Shown here: positions 1-64,000 of the stretch, in pieces | Layout of the letters: each line of letters starts with the position of its first letter | How positions within the stretch are numbered: the stretch's first letter is position 1 | From: Amycolatopsis sp. NBC_01488 | GTDB taxonomy: Bacteria; Actinomycetota; Actinomycetes; Mycobacteriales; Pseudonocardiaceae | Assembly: GCF_036227105.1 (NCBI RefSeq) | Contig: NZ_CP109434.1 | Location: forward strand, 6,978,501 to 7,042,500 | DNA: 64,000 bases | Reading direction: 5' to 3' | Notes under the pieces: generated by a model | What the model was told of the DNA's origin: nothing | The model's input: the letters and a program-made list of their open reading frames with translations, nothing else | Databases searched by the model: none | Program-made: the position numbers and the translations under genes

Positions 1-2
1 CC

Positions 3-245
3 CGCAGCCGGCACCTGGAGCGCCGGCTGGCGGCCTTGCACGCGACCTATCCGTTCGTGGACCTGCATCCCCGCACGACGACGCTGCTGACCCGCCAGCG
101 TCCGTTGCCGCTGCAGAAGCTCCGGGCCCAGCTGCGCGAAGTCCCGGCGGTGGCGTGGTGGCCGCCGAGCCAGGGCTCGCTCCCGATCCCGCCGGAGCCG
201 CAGCGCCTGGTGCTGCGCTCGGGAGCGGGGGCGTGGTTCCGCTGA
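3..245 (+). CDS. C-terminal end of an unrecognised protein (5'-truncated by window edge)
   Basis: An open frame enters from the left edge and reads about 80 residues to a TGA. The visible part is rich in Arg, Leu and Pro, with a WWPP stretch near the middle and a terminal Gly-Ala-Trp-Phe-Arg. I recognise no domain. An internal TTG at 36 could be taken as a start, but the frame is open to the edge, so this is more likely the tail of a longer gene. It is followed by a cluster of palindromic repeats that separates it from the convergent MFS gene. Confidence 0.5.
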   Translation, partial: RSRHLERRLAALHATYPFVDLHPRTTTLLTRQRPLPLQKLRAQLREVPAVAWWPPSQGSLPIPPEPQRLVLRSGAGAWFR

Positions 246-250
246 CGCCC

Positions 251-380
251 GGGGCATCACACGTGATTCCCGGGGCATCACGCGTGATCAGAGGGGCATC
301 ACGCCGATGCCCGGCCAATCACGCGAGATGCCCCTCTGATCACGCGTGATGCCGCTCCAGTCACGAGAGATGCCCGGTTC
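251..380. repeat. Cluster of GGGGCATCAC-type palindromic repeats between convergent genes
   Basis: Seen directly: about six variants of a roughly 20-bp unit with core GGGGCATCACNCGTGAT occur on both strands. The arms 274-300 and 327-353 form a perfect 27-bp inverted repeat around a 26-nt loop that itself contains degenerate half-units. The cluster lies between the stop of the rightward gene at 245 and the stop of the leftward MFS gene at 408. A bidirectional terminator or a dispersed intergenic repeat family is the simplest reading (inference). It lacks the regular unique spacers of a CRISPR array. Confidence 0.75.
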
Positions 381-407
381 GTCACCCACCGCAGTGTGTA
401 TAACGAC

Positions 408-1859
408 CTATACTGCGTGGGACGTTTCGCTTCCGGCTCGGCGGAGGGCCGCAACCGCAGCGGCGAGGATGAAGAGTCCACAAGCGACACCGGCTGAGAC
501 CTGCACCCCCGCGGTGCAAGCCGACCGTGCAGCGGCGAGGAGCGCGTCCGCGGCCGGCCCGCGCGCCACCGCTTGCGCCTGTGCGGGGCCTGCCTCCGCG
601 AGCCGGGCCGCCGCGTCGGGAGTGCCGGCGGGGAGCACCAGATGCCGTGCGTACACCGCCGCCGCCAGGGAACCGAACGCCGTCGTTCCCAGGCCCGCAC
701 CCAGCTCGTACCCGGTCTTCTCCACCGCCGCCGCGCCGCCCGCGCGGTCCGGCGCGGCGGCCGTCAGGAGCGTGTCCGTGCTCGACGTCAGCGCCAGCGC
801 CATCCCGAACCCCGACCCGATCAGCGCGGCGCCCAGCCACCACGACGTCAGGCCACCCGCCGCCGGCACGGCCAGCGACCCCCCGGCGACCGCGAAGCCC
901 GAGGTGCGGACCACCGAGTTGCCGAACCGGCCGAGCAACGCCGGCGCCGTCACGCTGCCCACCGCCGACGCCCCGAGCACCAGCAGCAGCCGGGCCGCCG
1001 CGGCCGTCGGGGACAGGCCCAGCACCACCTGCAGGTACTGCGCCAGCAGCAATCCGAGCCCGACCAGCGTGCTCATCACCAGCAGCACCCCGCCCACCGC
1101 GCCCGGCACCCCCGGCCGGCGGAACAGCGCCAGGTCCAGCAGCGGCGACGGCGAAGAACGCTGCCGGCGCACGAACAGTCCCAAGAGGACACACCCGGCC
1201 ACGCCCGCGCCGAGCCCGCCCCCCGACGGCCCGGCGGCGAACGCGATCCCGAGCACGCCGCCCGCCGCGAGCACGGCGCTGAGCGCGTCCCAGTGGCCGC
1301 GTCCGGGCGGCGAGCGCGGCAGCCGGCGCAGTGCCGCGACCACCGCCGCGAGGATCACCGGCGGGTTGACCAGGAACGTCGCCCGCCAGCCCCACGCCTC
1401 GACGAGCACGCCGCCCAGCACCGGTCCGAACACCGAGCCGGTGCCCGCGATGCCGCTGCACACCGCGATCGCCGTGCGCCGACGGCGGCGGTCCGGGAAC
1501 AGCTCCCGCAGCAGCGACATCGTCACCGGCATGATCATCGCGCCGCCGCAGCCGAGCACCGCGCGGGCGGCGATCAGCGCCGCGACGTTCGGCGCGAACG
1601 CGCAGCCGAGCGACGCCGCCCCGAACACGGCGTAGCCGGTGACGAGCACGCGCCGCCGCCCGAAGCGGTCGCCGAGCGTGCCGGAGGGCAGGAGCAGCGG
1701 CGCCGCCGTGAGCGGGTAGACCGCCACGATCCACACCTGCGCCGCCGCGCCCGGCCGCAGGTCCCGGACGAGGTCGGGCAGGGCGACGTGCAGCACCGTC
1801 GCGTCCACGGCCACCAGGAACAGCCCCGCGCCGAGCACGGCCAGCAGCGGCCGGCTCAC
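408..1859 (-). CDS. MFS exporter, DHA2 (QacA/EmrB) type, of the lipid locus
   Basis: A 483-residue integral membrane protein of the 14-helix drug:H+ antiporter family. It has an MFS motif A with GDRFGRRR after the second helix and an antiporter-type GPVLGGVL motif around helix 5. The GTG start overlaps the stop of the upstream synthase gene by four bases, so the two are translationally coupled. As last gene of the secreted-protein, FAAL, synthase, MFS operon it most likely exports the finished lipid or an intermediate (inference). In mycobacteria the equivalent flippase is the RND protein MmpL3, so an MFS here would be a different solution. Self-resistance to an antibiotic product is an alternative. 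Confidence 0.85.
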   Translation of the reverse strand: MSRPLLAVLGAGLFLVAVDATVLHVALPDLVRDLRPGAAAQVWIVAVYPLTAAPLLLPSGTLGDRFGRRRVLVTGYAVFGAASLGCAFAPNVAALIAARAVLGCGGAMIMPVTMSLLRELFPDRRRRRTAIAVCSGIAGTGSVFGPVLGGVLVEAWGWRATFLVNPPVILAAVVAALRRLPRSPPGRGHWDALSAVLAAGGVLGIAFAAGPSGGGLGAGVAGCVLLGLFVRRQRSSPSPLLDLALFRRPGVPGAVGGVLLVMSTLVGLGLLLAQYLQVVLGLSPTAAAARLLLVLGASAVGSVTAPALLGRFGNSVVRTSGFAVAGGSLAVPAAGGLTSWWLGAALIGSGFGMALALTSSTDTLLTAAAPDRAGGAAAVEKTGYELGAGLGTTAFGSLAAAVYARHLVLPAGTPDAAARLAEAGPAQAQAVARGPAADALLAAARSACTAGVQVSAGVACGLFILAAAVAALRRAGSETSHAV

Positions 1860-4800
1860 AGCAGCCTCGCGAGGTGCCGCGCGACGACGTCGACGTGCGG
1901 CGGGTCGATGACGGACAGGTGGTGCGCGCGGACCGGCACGATCTCCAGGCGCGGGCAGAGGTCCGCCCACCCGGCCGCGGAGTCGCTGCGGGAGTAACGC
2001 GGTTCCATCGCCAGCCCGGCGGCGTACGGCTCGGTCGCCCGGTACAGCACCACGCGGCCGCCGTAGGGCCGTGGGGTCCCGCGTTCGGCGGCCAGCGTGT
2101 CCAAAAAGGACTGACGCTGGTGCCGCAGCACGCCGGGGCTGAGCAACCCGGCTTCGGCGACCCGTCGCATGGTGAGCTCGATCTGCTCCTCCTCGGGCAG
2201 CGGCGTCAGCTCGTCGGGCCCGAGGCGGACCGCCCGGCCGTACGTGCCTTCGACGTAGCCGGTGAACCGCAGGAACCGCCGGGCCGACGACGCGCGCGGG
2301 TCGAGGCCGGGTTCCGGCAGCGGCAGCATGGTGTCGACGAGGGCGACCAGCTCGACGTCCTCGCCCTCGTCCGCGAGCCGGGACGCGACGCCGTAGGCGA
2401 GCGCGCCGCCGAACGACCACCCGGCCAGCCGGTAGGGCCCGTGCGGCAGGCGCGCGCGGACCAGCGGGAGCAGCCGTTCGACGCGGTCTTCGATGCTGGT
2501 GCCGGGGACGCGTTCGAACCCGACGCACGGCACGCCGGCGGGGAGCCGGTCGAGCAGCGGCCGGTAGACGGTGCAGGTGCTACCGCCGGGGTGGAACAGC
2601 AGCAGCGGCGCCGCTCCGGCGTCGCCGGGGTGGAGGACGTGCACCGGGCCGCGGGCTTCGCGCGTGTCGAGGACGGCGCGCGCGACGTCGGCGATGGCGG
2701 CCAGGGAGTCGTGCCGGAGCAGGTCGGCCGCGTCGATCGGGGTGTCGAGCGCACCGGTGAGCCCGGTGGCGAGCAGGTGGGCGAGCCGGTCGTCGCCGGC
2801 GAGGCGGACGTGGGTGCCGGGTGCCTCTTCGCCGGTGTGCTCGCGCCAGAGCCGGAGGACCAGGCGGTCGGCGGCGTCCCAGGCCCGCCCGCGGCCGGGG
2901 CGCGGGGTGTCGTCGTCGCGGGGCGCGAGGTCGCGGTTCAGGTCGGCGAGGGAGGCCCCGCGCAGCACGGCGGCGGTGTCGGGTTCGGCGCCGAGTTCCC
3001 GCCGGACAGCTTCGCGGATCCGGTTCGCCATGAGCGAGTCGAGGCCGAGGTCGACGAGCGGGACGTCGGTTTCGAGACGATCGGGCGAAAGCCCCATGAT
3101 CGCGGCGACGATCTCGGTGAGCCGACCGGGCCGGGTCGCGAGCGAATCCGCCTCAGTGCGGAACGCTCGCTCGGCCGGCGACCCGGCTCCGGCGGTGCGA
3201 GCGGCTTTCTGGTCGGTCCGGGCGCCGAGCGGATCCGCCTCGGCCGCGGGGACCGGCTGGCTGCGAGCCGCGAGCGTTGCTGCGGGGGCAGGTGCTAGTT
3301 CGCTGCGAGCCGCGACCGACGCTGCGGGGGCAGGTGCTAGTTCGCTGCGAGCCGCGACCGACGCTGCCGGGGAAGGTGCTGGCTCGCTGCGAGCCGCGGC
3401 CGACACTGCGGAGGCAGGTGCTGACTGGCTAAGCCCCGCGACCGTCGCCGTCGCGGAAACGTCCGTGTACCAATGGCGTTCGTGCCGCCAGGGCATCGGC
3501 GGGACGTCCGCCAGCCGGGCGCCGTCGGCCGGGGCGGTCAGCTTGATGCGGGTGCCCGCGCAGTACAGCTCCGCCGCGGCCGCTCCGAACGATCGGACCT
3601 CGTCCTGGCCGCGGCGCACCGTGCCCGTCACCACCGCGTTCGCCACCCCGGCCGCCGCGAGCGTGCGGGCGATCGAGCCGCGCAGGATCGGGTGCGGGGA
3701 CACCTCGACGAACACCCGGTGCCCGTCCGCGGCCGCCGCGGTCACCGCCTGGCGGAAGCGGACCGGACGACGCAGGTGCGCCGCCCAGTAGCCCCCGTCG
3801 AAGTCCGGCAGCGAACGCGGGTCCGTCAGGACCGTGTCGTACCACGGCACCAGCGGCCGCCGGCCGCCCAGCTCCAACAGCGCGTCCCGCAGCGAGCCCA
3901 GGATCGGGTCCACCGAACCCGAGTGCCCGGCGACCGACACGGGCAGCCGGCGGGCGGTCTTTCCCGAAGCCGTGAGCGAAGCGACCAACTCGTCCAGCAC
4001 GGACGCCTCCCCGGCCACCGTCAGCTGTCCCGGCGCGGAGTCGACCGCCAGTTCGACACCCGCCGGGAGGTCCGACGGCGTCAGCTCGACGGCGGCCATC
4101 GCGCCGCCCGAGCCGATGGTCCCCAGCAGCCGGGCACGGGTCGAGACCAGGTGCACGGCCTCGTCGGCCGTCAGGACCCCGCTCACCACGGCGGCGGCCG
4201 CCGACCCGAGCGAATGCCCGACGACCGCGGCCGGCCGGACGCCGAACGCCTCCCAGCGCGCCGCCAGCGCCAGCTGAACCCCGAAGATCGCCAGCTGGGT
4301 CTCGGGCAACGACGATGGTCCGGAAGCGAGCAACGCACGCAACGACCGTCCACTGTGCTCGGTGAACGGGTCGCCGAGCTTGCCGACCTGCGCCGCGAAC
4401 GCCGGCGAGGCGGCCAGGAGCCCGCGGCCCATCCCGGCCCACTGCGAACCGTGCCCGGAGAACACGAACACCGGTCCTTCGCCCGGCGACGCGGTCCCCG
4501 TCGCCGCGCCCGCCGGCAGCGGATCGGCCCCTTCGGCCACCGCCCGCAGCAGCGCGGCCAGCTCGGCGGTGTCGCCGGCGACAAGTGCCGCCCGGTGCCG
4601 CTCGGCGTTGTCGCGCCGGAACAACGTGTGCGTGACGTCGGCGAGCGACCGGCCGGGCGCCGCGTCCAGCCAGTCCGCCAGCTGCGCCGCGCGCTCGGCG
4701 AGCCGGTCGCGGGTGCGGGCGGACAGCAGCCCGATCCGGACGCCGGCGCCCGGAGCAGGCAAGCCGATCGGCGCGGCCTGCTCCAGGACGACGTGCGCGT

Positions 4801-6274
4801 TGGTCCCGCCGAACCCGAACGCCGACACCCCGGCGACGGGCCGCCCGGAGTAGGACGGCCACGGCGTCGGCTCGGTGACGACTTTCAAGCGCAGCTCGCC
4901 GAACGGGATGTGCGGGTTCGGCGCGGCGAAGTGCAGCTGCGGCGGCAGCTCGCCGTGGGCCAGCGCGAGCACGACCTTGATCAGCCCGGCGATCCCGGCG
5001 GCCGCCTCCGCGTGCGCGATGTTCGTCTTCACCGACCCGATCAGCAGGGGTGCGTCGGCCCGGCGACCCGCGCCCAGGACCGCGCCGAGCGCGCCGGCTT
5101 CGATCGGGTCGCCGAGCAGGGTTCCCGTGCCGTGCGCCTCGACGTAGTCCACAGTGGACGGATCGAGCCCGGCGCCGCGGTAGGCGTCGCGCAGCATCGC
5201 TTGCTGGGCCGCGGGGTTCGGTGCGGCGAGGCCGTTGGACCGGCCGTCGGAGTTGACCGCCGACGACCGGATGACGGCGAGCACGCGGTCACCGTCGACC
5301 TCGGCGTCGGCCAGCCGCTTGAGCACGACCACGCCGCAGCCCTCCGCGCGGGCGATGCCGTCGGCACCGGCGGAGAACGTCTTGCACCGGCCGTCGCCGG
5401 CGAGCAGCCCCGCGGCGGCGAACGCGGCCGTCGGGCCGGGCACGAGCATCAGGTTCACCCCCGCGGCGAGGGTCAGGTCGGCCTCGCCGTCGCGCAGCGC
5501 CCGCACGGCGTGGTGCACCGCGACCAGCGAAGACGAGCACGCGGTGTCCACCGCCACGCTGGGCCCGCGCAGGTCGTAGACGTAGGACAGCCGGTTGGCC
5601 GCGATGCTGCCGGCCGCTCCGGTGGCCGTCCACAGGTCCGGTTCGGCGCCGGCCAGCGTGAGGTGGCCGTAGTCGTGCGTGGCGATCCCGGCGAACACGC
5701 CGGTGCGGCTGCCGCGCAGCGACGCCGGGGCGATCCCGGCGTGCTCGAGCGCCGCCCAGGTGACTTCGAGCAGCATCCGCTGCTGCGGGTCCATGGTCGC
5801 CGCCTCGCGCGGGGTGATGCCGAAGTGCTCGGCGTCGAACCCGGCGACGTCGTCGAGGAACCCGCCGACGACCGGGGCGGCGCCGGCGTCCCACCGTCCC
5901 GGCGGCGCGGTCCGGACGGCGTCCCGGCCGCCGCGCAGGAGGCCCCAGTACTCGTCGAGGCCGTCGGCGCCGGGAAAGCGGCAGCCGAGGCCGACGACGG
6001 CGACCGGATCGGTCCGGCGCCGATCGGTCGCGGGAACCTCCGGCTGGTCGCCGGAGGTGAGGCTGCGGACGAGGTGGTCGACGGTCGGGCTTTCCCACAG
6101 CAGCGTCGCGGGCAGCCGGGTGCCGAGCAGGTCTTCGAGGTCCGCGGCGAGGCCGACGGCCTGGCGGGAGGACAGGCCGTAGTCGGCGAGCGGGCGGTCG
6201 GGCTCGACGTCGGCGCCGGTGTGGTCGGCGACCAGCTCCAGCAGGCGGCGGCGCAGCGTGTCGGGGTTTCTCAT
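1856..6274 (-). CDS. Pks13-like polyketide synthase, ACP-KS-AT-ACP-TE
   Basis: A 1472-residue modular synthase. Domains in order: N-terminal ACP with GLSSRQAV (Ser36); ketosynthase with active-site Cys246 in DTACSSSL plus EAHGTGT and KTNIAHAE; acyltransferase with GHSLG (Ser688); a repeat-rich linker; second ACP with GLDSL (Ser1080); thioesterase with GWSFGG (Ser1287). This order and the GLSSR-type first ACP match mycobacterial Pks13, which condenses two fatty acyl chains into an alpha-alkyl beta-ketoacyl product and transfers it to a sugar acceptor via its TE. At 1472 residues it is shorter than Pks13 of M. tuberculosis (1733). There is no KR, DH or ER domain, so reduction would have to come from elsewhere, plausibly the SDR at 10036. 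The ATG overlaps the FAAL stop (ATGA), which supports direct loading of the first ACP by that ligase. Confidence 0.93.
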   Translation of the reverse strand: MRNPDTLRRRLLELVADHTGADVEPDRPLADYGLSSRQAVGLAADLEDLLGTRLPATLLWESPTVDHLVRSLTSGDQPEVPATDRRRTDPVAVVGLGCRFPGADGLDEYWGLLRGGRDAVRTAPPGRWDAGAAPVVGGFLDDVAGFDAEHFGITPREAATMDPQQRMLLEVTWAALEHAGIAPASLRGSRTGVFAGIATHDYGHLTLAGAEPDLWTATGAAGSIAANRLSYVYDLRGPSVAVDTACSSSLVAVHHAVRALRDGEADLTLAAGVNLMLVPGPTAAFAAAGLLAGDGRCKTFSAGADGIARAEGCGVVVLKRLADAEVDGDRVLAVIRSSAVNSDGRSNGLAAPNPAAQQAMLRDAYRGAGLDPSTVDYVEAHGTGTLLGDPIEAGALGAVLGAGRRADAPLLIGSVKTNIAHAEAAAGIAGLIKVVLALAHGELPPQLHFAAPNPHIPFGELRLKVVTEPTPWPSYSGRPVAGVSAFGFGGTNAHVVLEQAAPIGLPAPGAGVRIGLLSARTRDRLAERAAQLADWLDAAPGRSLADVTHTLFRRDNAERHRAALVAGDTAELAALLRAVAEGADPLPAGAATGTASPGEGPVFVFSGHGSQWAGMGRGLLAASPAFAAQVGKLGDPFTEHSGRSLRALLASGPSSLPETQLAIFGVQLALAARWEAFGVRPAAVVGHSLGSAAAAVVSGVLTADEAVHLVSTRARLLGTIGSGGAMAAVELTPSDLPAGVELAVDSAPGQLTVAGEASVLDELVASLTASGKTARRLPVSVAGHSGSVDPILGSLRDALLELGGRRPLVPWYDTVLTDPRSLPDFDGGYWAAHLRRPVRFRQAVTAAAADGHRVFVEVSPHPILRGSIARTLAAAGVANAVVTGTVRRGQDEVRSFGAAAAELYCAGTRIKLTAPADGARLADVPPMPWRHERHWYTDVSATATVAGLSQSAPASAVSAAARSEPAPSPAASVAARSELAPAPAASVAARSELAPAPAATLAARSQPVPAAEADPLGARTDQKAARTAGAGSPAERAFRTEADSLATRPGRLTEIVAAIMGLSPDRLETDVPLVDLGLDSLMANRIREAVRRELGAEPDTAAVLRGASLADLNRDLAPRDDDTPRPGRGRAWDAADRLVLRLWREHTGEEAPGTHVRLAGDDRLAHLLATGLTGALDTPIDAADLLRHDSLAAIADVARAVLDTREARGPVHVLHPGDAGAAPLLLFHPGGSTCTVYRPLLDRLPAGVPCVGFERVPGTSIEDRVERLLPLVRARLPHGPYRLAGWSFGGALAYGVASRLADEGEDVELVALVDTMLPLPEPGLDPRASSARRFLRFTGYVEGTYGRAVRLGPDELTPLPEEEQIELTMRRVAEAGLLSPGVLRHQRQSFLDTLAAERGTPRPYGGRVVLYRATEPYAAGLAMEPRYSRSDSAAGWADLCPRLEIVPVRAHHLSVIDPPHVDVVARHLARLL
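3259..3426 (-). repeat. Four tandem 42-bp units encoding a 14-residue Ala/Pro linker repeat
   Basis: Within the synthase gene, between the AT and the second ACP, four consecutive 42-bp units encode variants of SELAPAPAASVAAR. Units 2 and 3 (3301-3342 and 3343-3384) differ at only a few bases. Low-complexity Ala/Pro linkers are normal between carrier domains. Near-identical DNA units suggest recent slippage or unequal recombination, so linker length may vary between strains. Confidence 0.85.
5147..5159. repeat. 13-bp palindrome GTCCACAGTGGAC inside the synthase gene
   Basis: A perfect 13-bp palindrome in coding sequence. It uses rare ACT (Thr) in a gene otherwise using ACC/ACG. It is one of at least eight close copies in the window. 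Confidence 0.5.
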
Positions 6275-7974
6275 CGCGCCAGGGCCTTTCCGTAGTCGCC
6301 GGCGAGGTAGCGGTCGCGGCAGGCGCCGCGCGCGATCTTGCCGCTCGACGTGCGCGGCACCCGCCCGGCGGGGACGAGCAGCACGTCCCGCAGCGAGAGC
6401 CCGTGCGCGTCGGAGACCAGCCGCCGGACCGCGCTGACGAGCGCGCGTTCCGCCTCTTCGGTCAAGGTGTCGTGCGCACGGTGCTCGGCGACCACGACGA
6501 CGGACTCGGTCTCGGTGCCTTCGACGGCGAAGGCGGCGACGCTGCCAGGGCGGATCTCGGGGTCGGCCGACGCGGCGGTGGCCTCGACGTCCTGCGGGTA
6601 GTGGTTGCGGCCGTCGACGATGACGAGGTCCTTGATCCGGCCCGCGATGTACAGTTCGCCGCCGTGCCGGACGCCGAGGTCGCCGGTGCGCAGCCACGGG
6701 CCGTCGGGCAGCCCGGCGTGGTCGCCGGCCAGGCGGGCGCCGAAGGTTTCCGTGCTCTCCAGGGGTTTCTCCCAGTACCCGGCGCCGACGTTCGGCCCGT
6801 GCACCCAGATCTCGCCGACCTCGCCGTCCGCGAGCACGACGGCGGTGTGCGGGTCGACGAGCGCGACCCGCTGGCCGGCCGGGACCCCGCAGGCGACGAG
6901 CCGGACGCCGGTGCCGGCCGGGCGCCCGGTGCCGGTGGCGAGGGCGTCCCGGTCGAACGTCGTGACGCTGGGGGCCGCGGCCGGGCCGGTGGTCACGAAG
7001 ACGGTCGCTTCCGCCAGGCCGTAGGCGGGGCGCGTCTTCTCGGGCCGGTACCCGGCGGCGGCGAACGCGGTGTGGAAGCGGTCGAGGACGTCCGGGTTGA
7101 TCGGCTCGGCGCCGTTGATGATCCCCGCGACGCGGTCCAGGCGCAGGCGATCGGGCTCGCGCACCCGGCTCGCGCAGTAGTGGAACGCGAAGTTCGGCGC
7201 GGCGCTCCACGCGCCCGCGTGGTCGCCGAGCAGTTCGAGCCAGCGGACCGGGCGCTCGATGAACGCGAGCGGGTCCATCAGCACCGACCGCAGGCCGAGC
7301 GCGAGGGGTGTGATCAGGCCGAGGACGAGCCCCATGTCGTGGAACAGCGGCAGCCAGGAGACCGTCGTGGCCGTCGCCGGGTCGAGGCCGAGGCCGTGCA
7401 CCGCCTGCGTCACGTTGGCGAGCACGTTCGCGTGCGTGAGCACCACCCCGGCCGGGCTGCGAGTCGAGCCGGACGTGTACTGCAGGTAGGCGATGTCGTC
7501 CGGGGACGCTTCGGGCGCCGGCCACGAGCGGACCGGGCCCGGGCGGTCGGCCGCGACGACCGGGACACCGCTGTCGAGGAAGTCCTCGACCGCGGCCTGG
7601 GCGGCGGTGGTCGTCACGACGGCCGTGGGCGCGCAGTCGTCGAGCACCGCGGTCAGCCGGCCCGCGTGACCGGGCAGGCCCGGGTCGAACAGCGGCACCG
7701 CGATCGCGCCCGCGGCGATCGCGCCGAGGAACCCGGCGACGTAGTCCGCGCCCTGCGGGCAGAGCACGGCCACGCGGTCGCCCGGGCGGACCGGGAGCGC
7801 GGCCGCGACGGCGTCGGCGCGCTCGGCGAGCCGCCGCCAGGTCAGGCCGCGCCGCCGCCCGTCGCGGTCGACGGAGAAGTCGGCGAAGGTCACGGCGGGC
7901 TCGTCGGGGGTCGTCGCCGCCCAGTGGCGCAGGCAGGCGGTCAGGGTGGCGCCGCCGAGGTGCTGCAGGGACAT
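6271..7974 (-). CDS. Long-chain fatty acyl-AMP ligase (FAAL, FadD32-like)
   Basis: A 567-residue ANL-superfamily adenylating enzyme. The phosphate-binding loop reads YLQYTSGSTRSPAGVVLTH, the sequence style of FadD32-type FAALs rather than CoA ligases, and the C-terminal part has WLRTGDLG and a catalytic-lysine SGK region. Family role: activate a long fatty acid as acyl-AMP and load it directly onto the first ACP of the partner synthase, without CoA. Start ATG at 7974 follows an AAGGAG ribosome site seven bases upstream. It lies 34 bp after the secreted-protein gene and overlaps the synthase start by four bases. FAAL next to an ACP-KS-AT-ACP-TE synthase is the fadD32-pks13 arrangement. FadD32 itself is about 637 residues. 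Confidence 0.92.
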   Translation of the reverse strand: MSLQHLGGATLTACLRHWAATTPDEPAVTFADFSVDRDGRRRGLTWRRLAERADAVAAALPVRPGDRVAVLCPQGADYVAGFLGAIAAGAIAVPLFDPGLPGHAGRLTAVLDDCAPTAVVTTTAAQAAVEDFLDSGVPVVAADRPGPVRSWPAPEASPDDIAYLQYTSGSTRSPAGVVLTHANVLANVTQAVHGLGLDPATATTVSWLPLFHDMGLVLGLITPLALGLRSVLMDPLAFIERPVRWLELLGDHAGAWSAAPNFAFHYCASRVREPDRLRLDRVAGIINGAEPINPDVLDRFHTAFAAAGYRPEKTRPAYGLAEATVFVTTGPAAAPSVTTFDRDALATGTGRPAGTGVRLVACGVPAGQRVALVDPHTAVVLADGEVGEIWVHGPNVGAGYWEKPLESTETFGARLAGDHAGLPDGPWLRTGDLGVRHGGELYIAGRIKDLVIVDGRNHYPQDVEATAASADPEIRPGSVAAFAVEGTETESVVVVAEHRAHDTLTEEAERALVSAVRRLVSDAHGLSLRDVLLVPAGRVPRTSSGKIARGACRDRYLAGDYGKALAR

Positions 7975-8008
7975 CGTGTTCTCCTTGCGGTTGGACGGCT
8001 CAGCGGGT

Positions 8009-8623
8009 TCAGCGGCCGAGCAGCGGGCTCGCGTGCTGCCACGCGGCGACGGCCAGGGTGTCGAGGTCGAGACCGGTCGCTCCGGCGTCGCGGAGCACGA
8101 GCAGGACGTCGTCGGCGGCGATGGCGACGGTGCGCAGGCGCAGCCCGGTGGACTGGCCCGGCAGGCTCAGGAGTTGCCGGTAGGACAGGGTTTCCGCGCC
8201 GGGGACCGCGGGCGGGGTGGCGAGGGTGAGGGTCGAGACCGTCGGGAGGTCCCCGTCGTCGACGGTGACCTGGGCGCAGCGGCGGGCCTGCGCGGTCCAG
8301 GCGGTGAGGTCGGTGGGGGCCCGGGCGACGAGTTCGGACAGCTGGCCGCCGGGGACCGCCGTCTGGAAGCCCTGGCCGTCCACCGGACCGCCGTCGAGCA
8401 GCCTGCCGTGGACCACGGCGGTGCAGCCGCCGTCTCTGTCCTGAGTGGACGGTGCGGTGGTGACGGCGAACTCGTCACGGGCCGTTCCGGCCACCGCCGC
8501 GGCGGGCAGGAGCGCGGCAGGGGGCACCGGTTTTCCGGGGGAGCCGGAAATGTTCGTCACCGCGACCGCGGCGACCAGGAGAGCCGCGGCGCGGAGCGGG
8601 GGAAAGCGAATTCGGGCAGCCAT
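8009..8623 (-). CDS. Exported protein resembling PknH-type extracellular sensor domains
   Basis: A 204-residue protein with an N-terminal hydrophobic segment (about residues 8-25) acting as signal or anchor, then a soluble domain with two cysteines (in GGCTAV and RRCAQV) that could form a disulfide. The overall look, including repeated DDVLLVLRDA-type strands near the C-terminus, is like the PknH_C or 'sensor domain-containing' exported proteins of actinobacteria; this is a weak family call. The ATG at 8623 has a GAAAGGG ribosome site seven bases upstream and is preferred over the TTG two codons earlier. As first gene of the FAAL-synthase-MFS operon it may bind or sense the exported lipid (inference). 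Confidence 0.65.
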   Translation of the reverse strand: MAARIRFPPLRAAALLVAAVAVTNISGSPGKPVPPAALLPAAAVAGTARDEFAVTTAPSTQDRDGGCTAVVHGRLLDGGPVDGQGFQTAVPGGQLSELVARAPTDLTAWTAQARRCAQVTVDDGDLPTVSTLTLATPPAVPGAETLSYRQLLSLPGQSTGLRLRTVAIAADDVLLVLRDAGATGLDLDTLAVAAWQHASPLLGR

Positions 8624-9025
8624 GGACAACCCTTTCGGAAGTGTTCTCGAGAGGACGTGGTCGCCGCGTTGAGACCCTTCACCGAGGAGGCGTCGGAGGA
8701 CCGCCGAGCCCGGCGGCAGGGGAAGGCTACGACAGGAAATCGGTTACCGTAAGGGCCTCAAGATCGCGTAAACGTTGGGTGTGCACACGGCGTGACCTGG
8801 GAAAGTGCAGGTTACTCGCCAGTCAACTCCGAGGTTGTGGCACGGCCGTCCGACTTTGGTCACCCTGGGTGTTCGCCGACTCACCCCCGCGGGGGAGTTT
8901 GTTTGCTCGCCATTCACATTGTCCGAGACTGGACAATTGCGTTTTCGGCGCCGGTTCTCTAACTTGGCCACACGCCCGAAGACATTTCCGGGTGATCGCC
9001 GTCACTTTTCCGGAAGGGAAGACGT
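8624..9025. promoter_or_regulatory. Divergent intergenic region of the lipid locus with operator-like inverted repeat
   Basis: No gene is supported in these 402 bases. An inverted repeat ATTGTCC-N6-GGACAAT lies at 8918-8937. It abuts a possible rightward promoter, TTGCGT (8937-8942), 17 bases, then TAACTT (8960-8965), about 60 bases before the antigen-85-like gene. For the leftward operon, TTACGG-N17-TAGCCT around 8725-8755 is possible but weak. The repeat is a candidate binding site for a regulator that is not encoded nearby. Promoter assignments are by eye only. Confidence 0.45.
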
Positions 9026-10039
9026 ATGCGCATATCCGCGAGGTGGCTGCGGGTCGCCGCGGTACTGGCCGCCGTGGCGGGCACGCTGCCCGGCGTGCCC
9101 GCCCGGGCCGCGACGGGCGTGCCGGACGCCCGCAGCGACGACGGCTCGCACGTCGTCGCGGAGTCCACTGTGGACGGTGACGCCCGCGTGCTCGACCTGA
9201 CCGTGCGCTCGACCGGCGTCGGCGCCTACGCGATGGTCCGGCTGATCCTGCCGCGGGACTGGGCCGCCGAGCCGGACCGGAAGTGGCCGGCGGTGTACCT
9301 GCTCGCGGGGGAGACCCGGCTGCAGGACTACCGCGGCTGGAGCGCCAACACCGACGTCCGGCGCCTCGCCGACGACGCCGACGTCCTCGTCGTCATGCCG
9401 GGTTCCGGCCCGGCGGGGTTCTTCACGGACTGGTGGAACTACGGCAAGGACCTCGCGCTCAACCAGTGGGAGACGTTCACCGCCGCCGAGCTGCCGCAGC
9501 TGGTCGACCGCGGCTACCGCGGGGACGGCCGGCGCGCCGCCGCCGGGCTGTCGCTGGGCGGCTACGGCGCGATCGAGCTCGCCGCGCGCCGGCCGGGCGT
9601 CTTCCGCTACGCCGCGTCGTACAGCGGGAACCTCAACCCGGCCGGGCCGGCGGGCGAGCTGCTGACCGACGCGATCGTCGCGTCGGCCCACCTCGACCCC
9701 GAAGCACTCTGGGGTGACCGCCGCCGGGAGCCGGCGCGGTGGGAGGCGCACGACCCGGTGGTGAACGCGGACCGCCTGCGCGGCACCGAGCTGTACCTGT
9801 CGGCGGGCAACGGCCTGCCGGGGCCGCTCGACGCGAAGCTCCCGGTCGACGTGCTGCCCGGGGCGATGCTGCTGGAGTTCCTGTGCGGCGGCCAGACGAC
9901 GGCGATGGCCGACCGGCTGCACGCGCTCGGTGTCCCGGTGACCGCCGAGCTCTACGGACCGGGCACCCACCAGTGGGCGTACTGGCAGGAGCAGCTGCAC
10001 AAGACGTGGCCGCGGATGCTGCGGGTGGTGACGTCGTGA
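9026..10039 (+). CDS. Secreted antigen-85-like mycolyl/acyltransferase (alpha/beta-hydrolase)
   Basis: A 337-residue secreted protein: Arg-rich N-terminus, hydrophobic core and an ARA signal-peptidase site near residue 30. It shows the esterase D/antigen 85 fold signatures: GFFTDWWNYGKD, WETF, nucleophile Ser176 in GLSLGG, and His315 in THQWAYW, which matches the HSWEYW catalytic histidine region of mycobacterial Ag85. Ag85 enzymes move mycolyl groups between trehalose and arabinogalactan outside the membrane. Here the likely job is transfer or hydrolysis of the Pks13-like product on a sugar (inference). Ribosome site GGAAGGGAAG precedes the ATG. It overlaps the next gene by four bases. Generic carboxylesterase activity is the alternative. 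Confidence 0.85.
   Translation: MRISARWLRVAAVLAAVAGTLPGVPARAATGVPDARSDDGSHVVAESTVDGDARVLDLTVRSTGVGAYAMVRLILPRDWAAEPDRKWPAVYLLAGETRLQDYRGWSANTDVRRLADDADVLVVMPGSGPAGFFTDWWNYGKDLALNQWETFTAAELPQLVDRGYRGDGRRAAAGLSLGGYGAIELAARRPGVFRYAASYSGNLNPAGPAGELLTDAIVASAHLDPEALWGDRRREPARWEAHDPVVNADRLRGTELYLSAGNGLPGPLDAKLPVDVLPGAMLLEFLCGGQTTAMADRLHALGVPVTAELYGPGTHQWAYWQEQLHKTWPRMLRVVTS
9163..9175. repeat. 13-bp palindrome GTCCACTGTGGAC inside the antigen-85-like gene
   Basis: A perfect copy of the same 13-bp palindrome, encoding Ser-Thr-Val-Asp with a rare ACT codon. Confidence 0.5.
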
Positions 10040-10866
10040 CGCCGTCCTATGTGGTCACCGGCGCGTCGAGCGGGATCGGCCGGGCGTGCGTGGCGGAGCT
10101 GGTCCGCCGCGGCGCGCACGTGTGGGCGAGCGTCCGGACGGACGGCGACGAGAAGGAGCTGGACCGCGCCTACGGCGACGCGGTGAGCGTGCTGCGGATG
10201 GACCTGCGTGACGTCGACTCGATCGCCGAGTGCGGTGCGCGGGTCGCGGCCGCGGGACCCGTGCGCGGCCTGGTGAACAACGCCGGTCTCGCGCGGCCGG
10301 GCCCGCTCGAATACGTGCCGCTCACGGCGTTTCGCGAGCAGCTCGACGTGAACGTGACGGGTCAGCTGGCGGTGACCCGTGCGATGCTGCCGGCCCTGCG
10401 CGTCTCGCCGATCGCGCGGGTGGTGACGGTGGGCTCGATCGGCGGCCGCATCGCGGGGCCGATGGTCGGGCCTTACCACACGGCGAAGTTCGCCCTGGTG
10501 GGCTTGACCGACAGCCTGCGCGCGGAGCTGGCCCCGGAGGGCATCGACGTCATCCTGGTGGAGCCGGGCGCGGTGGCGACGGCGATCTGGTCCCGGGCCC
10601 GCGAAGCGGCGGAGGAGGTACGCGCGACGCTGCCGGCGGCGGGGCTCGAGCGGTACGGGGCGCAGCTGGCGGAGGCGGAGCGGAGTGCGTTGCGGTCATC
10701 GAGGACGGGAGTGCCTCCGCGCCGCGCGGCCCAGGTGGTGGTGCGCGCGCTGACGGCTCGGCGCCCCGCGCCGAGGTACCTGGTGGGTGGCGACGCCCGC
10801 GTGGCGGCGGTGCTGGCGAGCTTGCCGTTTCGCTTGCGGTACCGGCTGACGGCGGCGAAGCGATGA
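10036..10866 (+). CDS. Short-chain dehydrogenase/reductase, candidate beta-keto lipid reductase
   Basis: A 276-residue classical SDR with TGASSGIG nucleotide-binding motif, NNAG at the fourth strand and the YHTAK catalytic pair, followed by a variable substrate lid. The GTG start overlaps the stop of the antigen-85-like gene. In mycolate synthesis a separate SDR (CmrA, Rv2509) reduces the beta-keto group left by Pks13. This gene fits that role because the synthase lacks a KR domain (inference from context). SDR substrate cannot be read from sequence, so other ketones are possible. Confidence 0.82.
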   Translation: MTPSYVVTGASSGIGRACVAELVRRGAHVWASVRTDGDEKELDRAYGDAVSVLRMDLRDVDSIAECGARVAAAGPVRGLVNNAGLARPGPLEYVPLTAFREQLDVNVTGQLAVTRAMLPALRVSPIARVVTVGSIGGRIAGPMVGPYHTAKFALVGLTDSLRAELAPEGIDVILVEPGAVATAIWSRAREAAEEVRATLPAAGLERYGAQLAEAERSALRSSRTGVPPRRAAQVVVRALTARRPAPRYLVGGDARVAAVLASLPFRLRYRLTAAKR

Positions 10867-10921
10867 CCGCGGGTTCTCGGCCGGGTGGGGTGGCGCTCGG
10901 TCTTCGGCACCTGGCTTCGCG

Positions 10922-12103
10922 ATGAGCCGCCTGGTCGTCGTCATCGCGCCGGGATCGCGGGGTGATGTCCAGCCCTGCGTCGCCCTCGGACGCGGACTCG
11001 CGGCCGGTGGTGACCGGGTCCGCGTGCTCGCCGCATCGGCGTTCGAGGCGCTGGTGACCTCGAACGGACTCGGCTTCGCGCCCCTCTCCGCCGATCCGGG
11101 CGAGGTGCTCGATTCCGAAGCCGGGCGAGCGTGGACCGCCGGCCGCAACCCGATCACCTTCGTGACCGGCCTCCGCAAAGCCGTGACGCCGGTCCTCGAA
11201 CGCCTGCTCGCCGACGTGCACACCGGTGCGCGGGGCGCCGACCTCGTGCTCGCCCCGACCCTCGGTTTCCTGGGCTCCCACCTCGACGTCCCCAACGTCG
11301 AACTGCACTACCAGCCCAGCATCCCGACGCGCGCCTTCCCGCATCCGCTGCTCCCGTGGGCGGGGAAGCTGGGACCGTGGGGCCGTCAGCTGAGCTTCAA
11401 AGCCGTCGACGAACTGGCCTGGCAGCTCCTGCGCCCGGAAATCGACCGCTGGCGGGCGGACACCCTCGGTCGCCCCGGGAAACGGCCGCGGCGCGATTCC
11501 CCGGTCCTGTGCGGGTTTTCCGACGCCGTCGTGCCCCGGCCGCCCGACTGGCCCGCCCGCGTCCACGTCACCGGCTACTGGTTCCTCGACGCCGGCCCCG
11601 GCTGGCGCCCGGACCCGCGGCTGCGCGACTTCCTCGCCGCGGGGCCGCCACCGGTGTACGTCGGCTTCGGCAGCATGCGGACGAGCGACGAGACTCTCGC
11701 CGTCGTGCGCGGCGCCCTGAAGAAGGCCGGGTTGCGCGGCCTGCTCGGCACCGGCACCGACCTCGCCGACGACGACGTGCTGGCCGTCGCGGACGTCCCG
11801 CACGACTGGCTGTTCCCGCGCACTGCGGCGGTCGTGCACCACGGCGGCGCGGGAACCACGGCGGCCGGGCTGCGCGCCGGGGTGCCGACGCTCGTCTGCC
11901 CGGTGTTCTCCGACCAGCCCTACTGGGGCGACCGCGTGTTCCGCCTCGGCGCGGGACCCCGGCCGCTCGGCGACCTGACCGGGCTGACGGCGAAACTGGA
12001 AGAGCTGACCGGCAACCCGCTGTACCGGCGCGGCGCGCAGTACGTCGGAGCCCGGCTGCGCCGGGAGAACGGCGTCGCCCACGCGTGTTCGGTGCTGGCC
12101 TGA
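10922..12103 (+). CDS. GT1-family glycosyltransferase, sterol/lipid glucosyltransferase type
   Basis: A 393-residue GT-B glycosyltransferase. The N-terminal GSRGDVQP motif is typical of UGT51-like sterol and lipid glucosyltransferases and of glycopeptide or PGL transferases. The C-terminal donor site has VVHHGGAGTT and a SDQPYWGDRV motif. It probably adds a sugar from an NDP-sugar to a hydrophobic acceptor. It lies 55 bases after the SDR in the same direction and may be cotranscribed, which would make the product of the locus a glycolipid (inference). A macrolide-inactivating transferase is a less likely alternative. Confidence 0.82.
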   Translation: MSRLVVVIAPGSRGDVQPCVALGRGLAAGGDRVRVLAASAFEALVTSNGLGFAPLSADPGEVLDSEAGRAWTAGRNPITFVTGLRKAVTPVLERLLADVHTGARGADLVLAPTLGFLGSHLDVPNVELHYQPSIPTRAFPHPLLPWAGKLGPWGRQLSFKAVDELAWQLLRPEIDRWRADTLGRPGKRPRRDSPVLCGFSDAVVPRPPDWPARVHVTGYWFLDAGPGWRPDPRLRDFLAAGPPPVYVGFGSMRTSDETLAVVRGALKKAGLRGLLGTGTDLADDDVLAVADVPHDWLFPRTAAVVHHGGAGTTAAGLRAGVPTLVCPVFSDQPYWGDRVFRLGAGPRPLGDLTGLTAKLEELTGNPLYRRGAQYVGARLRRENGVAHACSVLA

Positions 12104-12134
12104 GTGCGATCATGGGCAGCGTGAAGCCCCGCCG

Positions 12135-12527
12135 TTGGATCCCGAGACCGTCGCGCCGCCGCTGGGGCGGTACAGCCATCTGGCCGAGGTTCCTGCCGGA
12201 CACCGGCTCGTCTTCCTCGCCGGACAGCTCGGGGTGGCACCCGACGGCACGCTCGCGACGGGTGCCGAAGCGCAGGGACGGCAGATCTTCGCCAACCTCG
12301 AGGCGCTCCTCACCGCCGAGGGCGCGGGTCCGGAGCACCTCGTCAAGCTGGTGACGCTACTGGCGAGCACCGAGCACCTCGCCGGGTACCGCGCCGCGCA
12401 GGCCGAAGCGTTCGCGAAGTGGTTCCCGGACGGCGACTTCCCGGCCCAGACGCTCGCGGTCGTGGCGGCGCTCGCGGGGCCGGACTACACGGTGGAAGTC
12501 GAAGCGATCGCCGCGGTGCCTGCCTAG
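12135..12527 (+). CDS. RidA/YjgF family deaminase (possible 5' frameshift)
   Basis: A 130-residue RidA-family protein, a group that hydrolyses reactive enamine/imine intermediates from PLP enzymes. Visible features are the GQLG strand, the central NLEALL helix and a C-terminal VEVEAIAAVPA strand; the usual catalytic Arg of canonical RidA is not obvious, so it may be a diverged member. The only in-frame start is TTG 12135 with no good ribosome site. In the +1 frame, ATG 12112 reads MGSVKPRRW and would join the RidA frame (DPETVAPP) if one G were added at 12138. The stop overlaps the convergent YdcF stop at CTAG. Confidence 0.75.
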   Translation: MDPETVAPPLGRYSHLAEVPAGHRLVFLAGQLGVAPDGTLATGAEAQGRQIFANLEALLTAEGAGPEHLVKLVTLLASTEHLAGYRAAQAEAFAKWFPDGDFPAQTLAVVAALAGPDYTVEVEAIAAVPA

Positions 12528-13519
12528 GCGAAGAGCGCCAGTGCCAGGCCGCCGCCGACGATCAGCACGCACGCCGCGATCGTCGTGCGGCGGTAGTGCA
12601 GGATCAAGGCCGCGAATTCGCGCAGCAGCGCGCTCGGCAGGAAGTACCGCGCGGTCGGCGCGCCCGTCGCGTCGAACGGCAGGCCAAGGCGGCGGCACTC
12701 CACCGCCGTGCGGAAGACGTGGTAGTCGCTCGTCACCGCCAGCACCCGGTGCGGCCGCACGCCGCCCGGCAGCAGTTCCGCCGAGAACTCGAGGTTCTCC
12801 TCGGTCGTCGTCGCGCGGTCCTCGCGGCGGATCCGGTCGGCCGGGATGCCGTGTGCGCGCAGGTACTCGTGCATCGCCGCGGCTTCGGTCATCGTCTCGC
12901 CGGGGCCCTGGCCGCCCGACACCACCAGCAGCGGGGGAGCCGGTTCGCGTTCGTACAGCCGGATCGCGCGATCGAGGCGGGCGGCCAGCAGCGGCGTGAC
13001 ACGCTCACCGGCCAGGCCGCAGCCGAGCACGATGACGGCGTCGATGCCCGTGTGGCGCGCGAGCCTGCCGTAGAGGATCGAATAGCCGAGCAGGGACGCG
13101 AACAGGAACCCGAAGTAGCACGCGAGCACCGCGGCCGTCGCCACCAGCGCCGAGCCCCACCGGCCGAGCGGCGCGAAGAACAGCCCGTCGAGCGTCAGCA
13201 TGCCGACGCCGAGCACGAAGGACAGCAAGTTCGCGAGACTCCGGCCTTCGCGCCGCACCATCCGGACGCCGTTGACGATCAGCGCGGCCGGCAGCACCAC
13301 CGCGACGAGCAGCGCGACGACCGCCACCAGCACGCCCAGCACCGGGGCGAGCCACTCCAGGTGCAGAGCCGCGCGCAGCAGCCACAACCCGGTCAGCAGC
13401 AGCGCCACGCCGAGCCAGACGGCATTGCCGAGGCGACGCGGTTCGCGGGCCAGCCGCACCGCGAACACCAGCAGCGCCACCGCGGCGCAGCCGGGCAGCA
13501 CGACGTCGGTGACGCTCAC
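12524..13519 (-). CDS. YdcF/ElyC-family membrane protein (DUF218)
   Basis: A 331-residue protein with five or more hydrophobic helices in the first 165 residues and one at the C-terminus. Between them lies a DUF218/YdcF domain with VIVLGCGL, SGGQG and a TSDYHVFR motif. SanA/ElyC/YdcF proteins are linked to envelope polysaccharide or peptidoglycan homeostasis; the reaction is unknown. The GTG start at 13519 is supported by a GGAGG ribosome site. The layout (multi-helix N-terminus plus cytoplasmic or external DUF218 domain) is common in actinobacteria and Firmicutes. It is convergent with RidA and not obviously part of an operon. Confidence 0.8.
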   Translation of the reverse strand: MSVTDVVLPGCAAVALLVFAVRLAREPRRLGNAVWLGVALLLTGLWLLRAALHLEWLAPVLGVLVAVVALLVAVVLPAALIVNGVRMVRREGRSLANLLSFVLGVGMLTLDGLFFAPLGRWGSALVATAAVLACYFGFLFASLLGYSILYGRLARHTGIDAVIVLGCGLAGERVTPLLAARLDRAIRLYEREPAPPLLVVSGGQGPGETMTEAAAMHEYLRAHGIPADRIRREDRATTTEENLEFSAELLPGGVRPHRVLAVTSDYHVFRTAVECRRLGLPFDATGAPTARYFLPSALLREFAALILHYRRTTIAACVLIVGGGLALALFA

Positions 13520-13715
13520 CCGGCCTCCCCACCTCCCGCGAAGAGGCCAACGTAGAGCACGCGGACCCGGCGCGCGCCCACCGGGGCGCGGTGACGCGCA
13601 GGCCGGCGGCCGGACCCCACCGTGCGGGCGTTTCCGGATCGGGTCAAGTCCTCGGATGGGCGGTTCGACCGGCCGGAAAACGGGTGGCCGCACGCGGTTC
13701 TGGCATGGTGGAAGG

Positions 13716-14060
13716 GTGAGACCGGCTTTCGTGCTGCACGAGCACTGGCGCCCGCGGCACCACTTCGACCTCCGGCTGGAGGAGAACGGCGTGCTGCGCT
13801 CGTGGGCGGTGCCGCGCGGCCTGCCGCCGGACTCCGCGGGCAACCGGCTCGCGGTCGCGGTGCCCGATCACGCGCTCGACCACCTCGCGTACGAGGACGA
13901 CACGAAGAAGGTCGCCGACACCGGCTGGTGGGAGGAGCACGACCGGACGGACAAGCGGATCCTGTTCACCCTGCACGGCCGGACGGAGTCGGTCCGGTAC
14001 GCGCTGATCCGCACCGATCGCGACTGGCTCCTGCACCGGACGCGTGAGCAGCCCGGCTAG
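13716..14060 (+). CDS. Stand-alone LigD-type 3'-phosphoesterase domain protein
   Basis: A 114-residue protein formed almost entirely of the LigD phosphoesterase domain, with the family motif HHFDLRLE at about residues 14-21 and a downstream EEHDRTDK segment. In bacterial non-homologous end joining the PE domain trims 3'-phosphate and ribonucleotide ends before ligation by LigD. Here it is not fused to ligase or polymerase domains and no Ku gene is in the window. Such free-standing PE proteins are known in bacteria and archaea. GTG 13716 with GAAGG just upstream is the chosen start. It ends in a four-base overlap with the convergent DUF998 gene. Confidence 0.8.
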   Translation: MRPAFVLHEHWRPRHHFDLRLEENGVLRSWAVPRGLPPDSAGNRLAVAVPDHALDHLAYEDDTKKVADTGWWEEHDRTDKRILFTLHGRTESVRYALIRTDRDWLLHRTREQPG

Positions 14061-14743
14061 ACCGTCGGGAGCGTCGGCCGCTGTCCGCGCATCGCGCGGT
14101 GTGCCCAGCGGCCGAGCACGGCGAGCAGCGCGATCTCCAGCACCATCATCAGGCGCTCGACCAGGCCGGTCGCGACGGTCGGGAGATGGCCGCCGAGGAC
14201 GACGTTCACCGCGAACGGCACGATGAACGGCAGGTAGAACGGGATCGCGGCCAGCGCCAGCCGCCGCGACCAGGTGGCGAAACGGCGCCAGCGGGGGTCG
14301 TCGCGGTGACGGCGGCCCAGCGCCCAGCCGACGATCGGCAGGCTCAGGCACGTCACGGCCGAGGCGTAGAGGTGGATCTTGCCGGTGGCGGTGATGGCGC
14401 CGCCCTGCGGGTCCTTGGCGAAGACGGCGACCGCGAGCAGGCTGACGCACCACAGCGCCTTCGCCGCCACCAGCGCCGGGTTGGCCAGCAGGCCCCGGCG
14501 GTAGAGCGCGACCAGCAGCAGCGCCGAGCCGGTGCTGGTGAGCAGCAGCGCGGCGTCCCACATCCAGCGGCCCGGGCTCAGCGCGTAGTCGCTGAGCATC
14601 GAGCTGACCGGATCGAGCGGCGCGAGCCGCCGGTCGAGGTGCAGCACGACGAGCAGCGCCATCGCGGTGGCGAGCGTGGCCAGCGCGCCGGGCACGAGCA
14701 GCCGGGCGCGGAGGGAGGGACGGACGGGTGCGGGCGACAGCAT
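14057..14743 (-). CDS. DUF998 integral membrane protein
   Basis: A 228-residue protein with about six hydrophobic helices and the DUF998 signature SDYAL early on (SMLSDYALSPGRW). DUF998 members are membrane proteins of unknown activity, sometimes near lipid or steroid genes. ATG 14743 is chosen; longer in-frame starts upstream would add a non-hydrophobic leader. It is flanked by the convergent phosphoesterase gene. I see no motif that gives a function. Confidence 0.7.
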   Translation of the reverse strand: MLSPAPVRPSLRARLLVPGALATLATAMALLVVLHLDRRLAPLDPVSSMLSDYALSPGRWMWDAALLLTSTGSALLLVALYRRGLLANPALVAAKALWCVSLLAVAVFAKDPQGGAITATGKIHLYASAVTCLSLPIVGWALGRRHRDDPRWRRFATWSRRLALAAIPFYLPFIVPFAVNVVLGGHLPTVATGLVERLMMVLEIALLAVLGRWAHRAMRGQRPTLPTV

Positions 14744-15088
14744 GTAGAGGGACACTCCCGGACGGCTCGGCTGGTTCAGGCGCAAGCCGGGGACGCTACC
14801 CGTGACCGTTTCGTGACCATCGCGGGACACGTCCGAGATGTGACGCGGCACACGTACAGATGTCGGTGATGGGGCGGTGGCGGTGATCGCTGGTGCTCCG
14901 CGGCGGCCTCTGGCCCGGCCTGGTGAGTCGGCTGGCGGCGCCGTTGGCTCCGCGCCCGCGGTCCGGCCGCGCTCGTGGTCGGCCTCGTGCCCGGTGGCCT
15001 GCTTCGCCGCCGCCGGCTTTCGCCTCGCAGGGCCCCGCGCAGCCGCTCGGTCCGGGTCGCGGGCGTCGCTTCCCGGGAAAGCGACCGC
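14744..15088. other. Intergenic stretch without a supported gene
   Basis: About 345 bases between the DUF998 start and the nadK stop. Short open frames exist but look like chance frames in GC-rich sequence, without ribosome sites or recognisable protein. A promoter for the DUF998 gene must lie here; the AT-richer part around 14795-14870 is the most likely place. I see no convincing hairpin terminator for the nadK-side operon. Confidence 0.4.
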
Positions 15089-15955
15089 TCAGTGCTCGCC
15101 GTCCTGGGGGATCTCCGCGGAGTCCGTGAGCCGCAGCTTACGGCGCGCTCGCTGGTAGAACGTCGTCATCCCCAGCCGCACCACCCGCGCCGCGCTCGGG
15201 CGGGCGCGCAGGTCCAGGCAGTCGCCCGGCGACACGTAGCCCGCCACCTGGCCGTCGACCTCCACCGCCAGCCTGCCGCTGGTCGGCAGCAGCTCCAGCG
15301 TCACGTCGTCGTGCACCGACAGCACCACGCCCCGGCTGTACGCGGAGTGCGGCGCCGCGGGCGTCACCAGCAGTGCCTCCACCGCCGGGCTGGTGATCGG
15401 GCCGCCCGCCGAGAAGCTGTACGCCGTCGAGCCGGTCGGGGTGGCGACGACCACCGCGTCCGCCGAATAGCTCACGAACGGCTGGCCGCCGACGCGGACC
15501 GCGACCACCGCGCTGCCCTCACCCGGGACGCGGACCACGGCGATGTCGTTGAACGCCGTGATCTTCCGCCCCTCCAGCACGGCGTCCACGGCCAGCCGCG
15601 GCTCCACCGTGAACTGGTGGTCGTCGATGGCCGAGAGGGCGTCCGGCAGGTCGGGGACGTCGACCTCGGCCAGGAAGCCCAGCTTGCCGAGGTTGACCCC
15701 GAGCACCGGCGCGCGCTGCCCGTCGGCCAGCCGCATGGCCCGCAGCATGGTGCCGTCCCCGCCGAGGCTGACCACCAGGTCGGACCGGCGGCCGAGCTCC
15801 TCGGGCGTCACCCCGATCGCCGCGCAGTTCAGGCGGACGATCTCGTCGGCGATGCCGAGGATCTCGATGTTCCGGTTGCCGGCCCAGCCGAGCACGGCTT
15901 CGACGGCGGCCGCCGAGTCGCGGCGGGGGTGCAGCACGAGTCCCGCGGAGTGCAT
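15089..15955 (-). CDS. nadK: NAD kinase
   Basis: A 288-residue ATP-NAD kinase. Motifs: GGDGTML, the NLGKLGFL loop and TPTGSTAYSFSAGGP, all diagnostic of the family that phosphorylates NAD+ to NADP+. Actinobacterial housekeeping nadK genes usually sit near recN or a TlyA-type methylase gene; neither is here. Instead it lies 33 bases downstream of a Baeyer-Villiger monooxygenase gene on the same strand, at the end of an oxidative operon whose enzymes use NADP(H). It may therefore be a dedicated or second NAD kinase (inference). Confidence 0.93.
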   Translation of the reverse strand: MHSAGLVLHPRRDSAAAVEAVLGWAGNRNIEILGIADEIVRLNCAAIGVTPEELGRRSDLVVSLGGDGTMLRAMRLADGQRAPVLGVNLGKLGFLAEVDVPDLPDALSAIDDHQFTVEPRLAVDAVLEGRKITAFNDIAVVRVPGEGSAVVAVRVGGQPFVSYSADAVVVATPTGSTAYSFSAGGPITSPAVEALLVTPAAPHSAYSRGVVLSVHDDVTLELLPTSGRLAVEVDGQVAGYVSPGDCLDLRARPSAARVVRLGMTTFYQRARRKLRLTDSAEIPQDGEH

Positions 15956-15988
15956 GTCAGCGGCCCCGGGCGGGCAGAGTACCGAGCG

Positions 15989-17464
15989 TCATGCGCTCAG
16001 TCTGCCCGCTCCCGCCCGTCGTCGCGAGAAGCGCAGCGCGCCGTCGTCGATCCGGCCGTGCCGCAGCTTGACGACGTCGTGCGCGTAGCTCATGCCCAGC
16101 GTCCACGGCGCCCGCGACCCGGCCTTCGGGAACTCGTCGATCGACCGCAGCACGTACCCCGCGTCGAAGTCGAGCAGCGGCCGCTCGGTGACCGCCGGAT
16201 CGTCGTTGACCGGCACGCACTGGTCGTACCCGTGGCGGTCGAGGTGGCGCAGCAGCCGGACGACGTACTCGCCGACGAGGTCGGCCTTGAGCGTCCACGA
16301 CGCGTTCGTGTAGCCGATCGTGAACGCGAAGTTCGGCACGCCGCTGAGCATCATTCCCTTGTACGCCATGGTTTCCGGCAGCTTGACCGGGTCGCCGTCG
16401 ACGACCAGGTCGATGCCGCCGAAGGCCAGCAGCCGCAGCCCGGTGGCCGTGACGACGACGTCCGCGGGCAGCTCGTCGCCCGATTCGAGGCGGATCCCGG
16501 TCTCGGTGAACGACGCGATCCGGTCGGTGACGATCGACGCGTCGCCGTGGCGGATCGAGCGGAACAGGTCGCCGTCCGGCACCAGGCACAGCCGCTGGTC
16601 CCACGGCTGGTAGCGCGGCTTGAAGTGCGTGTCGACGGCGTACCCCGGCGGCAGCTGCTTCATCGCGGCCCTGCGGATCATCGCCTTGACCACGCCCGGG
16701 CGGCGCCGGCTCAGCTGGTAGATCAGCGTGCTCACGGCGACGTTCTTCCAGCGCGCGATCGGGTACGCCAGCCGCGCGCCGAGCAGTCCGCGCAGCCGGT
16801 TGGCCAGCGCGTCCTCCGAGGGCAGCGACAGGATGTAGGTGGGGGAGCGCTGCAGCATCGTCACGTGCTCGGCGCGGTCGGTCATGGCCGGGACGAGCGT
16901 CACCGCCGTCGCGCCGCTGCCGATCACGACGACCTTCTTGCCGGTGTAGTCCAAGTCCGCGGGCCAGTGCTGCGGGTGCACGACCGTGCCGCCGAAGTTC
17001 TCGATGCCCGGGAACTCCGGTGTGTGGCCGCCCGCGTAGTCGTAGTAGCCGCTGCACAGGTAGAGGAACTTCGCGGTGAACCGGACGGGCTCGCCGTCGT
17101 GCGCCGCCTCGACCGTCCACAAAGCGTCCTCTGTGGACCATTCGGCGCGGACCACCTGGTGCCCGAACCGGATCTGCCGGTCGATACCCGCCTCGGCGGC
17201 GGTGTCGCGGACGTACGCCAGGATCGACGGGCCGTCGGCGATGGCCGTCTCGCTGGTCCACGGCCGGAACCGGTAGCCGAGGGTCTGCATGTCCGAATCG
17301 GACCGGACGCCCGGGTAGCGGAACAGGTCCCAGGTGCCGCCGATGGCGTCGCGGGCTTCGAGGATCGCGTACGTCTTGCGCGGGAACGCCGTCCGCAGGT
17401 GGTGGGCGGCGCCGACGCCGGACAGCCCGGCGCCGACGATCAGGACCTCGACGTGCTCGGTCAT
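15989..17464 (-). CDS. Class B flavoprotein, Baeyer-Villiger monooxygenase (MymA/EthA-like)
   Basis: A 491-residue FAD- and NADPH-dependent monooxygenase. Residues 9-14 carry the FAD Rossmann motif GAGLSG; a second Rossmann motif GSGATA lies near residue 185. Between them FGGTVVHPQHWP fits the Baeyer-Villiger fingerprint FxGxxxHxxxWP exactly. Such enzymes insert oxygen next to a ketone to make an ester or lactone. Its ATG overlaps the stop of the SDR gene by four bases. The neighbourhood (SDR, hydrolase, monooxygenase) resembles the mycobacterial mymA operon (Rv3083-Rv3085). A plausible order is hydroxylation by the P450, oxidation to ketone by the SDR, ester formation here, and hydrolysis by the alpha/beta-hydrolase. 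Confidence 0.88.
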   Translation of the reverse strand: MTEHVEVLIVGAGLSGVGAAHHLRTAFPRKTYAILEARDAIGGTWDLFRYPGVRSDSDMQTLGYRFRPWTSETAIADGPSILAYVRDTAAEAGIDRQIRFGHQVVRAEWSTEDALWTVEAAHDGEPVRFTAKFLYLCSGYYDYAGGHTPEFPGIENFGGTVVHPQHWPADLDYTGKKVVVIGSGATAVTLVPAMTDRAEHVTMLQRSPTYILSLPSEDALANRLRGLLGARLAYPIARWKNVAVSTLIYQLSRRRPGVVKAMIRRAAMKQLPPGYAVDTHFKPRYQPWDQRLCLVPDGDLFRSIRHGDASIVTDRIASFTETGIRLESGDELPADVVVTATGLRLLAFGGIDLVVDGDPVKLPETMAYKGMMLSGVPNFAFTIGYTNASWTLKADLVGEYVVRLLRHLDRHGYDQCVPVNDDPAVTERPLLDFDAGYVLRSIDEFPKAGSRAPWTLGMSYAHDVVKLRHGRIDDGALRFSRRRAGAGRLSA

Positions 17465-18306
17465 CGCACGGCCTCCGTCCGCCGCGGACGCTTCAGCAGG
17501 CGCGTGAGCACGGCGTTGTAGTGGGTGGGGGTGACGCGGGCGAGCGCGTCGAACAGGTAGGCGTCCGGACCGACGAGGATCCGGGCCTTGCCGCGGTCGA
17601 CGCCGGTGTGGATGATCGCCGCCGCCTTGTCCGGCGACGTCATCGTCATGGCCTCGAACTGCGCGGCCATCTCCTCGCGCGAGCGGCCCAGCCCGGTGGG
17701 GTCGCGGCGGACCCGGGCGTTGCGGGCGATGTTCGTCGTGATGCCGCCCGGGTGCACGGTGATCGCGCGGACCGCGCTGCCGGCCAGCTCCTGCCGCAGC
17801 GACTCGGTGAAGCCGCGGACGGCGAACTTCGCCGCGCAGTAGGCGCTCTGGTACGGCATCCCGAGCAGGCCGAACACGCTCGAGGTGTTGACGATCGCGC
17901 CTTCGCCCTGCTCGGCGAGGATCGGCAGGAACGCCCGCGTCCCGTGCACCACGCCGCGGAAGTTGATGTCGTGCAGCCAGTCGTCGTCCTCGGGCACGGC
18001 GTCGAGCACGCTCGAGGTGACCGCGACACCGGCGTTGTTGAAGACCGCGGCCAGCGGCGCCGGGAGCCACTCACGCACCTCGTCGGCGAACCGGAGCTGG
18101 TCCGCGGCGTCGCGGACGTCGAGCACGCGCGTGAGGACACGGCCGTGCAGCGCCGCGGCAGTGGCTTTCAAGCCGTCTTCGTCGACGTCGGCGAGGGCGA
18201 CCGGCGCGCCGAGGCGGGACAACCGGGTGGCCAGTGCCCGGCCGATGCCGGACGCCGCGCCGGTGATCACCACCGGACGGCCGGTAATGCTACGGGGCCG
18301 TGACAT
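17461..18306 (-). CDS. SDR family oxidoreductase of the P450-BVMO operon (SadH-like)
   Basis: A 281-residue classical SDR with TGAASGIG, NNAG, catalytic Ser in NTSSVFG and YCAAK. A C-terminal extension of about 60 residues, as in SadH-type mycobacterial SDRs, may bind hydrophobic substrates. ATG 18306 overlaps the end of the hydrolase gene by 17 bases. It probably interconverts an alcohol and the ketone substrate of the neighbouring Baeyer-Villiger enzyme (inference). Confidence 0.83.
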   Translation of the reverse strand: MSRPRSITGRPVVITGAASGIGRALATRLSRLGAPVALADVDEDGLKATAAALHGRVLTRVLDVRDAADQLRFADEVREWLPAPLAAVFNNAGVAVTSSVLDAVPEDDDWLHDINFRGVVHGTRAFLPILAEQGEGAIVNTSSVFGLLGMPYQSAYCAAKFAVRGFTESLRQELAGSAVRAITVHPGGITTNIARNARVRRDPTGLGRSREEMAAQFEAMTMTSPDKAAAIIHTGVDRGKARILVGPDAYLFDALARVTPTHYNAVLTRLLKRPRRTEAVR

Positions 18307-19180
18307 CGCTGCTTCTCGCGTGGTCGCCGATGAGGTCGAGCAGCACCGGCCACGCGCCCGCGGGCAGGTCGTGGCCCATGCCGGGAACGGTTTCGAGGCG
18401 GGCGCCGCGGATCGCGCGGGCCGTGGCGGCGCCACCGGTGGGATGGACCATCCGGTCGCGGTCGCCGTGGATCACCAGCGTGGGCGCGGTGATCTTCTTC
18501 AGCCACGCCGTCCGGTTGCCGGACTTGAGGATCGCGCCGAGCTGACGGCCCACGCCGCCCGCCGTCGGATCGCGGTCCCAGCCCGCCCCGGCCTTCTCCC
18601 GCACCCACGCTTCGTCGAAGGGGAAGCCGTGCGAGCTGATGTGGCGGAACATCTTCACGGCGCTTTCGACGGCTTCGTCGCGGGACTTCGGCGGCTTCGC
18701 GCCCATCAGCCGCAACGTCGAGAGCGCCGGGCGGCCGATGAGCCGGGACCCGGTCGTCGACATGATCGACGTCAGGGTCCGGACGCGCGCCGGGTGCAGC
18801 GCCGCCACGGTCTGGGAGATCATGCCGCCCATGGACACGCCCGCGATGTGGGCGGTCTCGACGTCGAGGGCGTCGAGCAGGCCCACGGTGTCGGCGGCCA
18901 GGTCCTTGAGGTCGTACTGCTCCGGCGGGAAGCGGCCGGCGACCATCGCGGGCAGGCTCGACGGCCGGAAGCGCGGGTGCGTCGAGCGCCCGGCGTCGCG
19001 GTTGTCGAACCGGACGACCTCGAAGCCGCGGTCGGCGAGCTGCGCGCAGAACGCGTCCGGCCAGCTGTGCAGCTGCTGGCCCAGCCCGGCGACGAGCAGC
19101 AGCGGGTCGGCGCCGCGGTCCCCGATCCGTTCGTAGGACAGGGAAATCCCCCGGCCGGTGTCGGCGATCTCTTCGGTCAC
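18290..19180 (-). CDS. Alpha/beta-hydrolase of the P450-BVMO operon
   Basis: A 296-residue alpha/beta-hydrolase with oxyanion-region GLGQQLHSW, nucleophile Ser in GVSMGGM, acid Asp in HGDRDRMV and His in GMGHDLP. The GTG start overlaps the P450 stop (GTGA). Position between a P450 and an SDR/BVMO pair suggests it opens the ester or lactone made by the monooxygenase. Its own substrate cannot be deduced. Confidence 0.83.
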   Translation of the reverse strand: MTEEIADTGRGISLSYERIGDRGADPLLLVAGLGQQLHSWPDAFCAQLADRGFEVVRFDNRDAGRSTHPRFRPSSLPAMVAGRFPPEQYDLKDLAADTVGLLDALDVETAHIAGVSMGGMISQTVAALHPARVRTLTSIMSTTGSRLIGRPALSTLRLMGAKPPKSRDEAVESAVKMFRHISSHGFPFDEAWVREKAGAGWDRDPTAGGVGRQLGAILKSGNRTAWLKKITAPTLVIHGDRDRMVHPTGGAATARAIRGARLETVPGMGHDLPAGAWPVLLDLIGDHARSSDVTAP

Positions 19181-20469
19181 GAATCCCCTCCGGTGCTCCG
19201 GCGGCGCACGATCACGCGGCCGCCCTTGGCGGGGGCGTAGGCGACGCCCCGCGAGTGCCGGCGTTCGCCGGCTTCGGTCGTCGGCTCGAGCGTGAAGTCC
19301 CGCAGCAACGTCCGCAGCACGACGGTCAGCTCCATGGTCGCGAAGGCGGCGCCGAGGCAGCGGCGCGTGCCGCCGCCGAACGGGATCCACTGGTAGAGGT
19401 CCGGGCGCGCGCCTTCGAAGCGATGCGGATCGAAGGTGGCCGCGTGCGGGAACACCGCGTCGTCGTCGTGGATCAGGGCGATGCTGACGAGGACCGCGTA
19501 CCCCTTCGGCAGCGTCCAGCGGCCGAGCCGGAAGCCGTCCTGCTTGACCTGCCGGGCGGTGAGGTCGATGACCGGGCGGGTGCGCTGCACCTCGAGGATC
19601 GTGGCGTCGAGGAGCTTCCCGTCGTCGTTCGCGAGTTCGTCGAGCAGCGCGGGGTGACGGCGGAGGCGTTCGACCGCCCAGGCCAGCGTCGTCGCCGTCG
19701 TTTCGTGCCCGGCGGTGAGGAGGGTGAGGAGCTGGTCGGAGATCTCGTCGCGGCTGAGGCCGGACCCGTCGTCGTAGCGGGTCTGCAGCATCATCGCGAG
19801 GACGTCGTCGCCGTCGGGGCGGGCCTTGGCGATCAGGCGGTCGACGATCGCGTCGTACCGGCGGCGCATCTTTTCGAAGCGGCGCCAGGGGTTGAAACGG
19901 CCCTTCTTGGAGATCGGCGCGACGGCCAGCCGGGAGCCGAGGGTGACGAACGGCGGGAGCAGCTCGCGCAGCTCGGCGAACTCGGCCCCCTCGGCGCCGA
20001 ACACCGCGCGGAGGATGGCGTTGAGCGTGATCCGCATCATCGACGGTAGGGTCGCGAACGCTCTTCCGTCCGGCCAGCTCACCAGCTCACGGACCGTTTC
20101 CTCTTCGACGATCTTCTCGTAGGCCGCGAGGCGGCGGCCGTGGAAGGGCGGGACGAGGAGCTTGCGCTGCCTTCTGTGGTCGTCGCCGGACAACGCGAAC
20201 ATCGAGTGGGGGCCGAGCACCCGGCCCAGGTTGACCTCGAGGTTGTCGACGAGGTCCGGCCCGGAGGTGAACAGCTGCTTGATCTCGCCCGGGTCGCTGA
20301 TCACGACGGCGCGGCCGAAGATCGGGACGTTCACGGTGAAGGCGTCGCCGTAGCGCTCTTTCAGCCGCCGCATGCCCCGCAGCGGGAACGTCAATGCGTA
20401 GGCGCCTTGAACGGCGCGGGGTGCGGTCGGCCCCGGCGGCAGCGTCGCCGCGGTGGTCATGGTCGTCAT
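19177..20469 (-). CDS. Cytochrome P450
   Basis: A 430-residue bacterial P450. Visible motifs: I-helix AGHETTATT, the K-helix ExxR (EVQR), and heme loop FGGGTRRCLG with axial Cys371. The sequence resembles the CYP110/CYP132-type fatty acid and terpenoid hydroxylases more than macrolide P450s (a judgement by eye). ATG 20469 has GGGAGGG just upstream; an alternative ATG follows three codons later. It is the first gene of the leftward operon and faces a TetR gene across a short region with two palindromes. No ferredoxin gene is adjacent. Confidence 0.9.
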   Translation of the reverse strand: MTTMTTAATLPPGPTAPRAVQGAYALTFPLRGMRRLKERYGDAFTVNVPIFGRAVVISDPGEIKQLFTSGPDLVDNLEVNLGRVLGPHSMFALSGDDHRRQRKLLVPPFHGRRLAAYEKIVEEETVRELVSWPDGRAFATLPSMMRITLNAILRAVFGAEGAEFAELRELLPPFVTLGSRLAVAPISKKGRFNPWRRFEKMRRRYDAIVDRLIAKARPDGDDVLAMMLQTRYDDGSGLSRDEISDQLLTLLTAGHETTATTLAWAVERLRRHPALLDELANDDGKLLDATILEVQRTRPVIDLTARQVKQDGFRLGRWTLPKGYAVLVSIALIHDDDAVFPHAATFDPHRFEGARPDLYQWIPFGGGTRRCLGAAFATMELTVVLRTLLRDFTLEPTTEAGERRHSRGVAYAPAKGGRVIVRRRSTGGDS

Positions 20470-20486
20470 CGACCCTCCCGGAAGGT

Positions 20487-20526
20487 GGTACGCGAGCGTA
20501 CCGTCGGTATGGTACGCCGGTGTACC
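20487..20526. promoter_or_regulatory. Double palindromic operator GGTACGC..GTACC between P450 and TetR genes
   Basis: Two copies of a 16-bp palindrome, GGTACGCGAGCGTACC (20487-20502, perfect) and GGTACGCCGGTGTACC (20511-20526, one mismatched pair), have centres 24 bp apart. They sit 17 bases before the P450 start and 29 before the TetR start. Two properly phased palindromes in a divergent promoter are typical of TetR autorepression (established for the family). Assignment to this TetR is inference from position. Confidence 0.75.
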
Positions 20527-20555
20527 ATCGACGTTCAAGAGGAGGGGGTTGTAGC

Positions 20556-21143
20556 GTGACTTCCGTGGACGTCGACACCCGCCGGTTCCGGCAGCGGCTG
20601 CTGGACGGACTGGCGGCGTCGATCACCGAGAGCGGGTTCCGCGACACGACGGTCGCCGACGTCGTCCGCCGAGCCCGCACGTCCCGCCGGACGTTCTACG
20701 AACACTTCTCCAGCCGCGAAGAGTGCCTGATCGCGCTGCTGGCGGAGGCGAACCGCGCGATGATCCAGCAGATCTCCGACGCCGTCGACCCGCGCGCGCC
20801 GTGGGCCCTTCAGGTGCGCCAGGCGATCGAGGCGTGGATCGCCTGCGCGGAGTCCGAGCCGGCGATCACGCTGAGCTGGATCCGCGACGTCCCGGCACTG
20901 GGTGCCCAGGCCCGCGACCTCCAGCGCGACGCGATGGAGGGCTTCATCGCGATGACCCAGCGCCTGACGGACACGCCCGCGTTGCGCGCGGCGGGGATCA
21001 GCCCGCCGTCCCGCCAGCTGGCGATCATGCTCCTGGGCGGCTTGCGAGAGCTGATCGCGACCACGGTGGAGGACGGCGGGCGAGCCGAGGACGTGACGGA
21101 GGTGGCCGTGCGGGCGTCGATCGCGTTGCTCGGCCCGGCCTGA
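20556..21143 (+). CDS. TetR-family regulator of the P450-BVMO operon
   Basis: A 195-residue TetR regulator with the N-terminal helix-turn-helix around residues 25-55 (TVADVVRRARTSRRTFYEHF). The ligand domain, with WIRDVPALG and a terminal helix, is of the type found next to fatty acid or steroid oxidation genes. GTG 20556 follows an AGGAGG-type site. It probably represses itself and the divergent oxidative operon through the GGTAC palindromes, with a lipid-like inducer (inference). Confidence 0.85.
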   Translation: MTSVDVDTRRFRQRLLDGLAASITESGFRDTTVADVVRRARTSRRTFYEHFSSREECLIALLAEANRAMIQQISDAVDPRAPWALQVRQAIEAWIACAESEPAITLSWIRDVPALGAQARDLQRDAMEGFIAMTQRLTDTPALRAAGISPPSRQLAIMLLGGLRELIATTVEDGGRAEDVTEVAVRASIALLGPA

Positions 21144-21156
21144 GTCCGCTCGCCGG

Positions 21157-22032
21157 TCAGGCGGTCACGGCGGGCCGGAGCACTTCCCGGCACCACGTCC
21201 GGAAGCTGGTCGACGCGACCGCCGCGGTCGCCCAATCCGCGTCGTAGACGCCCTCGTCCTGGGCGGCGAGCATCGCGACCGCGTCCTCGACCATCCGGTC
21301 GCTCGCTCCGCGGGCCCGGCGCAGCGAGGCGAAGTCGGCCAAGGCGACGCGGCGGTACCCGATTGGCCGCCCGAGCTCTTCGCTCATCACCTCGGCCATG
21401 CCGTCGGGGGTGAGCCGGTCGGGACCGAACACCGGGACGTCCTCCTGCCCGGTCCAGGCGAGGTCGCTCAGCAGGCCGGCGGCGGTGGCGGCGACGTCGC
21501 GGGTCGCGATCGAGGCGAGTGGCCGGTCTCCGGCGCAGGTCAGCGAGAACACGCCCGCCTCACGGATCGCGTCGAGCTGGCCGAGCAGGTTCTCCATGTA
21601 GAAGGGCGGGGACACCGCCCGGTAGGCCGCGCCCGATTTCTCGAATTCGGCGTCCATCGCGAAGGCCGCGGAGAGGACGCCCGCCGGGCGGCCCCAGCCG
21701 TGCCCGGCACTGCTCACGCTGACGACGTGGCCGACGCCGTGACGGCGGACGGCCGCGGCGCCGGCCCGGGCGAAGCCGACGTAGTGCCCTTCGGCGCTGG
21801 GCGCGGCGGCGTTGGGCGGGACGAGCCAGAACAGCGCGTCGGCCCCGGGCAGTGCGGCGTCGAGCGCGGCCGGATCGTCGTGGGTGCCGGTCACGACGTC
21901 GATCCGCTCGCGGACGTCGTCGTCCAGGCGGCCGGCGTCCCGGGCGATGACTCGGACCTTGCGGTTGCGGGCGAGCAGCTCGCGGACGAGCCGGTTGCCG
22001 ATCTGCCCGGTCGGGGTGGTTACGACGATCAT
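21157..22032 (-). CDS. NmrA-like NAD(P)-binding protein (atypical SDR)
   Basis: A 291-residue protein with N-terminal nucleotide motif TPTGQIG and no YxxxK pair in the usual place, typical of NmrA/HSCARG atypical SDRs such as quinone reductase QorB or redox sensors. The central AFAMDAEFEKSG and FYMENLLGQ segments are family hallmarks. It is divergent from a TetR gene across an 80-base promoter region, a frequent pairing in actinobacteria. The substrate is unknown. Confidence 0.8.
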   Translation of the reverse strand: MIVVTTPTGQIGNRLVRELLARNRKVRVIARDAGRLDDDVRERIDVVTGTHDDPAALDAALPGADALFWLVPPNAAAPSAEGHYVGFARAGAAAVRRHGVGHVVSVSSAGHGWGRPAGVLSAAFAMDAEFEKSGAAYRAVSPPFYMENLLGQLDAIREAGVFSLTCAGDRPLASIATRDVAATAAGLLSDLAWTGQEDVPVFGPDRLTPDGMAEVMSEELGRPIGYRRVALADFASLRRARGASDRMVEDAVAMLAAQDEGVYDADWATAAVASTSFRTWCREVLRPAVTA

Positions 22033-22112
22033 GGAACCCTCCTAAGATGAACCTGAACTCCGGTTCCGGATATAGCGCGCATCCTCGGGCCGTCAAGTAG
22101 GCTGGGCCGACC
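22033..22112. promoter_or_regulatory. Divergent promoter/operator between NmrA-like and TetR genes
   Basis: The 80-base region contains GAACC-N8-GGTTC (about 22049-22066) and the AT-richer ATATAG nearby. The inverted repeat is a candidate operator for the TetR at 22113. Evidence is symmetry and position only. Confidence 0.45.
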
Positions 22113-22676
22113 ATGACCGCTTCTTCCCGCTCGCTGCGCGCCGACGCCCGGCGCAACCGCGATGCCATCCTCGACGCCGCCGGCGAACTGTTCGCCCGGC
22201 GAGGCGATGCCGTGCAGATGGACGAGATCGCCGACCGGGCCGGGCTGGGTGTCGGAACCCTGTACCGGCACTTCGCCGACAAGAAGGCGCTGCGCGCGGC
22301 GATCATCGGCCGCCGGTTCGAGGAGATGACCGTCCTCGCCCAAGCCGCCGAGGGGGCCGAAGACCCGTGGGTGGCGTTCGAGTCGCTGCTCCACGGCTAC
22401 CTGGAGGCCGCGGAACCCGACGCCGCTTTCCGCTTCGCGCTCCTGGGTCCCGAGGAACCGGACTGGGGCGACATCGAAAGCCAGAAGACGGCGTTCTCGG
22501 CGATCGTCGAGCGCATCGTGCGGCGCGCGATCGAGGCCGGCCGGCTCCGCGCGGACTTCCGCCCCGGAGACTTCATCCTCATCACCCGGGGGGCGATGGC
22601 CAACATGACCGGCGCCGGCCAGTGGCGCCGGTTCGTCGACCTCCAGCTCGAGGGAATCCGCGCCACCGGGCGCTGA
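22113..22676 (+). CDS. TetR-family regulator paired with the NmrA-like gene
   Basis: A 187-residue TetR protein. Its DNA-binding domain contains MDEIADRAGLGVGTLYRHF, the common actinobacterial TetR type, followed by a ligand domain with LLHGYLEAAE. It likely controls itself and the divergent NmrA-like gene. The gene ends just before a strong hairpin that separates it from the convergent PTS operon. Confidence 0.85.
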   Translation: MTASSRSLRADARRNRDAILDAAGELFARRGDAVQMDEIADRAGLGVGTLYRHFADKKALRAAIIGRRFEEMTVLAQAAEGAEDPWVAFESLLHGYLEAAEPDAAFRFALLGPEEPDWGDIESQKTAFSAIVERIVRRAIEAGRLRADFRPGDFILITRGAMANMTGAGQWRRFVDLQLEGIRATGR

Positions 22677-22680
22677 GCAC

Positions 22681-22719
22681 GCGACGAGGGCGCGGCACCC
22701 GATGCCGCGCCCTCGTCGC
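22681..22719. terminator. Strong bidirectional hairpin terminator (17-bp perfect stem, 5-nt loop)
   Basis: Arms 22681-22697 and 22703-22719 are perfectly complementary over 17 bp and enclose a 5-nt loop. The hairpin fills the gap between the TetR stop at 22676 and the ptsH stop at 22729, two convergent genes. No strong U-tract follows on either side, as is common in high-GC actinobacteria. Confidence 0.85.
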
Positions 22720-22728
22720 TTCTGCCGA

Positions 22729-23007
22729 TCAGGCGTCGAGGTCCTGGGCGATCAGCTCGGCCAGCGCGTCGACGGACTCCCGGGCCGCGTCGCCGTCGGC
22801 GGTCAGCTCCACCTCGTCCCCGTGGGCCGCGCCCAAGGTCATGAGACCCAGGACGCTGGCCGCGTCCACCGGATCACCGGCGACCCCGGACGTGATCTTG
22901 GCGATCCGGACCTTCGCGGGCTGACCGGCCGCCGTACGGGCGACCAGGCCGGCCGGGCGGGCGTGGAGCCCGACCGCGCTGGCGACTTGCGTGCGGCGTT
23001 GGTACAC
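22729..23007 (-). CDS. ptsH: Phosphocarrier protein HPr
   Basis: A 92-residue HPr with the phosphorylation site His15 in GLHARPAG and a conserved Ser-containing segment ASVLGLMTLGA near residue 50. HPr passes phosphate from EI (encoded at 26727) to the fructose EIIA. GTG 23007 has AAGGAG seven bases upstream. It lies 11 bases after fruA as last gene of the fru operon. No HPr kinase gene is in the window. Confidence 0.94.
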   Translation of the reverse strand: MYQRRTQVASAVGLHARPAGLVARTAAGQPAKVRIAKITSGVAGDPVDAASVLGLMTLGAAHGDEVELTADGDAARESVDALAELIAQDLDA

Positions 23008-23018
23008 AGTGGACTCCT

Positions 23019-24470
23019 TCAGGCGTTGACGGGCCGGCCGGAAACGGCCGCGGAGCGTTCGGTCGCGCGGAAGCGCACCTGCTTCAACAGGATCACCGAC
23101 CCGGCGGCGACGGCGGTGCCCACCACCAGTGCCAGCAGGAACAGCAGCGGGCTGCCGATCAGCGGGAGCACGAAGATCCCGCCGTGCGGGGCGCGCAGCG
23201 TCACGCCGAACGCCATCGACAGGGCGCCCGTGACCGCCGAGCCGAGCATGATCGACGGGATCACCCGGAACGGGTCCGCCGCCGCGAACGGGATCGCGCC
23301 CTCGGTGATGAACGACGCGCCGAGCAGCCACGCCGCGCGGCCGTTTTCGCGTTCGGCTTCGGTGAACAGCTTCTTCCGCACGGTGGACGCGAGCGCCAGC
23401 GCCAGCGGCGGCACCATCCCGGCCGCCATCACCGCGGCCATGATCTGCAGCGACGCCGTCGCGCCGGTGGTCAGGCCGCCGACCGCGAACGCGTACGCCG
23501 CCTTGTTGACCGGCCCGCCCATGTCGAACGCCATCATCAGGCCGAGCAGTGCGCCCAGCAGCAGCGCGCTGACGCCGCTGAGGCTGTTGAGCCAGTGCGT
23601 GAGACCCGACGTCGCGGCCGCGATCGGCTTGCCGACCACGACGTACATCAGCACACCGACCACGATGGACCCGAGCAGCGGGTAGACGACCACCGGCATG
23701 ATCCCGCGCATCGCCTTCGGGACCTGGATCTTCTTGAGCGCCAGCACGACGCCGCCGGCCAGGAGACCCGCGACGAGGCCGCCGAGGAACCCGGCGTGGA
23801 CGGTGACGGCGATCGCGCCGCCGACGAACCCGGGCGCGATCGCCGGGCGGTCGGCCATCGCGAAGGCGATGAACCCGGCCAGCACCGGCACCAGGAAGTC
23901 GAAGGCGGCGCTGCCGATCTGGAACATCAGCGCGGCCCAGCCGGCGACCGAACCCGCGTCGAAGTGCTCGGTGACCTTCGGCGCGTCGACGATCTGGTAG
24001 CCGCCCAAGGCGAAGCTCAACGCGATCAGCAACCCACCCGCGGCGACGAACGGGATGAGGTAGCTGACGCCGGTCATCAGCCACTGGCGGATCCGGGTGC
24101 CGGTCTTGTCGTTCGTACCGACCTTGCTCGTCAGTTCCGGAGCGGCCGGACCGGTGGGCACCGGTTCCCGTGCCGCGGCCTTCGCGCGTTCGAACAGCCC
24201 GGCGGCGTCGTTGATCGCGGCCTTGACCGGCGCTTCGACGATCGGCTTGCCGGCGAAGCGCTCCCGGCCCTGCACGGCCAGGTCCGCGGCGAAGATGACG
24301 GCGTCCGCGCTCGCGATGTCCTCTGTGGACAGTGGCTCGGACCCGGCCGATCCCTGCGTCTCGACGACGATCGTGTCGCCGTTGGCCTGCGCGGTCTGCT
24401 CCAGCGACTCGGCGGCCATGTACGTGTGCGCGATCCCGGTGGGACACGCGGTGATGGCGACGAACTTCAT
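23019..24470 (-). CDS. fruA: PTS fructose-specific EIIBC
   Basis: A 483-residue permease. Residues 1-100 are a fructose EIIB domain with phospho-Cys9 in ACPTGIAHTYMA; a linker of about 25 residues leads to a membrane EIIC domain with roughly nine to ten helices and the family motif GGPVNKAAYAF. It transports fructose and phosphorylates it to fructose 1-phosphate. It lies between EIIA (2-base gap) and HPr. The B-C order with separate EIIA is a usual variant of the fructose family. Confidence 0.94.
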   Translation of the reverse strand: MKFVAITACPTGIAHTYMAAESLEQTAQANGDTIVVETQGSAGSEPLSTEDIASADAVIFAADLAVQGRERFAGKPIVEAPVKAAINDAAGLFERAKAAAREPVPTGPAAPELTSKVGTNDKTGTRIRQWLMTGVSYLIPFVAAGGLLIALSFALGGYQIVDAPKVTEHFDAGSVAGWAALMFQIGSAAFDFLVPVLAGFIAFAMADRPAIAPGFVGGAIAVTVHAGFLGGLVAGLLAGGVVLALKKIQVPKAMRGIMPVVVYPLLGSIVVGVLMYVVVGKPIAAATSGLTHWLNSLSGVSALLLGALLGLMMAFDMGGPVNKAAYAFAVGGLTTGATASLQIMAAVMAAGMVPPLALALASTVRKKLFTEAERENGRAAWLLGASFITEGAIPFAAADPFRVIPSIMLGSAVTGALSMAFGVTLRAPHGGIFVLPLIGSPLLFLLALVVGTAVAAGSVILLKQVRFRATERSAAVSGRPVNA

Positions 24471-24472
24471 GG

Positions 24473-24925
24473 TCAGGACACCTCCTGGCGGATGTACTCG
24501 GCGACGGCTGCCGCGTCGGTCGCGTCGAGGAGGTGCTGCTTGAACTCCGCGCGGACGAGCCGGCGGGCGAGGGCGGCCAGGACCTTGAGGTGCTCGCTGC
24601 CGCCGCCTTCCGGTGCGGCGATGAGGAAGATCAGCTTCGCCGGGCCGTCCGGGGCGCCGAAGTCGACGCCCGCGGCGCTGCGGCCGAACGCCAGCGTCGG
24701 CGCGGTCACCGCGGCCGAGCGGCAGTGCGGGATGCCGATGCCGCCTTCGAGCCCGGTGGCCATCTGCTCTTCGCGGGCGGCGACGTCCTTGAGGAACAGG
24801 TCGAGGTCGGTCACCCGGCCGGCATCGACGAGCCGCTGCGCGAGCGCGCGGGTGGCGCCTTGCTTGTCGGCGGCGTCGAGGCCGAGGTCGACCAGGTCGG
24901 CGGTGATCAGGTCTGGGGTGGTCAT
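24473..24925 (-). CDS. PTS fructose-specific EIIA
   Basis: A 150-residue EIIA of the fructose/mannitol type with phospho-accepting His67 in GIGIPHCRS and a conserved LIFLIAAP strand. It relays phosphate from HPr to the EIIB domain. ATG 24925 overlaps the fruK stop (ATGA). Confidence 0.92.
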   Translation of the reverse strand: MTTPDLITADLVDLGLDAADKQGATRALAQRLVDAGRVTDLDLFLKDVAAREEQMATGLEGGIGIPHCRSAAVTAPTLAFGRSAAGVDFGAPDGPAKLIFLIAAPEGGGSEHLKVLAALARRLVRAEFKQHLLDATDAAAVAEYIRQEVS

Positions 24926-25866
24926 GCGGCGGCTCCGCTGAGGGTGAGGGTGGGGTCGGCGTCGAGCACGCGCACCTGGTCCGGGTGCACGTCGTGCGGG
25001 GTGGGCATGCGGCTGCCCTCCTGCGTGACCGCGGCGGTGCCGTAGGCGACCGCGGTCCGCAGGGCTCGGGGGCCGGTCCCTCCCGCGTGGAGGAACCCGG
25101 CGAGTGCGGCGTCTCCGGCGCCGACGGTGCTGCGCACGGCGACCAGCGGGCCGAGCGCGTGGCAGGTTTCGGTCTCTTCGACGAGCACGGCGCCGCGCGC
25201 GCCGAGGCTGACCAGCACGCGGCCGACGCCACCGTCGAGGAGTTCCCGGCAGAACGCGACGACGTCGCCGAGCAGCGGCAGCGGTCGCCCGGCCAGCTCG
25301 ATCAGCTCGTCGAGGTTCGGCTTGAGCAGGTCGGGCCCGCCCGCTGCCGCGGCGGCGAGCGGCGCGCCGGAGGAGTCGACGGCGACCTTCGCCCCGGCGT
25401 CGTGGGCCAGTTTCGTGAGCCGCGCGTAGAAATCGCCGGGTACGCCGGCGGGGAGGCTTCCGCAGCACACCAGCCATTCCGCGCGTGCGGCCAGCTCGAC
25501 GGCGCGGCGTTCGAGCGTCGCGAGCTCGGCGGGGGAGATCTCCGGGCCGGGCTCGTTGATCTTCGTCGTGGTCCCGTCGGCTTCGACGAGCGTGATGTTG
25601 CTGCGGGTCGTCCCGGCGATCGGCACGGCGACGACCGGGACGCCTTCGGGTGCGAGCAGGTCGGCCAGTCGCTCGCCGACCAGGCCGCCGGCGGGCAGGA
25701 GCGCGACGGTCGGGGTGCCGGCGGCGGCCAGCGCACGGGCGACGTTGACGCCCTTGCCGCCGGGGTCGAGCCGCACGGCTTCGGCCCGGTTGACTTCGCC
25801 GCGGCGCAGCTCGGCCAGCCGGGCGGTCCGGTCGAGGCTCGGATTCGGGGTCACGGTGACGATCAC
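24922..25866 (-). CDS. fruK: 1-phosphofructokinase
   Basis: A 314-residue PfkB-family kinase. Signatures: N-terminal TPNPSLDRT, the glycine-rich GGKGVNVARAL, and the C-terminal anion-hole/catalytic motif TVGAGDA. It converts fructose 1-phosphate to fructose 1,6-bisphosphate, the step after PTS uptake. The GTG start overlaps the DeoR-type gene by four bases, so regulator, kinase, EIIA, EIIBC and HPr form one leftward operon. Confidence 0.93.
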   Translation of the reverse strand: MIVTVTPNPSLDRTARLAELRRGEVNRAEAVRLDPGGKGVNVARALAAAGTPTVALLPAGGLVGERLADLLAPEGVPVVAVPIAGTTRSNITLVEADGTTTKINEPGPEISPAELATLERRAVELAARAEWLVCCGSLPAGVPGDFYARLTKLAHDAGAKVAVDSSGAPLAAAAAGGPDLLKPNLDELIELAGRPLPLLGDVVAFCRELLDGGVGRVLVSLGARGAVLVEETETCHALGPLVAVRSTVGAGDAALAGFLHAGGTGPRALRTAVAYGTAAVTQEGSRMPTPHDVHPDQVRVLDADPTLTLSGAAA

Positions 25867-26624
25867 GCCAGCACCACCTCCGGGCCCGCCTCTTCGAGTT
25901 CGGCCACGGCGCCGGCGTCGAGGCCGCTGTCGGTGACCAGGACGTCGATCTCGGCCAGCCGCGCGAACCGGCTGAGCTGGTCGGTGCCGTACTTGCTGTG
26001 GTCGGCCAGCAGCACCCGCCTGCGGGCGGCGGCGACCACGGCGGCCTTCACCGCGGACTCGGCCATGTCCGGCGTCGTGCAGCCGTGCTCGGCGGAAAAG
26101 CCGTTGGCGCCGAGGAAAGCGACGTCGACGAGCAGGCCGTCGAGGGCGTGCAGCGTCCAGGCTTCGACGGCGGCGAGCGTCGTCCCGCGCACGCGGCCGC
26201 CGAGGATGTGCAGCGTGACGCCCGGGCGGGTGGCCAGGATCGAGGCGACCGGGATCGAGTTGGTGATCACCGTCAGCTCGCGGTCGGCGGGCAGGAGCGT
26301 CGCGAGCCTGCTCGTCGTGGTGCCCGCGTCGAGCAGGATCGAGCCGCGGTCGGGCAGCAGGTCGAGCGCGGCCCGGGCGATCGCGTCCTTCTCGGCGGCG
26401 TTGGTCTGGTCCCGTTGCGCGACTTCGGGTTCGAAGTCGAGCCGCTCGACCGCGACGGCGCCGCCGTAGACGCGGCGGACGACGCCCTGGCGCTCGAGGA
26501 CGCCGAGGTCGCGGCGGATGGTCTCGGGGGCGACACCGAGTTCGGTCGCGACGTCGTTGACGTCGACCCGGCCGTCGCGTCGTGCGCGCTGTGCCAGGAG
26601 CTGATGCCGTTCGGCGGCGTACAT
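25863..26624 (-). CDS. DeoR-family regulator of the fructose PTS operon
   Basis: A 253-residue DeoR/GlpR-family repressor. An N-terminal winged helix (RDGRVDVNDVATELGVAPETIRRDLGVLERQG) precedes a sugar-phosphate sensor domain with LDAGTTTSRLA and GANGFS. Members respond to phosphorylated sugars such as fructose 1-phosphate. It is first gene of the fru operon, divergent from ptsI. The intervening region holds three direct repeats that are candidate binding sites. Confidence 0.9.
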   Translation of the reverse strand: MYAAERHQLLAQRARRDGRVDVNDVATELGVAPETIRRDLGVLERQGVVRRVYGGAVAVERLDFEPEVAQRDQTNAAEKDAIARAALDLLPDRGSILLDAGTTTSRLATLLPADRELTVITNSIPVASILATRPGVTLHILGGRVRGTTLAAVEAWTLHALDGLLVDVAFLGANGFSAEHGCTTPDMAESAVKAAVVAAARRRVLLADHSKYGTDQLSRFARLAEIDVLVTDSGLDAGAVAELEEAGPEVVLA

Positions 26625-26672
26625 GCCCGTTCCTCTCCGATGTTTGCCCGTTGCAGTTTGATTGTGCCCGTT
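26624..26672. promoter_or_regulatory. Three TGCCCGTT direct repeats, candidate FruR operator
   Basis: TGCCCGTT occurs at 26624-26631, 26645-26652 and 26665-26672, spaced 21 and 20 bp, two helical turns apart, so the copies face the same side of DNA. The first copy touches the DeoR start codon. DeoR-family repressors often bind direct repeats. A fourth TGCCCGTT lies inside ptsI near 26896 and may be chance. Confidence 0.65.
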
Positions 26673-26726
26673 GTTACCGTACTGTCAATCCCCAGTTACG
26701 AGATCCTTTGCTCCCGGAGGTCCGCC

Positions 26727-28322
26727 ATGCAGTTGTCCGGAGTCGGAGTCAGTCCCGGCCGGGTCGCCGGTCCGCACGTCGTCGTGGTCGCTGACCTGCG
26801 GGAACCGGATTCCACGCCGGTCTCGGGTGAGCTGTCCGCGGAAGCGGGCAAGATCGGGCCGGCCGCGGAATCGGTCGCCGCGGCGCTGTCCGATCGTGCC
26901 CGTTCCGTGTCCGGAGATGCCCGATCGGTCCTGGAGACGACGGCGGCGATGGCAGCAGACCCGGCCTTGCTCGCGTCCGCGGAGAAGCTCGTGCTCGAAC
27001 GTTCCCTGTCCGCGCCGCGCGCGGTGTGGGACGCGGCGGGTGAATTCATGACGGCGTTGCGAGCGGCGGGCGGCTACCTGGCCGAGCGCGTCGCGGACGT
27101 CGCCGACGTCCGCGACCGGATAGTCGCGGCGTTGCTGGGACTGGCGCCGCCCGGTGTTCCGGACCTGACGGCGCCGAGCGTGCTGGTGGCGCGCGACCTC
27201 GCGCCCGCCGACACCGCCGGGCTCGACCCGGACCTCGTGCTCGCGCTGGTGACCGAGGAGGGCGGCCCGACGAGCCACACCGCGATCTTGGCCAGGGCAC
27301 TGGGGATTCCCGCCGTCGTCGCGTGCGCCGGAGTCCTCGATCTGTCCGGACCCGGGCTCGTGGTCGACGGTTCCGCGGGCACGGTCTCGCCGGCCGACGG
27401 CCGCGTCGTGGCGCCCGCGCGGACGTCCCAACCGGTGTGGGACGGCGTCGGCAGGCTCGCCGACGGCCACCGCGTGAAGCTGCTCGCGAACGTCGGCTCG
27501 GCCTCGGACGCGGCCGCTGCTGCGTCGGCCGGGGCCGAGGGAGCCGGGCTGTTCCGGACGGAGTTCTGTTACCTGTCAGCGACTTCGGAGCCGACCGAGT
27601 CCGCGCAGCGAGCGGCCTACGCGGCGGTGCTGGCGCCGTTCGCCGGGAAGCCGGTCGTCGTCCGGACGCTGGACGCCGGTTCGGACAAGCCGCTCGCGTT
27701 CCTCCCGGTGGGCGCGGAACCGAACCCCGCGCTGGGCGTCCGCGGGCTGCGGATCGCGGTCGACCGGCCGGACCTGCTGGACCGCCAGCTGGCGGCGATC
27801 ACCGCGGCGGCGGCCGACACGGGCGTCGAGCTGTCGGTGATGGCCCCGATGGTCGCGACGGCGGCGGAGGCGGCGTGGTTCGCCTCGCGGGCACGTGCGG
27901 CGGGGATCGCCCGCGTGGGCGTGATGATCGAGATCCCGGCGGCGGCGCTGTGCGCGGCGGAGATCCTCGCCGAGGTCGACTTCGTGTCGCTGGGCACGAA
28001 CGACCTGGCGCAGTACGTCTTCGCGGCGGACCGCCAGCTCGGCGCGGTGGCCGCGTTGAACGACCCGCACCAGCCGGCGTTGCTGCGGCTGGTGGGCCTG
28101 GTCGCGGAAGCCGGTGCGGCGGCGGGGAAGCCGGTGGGGGTGTGCGGTGAAGCGGCGGCGGATCCGGCGTTGGCGCCGGTGCTGGTGGGGCTGGGCGTCA
28201 CGTCGTTGTCGATGAACGCGGTGGCGCTGGCGGGCGTGGGCGCGGCGTTGCGCGCGGTCGACTTCGCCGAAGCCTGCTCGCGGTCTCAAATTGCGACTGC
28301 CGGGCGTCGGCGGCGGTCCTAG
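26727..28322 (+). CDS. ptsI: PTS phosphoenolpyruvate-protein phosphotransferase (EI)
   Basis: A 531-residue EI, slightly shorter than the usual 560-575. Phospho-acceptor His184 lies in GGPTSHTAILARALGIPAVV; the PEP-binding barrel follows with GLFRTEF, SLGTNDLAQY and the catalytic Cys in GVCGEA. It starts PTS phosphate flow by transferring phosphate from PEP to HPr. ATG 26727 has CGGAGG upstream. It is divergent from the fru operon, and the shared operator suggests joint control. Confidence 0.94.
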   Translation: MQLSGVGVSPGRVAGPHVVVVADLREPDSTPVSGELSAEAGKIGPAAESVAAALSDRARSVSGDARSVLETTAAMAADPALLASAEKLVLERSLSAPRAVWDAAGEFMTALRAAGGYLAERVADVADVRDRIVAALLGLAPPGVPDLTAPSVLVARDLAPADTAGLDPDLVLALVTEEGGPTSHTAILARALGIPAVVACAGVLDLSGPGLVVDGSAGTVSPADGRVVAPARTSQPVWDGVGRLADGHRVKLLANVGSASDAAAAASAGAEGAGLFRTEFCYLSATSEPTESAQRAAYAAVLAPFAGKPVVVRTLDAGSDKPLAFLPVGAEPNPALGVRGLRIAVDRPDLLDRQLAAITAAAADTGVELSVMAPMVATAAEAAWFASRARAAGIARVGVMIEIPAAALCAAEILAEVDFVSLGTNDLAQYVFAADRQLGAVAALNDPHQPALLRLVGLVAEAGAAAGKPVGVCGEAAADPALAPVLVGLGVTSLSMNAVALAGVGAALRAVDFAEACSRSQIATAGRRRRS

Positions 28323-28376
28323 CGTCGAGGACGGCCGTGCTCGATTACGGGAGCCGGGCGGCCGATGGAGGCGACG

Positions 28377-29420
28377 ATGAAGGCGCTGGTTTACCACGGT
28401 CCGGGTGCGAAGGCTTGGGAAGACGTCCCGGACGCCGCCGTCCAGGAGCCGACCGACGTGGTCGTGCGCGTCGACACCACCACGATCTGCGGCACCGACC
28501 TGCACATCCTGCAGGGCGATGTCGCCGCGGTCACCGACGGCCGGATCCTCGGCCACGAAGCGGTCGGCACGGTGACCGCGGTCGGGGACGCGGTCCGGGC
28601 GTTCGCGGCGGGGGAACGGGTGCTCGTCCCGGCCATCACCCAGTGCGGGCGGTGCGAGTACTGCGGGCGCGGGATGCCGTCGCACTGCCAGACGGTCGGC
28701 GGGATCGGCTGGATCTTCGGCCACCTCATCGACGGCACCCAGGCCGAACTGGTGCGCGTACCGTTCGCGGACACGTCGCTGCACGCGGTCCCGGACGGCG
28801 TCACGAACGAGCAGGCGATCTTCCTGGCCGACTCCTTGCCGACCGGGTACGAGGTCGGCGTCCTGGCCGGCCGCGTCCGCCCCGGCGACACGGTGGCGGT
28901 GGTCGGCGCCGGCGCGGTCGGGCTCGCGGCGATCCTGACCACGGGCCTGTGGGGCGCGTCGAAGGTGATCGCGGTGGACTCCAACAAGTTCCGCCTGGAG
29001 AAGGCCCTGGAGTTCGGCGCGACGGACGCGTTCGAAGCGGGCCCCGACACCCGCTCGGACGTCCTCGGCCTGACCGACGGCCTCGGCGTGGACGTCGCGA
29101 TCGAAGCGGTCGGCTACCCCGAGACCCTGCGGACGGCGGCGTCGCTGGTCCGCCCCGGCGGCCGCATCGCGAACATCGGCGTGCACGGCGTGCCGGTCGA
29201 GCTGCCGATGCAGGAGATGTGGATCCAGAACCTGACGCTGACGATGGGCCTGGTGGACACGGTCTCGATCCCGACCCTGCTGAAGATGGTCGCGTCCGGC
29301 CGCATCCCGGCCGAGCGCATGGGCACCCACCGGTTCACGTTCGCGCAGCTGGAGGAGGCGTACGACGTCTTCGCCAACGCGGCCGCGAACTCGGCGCTGA
29401 AAGTGGTCATCACGCCTTAG
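28377..29420 (+). CDS. Zinc-dependent alcohol dehydrogenase (MDR family)
   Basis: A 347-residue medium-chain dehydrogenase. It has the catalytic zinc ligands in CGTDLH and GHEAVG, the structural-zinc cysteine cluster CGRCEYCGRGMPSHC, and Rossmann motif GAGAVGL. The closest look is to the NAD-dependent alcohol dehydrogenases of the type found in Ralstonia and actinobacteria. ATG 28377 is chosen because GGAGG lies five bases before it; an in-frame ATG 12 bases earlier lacks a site. It stops within the last codons of the convergent SEFIR gene. Confidence 0.87.
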   Translation: MKALVYHGPGAKAWEDVPDAAVQEPTDVVVRVDTTTICGTDLHILQGDVAAVTDGRILGHEAVGTVTAVGDAVRAFAAGERVLVPAITQCGRCEYCGRGMPSHCQTVGGIGWIFGHLIDGTQAELVRVPFADTSLHAVPDGVTNEQAIFLADSLPTGYEVGVLAGRVRPGDTVAVVGAGAVGLAAILTTGLWGASKVIAVDSNKFRLEKALEFGATDAFEAGPDTRSDVLGLTDGLGVDVAIEAVGYPETLRTAASLVRPGGRIANIGVHGVPVELPMQEMWIQNLTLTMGLVDTVSIPTLLKMVASGRIPAERMGTHRFTFAQLEEAYDVFANAAANSALKVVITP

Positions 29421-30388
29421 GTGACGGTCGGATCCCCGAGCCCGAGCTCGGGCGGGCGCCCCCGCCGGTTGACGACGACGGCCGCGGACCTTACGGGCGA
29501 GGCGGAAACCCCGGGGCGTGACATCTCGAGCCGCAGCACGCGGGCGCCGGTGACGTCGAGGTCGATCGTCGCCGGCTTCCCGACCGCGACGGCGTGCTCG
29601 GACCGGGGCTTACCGTCGAGCAGCACGCGGAAGTGGCCGACTTGGAAGGGATCCCGGGCATCGTCGAGCACCCCGGCGACGGTGGTGAACCGCTGGTAGT
29701 GACCGCCGAGGTCCAGTTCGACGAAGCCCGGCCCGGTGGCGGTGGGCGTGGTGGGCCGCAGGACGATGCTGTGTTCGTACCGCACGTCGTCGATCGACGC
29801 CGCGCCGCGGCGCACCCCTTGGCTGGCGCACGTCCACGGCAGCTCGGCGGCGAGCACCGGCCGCGGTTCCCGTGCACCGCCGAGCCAGACCCCGCGGCGG
29901 GGCATCGGATACTGTCCCTGTCCGGTGATCGCGGCGAGGAGATCGGCGACGCCGGCCTCGGTGAACTCGCCGACGTGGTACCTGGCCGTCGAATGCGCAT
30001 TGAGGAACGCCGGGATCTCGTCGATCGAGCGGCCGGGCAGGACGACGGGGAGGACCCGTTCAGTTTCGCGGCGCAGGTCCCGGGTCAGGTTGTCGCGGAT
30101 GATCGCGGCTTCGAACTGGGAACCCCGGCCCTCGTGGGGCATCGCCGTGCCGTCAGCACGGCGTTTGTACTCGGCAGAAGCGATGACCAGGATGAAGTCC
30201 GCTTCGCTCAAGTGCTGGGTGGCCCACAGGGACCAGTCACGACGGACGTTGTCGTACCACGAGTCGAGGTGCACGTCCAAGCCGATGACGCCGCGCAGGA
30301 ACGTCGCGAACTTTTCCACTTGAGCCTTGTGTTCGGGCGTGTCGTGCGCGTAGGTGACGAACACCCGGGGTACCTCGCGGTCGGACAT
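29417..30388 (-). CDS. SEFIR (TIR-like) domain protein with C-terminal NPCBM-like domain
   Basis: A 323-residue protein. Residues about 7-150 form a SEFIR/TIR-like fold: RVFVTYAHD, then WSLWATQHL, the FILVIASAEY strand and an RGSQFEAAI helix. Residues about 195-310 look like an NPCBM/NEW2 carbohydrate-binding-type beta-sandwich (SIVLRP, GFVELDLGGHYQRF, FRVLLDGK). SEFIR domains mediate signalling in eukaryotes, and bacterial examples occur in anti-phage and conflict genes. ATG 30388 has GAGGAG eight bases upstream. It is divergent from the TIR-ATPase operon across a 205-base region and may be a fifth component or a separate effector (inference). Confidence 0.78.
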   Translation of the reverse strand: MSDREVPRVFVTYAHDTPEHKAQVEKFATFLRGVIGLDVHLDSWYDNVRRDWSLWATQHLSEADFILVIASAEYKRRADGTAMPHEGRGSQFEAAIIRDNLTRDLRRETERVLPVVLPGRSIDEIPAFLNAHSTARYHVGEFTEAGVADLLAAITGQGQYPMPRRGVWLGGAREPRPVLAAELPWTCASQGVRRGAASIDDVRYEHSIVLRPTTPTATGPGFVELDLGGHYQRFTTVAGVLDDARDPFQVGHFRVLLDGKPRSEHAVAVGKPATIDLDVTGARVLRLEMSRPGVSASPVRSAAVVVNRRGRPPELGLGDPTVT

Positions 30389-30593
30389 CGGTCGCTCCTC
30401 GGGATCGGTCGGTGATTCACCGATCCGGGAGATCGGTATTCCGGAAACACTACGCGTGTGTAGCCGTGGCTTCTGTATTTGTCAAGGTGTCATTCGCGCC
30501 GTAACTTCGGGCGTGGCCAGTTATTGTCCTGTATCTGTCAGGTTTCCCACCTTCTACGTTGACGTCAAGCGGATCTAGGATGACATCCGCCTG
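30389..30593. promoter_or_regulatory. Divergent regulatory region of the TIR/SEFIR system
   Basis: AT-richer than its surroundings. A 15-bp palindrome TCGGTGATTCACCGA lies at 30409-30423, just upstream of the SEFIR gene. Direct repeats CTGTATTTGTCAAGGT (30473-30488) and CTGTATCTGTCAGGT (30529-30543) are 56 bp apart. A rightward promoter TTGTCA (30479-30484), 17 bases, TAACTT (30502-30507) overlaps the first direct repeat, as expected for a repressor site. Function is inferred from symmetry and spacing only. Confidence 0.5.
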
Positions 30594-30623
30594 GTGGGGA
30601 GCGGTGAAGGAGCGTCGGCACGC

Positions 30624-31196
30624 GTGTACGAGTTTGACGTGTTCATCAGCTACCGGCGCACCGCGAGCGACATAACGGAATGGATTCGCCACCATTTCCA
30701 TCCACGTCTGTCGGAAGTGCTCGACAACAACCGCTACGAGGACGCGAAGATTTTCTTCGACGACCGGATGCGCACCGGGTCGAGCTGGCCGGGGGAACTG
30801 CGGTCGGTGCTGCAGCACTCCCGTGTGCTGGTTCCGGTCTGCTCCCCGAAATACTTCCGGGACGAACTGTGCCTGGCCGAGTGGTATTCGATGGCGGAGC
30901 GGGAGGCGCTCGGCACCGGGCCCCGGCGGCAGCTGATCTACCCGGTGATCTTCTGCGACTCCAAGAACTTTCCCGGCTGGGCGCACGAGCGGCGCATGCG
31001 CGACCTGCAGGAGTGGAACCACCCCTTCGAGCACTTCCAGACCGCGCCCGCCTACCTCGACTTCAACCAGGAGATCAAGCGGATCGCCGGGGAACTGGAG
31101 GACCTCATCGAACGGGCGCCCGAGTGGCGCGACGACTGGCCGGTGCGGACGCCGGCCCCCGAACCGCCGAAGCGGGCGCGGATGCCGAGGTTCTGA
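30624..31196 (+). CDS. TIR domain protein, first gene of a putative conflict system
   Basis: A 190-residue protein that is essentially one TIR domain: the first strand YEFDVFISYRR, then FFDDRMRTGSSW (the BB-loop region), SRVLVPVCSPKY, and ELCLAEWYSM, in which Glu86 occupies the position of the catalytic glutamate of TIR NADases. Prokaryotic TIRs commonly cleave NAD+ or make cyclic ADP-ribose signals during infection. GTG 30624 places the first strand at the N-terminus; GTG 30594 is an alternative start. It is followed after three bases by the KGGVGR ATPase gene, so the operon is tight. Whether it is enzyme or adaptor cannot be read directly. Confidence 0.88.
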   Translation: MYEFDVFISYRRTASDITEWIRHHFHPRLSEVLDNNRYEDAKIFFDDRMRTGSSWPGELRSVLQHSRVLVPVCSPKYFRDELCLAEWYSMAEREALGTGPRRQLIYPVIFCDSKNFPGWAHERRMRDLQEWNHPFEHFQTAPAYLDFNQEIKRIAGELEDLIERAPEWRDDWPVRTPAPEPPKRARMPRF

Positions 31197-31199
31197 CGG

Positions 31200-32837
31200 A
31201 TGCCGGGATCGGTCTTCACCTTCTACTCCTACAAGGGCGGAGTCGGCCGGAGCTTCACCCTGGCCAACGTCGCAGTGCTGCTGGCTCGCTGGGGGCACCG
31301 GGTGCTCTGCCTGGACTGGGATCTCGAAGCCCCCGGCCTCGGCGACTACTTCCGGCCGCGACTGCCGGCGAAGCCCGCCGGGGGTGTGGTGGACCTCGTC
31401 GACGACTTCCGCTGTGGCCGGTTCGCGCCGGAGGCCCACGTCATGCGGCTGAAGGACGTCGGCGAACTCGACTTCGTCGCCGCGGGTACCGAGGAATCCG
31501 GTTACGTCGGACAGGTGCAGGAGATCGACTGGGCGGCCCTGTACGACGACGGGTTCGGCGAGTACCTCGAGCGGTGCCGTGAGCAATGGTCCGCCGAGTA
31601 CGACTTCGTGCTCATCGACAGCCGCACCGGGATCTCCGACATCGGCGGGATCTGCACCGCGCACCTGCCGGACCACCTCGTCGTCCTGTTCACGGCGAAC
31701 CGGCAGAGCATCCGCGGCGCGATGGACCTGGCCAGGCGCGCCGACACCGCGCGCAACCTCCTGCCGTTCGACCGTTCGCGGCTGACCGTCCTGCCCGTGC
31801 TGTCGCGGTTCGACAACCGTGAGGAGTACGACCGCTCTGAAACCTGGAGAGGCATCGTCGTGGACGAGACGGCCGAGCTGTACCGCCCGTGGCTCGACCA
31901 GTCGGTGACCGCGGAGACGATGTCGCGCCACCTCACCCTGCCGTACGTGTCCTACTGGAGTTTCGGCGAGCAGCTGCCGGTGCTGTCGGAGAAGACACCG
32001 AGCGCCGACCAGATCGGGTTCGCGCTCGAAACGGTCGCGGCGGTGATCGCCTGCCGCCTGGACCGCACCGACCTGCTGGCCGAGAACCGCGACGCCTACG
32101 TGGCGGCGGTGCGGGCGAGCAGGCAGGAGTTCAAGCACGACCTGCGGGTCAGCATCCCGCGGTCGTCCGTCGGCACGGCGAACAAGCTGGTCGCCGAGTT
32201 GGAGAAGCTCGACGTCCGCGTGGTGAAGTCGTTGTCGGGCGATCGCTCCCTGCTCGTGCGGGCCGAAGACGACGCTCGGCACCTGTGCCTGCTCGTCGAC
32301 GGCAAGGTGAGCCGCTGGCAGTCCGCCGAGGTCGAGCTGTTCCTGCACCGCACCCTCGGCCAAGACCGCCGCGTGATCCCGATCCTGACAGCGGGCACCG
32401 AGGCGGCGTCCCTGCCGGGCTACGTCGGCAACCTCCGCTACCTGCGCCTCGGCGGTTCGCGCGGTCCGGCGGAAGTGGCCCGCGATCTCATCGGCCAGCT
32501 CAAGGGCTTCACCTCCCTCGTCGACGCGGGCGACGACGTCGACCTCGCGGCGGTGCTCACCCGGGCGCGCGGGTCCCGGCTACGCCCGTCCCGGTGGGAC
32601 CTGGTGGACGAGCTGGTCACCGCCCTGCAGGCAGCCGCTGCCGCGGGCGACGGCGCCCGCACGAGAGAGCTGGCAGCGGACCTCGCGGTGGCGACGAAAC
32701 CCCTCACCCCGAACGGCGACGGCCACCACCCGGCCCCGATCCCGACCCGCCAGTCGATCGACTGGCTCTTGCGGACCCTCGACGCCCGCGTGCAGACCAC
32801 GACGCAGCAGCCGAACCACCGGAAGGATCACGGATGA
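31200..32837 (+). CDS. KGGVGR-motif variant ParA/MinD-like ATPase with C-terminal TIR-like domain
   Basis: A 545-residue protein. Residues 1-270 are a deviant-Walker (SIMIBI) ATPase with YSYKGGVGRS at 9-18, LDWDLEAPG and LIDSRTGISDIGG. The P-loop lysine is replaced by Arg17 while the signature Lys12 is kept, which defines the KGGVGR variants. Residues about 325-440 look like a TIR-like domain (VKSLSGDRSLLV, SRWQSAEVELFLH, RRVIPIL), and the C-terminus is a disordered Pro/Gln tail. KGGVGR ATPases recur next to TIR and effector genes in actinobacteria. It overlaps the next gene by four bases. A regulatory switch for the operon is the likely role (inference). Confidence 0.85.
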   Translation: MPGSVFTFYSYKGGVGRSFTLANVAVLLARWGHRVLCLDWDLEAPGLGDYFRPRLPAKPAGGVVDLVDDFRCGRFAPEAHVMRLKDVGELDFVAAGTEESGYVGQVQEIDWAALYDDGFGEYLERCREQWSAEYDFVLIDSRTGISDIGGICTAHLPDHLVVLFTANRQSIRGAMDLARRADTARNLLPFDRSRLTVLPVLSRFDNREEYDRSETWRGIVVDETAELYRPWLDQSVTAETMSRHLTLPYVSYWSFGEQLPVLSEKTPSADQIGFALETVAAVIACRLDRTDLLAENRDAYVAAVRASRQEFKHDLRVSIPRSSVGTANKLVAELEKLDVRVVKSLSGDRSLLVRAEDDARHLCLLVDGKVSRWQSAEVELFLHRTLGQDRRVIPILTAGTEAASLPGYVGNLRYLRLGGSRGPAEVARDLIGQLKGFTSLVDAGDDVDLAAVLTRARGSRLRPSRWDLVDELVTALQAAAAAGDGARTRELAADLAVATKPLTPNGDGHHPAPIPTRQSIDWLLRTLDARVQTTTQQPNHRKDHG

Positions 32838-33451
32838 CCGACCGCCTGCCACACAAGGAAACCGCGGCAATGCTGACGCTGCTGGCGCTGGGCCGGGCGA
32901 TACCCAACCCCGAGCTGGAGACGCTGGCGGGTTTCACGCTCACCGGCAAAGAACGCCGGCACCTCAAGGACATCGGATACATCACCAGCGAAAAGGTCGG
33001 TCGCCCCTTCGTGCACGAGCTCACCGCGAGTGGCTGGGTCTGGTGCCTGAAAGAGCTCGAAGAGCAGACCCCGCCGCCGCCTCGTGCGCAAAGCTCCCTC
33101 TGCTCCGCACTCTACGTCTTCGCCGGCGGTATCGGCGAAAGCCTCGAGCGCCGCGATCTCCGGTTCGCGGACATCTTCCCCTGTCCGGGTGGCACCATCG
33201 AGGACCGCATCCGCATCGCCTACCGGGAGCTGGTGACGGAACCCCGTGGTTGGGTCGGGCTGGTGGACCTGCGGCCGAAGCTCGGCGCGACCACCGAAGA
33301 GGTCGACGCTGCGCTGAAGGAGCTGAGCCGCGCCGGCAAGGTGCACCTGGTGCCCGAAGAGAACCGCAAGGCTCTCACCGACGCCGATCACGAGGCGGCG
33401 ATCCGCATCGGCGGCGAAGACAACCATCTGCTCTCGATCGAGGCATCGTGA
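32834..33451 (+). CDS. Winged-helix protein of the TIR-ATPase operon
   Basis: A 205-residue protein with no enzyme motif. Two segments look like winged helices: residues about 8-75 (a helical N-terminus followed by GKERRHLKDIGYITSE) and about 130-195 (IRIAYRELV, GWVGLVDLRPKLG, VDAALKELSRAGKVHLVPE). wHTH proteins of this kind occur in multi-gene bacterial conflict systems, where they may bind DNA or bridge effector and ATPase. ATG overlaps both neighbours by one to four bases. I assign no precise function. Confidence 0.7.
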   Translation: MTDRLPHKETAAMLTLLALGRAIPNPELETLAGFTLTGKERRHLKDIGYITSEKVGRPFVHELTASGWVWCLKELEEQTPPPPRAQSSLCSALYVFAGGIGESLERRDLRFADIFPCPGGTIEDRIRIAYRELVTEPRGWVGLVDLRPKLGATTEEVDAALKELSRAGKVHLVPEENRKALTDADHEAAIRIGGEDNHLLSIEAS

Positions 33452-36400
33452 TGGACGAGCTGACCGCACTGGCGACGCTGCGATTCGACTGGGCGGACAC
33501 GCCGGACCACGTTTGGCGGGACTCGCCCTATCATGTCGACGGGCTGCACGCCGACGCCCTCGCCGCACTCGACACGGGCATCCGCGACGCCTCGGCCAGC
33601 GAGGGACCGAGCCCGATCGGGCTCGTGCTCCGCGGGCTGAAGGGCGTCGGCAAAACCCACCTCCTCGGTCTGGTCCGGCGGCACGTGCACCGGGCGCGGG
33701 GGTACTTCTTCCTCGACGACGTCACCGCGGCCGAGGCGTTCTGGGACAACACGGCCGAGGCACTGCGCCGTGGCTTCCTTCGGCTGGACGATTCGAGACA
33801 GTCACAGCTCAAGAGCTTCCTCCTGCGCGTGTGCCTGCGGGCTCAAGTCAGCGCCGAAGTCACCGACGCGATCCGTCGTGGACGCGGGCTGACCGTCGAC
33901 CACGTCGAGGCATTCGTCGATGGCGTACACCGCCTGGACACGGTGGTCGGTGGCCAATGCGAGGATACGGCGCGAGCTCTGGTACTCATCGCGAGCCGGG
34001 ACCGGGGCGCCAAGTACATCGGCGAAGACTATCTCGACGGGGACGAAGACCTCACCCCTGAGGCTCAGCGGTGGAACATCTATTCCCGGCCGAAACGGGC
34101 GCGCGTGCTCGTGGAGGAAATCACCCAGCTGCTCGCTCTTACGGGTCCGGTCGTGATCGCCGTGGACCAGCTCGACACCCTCGTCGCGCGGTCGATGAAG
34201 CGGACCCAGGAGATCGGCGACAGCACCGAGGAAGACCTGCTCGTCGCAGAGATCGCCGATGGGCTCATGGGGCTGCGGGAAGTCACCCGCAAGACCCTCA
34301 CCGTGCTGGCCTGCCTGCCCAGCACCTGGGACCAGATCAAGTCGAAGGCAGCAGGCACCGTTCCCGACCGGTTCCGCGAGTCGGTGACTCTCGGGCGGAT
34401 CCTCGACGCGGAGCTCGGCCGGGCGCTGGTCGCGAAGCGACTCGGTGTCGCCTACCAGAACATGGGCTTCACCCCGCCGCATCCGACCTGGCCCGTCGCT
34501 CCCGCGGCGTTCGACGAGCCGTGGGAACAGTGGACCCCGCGACAGATGCTCAAAATCATCGGCGCGCACATCGACGTGTGCCTGCGCACCGGACAGGTCA
34601 GCGAGCTCACTTCCTTCGACGAAAAGGTCTCGGTGCCGGTCACGCCCGTGCGGACCGTGGTGGCGGACGACCGGTTCGCCGAACTCGACGCCGAGTTCGG
34701 GAAGCTGAAGGCGGAAGCCGATCCGGAGAAGCTGCTCGCCGAGAAGACCGTGGACAAGGTGATGCCGGATCTCCTGTCGGCCGCTCTGCGCTGCTGGGTC
34801 ACCGAGGTCGGCGACGACGACATGGAATGGTCGTGCGAACGCCAGAACGAGCGAAGCGAGGTGCACGCATGGCTGAGCCGGACGCTCGACGAGACCGCAG
34901 ACCTCCAGGAGCACTGGGTCTTCCGGGCGATCGCGGCCCGGGATCCCCGTGCCGCGCTGAGCCGGTTCCGCAAGGCCAGGTCTGCGGCCGGGCAGCGGCA
35001 AGGAGTGGACAACCGGCATCTCGTCATCCTTCGGGACGTCTGGGGACGCGGGGCCAAGACGCGCGAAGAGGTCGAGAAGTTCACCGACGCCGGCGGCAAG
35101 ACGATCCCGCCCACCACAACCGATGTGCGGACCTTCTGGGCGTTGGAGAGGATGCTCGGCACCGGCGGCCGTGAGCTGCACGAGTGGCTGATCGACCGGC
35201 GGCCCGCGAGCCGGTCGGACCTGCTGTCCGCCGTGCTGCCGGAGAAGCCGTCGGGGCAGCCCGCCGAAGGGACGCACCCGCCGCCGGCGGAGATGGCGCC
35301 GCCCGCTGAAGGCGAGATCACGCTCGGCTCCGTCGTCGGCTCGGGGGAGCCGGTGCGCGTTGAGCTTTCCGCGCTGCGCAAGCACGCCGCCGTCTTCGCG
35401 GGGTCCGGTTCGGGGAAGACCGTGCTGCTCAGGCGGATCGTGGAGGAGTGCGCTCTGCTGGGGGTCTCCGCGATCGTCCTGGACCCGAACAACGACCTCG
35501 CGCGGCTCGGCGACGCCTGGCCCACGCCGCCCGATGGCTGGGGGCCCGACGACGCCCAGCTCGCCAAGCGGTACCTGGCCGAGACCGACGTCGTCGTCTG
35601 GACGCCGGGACGGGCGACCGGGCGGCCGCTGGCCTTCCAGCCGCTGCCGGACTTCGCCGGCGTCCTCGACGACTCCGACGAGTTCGGGGCGGCCGTCGAG
35701 GTGGCGGTGGCGACGCTCGCGCCGCAGGCCCGGCTCACCGGGACGACGGCGAAGACCAACATCGGCCTGGCGGTGCTGCGCCAGGCGGTCGTCCGGCACG
35801 CGCGGACCGGGTCGCGCAGCCTGCCCGAGCTGATCGAGCTGCTGACCGACCTGCCCGGGGACGTCAGCAACCTCAACGACGCCCCGCGCATTGCGGCCGG
35901 CCTCGCCGAGATCCTGAAGGCGGCGATGGTCAACGACCCGCTGTTCGCGGGCGGCGGCGAACCGGTCGACCCGGGCGCGCTGCTGACCCCGGCGTCCGGC
36001 AAGCGGGCGCGGGTCTCGGTGATCAGCTTCGTGGGCCTGCAGGCGGAGGAGCAGCGGCAGAACTTCGTCAACCAGCTGCAGATGGAGCTGTTCGCGTGGA
36101 TCAAGCGCAACCCGGCGGGCGACCGGCCGCTGGGCGCGTTGTTCGTGATGGACGAGGCACAGACGATGGCGTCGTCGGGCAGCCTGACGGCGAGTACGCG
36201 CAGCACGATCGTCCTCGCGTCGCAGGCCCGCAAATACGGCCTGGGCCTGCTGTTCGCGACCCAGGCGCCCAAAGGACTGCACAACCAGGTGGTCGGCAAC
36301 GCGATGACGCAGTTCTTCGGCCGCCTGAACAGCCCGGCCCAGATCGCGGCGGCCAACGAGCTGGCGCGGGCGAAGGGGAGTCCGGTCGCGGACATCTCGC

Positions 36401-36543
36401 GGTTGGAGCGGGCCCAGTTCTACGTGGCGGGGGAGGCGTTCGGCTTCCGCCAGGTGGCGACGCCGCTGTGCCTGACCCACCACCCGGCGAGTCCGCTGCG
36501 GCTGGAGGAGGTGATCAGCCGGGCACGCGGCGAGGAGGTGTAG
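33451..36543 (+). CDS. Double P-loop ATPase: N-terminal AAA/STAND-like, C-terminal HerA-FtsK-like
   Basis: A 1030-residue protein with two NTPase modules. The first has Walker A GLKGVGKTH (Lys68) and Walker B VIAVDQLD (Asp239). A helical middle region (about 400-620) follows. The second has AGSGSGKTVLL (Lys656), LDPNNDLARLGD, and Walker B LFVMDEAQT (Asp901-Glu902), followed by FATQAPKGL and QFFGRLNSP, the signature of HerA/VirD4-type DNA translocases. HerA ATPases pair with nucleases, SIR2 or TIR effectors in several anti-phage systems. Here the HerA-like module is fused to a second ATPase and linked to TIR genes. ATG 33451 overlaps the upstream stop. It ends the operon. Confidence 0.87.
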   Translation: MDELTALATLRFDWADTPDHVWRDSPYHVDGLHADALAALDTGIRDASASEGPSPIGLVLRGLKGVGKTHLLGLVRRHVHRARGYFFLDDVTAAEAFWDNTAEALRRGFLRLDDSRQSQLKSFLLRVCLRAQVSAEVTDAIRRGRGLTVDHVEAFVDGVHRLDTVVGGQCEDTARALVLIASRDRGAKYIGEDYLDGDEDLTPEAQRWNIYSRPKRARVLVEEITQLLALTGPVVIAVDQLDTLVARSMKRTQEIGDSTEEDLLVAEIADGLMGLREVTRKTLTVLACLPSTWDQIKSKAAGTVPDRFRESVTLGRILDAELGRALVAKRLGVAYQNMGFTPPHPTWPVAPAAFDEPWEQWTPRQMLKIIGAHIDVCLRTGQVSELTSFDEKVSVPVTPVRTVVADDRFAELDAEFGKLKAEADPEKLLAEKTVDKVMPDLLSAALRCWVTEVGDDDMEWSCERQNERSEVHAWLSRTLDETADLQEHWVFRAIAARDPRAALSRFRKARSAAGQRQGVDNRHLVILRDVWGRGAKTREEVEKFTDAGGKTIPPTTTDVRTFWALERMLGTGGRELHEWLIDRRPASRSDLLSAVLPEKPSGQPAEGTHPPPAEMAPPAEGEITLGSVVGSGEPVRVELSALRKHAAVFAGSGSGKTVLLRRIVEECALLGVSAIVLDPNNDLARLGDAWPTPPDGWGPDDAQLAKRYLAETDVVVWTPGRATGRPLAFQPLPDFAGVLDDSDEFGAAVEVAVATLAPQARLTGTTAKTNIGLAVLRQAVVRHARTGSRSLPELIELLTDLPGDVSNLNDAPRIAAGLAEILKAAMVNDPLFAGGGEPVDPGALLTPASGKRARVSVISFVGLQAEEQRQNFVNQLQMELFAWIKRNPAGDRPLGALFVMDEAQTMASSGSLTASTRSTIVLASQARKYGLGLLFATQAPKGLHNQVVGNAMTQFFGRLNSPAQIAAANELARAKGSPVADISRLERAQFYVAGEAFGFRQVATPLCLTHHPASPLRLEEVISRARGEEV

Positions 36544-36710
36544 CGGACGTCGGCGATCATCGCCCGTGCCGGCGAGCCGCGCGGACCAGGCCCGGAAGGT
36601 CGATGATGAGGCTGCACCCCGGCGGGGAAAATCATCTCGGCTCCGCGGTCGATTCGGGCGCGTCCCGTTCGACGCCTGGGTGACGACGACCCGAAGGAGG
36701 CGGTTCAGCG

Positions 36711-37274
36711 ATGACCGGACCGATCAGGCTGTACATGACGATCTCACTCGACGGCTTCGTGGCCGGGCCGGACGACCGGCCGGGCCAGGAGATGGGCCGC
36801 GGCGGCTTCCGGTTGTTCGACTGGCTGGCCGACGGCCACGGCGACGGGCCGAGCGCGCAGGTGGTCGCCGAGGCGACGGCGACGGGCGCGCTGATCTCCG
36901 GCAGGCGGACGTTCGAACTGGCCGGCCGCTGGGGCGGGGACCACCACGACGGCGTCCCGATCCACGTGCTGACCCACCACGTCGACCCGGACGACGTGCC
37001 GCCCGGGAGCGCGCGGTTCTACACGGACGTGGTGGCGTGCGCGGAAGAAGCTCGCGAGGCGGCGGGCGACCGCGGGGTCATGGTCCACGGCGCGGGCGCC
37101 GCGCAGGCGCTGCTGAAGGCGGGCCTGCTGGACGAACTGGACCTGCAGGTCGTCCCGGTCCTGCTCGGCGCCGGGCGCCGGCTGTTCGGCGAAGGGGCGC
37201 AGATCGAGCTCGAACCGGTGCGGCGGCTGGAGGATCGCGGCGTGCTGCACCTGCGGTACGCCGTGCGCCGGTGA
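36711..37274 (+). CDS. Dihydrofolate reductase family protein (RibD C-terminal type)
   Basis: A 187-residue protein of the YyaP/YwjB-like DHFR family: YMTISLDGFVAGP at the N-terminus, SGRRTFE in the middle, VMVHGAGAAQALL and a C-terminal LLGAGRRLFG strand. These proteins share the DHFR/RibD reductase fold, but their substrates are mostly unknown. An AAGGAGG ribosome site precedes the ATG. It stands alone, convergent with the Asp23 gene across a hairpin. Confidence 0.88.
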   Translation: MTGPIRLYMTISLDGFVAGPDDRPGQEMGRGGFRLFDWLADGHGDGPSAQVVAEATATGALISGRRTFELAGRWGGDHHDGVPIHVLTHHVDPDDVPPGSARFYTDVVACAEEAREAAGDRGVMVHGAGAAQALLKAGLLDELDLQVVPVLLGAGRRLFGEGAQIELEPVRRLEDRGVLHLRYAVRR

Positions 37275-37281
37275 CGGCGCC

Positions 37282-37310
37282 CGGTCCCGGGCGCCGCGCA
37301 CCCGGGACCG
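37282..37310. terminator. Hairpin terminator between DHFR-like and Asp23 genes
   Basis: CGGTCCCGGG (37282-37291) and CCCGGGACCG (37301-37310) form a perfect 10-bp stem with a 9-nt loop in the 45-base gap between two convergent stop codons. Another short GGCGCC hairpin overlaps its left side. Confidence 0.7.
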
Positions 37311-37319
37311 AGCGGAACG

Positions 37320-38099
37320 TCAGTCGGCGTCCGGGAAGTGGATGTCGGCGACGTGGACGTCCACGGTCGCGACCTCCAGCCCCAGGTACTGCTCGACGGC
37401 TTCGATCACCTGGACGCGGATCTGCTCGGCGAGCGCCTTGACCGCGTGGCCGAACTCGATCACCAGCGCGACGGTGATGGTCGCGTCGTCGCCGAGGACT
37501 TCGACGGACGTGCCCGCCTCGTCCAGCTCGTACACGCCTTCGGCCTTCGCGGCGACCCGGGTGACGATCTTGGCGACGACGCCGTCGGCCACCGTGGTGG
37601 TGCCGCGAACGCCCGCGGCGGAACGGGTTGCGGCCTCTTCTGTCTCTTCCGGCTCCCCGGCCTCGGCGGCCTCGGTCTCCTCCCCGACGGCATCGTCGGC
37701 GTCCGCCTCGGACTCGTCGTCCTCGCCGTCGGCGACTGCCTCGTCCGCGACCGTCTCGTCGTCCTCCTCATCGGCGACTGCCTCGTCCGCGACGGCTGCG
37801 TCGGACTCCTCGTCGTCGGACTCCACGGCGTCGACGGCGGCGTCCTCGACGTCCTCGGCCTCGTCGGTGCCAGTCGTGTCGTCGGAGTCTTCGGCGTCGT
37901 CGCTCGAGTCCTCGTCGGCTTCGTTCACGTCGGCGGTCTCGTCGACGGCGTCCTCGACCTCGGTGGTGTCCTCGGCCGTCTCGGCCTCGGGGGTGGCGGC
38001 CTCGACGGTCCCGGTGGGCGCGGTGCCGTAGCCGTAGCCTTCTGAACTGGGCCTTTCGTTCTGGGCGCGACCGAAGATGCTGTTGATGACGTCGGACAT
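37320..38099 (-). CDS. Asp23/Gls24 family envelope-stress protein with long acidic N-terminal region
   Basis: A 259-residue protein. Residues about 150-255 form an Asp23 domain (VADGVVAKIVTRVAAKAEGVYEL, IEFGHAVKALAEQIRVQV). Residues about 30-145 are a low-complexity stretch of Asp, Glu, Ala and Val with near-repeats of VADEAVADEEDDE. Asp23 proteins associate with envelope and alkaline stress; in Staphylococcus Asp23 is membrane-anchored through AmaP. No AmaP-like gene is adjacent. ATG 38099 has AAAGGGGAAA upstream. The acidic region is an unusual extension. Confidence 0.85.
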   Translation of the reverse strand: MSDVINSIFGRAQNERPSSEGYGYGTAPTGTVEAATPEAETAEDTTEVEDAVDETADVNEADEDSSDDAEDSDDTTGTDEAEDVEDAAVDAVESDDEESDAAVADEAVADEEDDETVADEAVADGEDDESEADADDAVGEETEAAEAGEPEETEEAATRSAAGVRGTTTVADGVVAKIVTRVAAKAEGVYELDEAGTSVEVLGDDATITVALVIEFGHAVKALAEQIRVQVIEAVEQYLGLEVATVDVHVADIHFPDAD

Positions 38100-38290
38100 G
38101 TTTCCCCTTTTCGGGAGCGACGACTGCGGATGGGGACGAGCAGAGACGGCGACAGGATAGGGGTACCGCCCATGATCCCCGGCACGGCCCCCGGGTTCGA
38201 GACTCGGTTGTGTCCCAACGGATATCCGGCGCAAGACAACGCTCTCCGGGTTGACTGGACCTGTGCTCACGGTCCGTCAGGCCGGGGTGA

Positions 38291-38305
38291 GCGATCAGTG
38301 ATCGC
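38291..38305. promoter_or_regulatory. 15-bp palindrome downstream of the GDSL gene
   Basis: GCGATCAGTGATCGC is a perfect palindrome around a central G. It lies 54 bases past the GDSL stop and upstream of the Asp23 promoter. It could act as weak terminator or operator; nothing decides this. The rest of 38100-38358 contains no supported gene. Confidence 0.35.
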
Positions 38306-38358
38306 CATTCGGAAACCGCGTCCGGGAATTGTCCACTTTCTGGCCCGATCCCATTCCG

Positions 38359-39576
38359 TCAGCCATTCCGGAATAGCCCTGCCGGTACGCTCGAAGCCAG
38401 CGCGCGATACCCGGCCGGATTCAGGTGCAGGTGGTCGCCGACGTCGTAGGCGGGCAGCAGCCGGGTCGGTGCCGCCGGGTCGCGGGCCACGCGGTCGAAG
38501 TCGAGGACCGCGTCGAAATGGCCGCGGATCCACGTGTTCACCGAAGTCCGCGCCGCTTCGCGCAGCGGGTTGTCGTACCCCTCGTTGCCGCCGAACGGCG
38601 TCAACGTCGCGCCGTAGACCTGGATCCCGGCCGCGTGGGCGCGCGTCAGGATCTGGTCGTACGCGTCGATCAGATCCGACGCCGTGGCCGCGGCGGCGTC
38701 CGGAGCGGCCGTGCCGAGGTCGTTGATCCCCTCGAAGACGATCGCCCGCGAGACGCCGCTCTGAGCCAGCAGGTCGCGGTCGAGGCGGGCCAGGACGTTC
38801 GGGCCGAGGCCGTCCTGCAGCACTCGGTTGCCACCCGCGGCTTCGTTGACCACGGCCGACGGTATCCGGGACGCCAGCACGTCCGGCCAGCGGTCGTTGC
38901 CGTTGGTCGTCGAGCCGCGGCCGTCGGACAGCGAATCCCCGATCACCGCGACCGCCGATGCCGGCGAGAGCACTTCGATGCCGCTCAGGAAGTACCAGTG
39001 GTCGACCGGCGTCGCGCCCGGCAGGTCCGTGGCGCTCACCTGGTCGCCCGCGATCAGGTACGACGTCGTGCGCGAGCCCGGGTGGGAGGTGATCGACAGC
39101 GAATGCTGACCGTGCGCCAGGTAAGCCGTCACCGTGATGTTCTCGAAGGCGCGTACCGGGAACGGCAGCGGGTCGGACACCACCTGCGCGCCGCTCGGGA
39201 CCGTCGTCGACGGCTTGCCGTGGAACGTCACCGGCACCGAGCTCCCGGGCGTGATCGCGCTGACCCCGGCGGCGCCGGAGACCGGACGGGCCACGGCAAC
39301 GGAAGTCAGCGGCAACGGCGCTCCGCCGAAGGCGTTCGAGAACCGCAGGCGGATCCGCGGCCCGCCAACCGACACATGCGCCGTCTGCCGCAGGGAAGCG
39401 TTGTCCAGCACCCGGTCGGTCCCGGTGAACGGCGCCGGCGGCAGGTTCGCCGGTTCCGTCAGCTGCGGCATCGACGTCCACGTCGCCACCCACCGCGAGT
39501 CGGGCGGACGGCCGGAGGCACCCACGAACAACGCGGTCAGGACCGCGAGGCAGCAGACCGCGAAGGACCGTTTCAC
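38359..39576 (-). CDS. Secreted GDSL/SGNH esterase of the xylan locus
   Basis: A 405-residue exported SGNH hydrolase. The N-terminal hydrophobic segment is followed at about residues 28-200 by a beta-sandwich-like part (WVATWTSMPQ) and then the SGNH domain with block I VIGDSLSDG, EGINDLG and the catalytic GDHLHLNPAGY. Such enzymes include acetylxylan and rhamnogalacturonan acetyl esterases. The GTG start overlaps the GH3 stop. In this setting deacetylation of xylan is the natural guess (inference); a general secreted lipase is the alternative. Confidence 0.85.
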   Translation of the reverse strand: MKRSFAVCCLAVLTALFVGASGRPPDSRWVATWTSMPQLTEPANLPPAPFTGTDRVLDNASLRQTAHVSVGGPRIRLRFSNAFGGAPLPLTSVAVARPVSGAAGVSAITPGSSVPVTFHGKPSTTVPSGAQVVSDPLPFPVRAFENITVTAYLAHGQHSLSITSHPGSRTTSYLIAGDQVSATDLPGATPVDHWYFLSGIEVLSPASAVAVIGDSLSDGRGSTTNGNDRWPDVLASRIPSAVVNEAAGGNRVLQDGLGPNVLARLDRDLLAQSGVSRAIVFEGINDLGTAAPDAAAATASDLIDAYDQILTRAHAAGIQVYGATLTPFGGNEGYDNPLREAARTSVNTWIRGHFDAVLDFDRVARDPAAPTRLLPAYDVGDHLHLNPAGYRALASSVPAGLFRNG

Positions 39577-41870
39577 GACCCGAACTCCGGAGCCGGCACC
39601 CGCTCGAAGCCGACGTGCCGCCGCGGTCCGGTGAGCGTGCAGTGCAGGGTCGCCACGATCTGCTCGCTCGACGTCCCGACCCGCAGCTCGACGTCGCCGG
39701 GCTCGACCAGGCGCCGACCGGCCCGACCGGTGTACGACGTCAGATCGGCGTGCAACCCGATGTCCACCACGACCGTCGCCCCCGGCTCGACCGAGACCCG
39801 CCGGGCCGCGATGAGCTGACGCTCGGGGCGCGCGACCTCCGCCACCGGGTCGTGCAGGTACACCTGGACGACTTCCGACGCGGGCCGGGCGTGGTCGTTG
39901 CGCAGCCTCACCTGGACCCGGCACACGCCGTCGGTCGGCCACAGCGAGCCCGTGGCGCTGACGTCGACCCAGGTCACCGGCGCGTACGACAGCCCGTGCC
40001 CGAACGGGAACAACGCCGACGGGTCGATCGTGCTCACCTCGCTGCGACGGCCGAGCGGCGCCGCGAGGTACGTCGACGGCTGGCTCGCCCCGGCCGCCGG
40101 GAAGCTGACCGGCAGCCGCCCGGACGGATCGATCCGTCCACTGAGGACACCTTCCAGCGCCGGCGCGCCCTCCTCGCCGGGGTAGAACCCGCAGACCACG
40201 GCCGCCAGCCGGTCGATCTGCCGGGAAAGCTCGTAGGGACGTCCCGACAGCAGGACCACGACGACCGGCTTGCCGGTGGCCAGGAGTGCTTCGAGGAGTT
40301 CCTCCTGACGGCCTGGCAGCCGCAGGTCCGGCGCGTCGCAGCCCTCTCCGGACGTCCCCCCGCCGAACAGTCCCGCCCGGTCGCCCAGCACAGCCACGCA
40401 GACGGACGCGTCCGCGCAGGCCGCCACGGCTTCGGCGATCCCGTCGTCGTCGCCACCGGTGACCGGGCAGCCCAGCGCGTACGTGACGTCGAAGGACGAC
40501 CGCAGGGCCTCCACCACGGTCGGCACCGAGACGCCGAACGGGACGTCCGGGTGGTGGACGCCGACGTGCAGCGGGAACGAGTAGCAGCCGAGCATCGCGC
40601 CCGCCGCGTCCGCGCGTGGCCCGACCACGGCGAGGCGCGCGCCGGGGGAGAGGGGCAGCGTCCCGTCGTTGTGCAGCAGCACGATCGACTTCTCCGCCAC
40701 CTCCCGCGCCAGTGCGCGCGAAGGAGCGTCGTCGAGGTCGACCTCCTCGGGCACCGCCGGCGCCCAGTCGGCGTCGAGCAGCCCCAGCTCGCACTTTTGG
40801 CGCAGCACCCGCTCGAGGGCGCGGTCGACGGCGGCGGCGTCGACCGCGCCCCCTTCCACCGCGGCGAGCAGCGGCTCGCCGTAGCAGTCCATGGTCGGCA
40901 GCTCGACGTCGATGCCCGCGGCCAGCGCCTGCCCGGCCGCGTCGGCGCGGTCGGCCGCGACCCCGTGCAGCCGGTGCAGGAACGCCACGGAGAAGTAGTC
41001 GGAGACGACCGTGCCGGTGAAGCCGTAGGTGTCGCGCAGCAGCCCGGTCAGCAGGGCCGGGTCGGCGGCGCCGGGGACGCCGTCGATGTCGGTGTAGGTG
41101 TTCATCACCGAGCGGGCCCCCGCGCGCAGGGCCAGCTCGAACGGCGGGAGCAGGACGTCCGCGATCTCCCGCGGCCCGGCCGAAACCGGGGCGAGGTTGC
41201 GCCCGGCGCGCGAGGCGGAATAGCCGACGAAGTGCTTGAGCGTCGCGACGACGCCGGCGGACTCGAGGCCGGCGACGTACGCGGCCCCGATCGTCCCGAC
41301 CAGGTACGGGTCCTCGCCGATCGTCTCTTCGACGCGGCCCCAGCGCAGGTCGCGCGCGACGTCGAGGACCGGCGCGAGCCCTTGGTGCACGCCGAGTCCC
41401 CGCATGGTCTGCCCGATGCGCGCGCCCATCCGGCGCACCAGGTCGGGGTCGAACGTCGCGCCCCACGACAACGGCGCCGGGTAGATCGTCGCCTGCCACG
41501 CGGCCAGCCCGGTCAGGCACTCCTCGTGGACGACGGCGGGGATGCCGAACCGGTTGCTGGAGACGATCTGGCGCTGCGTGCGCGCGAGGCTGTGCGCCCC
41601 GGTCAGCGGGTCGACGGGCCGGGTGCCGAAGACGCGGGTCAGCTGGCCGATGCCGTGGCGGACCAGTGCGTCGAGGTCGACCGCGGCGTCGACGAACTCG
41701 TGCTGGTGCGGCGCCATTTCCCCGCCGGCGTCGATGCCGACCCAGACGCCGTAGAGCTGGGCGAGCTTCTCGCGGAGGGTCATCCGCGCCATCAGGGCGC
41801 GGACGCGCTCGCCCGGGTCGGCCGCGGGGTCTCGCCACGGTTCGGAGGCCGTGGCAGGCTGCGTGGTCAA
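39573..41870 (-). CDS. GH3 family glycoside hydrolase (beta-xylosidase/beta-glucosidase)
   Basis: A 765-residue GH3 enzyme with barrel domain, the nucleophile Asp in GTVVSDYFS, the alpha/beta sandwich with SGEGCDAPDL and a C-terminal fibronectin-III-like domain (VTWVDVSATG). There is no signal peptide, so it acts inside the cell on imported oligosaccharides. With GH10 and GH115 genes nearby, xylo-oligosaccharides are the likely substrate, although GH3 specificity is not readable by eye. It is divergent from the sugar importer, with a LacI gene between. Confidence 0.9.
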   Translation of the reverse strand: MTTQPATASEPWRDPAADPGERVRALMARMTLREKLAQLYGVWVGIDAGGEMAPHQHEFVDAAVDLDALVRHGIGQLTRVFGTRPVDPLTGAHSLARTQRQIVSSNRFGIPAVVHEECLTGLAAWQATIYPAPLSWGATFDPDLVRRMGARIGQTMRGLGVHQGLAPVLDVARDLRWGRVEETIGEDPYLVGTIGAAYVAGLESAGVVATLKHFVGYSASRAGRNLAPVSAGPREIADVLLPPFELALRAGARSVMNTYTDIDGVPGAADPALLTGLLRDTYGFTGTVVSDYFSVAFLHRLHGVAADRADAAGQALAAGIDVELPTMDCYGEPLLAAVEGGAVDAAAVDRALERVLRQKCELGLLDADWAPAVPEEVDLDDAPSRALAREVAEKSIVLLHNDGTLPLSPGARLAVVGPRADAAGAMLGCYSFPLHVGVHHPDVPFGVSVPTVVEALRSSFDVTYALGCPVTGGDDDGIAEAVAACADASVCVAVLGDRAGLFGGGTSGEGCDAPDLRLPGRQEELLEALLATGKPVVVVLLSGRPYELSRQIDRLAAVVCGFYPGEEGAPALEGVLSGRIDPSGRLPVSFPAAGASQPSTYLAAPLGRRSEVSTIDPSALFPFGHGLSYAPVTWVDVSATGSLWPTDGVCRVQVRLRNDHARPASEVVQVYLHDPVAEVARPERQLIAARRVSVEPGATVVVDIGLHADLTSYTGRAGRRLVEPGDVELRVGTSSEQIVATLHCTLTGPRRHVGFERVPAPEFGS

Positions 41871-41939
41871 GGCTTTCCGCCCTTCGTCAGGAGGGGAGCT
41901 TTCGGGGTTGCGGGTGGCGATGCCCCGGATGGCACCGGA

Positions 41940-42950
41940 TCAGGGGAGGGCGCGGGTGGAGCTCCGCACCACCAGGCCGGTGTCGAGCGTGACGTGGGTG
42001 CGCCCGACCTCGTCGCCGTTGATCAGCGCGATGAGCATGCTGATCGCCCGGTGGCCCATCTCCCGGATCGGCTGGTCCACTGTGGTCAGTGGCGGGCTGC
42101 AGAGCGCGGACTCGGGGACGTTGTCGAAGCCGACCACGGAAAGGTCGTCCGGCACGGAAAGGCCCAGCTCGCGGGCCGCGCCGACGGTCGCGATGGCCGA
42201 GATGTCGTTCGCGGCGAACACCGCGGTCGGGCGGTCCGGGCCGGTCAGCAGGTCGTGGGCCGACGCCGCCGAGACTTCCGGGTCGTAGGCGCCGATCCGG
42301 ATCAGGCTCTCGTCGGCAGGCACGCCCGCGGCCTCGAGCGCCCGCAGGTAGCCCGCCTTGCGCAGCGACGCCGATTCGAGGTCGGGACGGCCGGCGAGGA
42401 ACGCGATCCGCCGGTGCCCGAGGTCCAGGAGGTGCTCGGTGGCCAGCTGCGCGCCGCGCAGGTTGTCGGAGTCGATGGTGGGCAGGTGCGACGGGCCGGT
42501 GTGCGGGTCGACCGCGACGACCGGCGTGCCGGGCACGGCTTCGAGCGAGACGGCGGGCGTGACCAGCACGGCGCCGTCGACGAGCGTGCCGGAAAGGCGG
42601 GACAGGTACCGCTTTTCCCAGCCGACCGGGTCGCCGGTGCGGCCGCCCGCGGAGTAGACGACGAGCTCGAACCCGCTGCCGCGGATGGCGTCGGCGGCGC
42701 CCTTGAGCAGCTCGGTGGAGAACGGTTCGAGGTCGGCGACCAGGATCCCGATCACGTTGGTCCGGTGGTTGCGCAGGCTCTGCGCCACGAGACTCGCCTC
42801 GTACCCGAGCTCTTCGATCACCGCGCGGACCTTCGCGAGCGTCGCGGCGGAGACGCCGTAGCGCTCGTTGATCACTTTGGACACCGTGGCCACCGAGACG
42901 CCGGCGTGGGCCGCGACGTCACGGATGGTCACCCTGGAACTGGGCTGCAT
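41940..42950 (-). CDS. LacI-family regulator of the GH3/ABC importer unit
   Basis: A 336-residue LacI repressor with N-terminal headpiece TIRDVAAHAGVSVATVSKVI and a periplasmic-binding-like effector domain (IGILVADLEPFS, VVAVDPHTGPS). It lies between the GH3/GDSL genes and the divergent importer operon. A near-perfect 14-bp LacI-type palindrome 24 bases upstream of its start is a likely autoregulatory operator. Confidence 0.9.
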   Translation of the reverse strand: MQPSSRVTIRDVAAHAGVSVATVSKVINERYGVSAATLAKVRAVIEELGYEASLVAQSLRNHRTNVIGILVADLEPFSTELLKGAADAIRGSGFELVVYSAGGRTGDPVGWEKRYLSRLSGTLVDGAVLVTPAVSLEAVPGTPVVAVDPHTGPSHLPTIDSDNLRGAQLATEHLLDLGHRRIAFLAGRPDLESASLRKAGYLRALEAAGVPADESLIRIGAYDPEVSAASAHDLLTGPDRPTAVFAANDISAIATVGAARELGLSVPDDLSVVGFDNVPESALCSPPLTTVDQPIREMGHRAISMLIALINGDEVGRTHVTLDTGLVVRSSTRALP

Positions 42951-42973
42951 CGGCTCAGACTAGCCATGTAAAA

Positions 42974-42994
42974 CGTTATCGACAACGATTGACA
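42974..42994. promoter_or_regulatory. LacI operator and -35 element upstream of the ABC importer operon
   Basis: CGTTATCGACAACG (42974-42987) is a 14-bp palindrome with one mismatched pair and the central CG expected for LacI-family sites. It is followed at once by a consensus -35 TTGACA (42989-42994) directed rightwards, with CAAACT 17 bases on as a weak -10. Repressor binding here would block the importer promoter. Confidence 0.7.
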
Positions 42995-43083
42995 TCCGAT
43001 TTACCCGGGAGCAAACTCTTCGCCAACCCGGGTGCAGTCGCGCCCCGTCCAACTCGGCCGAAGTCGTCAGGAGTGGACCCAAG

Positions 43084-44379
43084 ATGTCTCTGAAACACCG
43101 GATCCCCGTTCTCGCCGCCCTGGCGGCCGTGGTCCCGCTCGCCCTTTCGGCGTGCAGCGGGGGGAGCGACGCCCCCGCGCAGCCGAGCGGGCCGGTCACC
43201 CTCACCTGGTGGCACAACGGCACCACCGACCCGATCAAGTCGATCTGGGAAAAGGTCGTCGCCGACTACCACCAGGCGCACCCCGATGTCACGATCAAGG
43301 CGCAGCCGCTGCAGAACGAGGACTTCCCCACCAAGGTCCCGCTCGCGCTGCAGGGGGCCGAGCCGCCGGACGTCTACCAGTCCTGGGGCGCCGGCGACCT
43401 GGCTTCGCAGATCACCTCGGGCAAGGTCGCCGACATCACCGACGCCACGAAGTCGTGGATCACCCAGACCACCGGCAAGTTCGGGGAGAACTGGCAGGTC
43501 GACGGCAGGCAGTACGGCGTGCCGTTCGAGCAGCACTTCGTCGGATTCTGGTACCGCAAGGACCTCTTCCAGCAGGCGGGGATCACCACCCCGCCGAAGA
43601 CGATGGACGAGCTGAACACCGCCGTCTCGCAGCTGAAGGCGAAGAACATCGCGCCGATCTCGGTCGGTGGCAAGGACCGCTGGCCCGACGCCTTCTACTT
43701 CAACTACTTCGCGGTCCGCGAATGCTCGGTCGATGTGCTGAAGCAGTCGGTGAAGGCGGTCAAGCTCGAAGACCCGTGCTGGACGAAGGCCGCGCAGGAC
43801 CTGAAGAGCTTCCTGGCCACGCAGCCGTTCCAGACCGGGTTCGCCGGCACGCCGGCCCAGCAGGGCGCCGGCAGCTCCGCCGGCCTGGTCGCCAACGGCA
43901 AGGCCGCGATGGAACTGCAGGGCGACTGGGAACCCGGCACGATGTCGGCCCTGACCGACGACAAGCAACTGGACTCGAAGGTCGGCTGGTTCCCGTTCCC
44001 GTCCGTGGCGGGCGGGCAGGGCGACCCGGCGGCCGTGCTCGGCGGCGGCGACGGTTTCGCCTGCACCACCCGCGCGTCGAAGGCGTGCGCGGACTTCCTG
44101 CAGTACCTGGGAAGCGAGCCGGTGCAGACGCAGCTCGCCGCCCAGGGGGCCGGCCTCCCCGTCAACACCGTGGCCGCGAAATCGCTGAAGACCGACACGC
44201 TGCGGGCCGTCTACGACTACGGCACGAAGTCGCCGTACCTGCAGATGTACTTCGACCGGGCGTTCCCGACCGCGGTCGGCGCCGCGCTGAACGACGCGGT
44301 CGCCAGCATGTTCGCCGGCCAGGGCACCCCCGAAGGCATCGTGACCGCCGTCAACCAGGCCGCGGCGGGCAACAAGTGA
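43084..44379 (+). CDS. ABC transporter sugar-binding lipoprotein
   Basis: A 431-residue extracellular binding protein. The signal peptide ends in a lipobox, LSAC, so Cys24 would be lipidated. The mature protein starts with TLTWWHNGT and contains VPFEQHFVGFWYRKD and GDWEPG, typical of family 1 oligosaccharide-binding proteins of actinomycetes. In this locus xylo-oligosaccharides are the likely ligand (inference). The stop overlaps the next GTG. Confidence 0.92.
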   Translation: MSLKHRIPVLAALAAVVPLALSACSGGSDAPAQPSGPVTLTWWHNGTTDPIKSIWEKVVADYHQAHPDVTIKAQPLQNEDFPTKVPLALQGAEPPDVYQSWGAGDLASQITSGKVADITDATKSWITQTTGKFGENWQVDGRQYGVPFEQHFVGFWYRKDLFQQAGITTPPKTMDELNTAVSQLKAKNIAPISVGGKDRWPDAFYFNYFAVRECSVDVLKQSVKAVKLEDPCWTKAAQDLKSFLATQPFQTGFAGTPAQQGAGSSAGLVANGKAAMELQGDWEPGTMSALTDDKQLDSKVGWFPFPSVAGGQGDPAAVLGGGDGFACTTRASKACADFLQYLGSEPVQTQLAAQGAGLPVNTVAAKSLKTDTLRAVYDYGTKSPYLQMYFDRAFPTAVGAALNDAVASMFAGQGTPEGIVTAVNQAAAGNK

Positions 44380-45347
44380 CCACGGCGACGACCCCGGTGC
44401 GGACGGCGCAGCGGCCGTCCGCACCGGCGGTCCGCGCCCGAAGGAAACGTCCGAGCCTGCGAAAACGGCTCGAGCTGGTGCTCTTGCTCGGGCCGGCCCT
44501 GCTGGTGTTCGCCGGGTTCGTCCTGGTGCCGATCGGGATCGCCGCCTTCTACAGCCTGTTCCAGTGGAACGGCTTCGGCCCGCTCGACAGGTTCATCGGT
44601 CTCGACAACTACGTCGACGCCTTCACCGGCACGGTGTTCCAGGGCGCGATCGTGCACAACCTGATCATCGCGGGGCTGTCGATCGTGGTGCAGCTGCCGC
44701 TGTCGATCGGGCTGGCGATGCTGCTCAATCGCAAGCTGCGGGGCCGCGCGGTGCTGCGCGCGCTGGTGTTCGCGCCGTACGTGCTCTCCGAGGCGATCAC
44801 CGCGGTGATCTGGGTGCTCATGCTCCAGCCGAACGGGTTCGCCGACCAGGTGCTGAAGGGCGCCGGGCTCGGCGGCCTGGTCCACCAGTGGCTGGCCGAC
44901 CCGGGCATCGTGCTCTACACGATGTTCGCGGTGATCACCTGGAAGTACATCGGGTTCGGCATCATCCTGCTGCTCGCCGGTCTCCAGGGCGTGCCGGCGG
45001 AGCTGCGCGAGGCCGCCGCGCTCGACGGCGCATCGGCGTGGCAGACCACCCGGCACGTCGTGCTGCCGCTGCTCGGGCCGACCATCCGGATCTGGATCTT
45101 CCTTTCGGTGATCGGTTCGCTGCAGCTGTTCGACGTGGTCTGGATCATGACGCTGGGCGGCCCGGCGAACGCGTCGGCGACGATGGCGACCTACCTGGTC
45201 GACCACGGGTTCAAGCGCTACGAGTTCGGGTTCGGCTCGGCGGTGGCGGTGATCCTGTTCGTCATCTGCTTCGTGTTCGCCCTGTTGTACCAGCGGTTCG
45301 CGCTCCGCCGGGACACCCAAGGGGCCCTGACGAGGATGGTGAGCTGA
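44376..45347 (+). CDS. ABC sugar permease, MalF type
   Basis: A 323-residue membrane protein with six or seven helices and the EAA loop LREAAALDGASAWQTTRHVVLP, where the ATPase docks. GTG 44376 overlaps the binding-protein stop, and its own stop overlaps the second permease start. Together the two permeases form the transmembrane channel. Confidence 0.92.
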   Translation: MTTATTPVRTAQRPSAPAVRARRKRPSLRKRLELVLLLGPALLVFAGFVLVPIGIAAFYSLFQWNGFGPLDRFIGLDNYVDAFTGTVFQGAIVHNLIIAGLSIVVQLPLSIGLAMLLNRKLRGRAVLRALVFAPYVLSEAITAVIWVLMLQPNGFADQVLKGAGLGGLVHQWLADPGIVLYTMFAVITWKYIGFGIILLLAGLQGVPAELREAAALDGASAWQTTRHVVLPLLGPTIRIWIFLSVIGSLQLFDVVWIMTLGGPANASATMATYLVDHGFKRYEFGFGSAVAVILFVICFVFALLYQRFALRRDTQGALTRMVS

Positions 45348-46171
45348 TGCGTTCGCGCCGGTTCGGCCTGTCGATGGGGTACCTCGCGGCGATCGTCGTG
45401 CTCGGCGTGACCGTCGTGCCGCTGCTGTTCGTGGTGCTCGGCGGGTTCCGCACCAACGCCCAGATCAACAACGACCCGGCCGGCCTGCCCGGCCCGTGGG
45501 TCACCGACAACTACGCCTCGGTCCTCGGCTCGAGCGCGTTCTGGACGTTCCTCGGCAACAGCGCGGTGATCGCGGTGATCGCGACCGTGGTCGCCGTCGG
45601 CCTGGGCTCGATGGCCGGGTACGCGCTTTCCCGGTACCAGTTCAAGGGCCGGGAGGCGCTGTACACGCTGTTCACCCTCGGCCTGCTGTTCCCGCTCACG
45701 GTGGCGACGCTGCCGCTGTACCTGTGGCTGCGTCAGCTCGGCATGCTCGAGAGCTTCTGGGGCGTCGCGATCCCCGAGGCGGCGTTTTCGTTGCCGGTGA
45801 CGGTCGTGATCCTGCGCCCGTTCATGCACGCCATCCCGGGCGAGCTCGAGGACGCCGCCGTGCTCGACGGCGCGAGCAGGCTCGGGTTCTTCTGGCGCAT
45901 CCTGCTGCCGCTGTCGGCGCCCGCGCTGACCACGGTCGGCGTGCTCGCCTTCGTCACCAGCTGGAACGCCTACCTGTTGCCCCTGCTGGTGTTCAACGAC
46001 TCCGCGCACTTCACCCTCCCGCTCGGCGTCGCCACGTTCCAGTCCCAGTACTCCCAGGACACCGCCCGGGTGCTCGCGTTCACCGCGTTGTCGATGATCC
46101 CGGCACTCGCGTTCTTCGTGCTCGCCGAACGGCGCATCGTCGGCGGGCTGACCGGATCCGTGAAGGGCTGA
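45347..46171 (+). CDS. ABC sugar permease, MalG type
   Basis: A 274-residue permease with six helices and EAA loop LEDAAVLDGASRLGFFWRILLP. It is coupled to the upstream permease by a one-base overlap and followed after 15 bases by the GH115 gene. No ATPase gene is present in the operon; actinomycetes usually supply a shared MsiK-type ATPase from elsewhere. Confidence 0.92.
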   Translation: MRSRRFGLSMGYLAAIVVLGVTVVPLLFVVLGGFRTNAQINNDPAGLPGPWVTDNYASVLGSSAFWTFLGNSAVIAVIATVVAVGLGSMAGYALSRYQFKGREALYTLFTLGLLFPLTVATLPLYLWLRQLGMLESFWGVAIPEAAFSLPVTVVILRPFMHAIPGELEDAAVLDGASRLGFFWRILLPLSAPALTTVGVLAFVTSWNAYLLPLLVFNDSAHFTLPLGVATFQSQYSQDTARVLAFTALSMIPALAFFVLAERRIVGGLTGSVKG

Positions 46172-46186
46172 CTCAGGAGGTCTGCC

Positions 46187-49100
46187 GTGCCGTCCGAGGT
46201 ACACCGTCGTGCCTTCTTGCAGTTGATGGCCCTGGCCGGGGCGGGATCCGCCGCCTTGCCGGGCCTCGCCGAAGCCGGGACCGGGTTCCCGCTGGTGTCG
46301 CGGGGAACGGCCGCGACGATCGTGGTGAGCGCCGCAGATCTGCCGGGAGTCCGGCGGGTCGTCGGCGACCTGGCCGCCGACGTCGAGCGCGTCACGGGCG
46401 TGCGGCCGGCCGTGTCGAACGTGGTTCCCGACCACGGACCAGTGGTGCTGGTCGGCACGTTCGGCCACAGTCCGCTGGTCGACGGGCTGGTCGCGGCGGG
46501 AAAGCTCGACGTCACCGGGATCGCCGGGAAGTGGGAGACGTCGCTGAGCCAGGTCGTCGACGGGCAGCTGGTGCTCACCGGCAGCGACCAGCGCGGCGTG
46601 ATCTACGGCGTGTACGAGGTTTCCCGGCGGATCGGCGTCTCGCCGTGGTACTGGTGGGCCGACGTCCCGCCTGCGCGGACGCCGGAACTGCACCTGCCGG
46701 GCGAGCGGTTCAGCCTGGGCACACCGCACGTGAAGTACCGCGGGTTCTTCATCAACGACGAGAACCCGGCGCTCGGCACCTGGGCGCCGGCCTTCTTCGG
46801 GCCGGGTCTCGCGCCGGGCTTCCCGAACGGCTTCAACCACCTGTTCTTCGCCAAGGTCTTCGAGACGATGCTGCGGCTGCGGGCCAACTACCTGTGGCCG
46901 GCGGTGTGGGGCCGCGCGTTCGCCGAGGACGACTCGCTCAACCACGCGACGGCCAAGGAGTACGGCATCGTGATGGGCACCTCGCACGAGGCGCCGATGA
47001 TGCGCGGGATCGAGGAGTGGAACCGGCACGCGGTCCCGGCCGTCCGCGACGCCGCCGGGATCATCACGACGCCCGGCCACGACCCGTACGGCGGCACCGG
47101 GGAGTGGAGCTTCCGCCGCAACGGCGTCGCGATCAAGGCCTACTGGACCGACGGCATCCGCCGGATGGCCCGCGAGGGCTTCGAAGGCGTCGTCACGCTC
47201 GGCATGCGCGGCAACGGCGACGTGAGCCTCCCCGACGGCGACGGCATCGAGCTGATGTCGGAGATCATCGCCGCCGAGCGGGACATCCTCGCCCGCGAGC
47301 TGAGCACCGACGTCCCACAGGTCTGGACGCTGTACAAGGAGGTCCAGCGGTACTGGGCGCAGGGCCTGCGCCCGCCCGACGACGTCATCGTGGTCTTCAC
47401 CGACGACAACTGGGGCAACATCCGCAAGCACCCGGACCTCTCGCTGCCCCCGCACCCCGGCGGGTACGGGCTGTACTACCACTTCGACTACGTCGGGGGC
47501 GGGCGCAACTACAAGTGGGTCGACACCGCCCTGCTCGCGAACACGTGGGAGCAGCTGCACCAGGCCGTGGCGTACGGCAACGACCGATTGTGGGTCGCGA
47601 ACGTCGGGGACGTGAAGGGCAACGAACTGCCGCTGCAGTTCTTCCTCGACTACGCGTGGGACCCGTCGGCGTGGCCGGCGTCGCGCTTGTCCACCGGGGA
47701 GCGTGCGTTCGCCGCGGCGAACTTCGGGTCCGCGCCGGCTTCCGACATCGCGTCGGTCTTGCACGACTACGGGCGGCTCCAGTCCCGCCGGAAGCCGGAG
47801 CTGCTGAACCGCCGGATCACGATCGACGCCTCCGGGGCGATCACCTACGACGACCAGGCGACGCCGTTCAGCCTGGTCGGCTACCGCGAGCTGGACCGGG
47901 TCACCGACGAATGGCAGGATCTCGCGGCGCGGGCGGCTCGCATCGCGGCCCGGCTGCCCGCGGCTTACCGGGACGCCTACTACGAACTGGTTTCGTACGA
48001 GGTCACGGCGTCGGCGAACCTCTACGCGTTGCGCCGCGCCGAGTTCACGAACCTGCTTTACGCGGCCCAGGGAAGGGCTTCGGCTAACGGGCTCGCCGCT
48101 GTCGCCGAGGCCCGCTTCGCCGACGACCTCGCGCTGGCGGAGAAGTACAACACCGGCATCGCGGGCGGCAAGTGGAAGGGGTTCCAGACCCAGCCGCACA
48201 TCGACTACGGCGACATCGCGCGCTACGGCCCGAACGCGCCCTGGCAGCAGCCGGAGCTGAACAACGTGGCGTTGCCCGACGTGCTCTTTCCCGCGGTGAA
48301 GCGGCTTTCGCTGCCCTCGGCTGCCTCCCTGGGGGTCGCCGTGGACGGGTCCGTGGAGGCGTGGCCGGGCGCGGCGGGGCGGCCGGCGCTGCCGGAATTC
48401 AGTCCGTTCCAGAGCGCGCCCGCCCAGTACATCGACGTGTTCAACCGCGGCCGGACGCCGTTCCGGTGCACGGTTTCGACCGGTGCGCCGTGGGTGCTGG
48501 TCGAGCCGCGCGGCGGCCGGGTCGAGGAGGAGCTGCGGATGACCGTGCGGATCGACTGGAGCCGGGCGCCGAAGGGAGCCACGACCGTGCCGATCACGGT
48601 GTCGGGCGCGGATCGGTCGGTGGAAGTGGACGCGGTGGTCCGGAATCCCTCGGTGCCGTTGCCGTGGCGGCGCGGGTTCGTCGAGGCCGGCGGGTACGTG
48701 TCCATGGAGGCCGCGCACTGCAGCGCGAACGTCCCCGCCGGAGAGGTCGCGTGGCGGTCGATCCCGGACCTGGGCCGGACGGGCGCGGGGATGACGCCGT
48801 TCCCGGTCACCGCGGCGAGTCGCGCGGCGGGGGCCGGGCCGCGGCTGGAGTACCGGATGACGCTGTTCACGGCCGGCCCGGTGACGCTGTGGGCGTACCT
48901 CTCGCCGCGCGCGAATGTCCTACCGGGGGACGGTTTGCGGTACGCGGTGGCGTTCGACGACGCGCAACCGCAGGTCGTGAACATCACGAAGGCCACGGGC
49001 GCGGACGACCTGACGATGAACCGCCAGTGGGAGCGGACGACCTCGGACAACGTGAACCTGACGTCGACGCGGCACGAGGTGGCGGCGGCGGGCCCGCACG

Positions 49101-49216
49101 TGCTGAAGGTGTGGATGGTGGATCCGGCGGTGGTGGTCCAGAAGCTGGTGGTCGACACCGGTGGGCTGCGGCCGAGCTATCTGGGGCCGCCGGAGAGCAT
49201 GCGGTGGCCGGGATGA
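46187..49216 (+). CDS. GH115 alpha-glucuronidase (xylan-specific)
   Basis: A 1009-residue enzyme of GH115, which removes (4-O-methyl-)glucuronic acid from internal positions of xylan. Markers are YGVYEVSRRIGVSPWYWWADVP, KYRGFFINDENP, NYLWPAVWGRAF, MGTSHEAPMMR and TDDNWGNIRK. The N-terminus HRRAFLQL plus a hydrophobic core resembles a Tat signal, so the enzyme is probably exported folded. A C-terminal beta-sandwich (about 740-1005) completes the usual GH115 architecture. AGGAGG precedes the GTG start. It belongs to the importer operon. Confidence 0.92.
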   Translation: MPSEVHRRAFLQLMALAGAGSAALPGLAEAGTGFPLVSRGTAATIVVSAADLPGVRRVVGDLAADVERVTGVRPAVSNVVPDHGPVVLVGTFGHSPLVDGLVAAGKLDVTGIAGKWETSLSQVVDGQLVLTGSDQRGVIYGVYEVSRRIGVSPWYWWADVPPARTPELHLPGERFSLGTPHVKYRGFFINDENPALGTWAPAFFGPGLAPGFPNGFNHLFFAKVFETMLRLRANYLWPAVWGRAFAEDDSLNHATAKEYGIVMGTSHEAPMMRGIEEWNRHAVPAVRDAAGIITTPGHDPYGGTGEWSFRRNGVAIKAYWTDGIRRMAREGFEGVVTLGMRGNGDVSLPDGDGIELMSEIIAAERDILARELSTDVPQVWTLYKEVQRYWAQGLRPPDDVIVVFTDDNWGNIRKHPDLSLPPHPGGYGLYYHFDYVGGGRNYKWVDTALLANTWEQLHQAVAYGNDRLWVANVGDVKGNELPLQFFLDYAWDPSAWPASRLSTGERAFAAANFGSAPASDIASVLHDYGRLQSRRKPELLNRRITIDASGAITYDDQATPFSLVGYRELDRVTDEWQDLAARAARIAARLPAAYRDAYYELVSYEVTASANLYALRRAEFTNLLYAAQGRASANGLAAVAEARFADDLALAEKYNTGIAGGKWKGFQTQPHIDYGDIARYGPNAPWQQPELNNVALPDVLFPAVKRLSLPSAASLGVAVDGSVEAWPGAAGRPALPEFSPFQSAPAQYIDVFNRGRTPFRCTVSTGAPWVLVEPRGGRVEEELRMTVRIDWSRAPKGATTVPITVSGADRSVEVDAVVRNPSVPLPWRRGFVEAGGYVSMEAAHCSANVPAGEVAWRSIPDLGRTGAGMTPFPVTAASRAAGAGPRLEYRMTLFTAGPVTLWAYLSPRANVLPGDGLRYAVAFDDAQPQVVNITKATGADDLTMNRQWERTTSDNVNLTSTRHEVAAAGPHVLKVWMVDPAVVVQKLVVDTGGLRPSYLGPPESMRWPG

Positions 49217-49230
49217 GGGGTGGCCACGGC

Positions 49231-50301
49231 TCAGGCCCGGCCGGCCGAAACCACCCGGGGCGCCTGGTGGGCGGGCGCGGCGGTGCTCTGGCGGACCACC
49301 AGGCTCGTCGCCAGCTCCAGCCGGTGGCTTTCCGGGTGCGTCCCGCGGGCCAGCGAAATGGCCAGGCGCGCACCCGCCGCCGCCATTTCCTGGAGGGGCT
49401 GGCGGATCGTCGTCAGCTCCGGGGTCAGCCACCGGGCCACCGGGAGGTCGTCGAAGCCGATCACGCTCAGGTCGTCCGGGATGCGCAGACCTGCGTCGCG
49501 CGCGGCCTCGTACACGCCCAGGGCCTGCAGGTCGCTGCCCGCGAACACCGCCGTCGGGCGGTCGGGGAGGGTCAGCAGTGACGCCAGCTCGCGGTACCCC
49601 GACCGGACGTGGAAGTCGCCGCGGCGGACCAGCGCCGGGTCGAACGCCAGGCCGGCCGTCTCCAGCGCCGTGCGGTAGCCGTCGATCCGGGCGCGGCTGC
49701 ACAGCACGCCGTCCGGCCCGCCGATCATCGCGATCCGGCGGTGCCCCAGCTCCACCAGGTGCCGGGTGGCGGTCAGCCCGCCCTGCCAGTTCGTGGCCCC
49801 GATCGAGGGCGTCTCCGGTCCGGGCGCGCCGGCCGGGTCGACGACGACGAGCGGGATGTCCCGGGCCCGCAGCTTCGCCAGCTGGCCGCCGGTGAAGTCG
49901 GAGCAGACCGAGACGATACCGACCGGCCGCCGCGCCAGCACGCTTTCCAGCCAGCTCTGCCCGGGCGTGTGGCGGCCCGACGATTCCGCGAGCACGACCG
50001 CCATTCCGTTTTCGCGGGCGACGCACTCGACCCCGCGGATGATTTCCAGGGCCCACGTGCTTTCGAGTTCGTGGAACATCAGTTCCAGCAACCGGGAACG
50101 GCGGGACCGTTCGTCGGCGCGGCGGCGGTAGCCGTATTTCCCGATGACCGCTTCCACGCGGGCGCGGGTGCTTTCGGCGACGTCGGGCCGGCCGTTCAGC
50201 ACTTTCGAAACGGTCGGCACGGAAACCCCGGTCTCGGCGGCGATCCGGGCGATGGTGATGCGGGACGCGACCGGCGCGGGATCATCGGACTTCGTTGTCA
50301 T
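49231..50301 (-). CDS. LacI-family regulator next to the GH10 xylanase
   Basis: A 356-residue LacI repressor with headpiece TIARIAAETGVSVPTVSKVLNGRPDV and effector domain (ELESTWALEIIRGV). It is of the XylR/BxlR-like actinomycete type. It is divergent from the GH10 xylanase gene across 69 bases that contain an 11-bp palindrome and a -35 box. Likely role: repression of xylanase until xylo-oligosaccharide binds (inference). Confidence 0.9.
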   Translation of the reverse strand: MTTKSDDPAPVASRITIARIAAETGVSVPTVSKVLNGRPDVAESTRARVEAVIGKYGYRRRADERSRRSRLLELMFHELESTWALEIIRGVECVARENGMAVVLAESSGRHTPGQSWLESVLARRPVGIVSVCSDFTGGQLAKLRARDIPLVVVDPAGAPGPETPSIGATNWQGGLTATRHLVELGHRRIAMIGGPDGVLCSRARIDGYRTALETAGLAFDPALVRRGDFHVRSGYRELASLLTLPDRPTAVFAGSDLQALGVYEAARDAGLRIPDDLSVIGFDDLPVARWLTPELTTIRQPLQEMAAAGARLAISLARGTHPESHRLELATSLVVRQSTAAPAHQAPRVVSAGRA

Positions 50302-50322
50302 GAAGGAGATTCTAGGTCATCG

Positions 50323-50352
50323 AAACCCGGTTTGACACGCTCGAAACTTTCG
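50323..50352. promoter_or_regulatory. Xylanase promoter with CGAAACTTTCG operator and TTGACA box
   Basis: CGAAACTTTCG (50342-50352) is a perfect 11-bp palindrome of the CGAAA-N-TTTCG type described upstream of Streptomyces xylanase genes. AAACCCGGTTT (50323-50333) is a second palindrome, and a consensus TTGACA lies at 50332-50337, between the two. No clear -10 follows. The ribosome site AAGGAAAG precedes the xylanase ATG at 50371. Confidence 0.7.
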
Positions 50353-50370
50353 AAAAACGGAAGGAAAGAG

Positions 50371-51387
50371 ATGCTGAGAAGTATTCCTATTAAACGCGCT
50401 CTGGTGGTCGTCGCGCTCGCTGCGGGCATTGCCGTGTGGCAGGTGCCCACGGCATCGGCGTCCGTTCCGCTGAAAGACATCACGCACCGCTACGTCGGCA
50501 GTGCCGTCGGCGCGGCGTACCTGGCGGACGAACCCGATTACCGGGCCGTGCTCACGCGTGAATTCGACAACGTGACGCCCGAGAACGAGATGAAATGGGG
50601 GGTGGTCGAACCCGTGCGCGGCCAGTACGACTGGTCGGGCGCCGACGCGATCGTCCGGTACGCGCAGGCGCACCACAAGACCGTCCGCGGCCACACGCTG
50701 GTCTGGCACTCCCAGCTGCCGGACTGGGTCGCCGCGCTGCCCGCCGACGAGCTGCGCCGCGTCCTGCACGACCACATCACGACGGAAGTCCAGCGGTACC
50801 GGGGAAAGATCCGGGCCTGGGACGTCGTCAACGAGCTGTTCAACGAGGACGGCACGCGCCGCGACACCGTCTTCCGGCAGAAGCTCGGCGACGGCTTCGT
50901 CGCGGACGTGTTCCGCTGGGCGCACGCGGCCGACCCGGCGGCGACCCTGTACCTCAACGACTACAACATCGAAGGGATCAACCCGAAGAGCGACGCGGTG
51001 TACGACCTGGTGAAGACGCTCAAGCGGCAGGGCGTCCCGATCGGCGGCGTCGGGGTCCAGGCGCACCTGTCGATCCAGTACGGCTTCCCGGCGGAGTACC
51101 GCGAAAACCTGGCCCGCCTGACGCGGCTCGGCGTGGACGTCGCGATCACCGAGGCCGACGTCCGGATCCCGACCCCGCCCGACGCGGCGAAGCTCGACAC
51201 GCAGGCGAGCTACTTCGACCGGCTGTGGGACGGCTGCCAGGCGGTCCGGCGGTGCGTCGAGTTCACGACGTGGGGCTTCACGGACCGGCATTCGTGGGTG
51301 CCGGGCGTGTTCCCCGGCGAGGGCGCGGCCTGCCTGTTCGACGAGAACCTGCGCCCCAAGCCGGCGTACCTGCGCATCAACCCCTGA
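50371..51387 (+). CDS. Secreted GH10 endo-beta-1,4-xylanase
   Basis: A 338-residue GH10 xylanase with a Sec signal peptide ending near ASA-30 and one catalytic domain, no carbohydrate-binding module. Active-site features: NEMKWGVVEP, HTLVWHSQLP, acid/base Glu155 in VVNELFNE, nucleophile Glu261 in ITEADVR, and the final WGFTDRHSW. It cuts the xylan backbone outside the cell, giving oligomers for the neighbouring ABC importer, GH115 and GH3. Confidence 0.94.
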   Translation: MLRSIPIKRALVVVALAAGIAVWQVPTASASVPLKDITHRYVGSAVGAAYLADEPDYRAVLTREFDNVTPENEMKWGVVEPVRGQYDWSGADAIVRYAQAHHKTVRGHTLVWHSQLPDWVAALPADELRRVLHDHITTEVQRYRGKIRAWDVVNELFNEDGTRRDTVFRQKLGDGFVADVFRWAHAADPAATLYLNDYNIEGINPKSDAVYDLVKTLKRQGVPIGGVGVQAHLSIQYGFPAEYRENLARLTRLGVDVAITEADVRIPTPPDAAKLDTQASYFDRLWDGCQAVRRCVEFTTWGFTDRHSWVPGVFPGEGAACLFDENLRPKPAYLRINP

Positions 51388-51408
51388 CCGGGGCCAGCCG
51401 CGAGCGGC

Positions 51409-52341
51409 TCAGCGCGCGAGCGCTGCCAGCCGCTTGGCGGTCGGCCACCGCACGTTCCACGCCCAGCCGAGCTTCTCGAACGCCCAGATGACCCGCGCCG
51501 AGATGTCGATCTGCCCGCGCTGCGCGCCGTGGCGGGCCGACGTCGGGTCCGCGTGGTGGGTGTTGTGCCAGGACTCGCCCATCGACAGGATGGCCAGCGG
51601 CCAGAAGTTCGCCGAGCGGTCGCGGCTGGTGAACGGGCGTTCGCCGATCATGTGGCAGATCGAGTTCACCGACCACGTCACGTGGTGCTGGAACGAGATC
51701 CGCGCCAGGCCGGCCCAGAGGAACGCGGTCAGGGCGCCCCACCACGACAGCGTGATCAGGCCGCCGAGCAGCGGCGGGAGCAGCAGGCTCGCCACCACCC
51801 ACACCGGGAAGAGCCGGTCGACGACGCGCATGTCGCGGTCGGCCGCCAGGTCGGGGGCGAACCGGTCGACGTTGGTCTTGTCGCGCCCGAACAGCCAGCC
51901 CATGTGGGCGTGCCAGAAGCCGCGGGCGAGCGCCACCGGCGACGTGCCGAACAGCCACGGCGAGTGCGGGTCGCCGTCACGGTCGGAGAACGCGTGGTGG
52001 CGGCGGTGGTCGGCGACCCAGCCGATCACCGGGCCCTGCGCCGCGAGGCCGCCGGCGACGGCCAGCGCGATCCGCAGCGCCCGCTTCGCCCGGAACGCGC
52101 CGTGCGTGAAGTAGCGGTGGTAGCCGACGGTGATGCCGAGCGTCGACACCACGAAGAACCCGCCGCCGATGGTCAGGTCGAGCCAGCTGACGCCCCAGCC
52201 CCAGAACACCGGGACGGCTGCGGCGAGCGCGAGGAACGGGACCAGCAGGAACGTGCGGATGGTGATCAGCTCGGCCACGGTCTGACGGCCGGAGAGCACG
52301 GGTTTGGCGACGGGGCGGGGAGCCTTCACGGAGGCTGTCAT
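51409..52341 (-). CDS. Membrane acyl-CoA delta-9 desaturase
   Basis: A 310-residue membrane di-iron desaturase with the three histidine boxes HRYFTH, HRRHH and HNTHH, and four hydrophobic helices. The family introduces a cis double bond at C9 of stearoyl- or palmitoyl-CoA using oxygen. The oleoyl product is the substrate class for the downstream TmsB methyltransferase, encoded 0.6 kb upstream on the same strand, so both may serve membrane lipid tailoring. A cold-shock gene with its own terminator lies between, so cotranscription is unlikely. Confidence 0.92.
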   Translation of the reverse strand: MTASVKAPRPVAKPVLSGRQTVAELITIRTFLLVPFLALAAAVPVFWGWGVSWLDLTIGGGFFVVSTLGITVGYHRYFTHGAFRAKRALRIALAVAGGLAAQGPVIGWVADHRRHHAFSDRDGDPHSPWLFGTSPVALARGFWHAHMGWLFGRDKTNVDRFAPDLAADRDMRVVDRLFPVWVVASLLLPPLLGGLITLSWWGALTAFLWAGLARISFQHHVTWSVNSICHMIGERPFTSRDRSANFWPLAILSMGESWHNTHHADPTSARHGAQRGQIDISARVIWAFEKLGWAWNVRWPTAKRLAALAR

Positions 52342-52576
52342 GCACTACTCGTTTCGAGGTCATCGCGCGGAGCGAGGCTCACGCGCGGGGCCGGGGGCGG
52401 CACACCCGGCGGTCAGCGGTCTGCGGTGGGCCGGGCGGGTCGCCGCTCCTGTTCGGCGATCGGCCTGGCGGCCCCGGGTCGGGAGTGAGACCGGCGGGAC
52501 GCCGGCATCCGAGGGGGCTCTCGACTCCTCCTACGTTACCTGACCGTTGTAAATCCGCAGTGTGGCCGGGCACGAG

Positions 52577-52608
52577 AAAGGCCCCCGCCCCGGAGGGCGA
52601 GGGCCTTC
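52577..52608 (-). terminator. Terminator of the cold-shock gene
   Basis: AAGGCCC (52578-52584) pairs with GGGCCTT (52601-52607); the CGCCC/GGGCG segments inside pair further, giving a long GC-rich hairpin. It starts 15 bases beyond the cspA stop on the same strand. The rest of 52342-52576 has no supported gene and must carry the desaturase promoter. Confidence 0.75.
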
Positions 52609-52621
52609 AATGCCTCGTGGC

Positions 52622-52825
52622 TCAGATGACGCTGACGCGCTGGGCCTGGGGGCCCTTCTGGCCCTGGCCGATTTCGAACTCCACCCGCTGGCCCTCATCG
52701 AGGGACTTGAATCCGGTGCCCTGGATCTCGGAGTAGTGGACGAACACGTCCGGGCCCCCGCCATCCTGGGCGATGAAGCCGAAGCCCTTTTCGCCGTTGA
52801 ACCACTTGACACTGCCCTGAGCCAT
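52622..52825 (-). CDS. cspA: Cold-shock protein, CspA family
   Basis: A 67-residue single cold-shock domain with RNP1 KGFGFI and RNP2 VFVHY, binding single-stranded RNA or DNA. It begins [14 protein letters not shown], typical of the actinobacterial CspA/SC1.8 group. A clear hairpin follows. It is monocistronic, between the desaturase and tmsB genes. Confidence 0.95.
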
Positions 52826-52924
52826 ACCAATACCTACTCTTTGTAGTGAGCCTGGGCACCCCGATCGGACACCCCGGTCTCACCATCATCCTCCCATTCC
52901 CGTCCGCGTGGGGCACGCTCGGTG

Positions 52925-54190
52925 TCAAACACCCCAATCGGGCCGCAGCGGCATGCCCATCCCGCCCTCGCGATCGGTCCGCACGCCGAGGATCTGGTGC
53001 AGCTCGATCTCGCGCCGTTCGAAGGCCAATCGGCAGGCCGCGAGGTACAGCGCCCACACCCGGCTGCGCCCGGCACCGGCCTCGGCGACGGCCTCGTCCC
53101 AGTGCTCGTCGAGGTTCGCGCACCACCCGGCCAGGGTCAGCCCGTAGTGCTCGCGGAGGTTCTCCGAGTGCCGGACCTCGAGGCCGGCGTCGTGCATGGC
53201 CGTGACGAGCTCGCCCGGCGCCTCGAGCTCGCCGTCCGGGAAGACGTAGCGGTCGATGAACCCGCGCGAGCGGTGGGCGACGCTGGTGTCCGGGTTGGTG
53301 ATGCAGTGGTTGAGCAGGCGCCCGTGCGGCTTGAGCTTCTCGGCGAGGAACCGGAAGTAGCCGGGCACGTTCCGGGCGCCGATGTGCTCGGTCAGGCCGA
53401 TCGACGAGATCGCGTCGAACCCGGTCTCGGTGACGTCCCGGTAGTCCAGGTGGCGGACCTCCGCGCGGTCGGCCAGGCCGAGGGCCACGATGTTCTTCTG
53501 CGCCCACTGGGCCTGCTCGCGCGAAAGCGTGACGCCGAGCGCCTCGACGCCGTAGTGGCGGACGGCGTGCGCGACCATCCCGCCCCAGCCGCAGCCGACG
53601 TCGAGCAGTTTCATCCCCGGCTGGAGGCCGAGCTTGCGGCAGACCAGGTCGAACTTGTGGAACTGCGCCTCCTCCAGCGAAGCGTCCGCCTCCGGGAAGA
53701 CCGCGCACGTGTAGGCCATCGACGGGCCGAGGACCAGCTCGTAGAACCGGTTGGACACGTCGTAGTGGCTGGCGATGGCCTCGCTGTCGCGGCTCTTGGA
53801 GTGCCGCAAAGCGGTCATCCCGCGCCGGAACCGGCTCGGGTGCTCCTCGGCGGGCGGCTTGACGACCCGCAGGTGGCGGGGGCCGAGCTTGCGCAGCAGC
53901 CACAGCCGGTCGGCCGGGGTGAGCTGGTCGACCTGGGCCGAGAGCGCGTGCAGCGCGGTGTAGAGGTCGCCGGTGACGTCGAGCGCGCCCGCGACGTACG
54001 CGCGGGCGAGGCCGAGGTCGCCGGGGGAGGACATCAGGTAGTCCAGCGCGAGCGGCGAGCGCACCTGGATGGCGACCGGCGCGTCGGCCGGGCCGCTGCT
54101 GCTGCCGTCGTAGGCGGTGATCGACACGGTCGCGCGGGGGCCGAGAAGCCGCTCGAAGACCTCGCCGACGGAGGTGGTTGCCTGGGTCAC
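52925..54190 (-). CDS. tmsB: SAM-dependent fatty acid C10 methyltransferase (TmsB/UfaA1-like)
   Basis: A 421-residue cyclopropane-fatty-acid-synthase-family methyltransferase: an N-terminal lipid-binding region, then SAM motif LDVGCGWGGM, SRVLGVT-type strand and the SSIGLTEHIG bicarbonate/active-site region. It is preceded by the FAD-dependent gene 11 bases upstream. That pair (tmsA-tmsB, also bfaB-bfaA or Rv0449c-ufaA1) is known to convert oleoyl phospholipid to 10-methylene and then 10-methylstearate (tuberculostearate). GTG 54190 has GAAAGGAA upstream. True cyclopropane synthase is the alternative, made unlikely by the neighbour. Confidence 0.87.
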   Translation of the reverse strand: MTQATTSVGEVFERLLGPRATVSITAYDGSSSGPADAPVAIQVRSPLALDYLMSSPGDLGLARAYVAGALDVTGDLYTALHALSAQVDQLTPADRLWLLRKLGPRHLRVVKPPAEEHPSRFRRGMTALRHSKSRDSEAIASHYDVSNRFYELVLGPSMAYTCAVFPEADASLEEAQFHKFDLVCRKLGLQPGMKLLDVGCGWGGMVAHAVRHYGVEALGVTLSREQAQWAQKNIVALGLADRAEVRHLDYRDVTETGFDAISSIGLTEHIGARNVPGYFRFLAEKLKPHGRLLNHCITNPDTSVAHRSRGFIDRYVFPDGELEAPGELVTAMHDAGLEVRHSENLREHYGLTLAGWCANLDEHWDEAVAEAGAGRSRVWALYLAACRLAFERREIELHQILGVRTDREGGMGMPLRPDWGV

Positions 54191-54201
54191 GTTCGTTCCT
54201 T

Positions 54202-55593
54202 TCACCGGCGGCGGACGCATTTCTCGTAGAGGCCGAGCAGGCGCCCGGCCGGGTCGTAGGTCCGCTTGAGCGCCCGGTAGGTGTCGCCGTTGTAGAGCCG
54301 CCAGAACTCGTCCTCGGAGTAGAAGCTGTCCGAATAGAGCGACTTGTGGCCGCCCAGCCGGGTGACCTCGGCTTCGATCATCCGGTTGTGCACGCCGTCG
54401 CGCTCGCCGGGGTCGAGCGGCACGGCCGACCAGAAGCCGAAGTTGACGTACAGCGCGTCCGGGTCCAGCTCGTAGAGCGGCCAGCGCACGCCGCCGGGAC
54501 GCTGCCGCAGCGGGCAGATCCAGACCGGGCTGATCGGGATCTCGCGTTCGAAGAACTCGAGGAAGTCCGCGGCCCGGCCGACCGGCACCTCGATGTCCTG
54601 CACGATCGTCTCTTCCGGCGGCAGCCGCCGGAGCTTGAGCAGCCGCTGCGCGATCTTGAGCCGGCGGTCGAGCGCCACGGCCTTCCAGTACACCGACGAG
54701 CGCAGGAACCGGCGGCCGAGCAGCAGCCGCGGCAGGCGGTGCTGGACGCCGAACGCGCGCGAGCACCAGAACCAGTCCGTGTCCCAGCGCCAGAGGTAGT
54801 CGCGGACGGTGAGGTGGTCGGTCTCGCGGGCCCGGATCGACCGGTAGTAGATGTCCAGCCAGGTGTAGTCGCTGGTCGCGGGCGCGGTGTCGGTGAAGCT
54901 CGCCAGGGTCAGGTAGAGCTCGTCCGGGCCGAACACCGTGCCGTCGACGAAGTCGTGCTCGCCGCTGTCGCAGGCCTCCGTGAGCGCCCGGAAGTAGGTG
55001 TCCCGGTCGTGGTAGCGGACGTGGTGGAGCTCGACGAACGGCTTGACCGGCTCGAGGAGGATCTTCAGGCGCAGCGCGTAGCCGAGGGTGCCGTAGGAGT
55101 TGGGGAAGCCGCGGAAGAGAGCCGCGTGCTCGTTGTCCGGCGTGGCGACGACGATCCGGCCGTCCCCGGTGAGGATTTCCAGCTCGAGCACCGACTCGTG
55201 CGGCATGCCGTTGCGGAACGACGAGGACTCGATGCCGAGGCCGGTGACCGCGCCGCCCAGGGTGATGGTCTTGAGCTGCGGGACGACCAGGGGCATCAGG
55301 CCGTGCGGCAGGGTGGCGTCGACGAGCTGCTCGTAGGTGACCATCCCCTCGACGTCGGCGGTGCGGGTTTCGGGGTCGACGCGCAGCACGTTGGTGAAGC
55401 CCGAAACGTCCAGTCCGGGGTGTTTCGCGGCGGCTCGGGAGCGGAAGAGGTTGGACGTCCGCTTCGCCAGCCGGACGGTGGCTTCGCCGCCGATCGCGGT
55501 GAGCTGCCGGCGCAGGGCGTCGACGCGGGCTTCGTGCTCGGGGAACGCCGGGCCCGGACGGGCTTCCGGCACCCCGGCCTGATCGATGGTCAC
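54202..55593 (-). CDS. tmsA: FAD-binding oxidoreductase for 10-methylene fatty acid reduction (TmsA-like)
   Basis: A 463-residue vanillyl-alcohol-oxidase/DWARF1-type flavoprotein. The FAD-binding part includes TNVLRVDPETRTADVEG and LGGAVTGLGIESSSFRNG; no CX motif for covalent FAD is apparent. DHCR24/DWARF1 relatives reduce C=C bonds. In the tms pathway this enzyme reduces the 10-methylene intermediate with NADPH. Start ATG 55593, with the DUF6292 gene divergent. Its 11-base spacing to tmsB supports one operon. Confidence 0.85.
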   Translation of the reverse strand: MTIDQAGVPEARPGPAFPEHEARVDALRRQLTAIGGEATVRLAKRTSNLFRSRAAAKHPGLDVSGFTNVLRVDPETRTADVEGMVTYEQLVDATLPHGLMPLVVPQLKTITLGGAVTGLGIESSSFRNGMPHESVLELEILTGDGRIVVATPDNEHAALFRGFPNSYGTLGYALRLKILLEPVKPFVELHHVRYHDRDTYFRALTEACDSGEHDFVDGTVFGPDELYLTLASFTDTAPATSDYTWLDIYYRSIRARETDHLTVRDYLWRWDTDWFWCSRAFGVQHRLPRLLLGRRFLRSSVYWKAVALDRRLKIAQRLLKLRRLPPEETIVQDIEVPVGRAADFLEFFEREIPISPVWICPLRQRPGGVRWPLYELDPDALYVNFGFWSAVPLDPGERDGVHNRMIEAEVTRLGGHKSLYSDSFYSEDEFWRLYNGDTYRALKRTYDPAGRLLGLYEKCVRRR

Positions 55594-55630
55594 GGACTCG
55601 ATCCTGCCTCACGGGGAGGGCGGACGCACT

Positions 55631-56164
55631 GTGCCGTCGGGCATGACCGCCGGATCTTCGCGGTTGATCGTCGCGGGGCCGGGGTATCCGGCGCTCGGAC
55701 CGCGGGGATCCCGCGACGTCCGGGGGCGTCCTGGGGAAAGCGAGGCGGCGTTGAGCATTCTGATCGATTTCGGGCGCGACACGGAGTTCTCGTTCGAGCG
55801 GGGGCTGCGCGGGTACGTGGCCGCGGTGGCGCGCGGGGTGGGGGTCGGGCTGGAGTCCTGCACGCTGGACGCGGGAACCCCCGCGGTCGCCTACATCGCG
55901 CTCGACTGGCGGCTGAGCCGCTTCCCCGACCACGACCTGGCGCTCGTCTGGGACGAGACCCACGGCTGGGCGGCGGCGGTCGAGGACGCCGACGGGGCGA
56001 CGGTGCTGTCGTATCTGGGCGGCGAGGTGCTGCCCGAGCCGCGCGCGGTGGTCCGGTTCCTGGCGGCCCTGCGCGCCGACGACCCGGAGGCCGGGACGCT
56101 CGAGGCACCGGCGTTGCGTGCGCCGGGCGCGCACGAGGAGCTGCTGGGCGCGCTGGGCCGTTAG
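55631..56164 (+). CDS. DUF6292 family protein
   Basis: About 177 residues from GTG 55631, which has GGGGAGGG ten bases upstream; ATG 55643 and TTG 55751 are alternatives. The conserved part begins near residue 40 (RGLRGYVAAVARGVGVG, then LDWRLSRFPDHDLALVWDETHGWAAAVE), matching the small actinobacterial DUF6292 proteins of unknown function. A longer start would overlap the divergent tmsA start and is unlikely. It ends 15 bases before the S9 peptidase gene. Confidence 0.7.
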   Translation: MPSGMTAGSSRLIVAGPGYPALGPRGSRDVRGRPGESEAALSILIDFGRDTEFSFERGLRGYVAAVARGVGVGLESCTLDAGTPAVAYIALDWRLSRFPDHDLALVWDETHGWAAAVEDADGATVLSYLGGEVLPEPRAVVRFLAALRADDPEAGTLEAPALRAPGAHEELLGALGR

Positions 56165-56179
56165 CGGCAGACTGGCCCC

Positions 56180-58066
56180 ATGGACGTGGGGGAGCTGACG
56201 GCGGAAGCCGTGGTGGACCGGGTGGTGCCGCGCGAGCCGCGGATCTCTCCGGACGGCCGGTGGGTCGCTTACGTGACGGCGCCGGTGGGCCGGGTGGGCG
56301 AGTTCCCGGTCACCGGGTTGTGGCTCGCACCGGCGGACGGGAGTGCGGCCCCTCGGGAGCTGGCGGCGGGTGCGGCGGAGAACCACTCGCCGCGGTGGGC
56401 CGCGGACTCCGGTTCGGTGTTCTTCCGGTCGGATCGCGCTCGGAGGGGAACCGCGCAGCTGTACCGCGTCGGCCTGCACGGCGGTGAGCCCGAGCGGCTG
56501 ACCGGGGCCGCCGGAGTCAGCGGGTTCGCGCCGCTGCCGGGGGCGGAGTCGGTCGTGGTGATCGCGCCGGATCCGGAGGATCAGGCGGGCGACCCCCGGG
56601 TCCGGATGGTCCGGCCGGGCGGGGATGGGAGCCCGCGGCCGTCCGGAGAACCCGAGGGCCGTCCCGATCCGCCGGGCTCGTCGCGCGTCTGGGACACGCA
56701 GGCCCGCCCCGACCGGCTGTGGCGGCTCGACCTCCGCACTTCGGCCGTCAGCCCGCTCGGCGACCTCGGTGACCGCCACGTCCGGGAAGTCGCCGTCCGG
56801 CCGGACGGCACCGCCCTCGCCGTCATCACCTGGTCCTGCGCCGACCGTGAACCCGGTGTCTTCGAACCCGGCCTGCACCTCGTCGATCCCGCCACCGGGG
56901 AGACCCGCGACCTCGCCGCCCCGGCCGTGGAAGCGTCCTCCCCGGTCTGGTGGCACGACGGCACCGGCTGGCACCTCGCCTACCTCGGCCTGACCCCGCC
57001 CGGCCTGGTCGGCGGCACCGCGATCTTCGACGGCGCCGAGAACCTCACCGCGGGCCTCTCGAGCTGCCCGACCGAACTCGTCCAGGTCGACGGCGGCCTG
57101 CCCCTCGTCCTGTTCGCCGACGGCCTGGACACGATCATCCGCCGCCTCGACGCCACGTTCACCGAGGTCGCCGGAGTCCAGGGCACCGCCCTGACCGCGA
57201 GCCGCGACGGCGAAACCGTCGCCCTGGTCCGGAGCACCGGCACCGAGCCAGACGAGGTCCACGCCGGACCACCGCACGCACTGGTCCGCGTCGGCCGAAC
57301 TGCCCCGAACCACCAGTGGGGCACCCAGCACCGGCTGAACTACCGAGCCGCCGACGGCCTCGACCTCGACGGCCTCCTCGTCCTCCCGCCGGGCAGGACG
57401 GCGAGCGACGGCCCGTTCCCGCTGGTCACCCTCGTCCACGGCGGCCCGCACGACCGGTACGCCGACCGCTTCCACCTCGGCTGGTACCCCTCGGGCCAGT
57501 GGCTCGCCGCCGCCGGCTTCGCGGTGTTCCTCCCGAACGCGCGCGGCGGTCTCGGCCACGGTCACGCCTTCGCCGCCAGCGTCGCCGGGGACGTCGGCGG
57601 CGCGGAGTTCACCGACGTCCTCACCGGGATCGACCTGCTGGTGCACGACGGCGTCGCGGACGAACACCGGCTCGGGATCGGCGGCTGGAGCCACGGCGGG
57701 TTCTTCGCCGCCTGGGCCGTCACGCAGACCGACCGCTTCGCCGCGGCCGTCGTCGGGGCGGGCGTCACCGACTGGCCGCTGCTCGCGGCCACCGGTGAGC
57801 ACACCCGGTTCGAAGCCGCGCTCGGCGGCCGGGCGAACAGCCCCCTCACCCACGCGGCGAAGATCCGCACGCCGGTCCTGATCCTGCACGGCGAAGACGA
57901 CACCAACGTCCCGCTCTCGCAGGCCGAACTCCTGCACCGGGCGCTCAGCGGAAAACACCACGACTTCGTCGTCTACCCGCGCGAGAACCACTCGATCCGC
58001 GAACGCGCGCACCAGATCGACGTCCTGCACCGCACGCGCGACTGGTTCTCACACCTGCTCGCCTAG
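56180..58066 (+). CDS. S9 family prolyl-oligopeptidase-type peptidase
   Basis: A 628-residue serine peptidase: an N-terminal beta-propeller (about 20-380, with repeated ISPDGRWVAYV-type blades) and a C-terminal alpha/beta-hydrolase domain with nucleophile Ser504 in GGWSHGGFFA, Asp in HGEDDTNVP and His in RENHSIRE. S9 enzymes cleave short peptides after defined residues; acylaminoacyl-peptidase is the closest class. No signal peptide, so it is cytoplasmic. Its 3' end overlaps the convergent hpaD gene by 18 bases. Confidence 0.9.
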   Translation: MDVGELTAEAVVDRVVPREPRISPDGRWVAYVTAPVGRVGEFPVTGLWLAPADGSAAPRELAAGAAENHSPRWAADSGSVFFRSDRARRGTAQLYRVGLHGGEPERLTGAAGVSGFAPLPGAESVVVIAPDPEDQAGDPRVRMVRPGGDGSPRPSGEPEGRPDPPGSSRVWDTQARPDRLWRLDLRTSAVSPLGDLGDRHVREVAVRPDGTALAVITWSCADREPGVFEPGLHLVDPATGETRDLAAPAVEASSPVWWHDGTGWHLAYLGLTPPGLVGGTAIFDGAENLTAGLSSCPTELVQVDGGLPLVLFADGLDTIIRRLDATFTEVAGVQGTALTASRDGETVALVRSTGTEPDEVHAGPPHALVRVGRTAPNHQWGTQHRLNYRAADGLDLDGLLVLPPGRTASDGPFPLVTLVHGGPHDRYADRFHLGWYPSGQWLAAAGFAVFLPNARGGLGHGHAFAASVAGDVGGAEFTDVLTGIDLLVHDGVADEHRLGIGGWSHGGFFAAWAVTQTDRFAAAVVGAGVTDWPLLAATGEHTRFEAALGGRANSPLTHAAKIRTPVLILHGEDDTNVPLSQAELLHRALSGKHHDFVVYPRENHSIRERAHQIDVLHRTRDWFSHLLA

Positions 58067-59092
58067 TTTGAATTCCGTGTTCCCGGGGGTGCAGGAGAAC
58101 CCGTCTGCGCCGATGGTGATGTCGGTCTCCTGCGGCTGAGCTCGGGTGACGACGGGTGTCACCGAACCGGAAAGGCCGAGCACGGCCGACGCGTCGGTGT
58201 ACCAGCTTGGCACTACGGGGTTGCCCCACCAGTCGCGGCGTTGGGGGTTGTGCACGTCCCAGGTGATCACGGGGTTGTCCGGGTCGCCGGTGTAGTAGTC
58301 GTGGGTGTAGATCTCGATGCGGTGCCCGTCGGGGTCCCGGAGGTAGAGGTAGAACGCGTTCGACACACCGTGCCGGCCCGGGCCGCGCTCGATCGTGGCG
58401 GGTTGGCGCAGTGCGCCGAGGTGATCGCAGATGTGCAGGATCTGGTGCCGTTCGTGTGACGCGAACGCGATGTGGTGCAGCCGCGGTCCGTCGCCGCCGG
58501 TCAGGGCGACGTCGTGCACCGTCGGTTTGCGGAACATCCAGGCGGCGTAGAGCGTGCCGTCGGCGTCCTGGATGTCCTCGGACACGCGGAAACCCAGGCC
58601 TTGGTAGTATGTCCGGGCCGCCGCGACGTCCGGGGTGTCGAGGTTGAAGTGGTCCAACCGCGACAGTGCGCCGGCGCCGTGGAGGTCGTAGCGCTGCGTG
58701 AACCGCTCGACGTGCTCGGCGTCGTGGAAGAACTCCACCGGGAATCCCAGCGGGTCGATGACGCGTACCGCGTCGCCGATGCCGCGTGTGGCACCCGCCG
58801 GACGGCGCTCGACGGGGCAGCCGAGTTCGCGGTAGTAGGCCTGCGCGAGGTCGAGGTCGGTCGCGTTCCGCACGCGGTAGGCGAGCACGGCCAGTGCGGG
58901 TGCCGGTCCGGTGCGCAGGATCAGCGAATGGTGCAGGTACTCCTCGAAGGCCCGCAGGTACAGCGTTTGCGCATCTTCGTGGGTGACCACGAGTCCGAGC
59001 ACGTCGACGTAGAACGCGCGCGACGCCGCCAGGTCGGTGACGACCAGTTCGGCGTAGGCGCAGCGGAGGACGTCCGGCGGGGCGGCGGTCAT
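58049..59092 (-). CDS. hpaD: 3,4-dihydroxyphenylacetate (homoprotocatechuate) 2,3-dioxygenase
   Basis: A 347-residue extradiol ring-cleavage dioxygenase of the vicinal-oxygen-chelate fold, with two glyoxalase-like halves. Metal ligands are His in SRLDHFNLD, His in RLHHIAFAS and Glu in RIEIYTHDY. It opens homoprotocatechuate to 5-carboxymethyl-2-hydroxymuconate semialdehyde, the substrate of the dehydrogenase encoded just upstream. ATG overlaps the hpaE stop by four bases. It ends the operon. Confidence 0.91.
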   Translation of the reverse strand: MTAAPPDVLRCAYAELVVTDLAASRAFYVDVLGLVVTHEDAQTLYLRAFEEYLHHSLILRTGPAPALAVLAYRVRNATDLDLAQAYYRELGCPVERRPAGATRGIGDAVRVIDPLGFPVEFFHDAEHVERFTQRYDLHGAGALSRLDHFNLDTPDVAAARTYYQGLGFRVSEDIQDADGTLYAAWMFRKPTVHDVALTGGDGPRLHHIAFASHERHQILHICDHLGALRQPATIERGPGRHGVSNAFYLYLRDPDGHRIEIYTHDYYTGDPDNPVITWDVHNPQRRDWWGNPVVPSWYTDASAVLGLSGSVTPVVTRAQPQETDITIGADGFSCTPGNTEFKLGEQV

Positions 59093-60597
59093 GATTGTCC
59101 CTTCCAGACGGTGCCGAAGCGGGGCGGGTGCACCGGCCCGAGCGAGACGTGGATCGCCTGCTGGTGGGTGTAGAAGTCGAGCGACCGGTAGCCACCCTCG
59201 TGACCGAGGCCGGAGGCCTTGACCCCGCCGAACGGCGTCCGCAGGTCGCGGACGTTGTGCGAGTTCAGCCAGACCATCCCGGCGTCGACCGACTGCGCGA
59301 AGGTGTGCGCGCGCTGCAGGTTCGCCGTCCAGAGGTAGGCGGCCAGGCCGTACTTGACGGCGTTGGCCAGGGCCAGGGCTTCGGCCTCGGTGTCGAACGG
59401 CGTCAGCGCGACGACCGGCCCGAAGATCTCCTCCTGGAAGATCCGCGCGGACGACGGGACATCGGCGAACACCGTCGGCGCCAGGTAGTTGCCGGTGGGC
59501 AACCCGGGCGGACGGCCGCCACCGGCGAGCAGGCGGCCTTCGGACTTGCCCAGCTCGACGTAGCTCAGCACCTTCGCGTAGTGCTCGGGGTGGACCAGCG
59601 CGCCGACCTCGGTGCCCGGGTCGTGCGGATCCCCGACGACGATGTTCGCCGCGCGCTCGGCGTAGCGGGCGCAGAACTCGTCGTAGACCGGCCGCTCGAC
59701 GAGGATCCGGCTGCCGGCGGTGCACCGCTCACCGTTGAGGGAGAACACACCGAAAAGCGTCGAGTCGAGGGCGGCGTCGAGATCGGCGTCGGCGAACACG
59801 ATCGCCGGGGACTTGCCGCCCAGCTCCATCGACATGCCCTTCAGCCCGGCGGCGCAGTTGCGGTAGATCGTCTGCCCGGTCGTGGTCTCGCCCGTGAACG
59901 AGATCAGCGGGACGTGCGGGTGCTTGACCAGCGCGTCACCCGCCTCCTCCCCGACGCCGTTGACCAGGTTGAACACGCCCTCCGGCAGGCCCGCGCCGGC
60001 GAAGATCCCGGCCCACAGGCCCGCCGACAGCGGCGTGAACTCGGCCGGTTTGAGCACGACCGTGCAGCCCGAAGCCAGCGCCGGCGCGAGCTTCCAGCTC
60101 TCCAGCATGAACGGGGTGTTCCACGGCGTGATCAGCCCGGCGACGCCGACCGGCTTGCGGTGCACGTAGTTCACCTGCCGCCCCGGCACCCGGTAGGTGT
60201 CGTCGGCCTGCGCGACGACGAGGTCGGCGAAGAACCGGAAGTTCTCGGCGGCGCGGTGCGCCTGCCCGAGCGCCTGGGTGATCGGCAGGCCGGTGTCGAA
60301 CGTCTCCAGCTCGGCGAGCCGCCGGTCCTGCGCTTCGACAGCATCAGCGATCCTGTTCAGCACCCGCGCCCGTGCCCGCGGCAGCATCCGCGGCCACGGC
60401 CCGTCGGTGAACGCCGTGCGCGCCGCCGCGACCGCCCGGTCGACGTCCGCCGCCTGCCCCGCCGCCGCGGTCACGTAGGGCGTGTTGGACACCGGGTCCA
60501 GCACGTCGAACGTCTTACCGGAGACGCTGCCGACGAGCTCGCCGCCGATGTAGTGCCTCAGCTCGCCCGGCAGTCCCTCCGGCACGTAGTGGGTCAT
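59089..60597 (-). CDS. hpaE: 5-carboxymethyl-2-hydroxymuconate semialdehyde dehydrogenase
   Basis: A 502-residue aldehyde dehydrogenase with catalytic Glu in MELGGKSP and Cys in NGERCTAGSR, and NAD-binding FTGETTTG. The N-terminus HYIGGELVGSVSGKTFDVLDP is typical of HpaE. It oxidises the ring-cleavage semialdehyde to 5-carboxymethyl-2-hydroxymuconate. It overlaps the aldolase gene upstream and hpaD downstream by four bases each. Confidence 0.9.
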   Translation of the reverse strand: MTHYVPEGLPGELRHYIGGELVGSVSGKTFDVLDPVSNTPYVTAAAGQAADVDRAVAAARTAFTDGPWPRMLPRARARVLNRIADAVEAQDRRLAELETFDTGLPITQALGQAHRAAENFRFFADLVVAQADDTYRVPGRQVNYVHRKPVGVAGLITPWNTPFMLESWKLAPALASGCTVVLKPAEFTPLSAGLWAGIFAGAGLPEGVFNLVNGVGEEAGDALVKHPHVPLISFTGETTTGQTIYRNCAAGLKGMSMELGGKSPAIVFADADLDAALDSTLFGVFSLNGERCTAGSRILVERPVYDEFCARYAERAANIVVGDPHDPGTEVGALVHPEHYAKVLSYVELGKSEGRLLAGGGRPPGLPTGNYLAPTVFADVPSSARIFQEEIFGPVVALTPFDTEAEALALANAVKYGLAAYLWTANLQRAHTFAQSVDAGMVWLNSHNVRDLRTPFGGVKASGLGHEGGYRSLDFYTHQQAIHVSLGPVHPPRFGTVWKGQS

Positions 60598-61541
60598 GCC
60601 GTCCCCTCCACGGTGAAGCCGTCGACCGGCGAAAGATACTTCTCGCCTTCCGCCAGGAAATCCCGGATCCGGGCGATCCCGGCCTCGGTCGGGGTGATCA
60701 GCGGCGGCCGCACCTGCCCGGACGCGATCAGCCCGCGCTGCTGCAGCACCCACTTGCCGGGCGCGGGATTGGTCTCGACGACCAGCAGGTCGACCAGCGG
60801 GTGCAGGCCGTAGTGGATCTCCCGGGCACGTTCGTGGTCGCCCGCCTGCCAGGCGGTGTACATCTCGGCGCACGCCCCCGGCGCGATGTTGGCCGTCGCG
60901 CTGACGAACCCGGCACCCCCCAAAGCCAGCAGCGGCAGACAGAGCAGCTCCACCCCCGACCACACCAGCAACTCCCGGCCGCACAACTGCAGCACCCGGG
61001 AGAAGTGCTCGAAATCCTTCGTCGTCTCCTTGATCCCGACGAAGTTGCCGCACGAACGGAACAGCCGCGCGACCGTCTCCGGCGCAAGATCGACCGCGGT
61101 CCGGCTCGGCACGTTGTAGGCAACGATCGGCAGGTCCGGGAACTCCCGGCACACCGTGCGGTACCAGACGAACAACGCCTCCTGCGTCGGCCGCGCATAA
61201 TACGGCGTGACCACCAGCGCAGCGTCGATCCCCGCGTCCCGCGCGGCGCCCGTCAACTCCACGGTCTCCTCGAGCTTCGCCGACCCGGTCCCCGCAACGA
61301 TCGGAACGCGGTCGCCGACCTCCGCGGCCACCGTCCGGATCACCTCCGCCCGCTCGGCAACGGACTGCGAACCCGGCTCGCCCGTGGAACCGCCGATCGA
61401 GATGCCGTGGCTACCCGCAGCGAGCTGCCAGCGCACCAGGTTCGCCAAGCCGTCGAGGTCGACGACCCCAGCGGCGGTGAACGGCGTCACCAGCGCCGCG
61501 ATCGACCCGCGGATGACCTGAGGATCGGAGCGGAAACGCAT
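60594..61541 (-). CDS. DapA-superfamily pyruvate lyase/aldolase of the hpa operon
   Basis: A 315-residue class I aldolase of the DHDPS/NAL family: GGSTGEPGSQS, VVTPYYARP, the tyrosine in VAYNVPSRT and the Schiff-base Lys in VGIKETTKD. Annotated DapA is unlikely because of its place inside a catabolic operon. Such members are often found with homoprotocatechuate genes. It may cleave the late pathway intermediate to pyruvate and succinate semialdehyde in place of HpaI, or act as a decarboxylase (inference). Confidence 0.82.
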   Translation of the reverse strand: MRFRSDPQVIRGSIAALVTPFTAAGVVDLDGLANLVRWQLAAGSHGISIGGSTGEPGSQSVAERAEVIRTVAAEVGDRVPIVAGTGSAKLEETVELTGAARDAGIDAALVVTPYYARPTQEALFVWYRTVCREFPDLPIVAYNVPSRTAVDLAPETVARLFRSCGNFVGIKETTKDFEHFSRVLQLCGRELLVWSGVELLCLPLLALGGAGFVSATANIAPGACAEMYTAWQAGDHERAREIHYGLHPLVDLLVVETNPAPGKWVLQQRGLIASGQVRPPLITPTEAGIARIRDFLAEGEKYLSPVDGFTVEGTA

Positions 61542-61614
61542 GAGAGTCCCTTCCAGGCGTCAAAGGTGGCGGTAGACAACGAGACGATCCGCGACTCACC
61601 CGGCGCGGCACCAT

Positions 61615-63033
61615 TCACCGCCTCGCGAGCCATCCGGCGTACCTCCCCCGCCAGTGCTCGTCCATCGGATAGAGGCCTTCGACGCGCTCGCCCGCGGCGA
61701 CCTGCTCGGCGATGAACGTCTCCCGCAGCTCCTGCTCGATCGCCGCGTCGACGACCGCCTCGACCAGGAGGGGCGGGATGACCAGGACGCCGTCGGAGTC
61801 GCCCACGATCACGTCGCCGGGGCACACGGCCGCGCCGCCGCAGGCGATCGCGACGTCGACGTCCCACGGCACGTGCCGGCGGCCGAGCACCGCCGGGTGC
61901 GGCCCCGCGTGGTAGGTGGGAATGTCCAAAGCGGACACCGCGGCCAGGTCGCGGACCCCGCCGTCGGTGACGATCCCGGCGGCGCCGCGCACCTGCGCCC
62001 GCAGCGCGAGGATGTCGCCGACCGTGCCGGTTCCGCGTTCCCCGCGGGCTTCCATGACGAGCACGTCGCCGGGGCCGAGGCTGTCGATCGCGCGTTTCTG
62101 CGCGTTGTAGCCGCCGCCGTGCTCCTTGAACAGGTCTTCGCGGTAGGGCAGGTAGCGCAGGGTCCGCGCGCGGCCGGTCAATCGGGTGCCCGGCCGGGTC
62201 GAAGTGAGCCCGTCGATCGACACCGCGTCGTACCCGCGCGTGCGCAGCTGTGCGGAAAGCGTTGCAGTGCCGACGGACTCGATGCGTTCCCGGAGTTCCG
62301 CGGTCAGTGCGAAGTCCGCTGTGGACGCTCCGTACGCGTCCGCCCGCTGCTGCTCGTCGACGCGGGGGAGTGCGCCGTACGGTCCGAACGGGACGGTGCC
62401 CTCGGTGATCGGCGTGACCAGGCGGCCGGTGGTGCGCCCGGCCGCGTCGACCTCGACCTCGACGACGTCGCCGGGGATGGCGACCGACGCGCCCGCGGGC
62501 GTGCCGGTCAGGACGACGTCGCCGGCGTCGAGGGTGATCAGCTGGGAGAGGTCGGCGATCAGCCGGCCGAAGCCGAAGAGCAGGTCATCGGTGGTGTCCT
62601 CCTGGACCAGCTCGCCGTTGAGCCACGTCCGCAGCCGCAGCCCGGCCGGGTCGACCTCGGCGGCGGGCAGCACCGCGGGGCCGAGCGGGGTGAAGCCGTC
62701 GCCGCCCTTCGAGCGCAGGTTGCTGCCCTTGTCGGCGTAGCGCAGGTCGTACACGCCGAAGTCGTTGGCCGCGGTGACCCCGCCGACGTACGACCACCCC
62801 GTCTCCGGCGTGACGCGGCGGGCGGTCCGGCCGATGACCAGCGCGATCTCGCCTTCGAAGGCCAGCAGCTCGGTGCCCGCCGGCCGTTCGAGGGCGGCCC
62901 CGCTCGCGGCGACGGACGTCGGCGGCTTGAGGAAGTACGACGGCTGCTCCGGGACCCGGCCGCGCTGGGCGGCGCGGGAGCGGTAGTTCAGGTGCAGCGC
63001 GATGATCTTGCCGGGCCGCGCGATGCTGGTCAT
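61615..63033 (-). CDS. hpaG: Fusion of FAH-type HpaG isomerase/decarboxylase and RraA-like aldolase domain
   Basis: A 472-residue protein with two modules. Residues about 5-240 are a fumarylacetoacetate-hydrolase-fold domain: metal-binding FEGEIALVIGR, AANDFGVYDLR and GDVVLTGTPAG, as in HpaG, which decarboxylates and isomerises the pathway product. Residues about 265-460 are an RraA/HMG-aldolase-type domain: LGPGDVLVMEARGER, GIVTDGGVRD and VIVGDSDGVLVIP. Class II aldolases of that family cleave or decarboxylate oxo-diacids. The fusion would join consecutive or near-consecutive steps. AGGAA precedes ATG 63033. It is first gene of the operon. Confidence 0.87.
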   Translation of the reverse strand: MTSIARPGKIIALHLNYRSRAAQRGRVPEQPSYFLKPPTSVAASGAALERPAGTELLAFEGEIALVIGRTARRVTPETGWSYVGGVTAANDFGVYDLRYADKGSNLRSKGGDGFTPLGPAVLPAAEVDPAGLRLRTWLNGELVQEDTTDDLLFGFGRLIADLSQLITLDAGDVVLTGTPAGASVAIPGDVVEVEVDAAGRTTGRLVTPITEGTVPFGPYGALPRVDEQQRADAYGASTADFALTAELRERIESVGTATLSAQLRTRGYDAVSIDGLTSTRPGTRLTGRARTLRYLPYREDLFKEHGGGYNAQKRAIDSLGPGDVLVMEARGERGTGTVGDILALRAQVRGAAGIVTDGGVRDLAAVSALDIPTYHAGPHPAVLGRRHVPWDVDVAIACGGAAVCPGDVIVGDSDGVLVIPPLLVEAVVDAAIEQELRETFIAEQVAAGERVEGLYPMDEHWRGRYAGWLARR

Positions 63034-63064
63034 CGGTGGTTCCTGCCTGCCGGTTCGGGAAGGT

Positions 63065-63083
63065 ATCGCAAATAATATACGAT
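63065..63083. promoter_or_regulatory. AT-rich operator/promoter element of the hpa operon
   Basis: ATCGCAAATAATATACGAT is an imperfect palindrome with ATCG/CGAT ends, standing out as AT-rich in GC-rich surroundings, 32 bases upstream of the hpaG start. Size and symmetry fit a GntR-family operator overlapping the -10 region. No GntR gene is in the window. Confidence 0.55.
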
Positions 63084-63207
63084 CTGCGGCCTGGGGAAAC
63101 CCCTCTCGGTCTCGGTAGTGCAGCCTTGTTGCCGCCGCGGCGCGGCCCCGACGATCTTCGACGGCGAGAGGCTCGGCTGCTGGCGCCCGCCCACCGCGGC
63201 GTGTGAT

Positions 63208-63225
63208 CCTCCTCCGGGGAGGAGG
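63208..63225 (+). promoter_or_regulatory. Palindrome burying the ribosome-binding site of the XRE/NB-ARC gene
   Basis: CCTCCTCCGGGGAGGAGG is a perfect palindrome with 8-bp arms. The right arm is the Shine-Dalgarno sequence (GGAGGAGGG), six bases before ATG 63232. In RNA the two arms would pair and could limit translation. The rest of 63034-63207 shows no gene. Confidence 0.5.
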
Positions 63226-63231
63226 GCGGGG

Positions 63232-64000
63232 ATGGATTCCTTCGGGGCGGGGCTGCGCCGTCTCCGGCGCGCCGCGGGGCTGACGCAGGAAGGGCTCGCC
63301 GAGAAGTCCGGGCTCAGTGCCCAGGCCGTCGGCGCGCTCGAACGCGGGGACCGCCGCTATCCGCACCGCGAAACCCTCGAGCGGCTTGCCGACGCCCTCG
63401 GCCTGACCGGCGACGACCGCGCGGGATTCACCGCCGCGGCCGCCCGGCCCGGGAGCCCGGCGAGCCCGGCGGTCGTCCCGCGCGAGCTGCCCGGCGGGTT
63501 GGCCGTGTTCACCGGCCGGGACGTCGAACTCGAGCGCGTGCTCGGGTTGTTCGGCGAACCGCGCCAGGGCGTCGTGGTCGCCATCGCCGGGATGGCGGGC
63601 GTCGGCAAGACCGCGCTCGCCCCTCGAAGCCGGGCACCGGCTCGCGCGGCGCTTCCCCGACGGCTCGCTGCACCTCGACCTGCGTGGGCACGCGGCCGAT
63701 CCGCCCGACCCGCTGGACCTGCTCGACCGGCTCATCCGCGAGCTCGGGGGCGAGCCGCCGAAGCCGTGGTCGCTCGACGCCGCGTCGGCCCGCTTCCGGA
63801 CGCTGCTCGCGTCGAAGCGCGTGCTGCTCCTGCTCGACAACGCCCGCGATGCCGCGCACGTCGCGCCGCTGCTGCCCGGCGCCGGCGGGTCGGCGGCGAT
63901 CGTCACCAGCCGGGCTGCGCTGACGGAGCTGCCGCAGGCGCACCAGGTCCTGCTCGACGTCTTGCCCGAAGCGGACGCGCTGCGCCTGCTCGCGGCCGAG
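63232..64000 (+). pseudogene. XRE/NB-ARC (STAND) regulator with apparent frameshift, truncated by window end
   Basis: From ATG 63232 an XRE helix-turn-helix (RRAAGLTQEGLAEKSGLSAQ) is followed by a linker and an NB-ARC P-loop IAGMAGVGKTAL. At the CCCC run 63620-63623 the reading shifts: the NB-ARC continuation (LEAGHRLARRFPDG, Walker B VLLLLDNARD, IVTSRAAL) is in the frame one base later, open to the window end. One C fewer would restore a continuous protein of the actinobacterial HTH-ATPase-TPR regulator class. It is either a recent frameshift mutation or a sequencing error. The expected TPR part lies beyond the window. It is divergent from the hpa operon but need not regulate it. Confidence 0.75.

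Follow-up and report, generated by a model that had tools for sequence, protein, structure and literature searches.

The operon at 30624–36543 (+) of the window, the whole stretch of 64,000 nucleotides analysed here, is best explained, with moderate confidence, as one version of a modular conflict system of actinobacteria in which a DNA translocase gates interchangeable effectors, the effector here being a TIR protein. Its role in conflict, which we infer, is probably anti-phage or anti-plasmid. The four closely packed genes proposed in the initial annotation are real and lie where it placed them; they encode a TIR protein of 190 aa (30624..31196, +), a KGGVGR ATPase of 545 aa (31200..32837, +), a small probable winged helix-turn-helix (wHTH) protein of 205 aa (32834..33451, +) and an AAA-HerA double ATPase of 1030 aa (33451..36543, +). 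The divergent SEFIR-NPCBM gene of the same annotation is likewise present (29417..30388, −); its 323-aa accessory product matches Pfam SEFIR (55.7 bits), Pfam NPCBM (36.9 bits) and PADLOC bSEFIR (4.2e-27). The host genome is of the Amycolatopsis type, not Streptomyces, and the surroundings of the window's copy, read by eye, are sugar-transport and metabolic genes.

A conserved core with exchangeable partners

We read 169 actinobacterial loci, with some genomes repeated, and retained 143 after removal of identical cores. One of the searches feeding this set gave 572 relatives, of which the best 80 were kept; close relatives are therefore over-represented. A further 20 loci were picked from a class-level search. 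The wHTH gene adjoins the HerA gene in 168/169 loci read and in 142 of the 143 non-identical ones, the exception being a HerA remnant (L102 and L103 are such remnants, and L102 was excluded from the counts). The partners of this pair vary. TIR and KGGVGR accompany it in 70 of the 143 non-identical loci, a type scored by the KGGVGR gene, with an adjacent TIR gene called in 69/70; the TIR gene of L053 was recovered by an ORF search. Elsewhere in the same set the partner is a DUF559 protein (27 loci), DUF4365 with PDC-M02B (M02A/B; 18), divergent WD40/Trypco1 genes (9), AIPR/AbiU (5) or SEFIR alone (1), and no partner was recognised in 13. These labels derive from profiles built from the same loci, Pfam and PADLOC having been run on representatives only. 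Counting overlaps, gaps of at most 30 bp separate TIR from KGGVGR in 69/69 cases, KGGVGR from wHTH in 52/70 and wHTH from HerA in 140/142. The four-gene order that the initial annotation expected to be co-conserved does persist as an operon, but its invariant unit is wHTH plus HerA, and TIR plus KGGVGR is one of several cassettes.

Several partners match defence proteins or candidates, namely AbiU (2e-114), PDC-M02A (2.6e-60) and PDC-M02B (9.8e-87). In one Lentzea the AIPR version has a pPIWI_RE gene (1.1e-187) upstream, and the DUF559 partner keeps D267, E278, D280 and H284 in 16/16 aligned sequences. Because relatives retain the pump and its small partner while nuclease-like proteins replace the TIR part, this pattern suggests one immune chassis taking different weapons. 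In the HerA tree, the 70 TIR versions and L049 form one clade amid the DUF4365 versions (100/100 in the 64-row tree, built without the five long-branched rows L086, L216, L218, L219 and L220), L049 representing a single loss within the TIR clade.

The SEFIR gene is restricted to one of two TIR subclades; L040 and L047 were counted as SEFIR-less in the junction and neighbour scoring although both carry the gene, which an extra gene places beyond the scored range. Most loci of the other subclade carry a different, weakly TIR-like gene downstream. Genes for TIR-like, XRE-HTH and BTAD-NB-ARC-TPR regulator proteins recur there across genera (Pfam assignments from L066 only), a recurrence that has the look of stable inheritance and might point to a role in development or regulation. 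The 235-bp divergent region between the SEFIR and TIR genes (30389..30623) contains, close to the SEFIR start, an inverted repeat of 15 bp, TCGGTGATTCACCGA. An operator in this region was considered and rejected, since the inverted repeat CGGTGA with a 1-bp spacer occurs in only 9/33 SEFIR-TIR intergenic regions.

Domain architecture of the encoded proteins

Judged from its sequence, the TIR protein (Pfam TIR_2, 48.1 bits) bears an NADase-type catalytic glutamate, Glu86, in the motif Cys83-x-x-Glu86, and NAD+ cleavage is its predicted activity. Glu86 is kept in 43/43 aligned homologues and aligns with plant TIR proteins, which the TIR profile matches (L6 at 1.3e-07). All 24 TIR homologues compared match FxsC_Nterm, the window's own TIR falling below the cut-off, and 13 of the 24 reach E<=0.001 (best 1.6e-07) against the Thoeris III model ThcB4.

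The KGGVGR protein is ParA/MinD-like over residues 1–294, to which the structure comparison was limited, followed by a TIR-like tail (~313–434) and a CATASP domain (449–528). At 154.4 bits against a curated cut-off of 90 it belongs to NF047398 (KGGVGR ATPase, NCBIfam); it also matches PADLOC PDC-M28B (1.9e-27), and its Foldseek matches include CTP synthases. The KGGVGR motif is kept in 44/44 homologues. ParA-type proteins carry a KGGxGK P-loop, and the deviation seen here suggests that the protein binds a nucleotide but hydrolyses it slowly or not at all. In the open library searched, the term KGGVGR appears in a single paper, on an unrelated subject. Eight of the nine KGGVGR genes over the cut-off in 20 genomes (the window's own and 19 relatives) lie inside the operon, a count based on seven neighbourhoods, six of them with the operon, plus the own locus and G124.

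For the tail (32136..32501, +), the TIR-like label is less secure than in the initial annotation, and a profile comparison with TIR by hhalign was not significant (probability 2.3%). The tail matches Pfam TIR_2 below threshold (E 0.016), TIR_2 is matched at E<=0.001 by 7/36 members of the tail's family, and the strand-helix order predicted from the model is compatible with TIR. Aligned by eye, W373, Q374 and E377 fall opposite W82, C83 and E86 of homologous TIR proteins (the window's TIR has L82), and E377 is kept in 42/44 homologues.

The 205-aa protein probably has a winged helix-turn-helix in its N-terminal half, followed by a second, similar half. This assignment, too, is less secure than in the initial annotation: it comes from the alignment pattern of 21 homologues, read by eye, and no Pfam, PADLOC or NCBIfam model matched. 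The PDB matches of its profile, calmodulins (best E 0.0035), were all implausible and were dismissed as an effect of composition.

The double ATPase consists of an N-terminal AAA domain, a middle domain and a C-terminal HerA/FtsK motor domain. The AAA domain has Walker A K68 and D239-Q240-x-D242, and the motor has K656, D901-E902 and Q938; D901-E902 and Q938 are invariant, whereas K68 is kept in 67/69 homologues and K656 in 68/69. In a structure comparison made without the N-terminal AAA, the motor lies near DndH-C in fold. The AAA domain itself gave generic Pfam AAA_22/AAA_16 matches only, and its profile found nothing in the PDB at E<=0.05. For the middle domain (residues ~410–600; 34678..35250, +), DSSP of the model gives the order helix-strand-strand-strand-helix-strand, then helices, with strands at 434–527, resembling a restriction-endonuclease core. 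By eye it contains no restriction-endonuclease catalytic motif, and its profiles gave no plausible PDB or Pfam match, the PDB search giving a designed protein (E 0.003) and the Pfam matches being scattered and weak (HTH_32 in 4/27). Identification as an inactive restriction endonuclease (iREase) was accordingly dropped at the level of sequence and is kept as a possible reading of the model.

Distribution and genomic context

The locus is accessory, in agreement with the initial annotation, rather than a single-copy housekeeping gene set. In the family, 61/200 genomes, counting the own genome and one partial match, have a P0001 relative scoring 300 bits or more, and 32/296 genomes of the class sample and 6/396 of the phylum sample are positive, both including the own genome. 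The enrichment in defence islands that the initial annotation proposed to test did not appear: around 16 loci, PADLOC matches at E<=1e-15, counted as families rather than as genes, numbered 33 among 110 flanking genes versus 48 among 117 control genes from random places. The flanking set represents 110/116 genes, six of L100 having been left out as near-copies of those of L101, and the control genes come from 15/16 random places, L273 having yielded none.

The search for an empty site used the flanking ADH and DHFR-like genes as markers in 20 genomes. Synteny is shared with G856 (both the ADH and DHFR-like neighbours) and with G854 (the DHFR-like neighbour and, farther out, window genes at 19–21 kb). 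No clean empty site was found among the 20, because neighbours differ at the five DHFR-like genes elsewhere (L262–L266).

Proposed mechanism and alternative explanations

In the mechanism that we propose, the wHTH protein and the N-terminal AAA domain would load the HerA motor as a ring onto invading DNA. DNA engagement or pumping would switch the KGGVGR protein, which through its TIR-like tail may cluster and activate the TIR protein. The activated TIR would then break down NAD+ or convert it to a signal, leading to a growth stop; NAD+ depletion is a possible end point of such a relay. A second arm or a regulator may be supplied by the product of the divergent SEFIR gene or, in the sister clade, by a further protein resembling TIR. 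Where the partner is a nuclease, the core would deliver DNA to that enzyme. A fuller version, which we hold only tentatively and at rather less than even chances, describes a DNA-translocase immune chassis whose near-invariant wHTH and AAA-HerA core reads foreign DNA and signals to cassettes that can be exchanged (nucleases of the Vsr-like DUF559, the DUF4365 or the AIPR kind, or TIR), the TIR version having a hydrolysis-crippled ParA-like switch whose TIR-like tail seeds TIR assembly.

Some observations count against a modular conflict system: the lack of a defence-island excess, the metabolic surroundings of the window's copy, the recurring downstream genes of the second TIR subclade, the unproven identities of the wHTH and middle domains, the weak support for the tail and the 13/143 partnerless loci. 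Part of this would suit a housekeeping-like or developmental regulator made up of a ParA-like protein, a DNA translocase and a wHTH protein, which would use TIR as a scaffold and have its function in chromosome segregation, sporulation or antibiotic regulation. The KGGVGR protein is indeed ParA/MinD-like, HerA/FtsK motors are able to segregate DNA, and conserved regulator neighbours in one subclade and the absent island signal point the same way. The patchy presence, the exchange of partners for nuclease and Abi-type proteins and the catalytic-type Glu kept in 43/43 TIR sequences make such a role improbable. We give an equally small chance to two neighbouring systems, in which the wHTH and HerA module would lie downstream of a separate FxsC/PDC-M28-like signalling pair of TIR and KGGVGR (with SEFIR). 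The FxsC_Nterm and PDC-M28B matches agree with this division, as do a KGGVGR gene without HerA (L255) and the wHTH-HerA pairs found without TIR and KGGVGR. Against it stand the 8/9 KGGVGR genes residing in the operon, the tight junctions, including that of KGGVGR with wHTH in 52/70, and the single loss (L049) in the TIR clade.

A true Orc/CDC6-HerA/FtsK capture system, its active nuclease replaced by TIR, overlaps the modular conflict system that we prefer and adds common descent to it. The HerA/FtsK motor domain of such systems is present; Pfam found no active restriction endonuclease (REase) among the window's five proteins, DUF559 and DUF4365 proteins occurring in related variants, and profile searches did not confirm the AAA class or the middle domain. 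We regard this descent as unlikely, though less so than either a regulator or two separate systems.

If the modular conflict system is correct, TIR signalling is tied to a DNA pump, and KGGVGR ATPases would gain a function. The loci would also constitute a natural experiment in effector exchange: with the same motor and adaptor joined to nuclease-like proteins or TIR by lineage, sensing by the motor would be separable from effector action. On the fuller version, this would be to our knowledge the first HerA-gated TIR system, one in which an NAD-consuming arm took the place of a nuclease arm a single time while the motor stayed.

Comparison with known systems

No characterised system with this exact set was found by PADLOC, NCBIfam, Pfam or a search of the open-access literature (most subscription papers and preprints lying outside its scope), in agreement with the initial annotation. 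The PADLOC run suggested there, applied to the five proteins, matched parts of the set but not the whole. In Thoeris, a ThsA-type effector stands beside TIR; none of the five proteins matched SIR2, Macro or SLOG in Pfam or PADLOC. A MADS system has, in addition to mad8, a methyltransferase and further mad genes; of these components only mad8 (1.2e-15) was matched by PADLOC in the five proteins, and Pfam found no methyltransferase. SIR2-HerA (Nezha) and HerA-DUF4297 differ in that the operon here lacks SIR2 and DUF4297 (Pfam, five proteins), fuses HerA to an N-terminal AAA and a middle domain, and adds the wHTH-like and KGGVGR proteins. The KGGVGR protein resembles PDC-M28 through M28B, the only component matched, and the alternative partners resemble PDC-M02A/B and AbiU, but the HerA and wHTH proteins match no model of PDC-M02, PDC-M28 or AbiU.

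With the FxSxx-COOH peptide systems, where MinD/ParA-like domains occur according to the portions of PMC7159879 drawn on here, the operon shares a TIR of the same broad family as FxsC (NF040588); its own TIR, however, scores 63.7 bits against a curated cut-off of 130, and no radical-SAM protein was matched by Pfam among the five. MinD/ParA-like ATPases, TIR and CATASP likewise recur in the VMAP-type NTP-dependent conflict systems (PMC7159879) and CATRA systems (PMC8195603), as far as the same portions and those of the second paper describe them; vWA, MoxR and caspase domains, on the other hand, were not matched by Pfam in the operon.

The nearest architecture is that of the HerA/FtsK capture systems, in which, as set out in the sections of PMC10853773 used here, HerA is already coupled with an AAA+ ATPase of the Orc/CDC6 clade, a wHTH, an inactive REase between AAA+ and wHTH, and effectors, an active REase being "usually" encoded in the operon. 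TIR figures in those sections only as an Orc/CDC6 fusion, in neighbourhoods described independently of HerA. Two domains of the capture systems, Orc/CDC6 and iREase, correspond in the double ATPase only to a generic AAA match and a predicted strand order; these being unconfirmed and a restriction nuclease missing, we do not file the operon under capture systems, although by the proposed mechanism it would act in a similar way. Both combine a HerA-type motor, an AAA+ ATPase, a wHTH protein (a probable one in the operon here) and an effector, which is a restriction nuclease in the capture systems described in those sections and TIR with KGGVGR in the operon here.

Operon genes and domains

The gene set named in the initial annotation is present in full, at the coordinates given there, comprising a SEFIR-NPCBM gene (29417-30388, − strand) that diverges from an operon (30624-36543, + strand) encoding a TIR protein, a KGGVGR ATPase with a TIR-like tail, a wHTH-like protein and a double ATPase with a C-terminal HerA motor. 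Its domain labels for the SEFIR-NPCBM, TIR, KGGVGR and HerA genes are backed by curated models: the divergent gene matches SEFIR and NPCBM, the first operon gene TIR_2, the second AAA_KGGVGR plus CATASP, and the fourth AAA plus DUF87 (HerA). The third protein had no family match in database searches; in our reading of the alignment, its N-terminal pattern is that of a putative winged helix-turn-helix, and its second half appears similar. The genome around the window is a single contig of 9.5 Mb, and among named homologues those nearest to the window's HerA protein belong to Amycolatopsis. An inverted repeat, TCGGTGATTCACCGA, lies in the intergenic region (30389-30623) immediately upstream of the SEFIR start; of the 33 homologous regions between these genes, 9 contain a similar repeat.

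A conserved core with alternative partners

Neighbourhoods of up to about 19-21 kb were examined around HerA relatives from 200 family genomes, 80 named loci (the best 80 of at least 572 relatives) and 20 loci drawn from a search across the class. Of 169 loci, 168 have the small wHTH-like gene and the HerA gene side by side, and the remaining one carries a HerA fragment. TIR+KGGVGR stands beside this core in 70 of the 143 loci remaining once those with an identical core stretch were dropped. Elsewhere among the 143, the partner is a protein with a C-terminal DUF559 (27 loci), DUF4365 with PDC-M02B (18), a divergent WD40-repeat gene with a protease-like N-terminus by eye, mostly with a Trypco1 gene (9), downstream AIPR/AbiU (5) or SEFIR alone (1), and none is recognised in 13. 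Labels were checked on representatives (DUF559, n = 2 proteins; Trypco1, WD40 and DUF4365, n = 1 each; AIPR and AbiU, n = 2 each; PDC-M02B, n = 3). The DUF559 partner looks like an active nuclease, because D267, E278, D280 and H284 are kept in 16/16.

In eight Micromonosporaceae loci (L153, L158, L160, L165, L166, L170, L178 and L183), a divergent protein of ~1300-1370 aa recurs beside wHTH-HerA. Its N-terminus looks protease-like by eye, Pfam finds WD40 repeats in the L178 copy, and a small Trypco1-kind gene stands alongside in 6/8. A pPIWI_RE gene lies directly upstream of the wHTH-HerA-AIPR version in Lentzea sp. NEAU-D7 (L179:5571-8168).

Distribution

The core is patchy and is not a universal housekeeping locus: it occurs at ≥300 bits in 61/200 family genomes, and in 32/296 genomes of the class sample and 6/396 of the phylum sample (own genome counted in each), so the conservation in all relatives that the initial annotation had set against its own reading is not seen. 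In a set of 20 genomes (own plus 19 relatives), nine KGGVGR genes score above the cut-off of the family, and eight of them lie inside the operon. The ninth keeps other company (L255:5804-8992), between a 150-aa possibly HEPN-like protein and a P-loop ATPase (both by eye), a candidate PDC-M28-type unit.

Three of 72,556 records in the plasmid collection hold a relative. One, a plasmid-labelled Tsukamurella tyrosinosolvens record (NZ_LR134464.1, L268:4272-9240), carries a DUF559-hypothetical-DUF87 (HerA) version between rplN and rpsQ, inside a ribosomal protein gene cluster, flanked on one side by PIN and VapB-type antitoxin genes. The HerA part has a relative on the alphaproteobacterial Methylobacterium aquaticum plasmid pMaq22A_1p (L267), with 49% across residues 634-1022, at a place lacking an annotated gene.

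Phylogeny of the TIR version

A tree built from 140 HerA proteins places the 70 TIR+KGGVGR loci, without exception, in a single clade that also holds one locus retaining only SEFIR. This clade is recovered by a slower mixture-model tree (64 rows, five long-branched rows excluded) at 100/100 support, among DUF4365 versions. The simplest reading is that TIR+KGGVGR replaced a DUF4365 cassette once, followed by one loss, although the trees are unrooted and the direction unproven. One TIR subclade has a divergent SEFIR gene (33 loci, L040 and L047 counted), and the other a weakly TIR-like gene downstream (32 loci; TIR_2 E 0.0022 in L066). The two occur together in no TIR-clade locus and both are missing from five, one of which is cut by a contig end; this mutual absence is no independent test of exclusion, because it tracks the two subclades.

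Conserved residues and proposed mechanism

Across family-set loci, the TIR catalytic-type glutamate is retained in 43/43, the KGGVGR motif in 44/44, the Walker A lysines of the AAA domain and HerA motor in 67/69 and 68/69, and HerA D901-E902 and Q938 in 69/69. The TIR profile also aligned to TIR proteins of plants (best E 1.3e-07). At a P-loop position where ParA-type proteins carry Lys, the KGGVGR protein has Arg, which suggests that its hydrolysis is crippled. In PMC7159879, the MinD/ParA-like domains of the conflict systems described there are called inactive.

In a plausible chain, the wHTH and AAA domains would engage DNA, upon which a HerA ring would assemble and pump it; the KGGVGR protein would then switch, and the TIR proteins would cluster and either break down NAD+ or make a signal. 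What is observed is that the parts are present, are conserved and occur together; the steps themselves are our inference, partly by analogy with SIR2-HerA.

The conflict-system reading

The enrichment in defence islands that the initial annotation suggested testing did not emerge, as flanking genes have no excess of PADLOC matches. The window copy stands among metabolic genes (by eye), and in one TIR subclade a neighbourhood that includes regulators is stable between genera. For these reasons, and because 13/143 loci have no partner that is recognised, we regard a role as a conflict system as only moderately probable.

Comparison with known systems

No TIR+KGGVGR cassette on a wHTH-HerA-type core was found in the literature searched. 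The nearest published class is that of the HerA/FtsK capture systems (PMC10853773), with BREX-related capture systems (PMC12839542). In the neighbourhoods described in section 22 of PMC10853773, HerA/FtsK is usually accompanied by an Orc/CDC6 ATPase, a wHTH and two REases, one active and the other inactive. Because no active REase turned up in the window operon and two of their domains are unconfirmed there, we do not file the locus as a member of the class; it nonetheless works like the HerA/FtsK capture systems.
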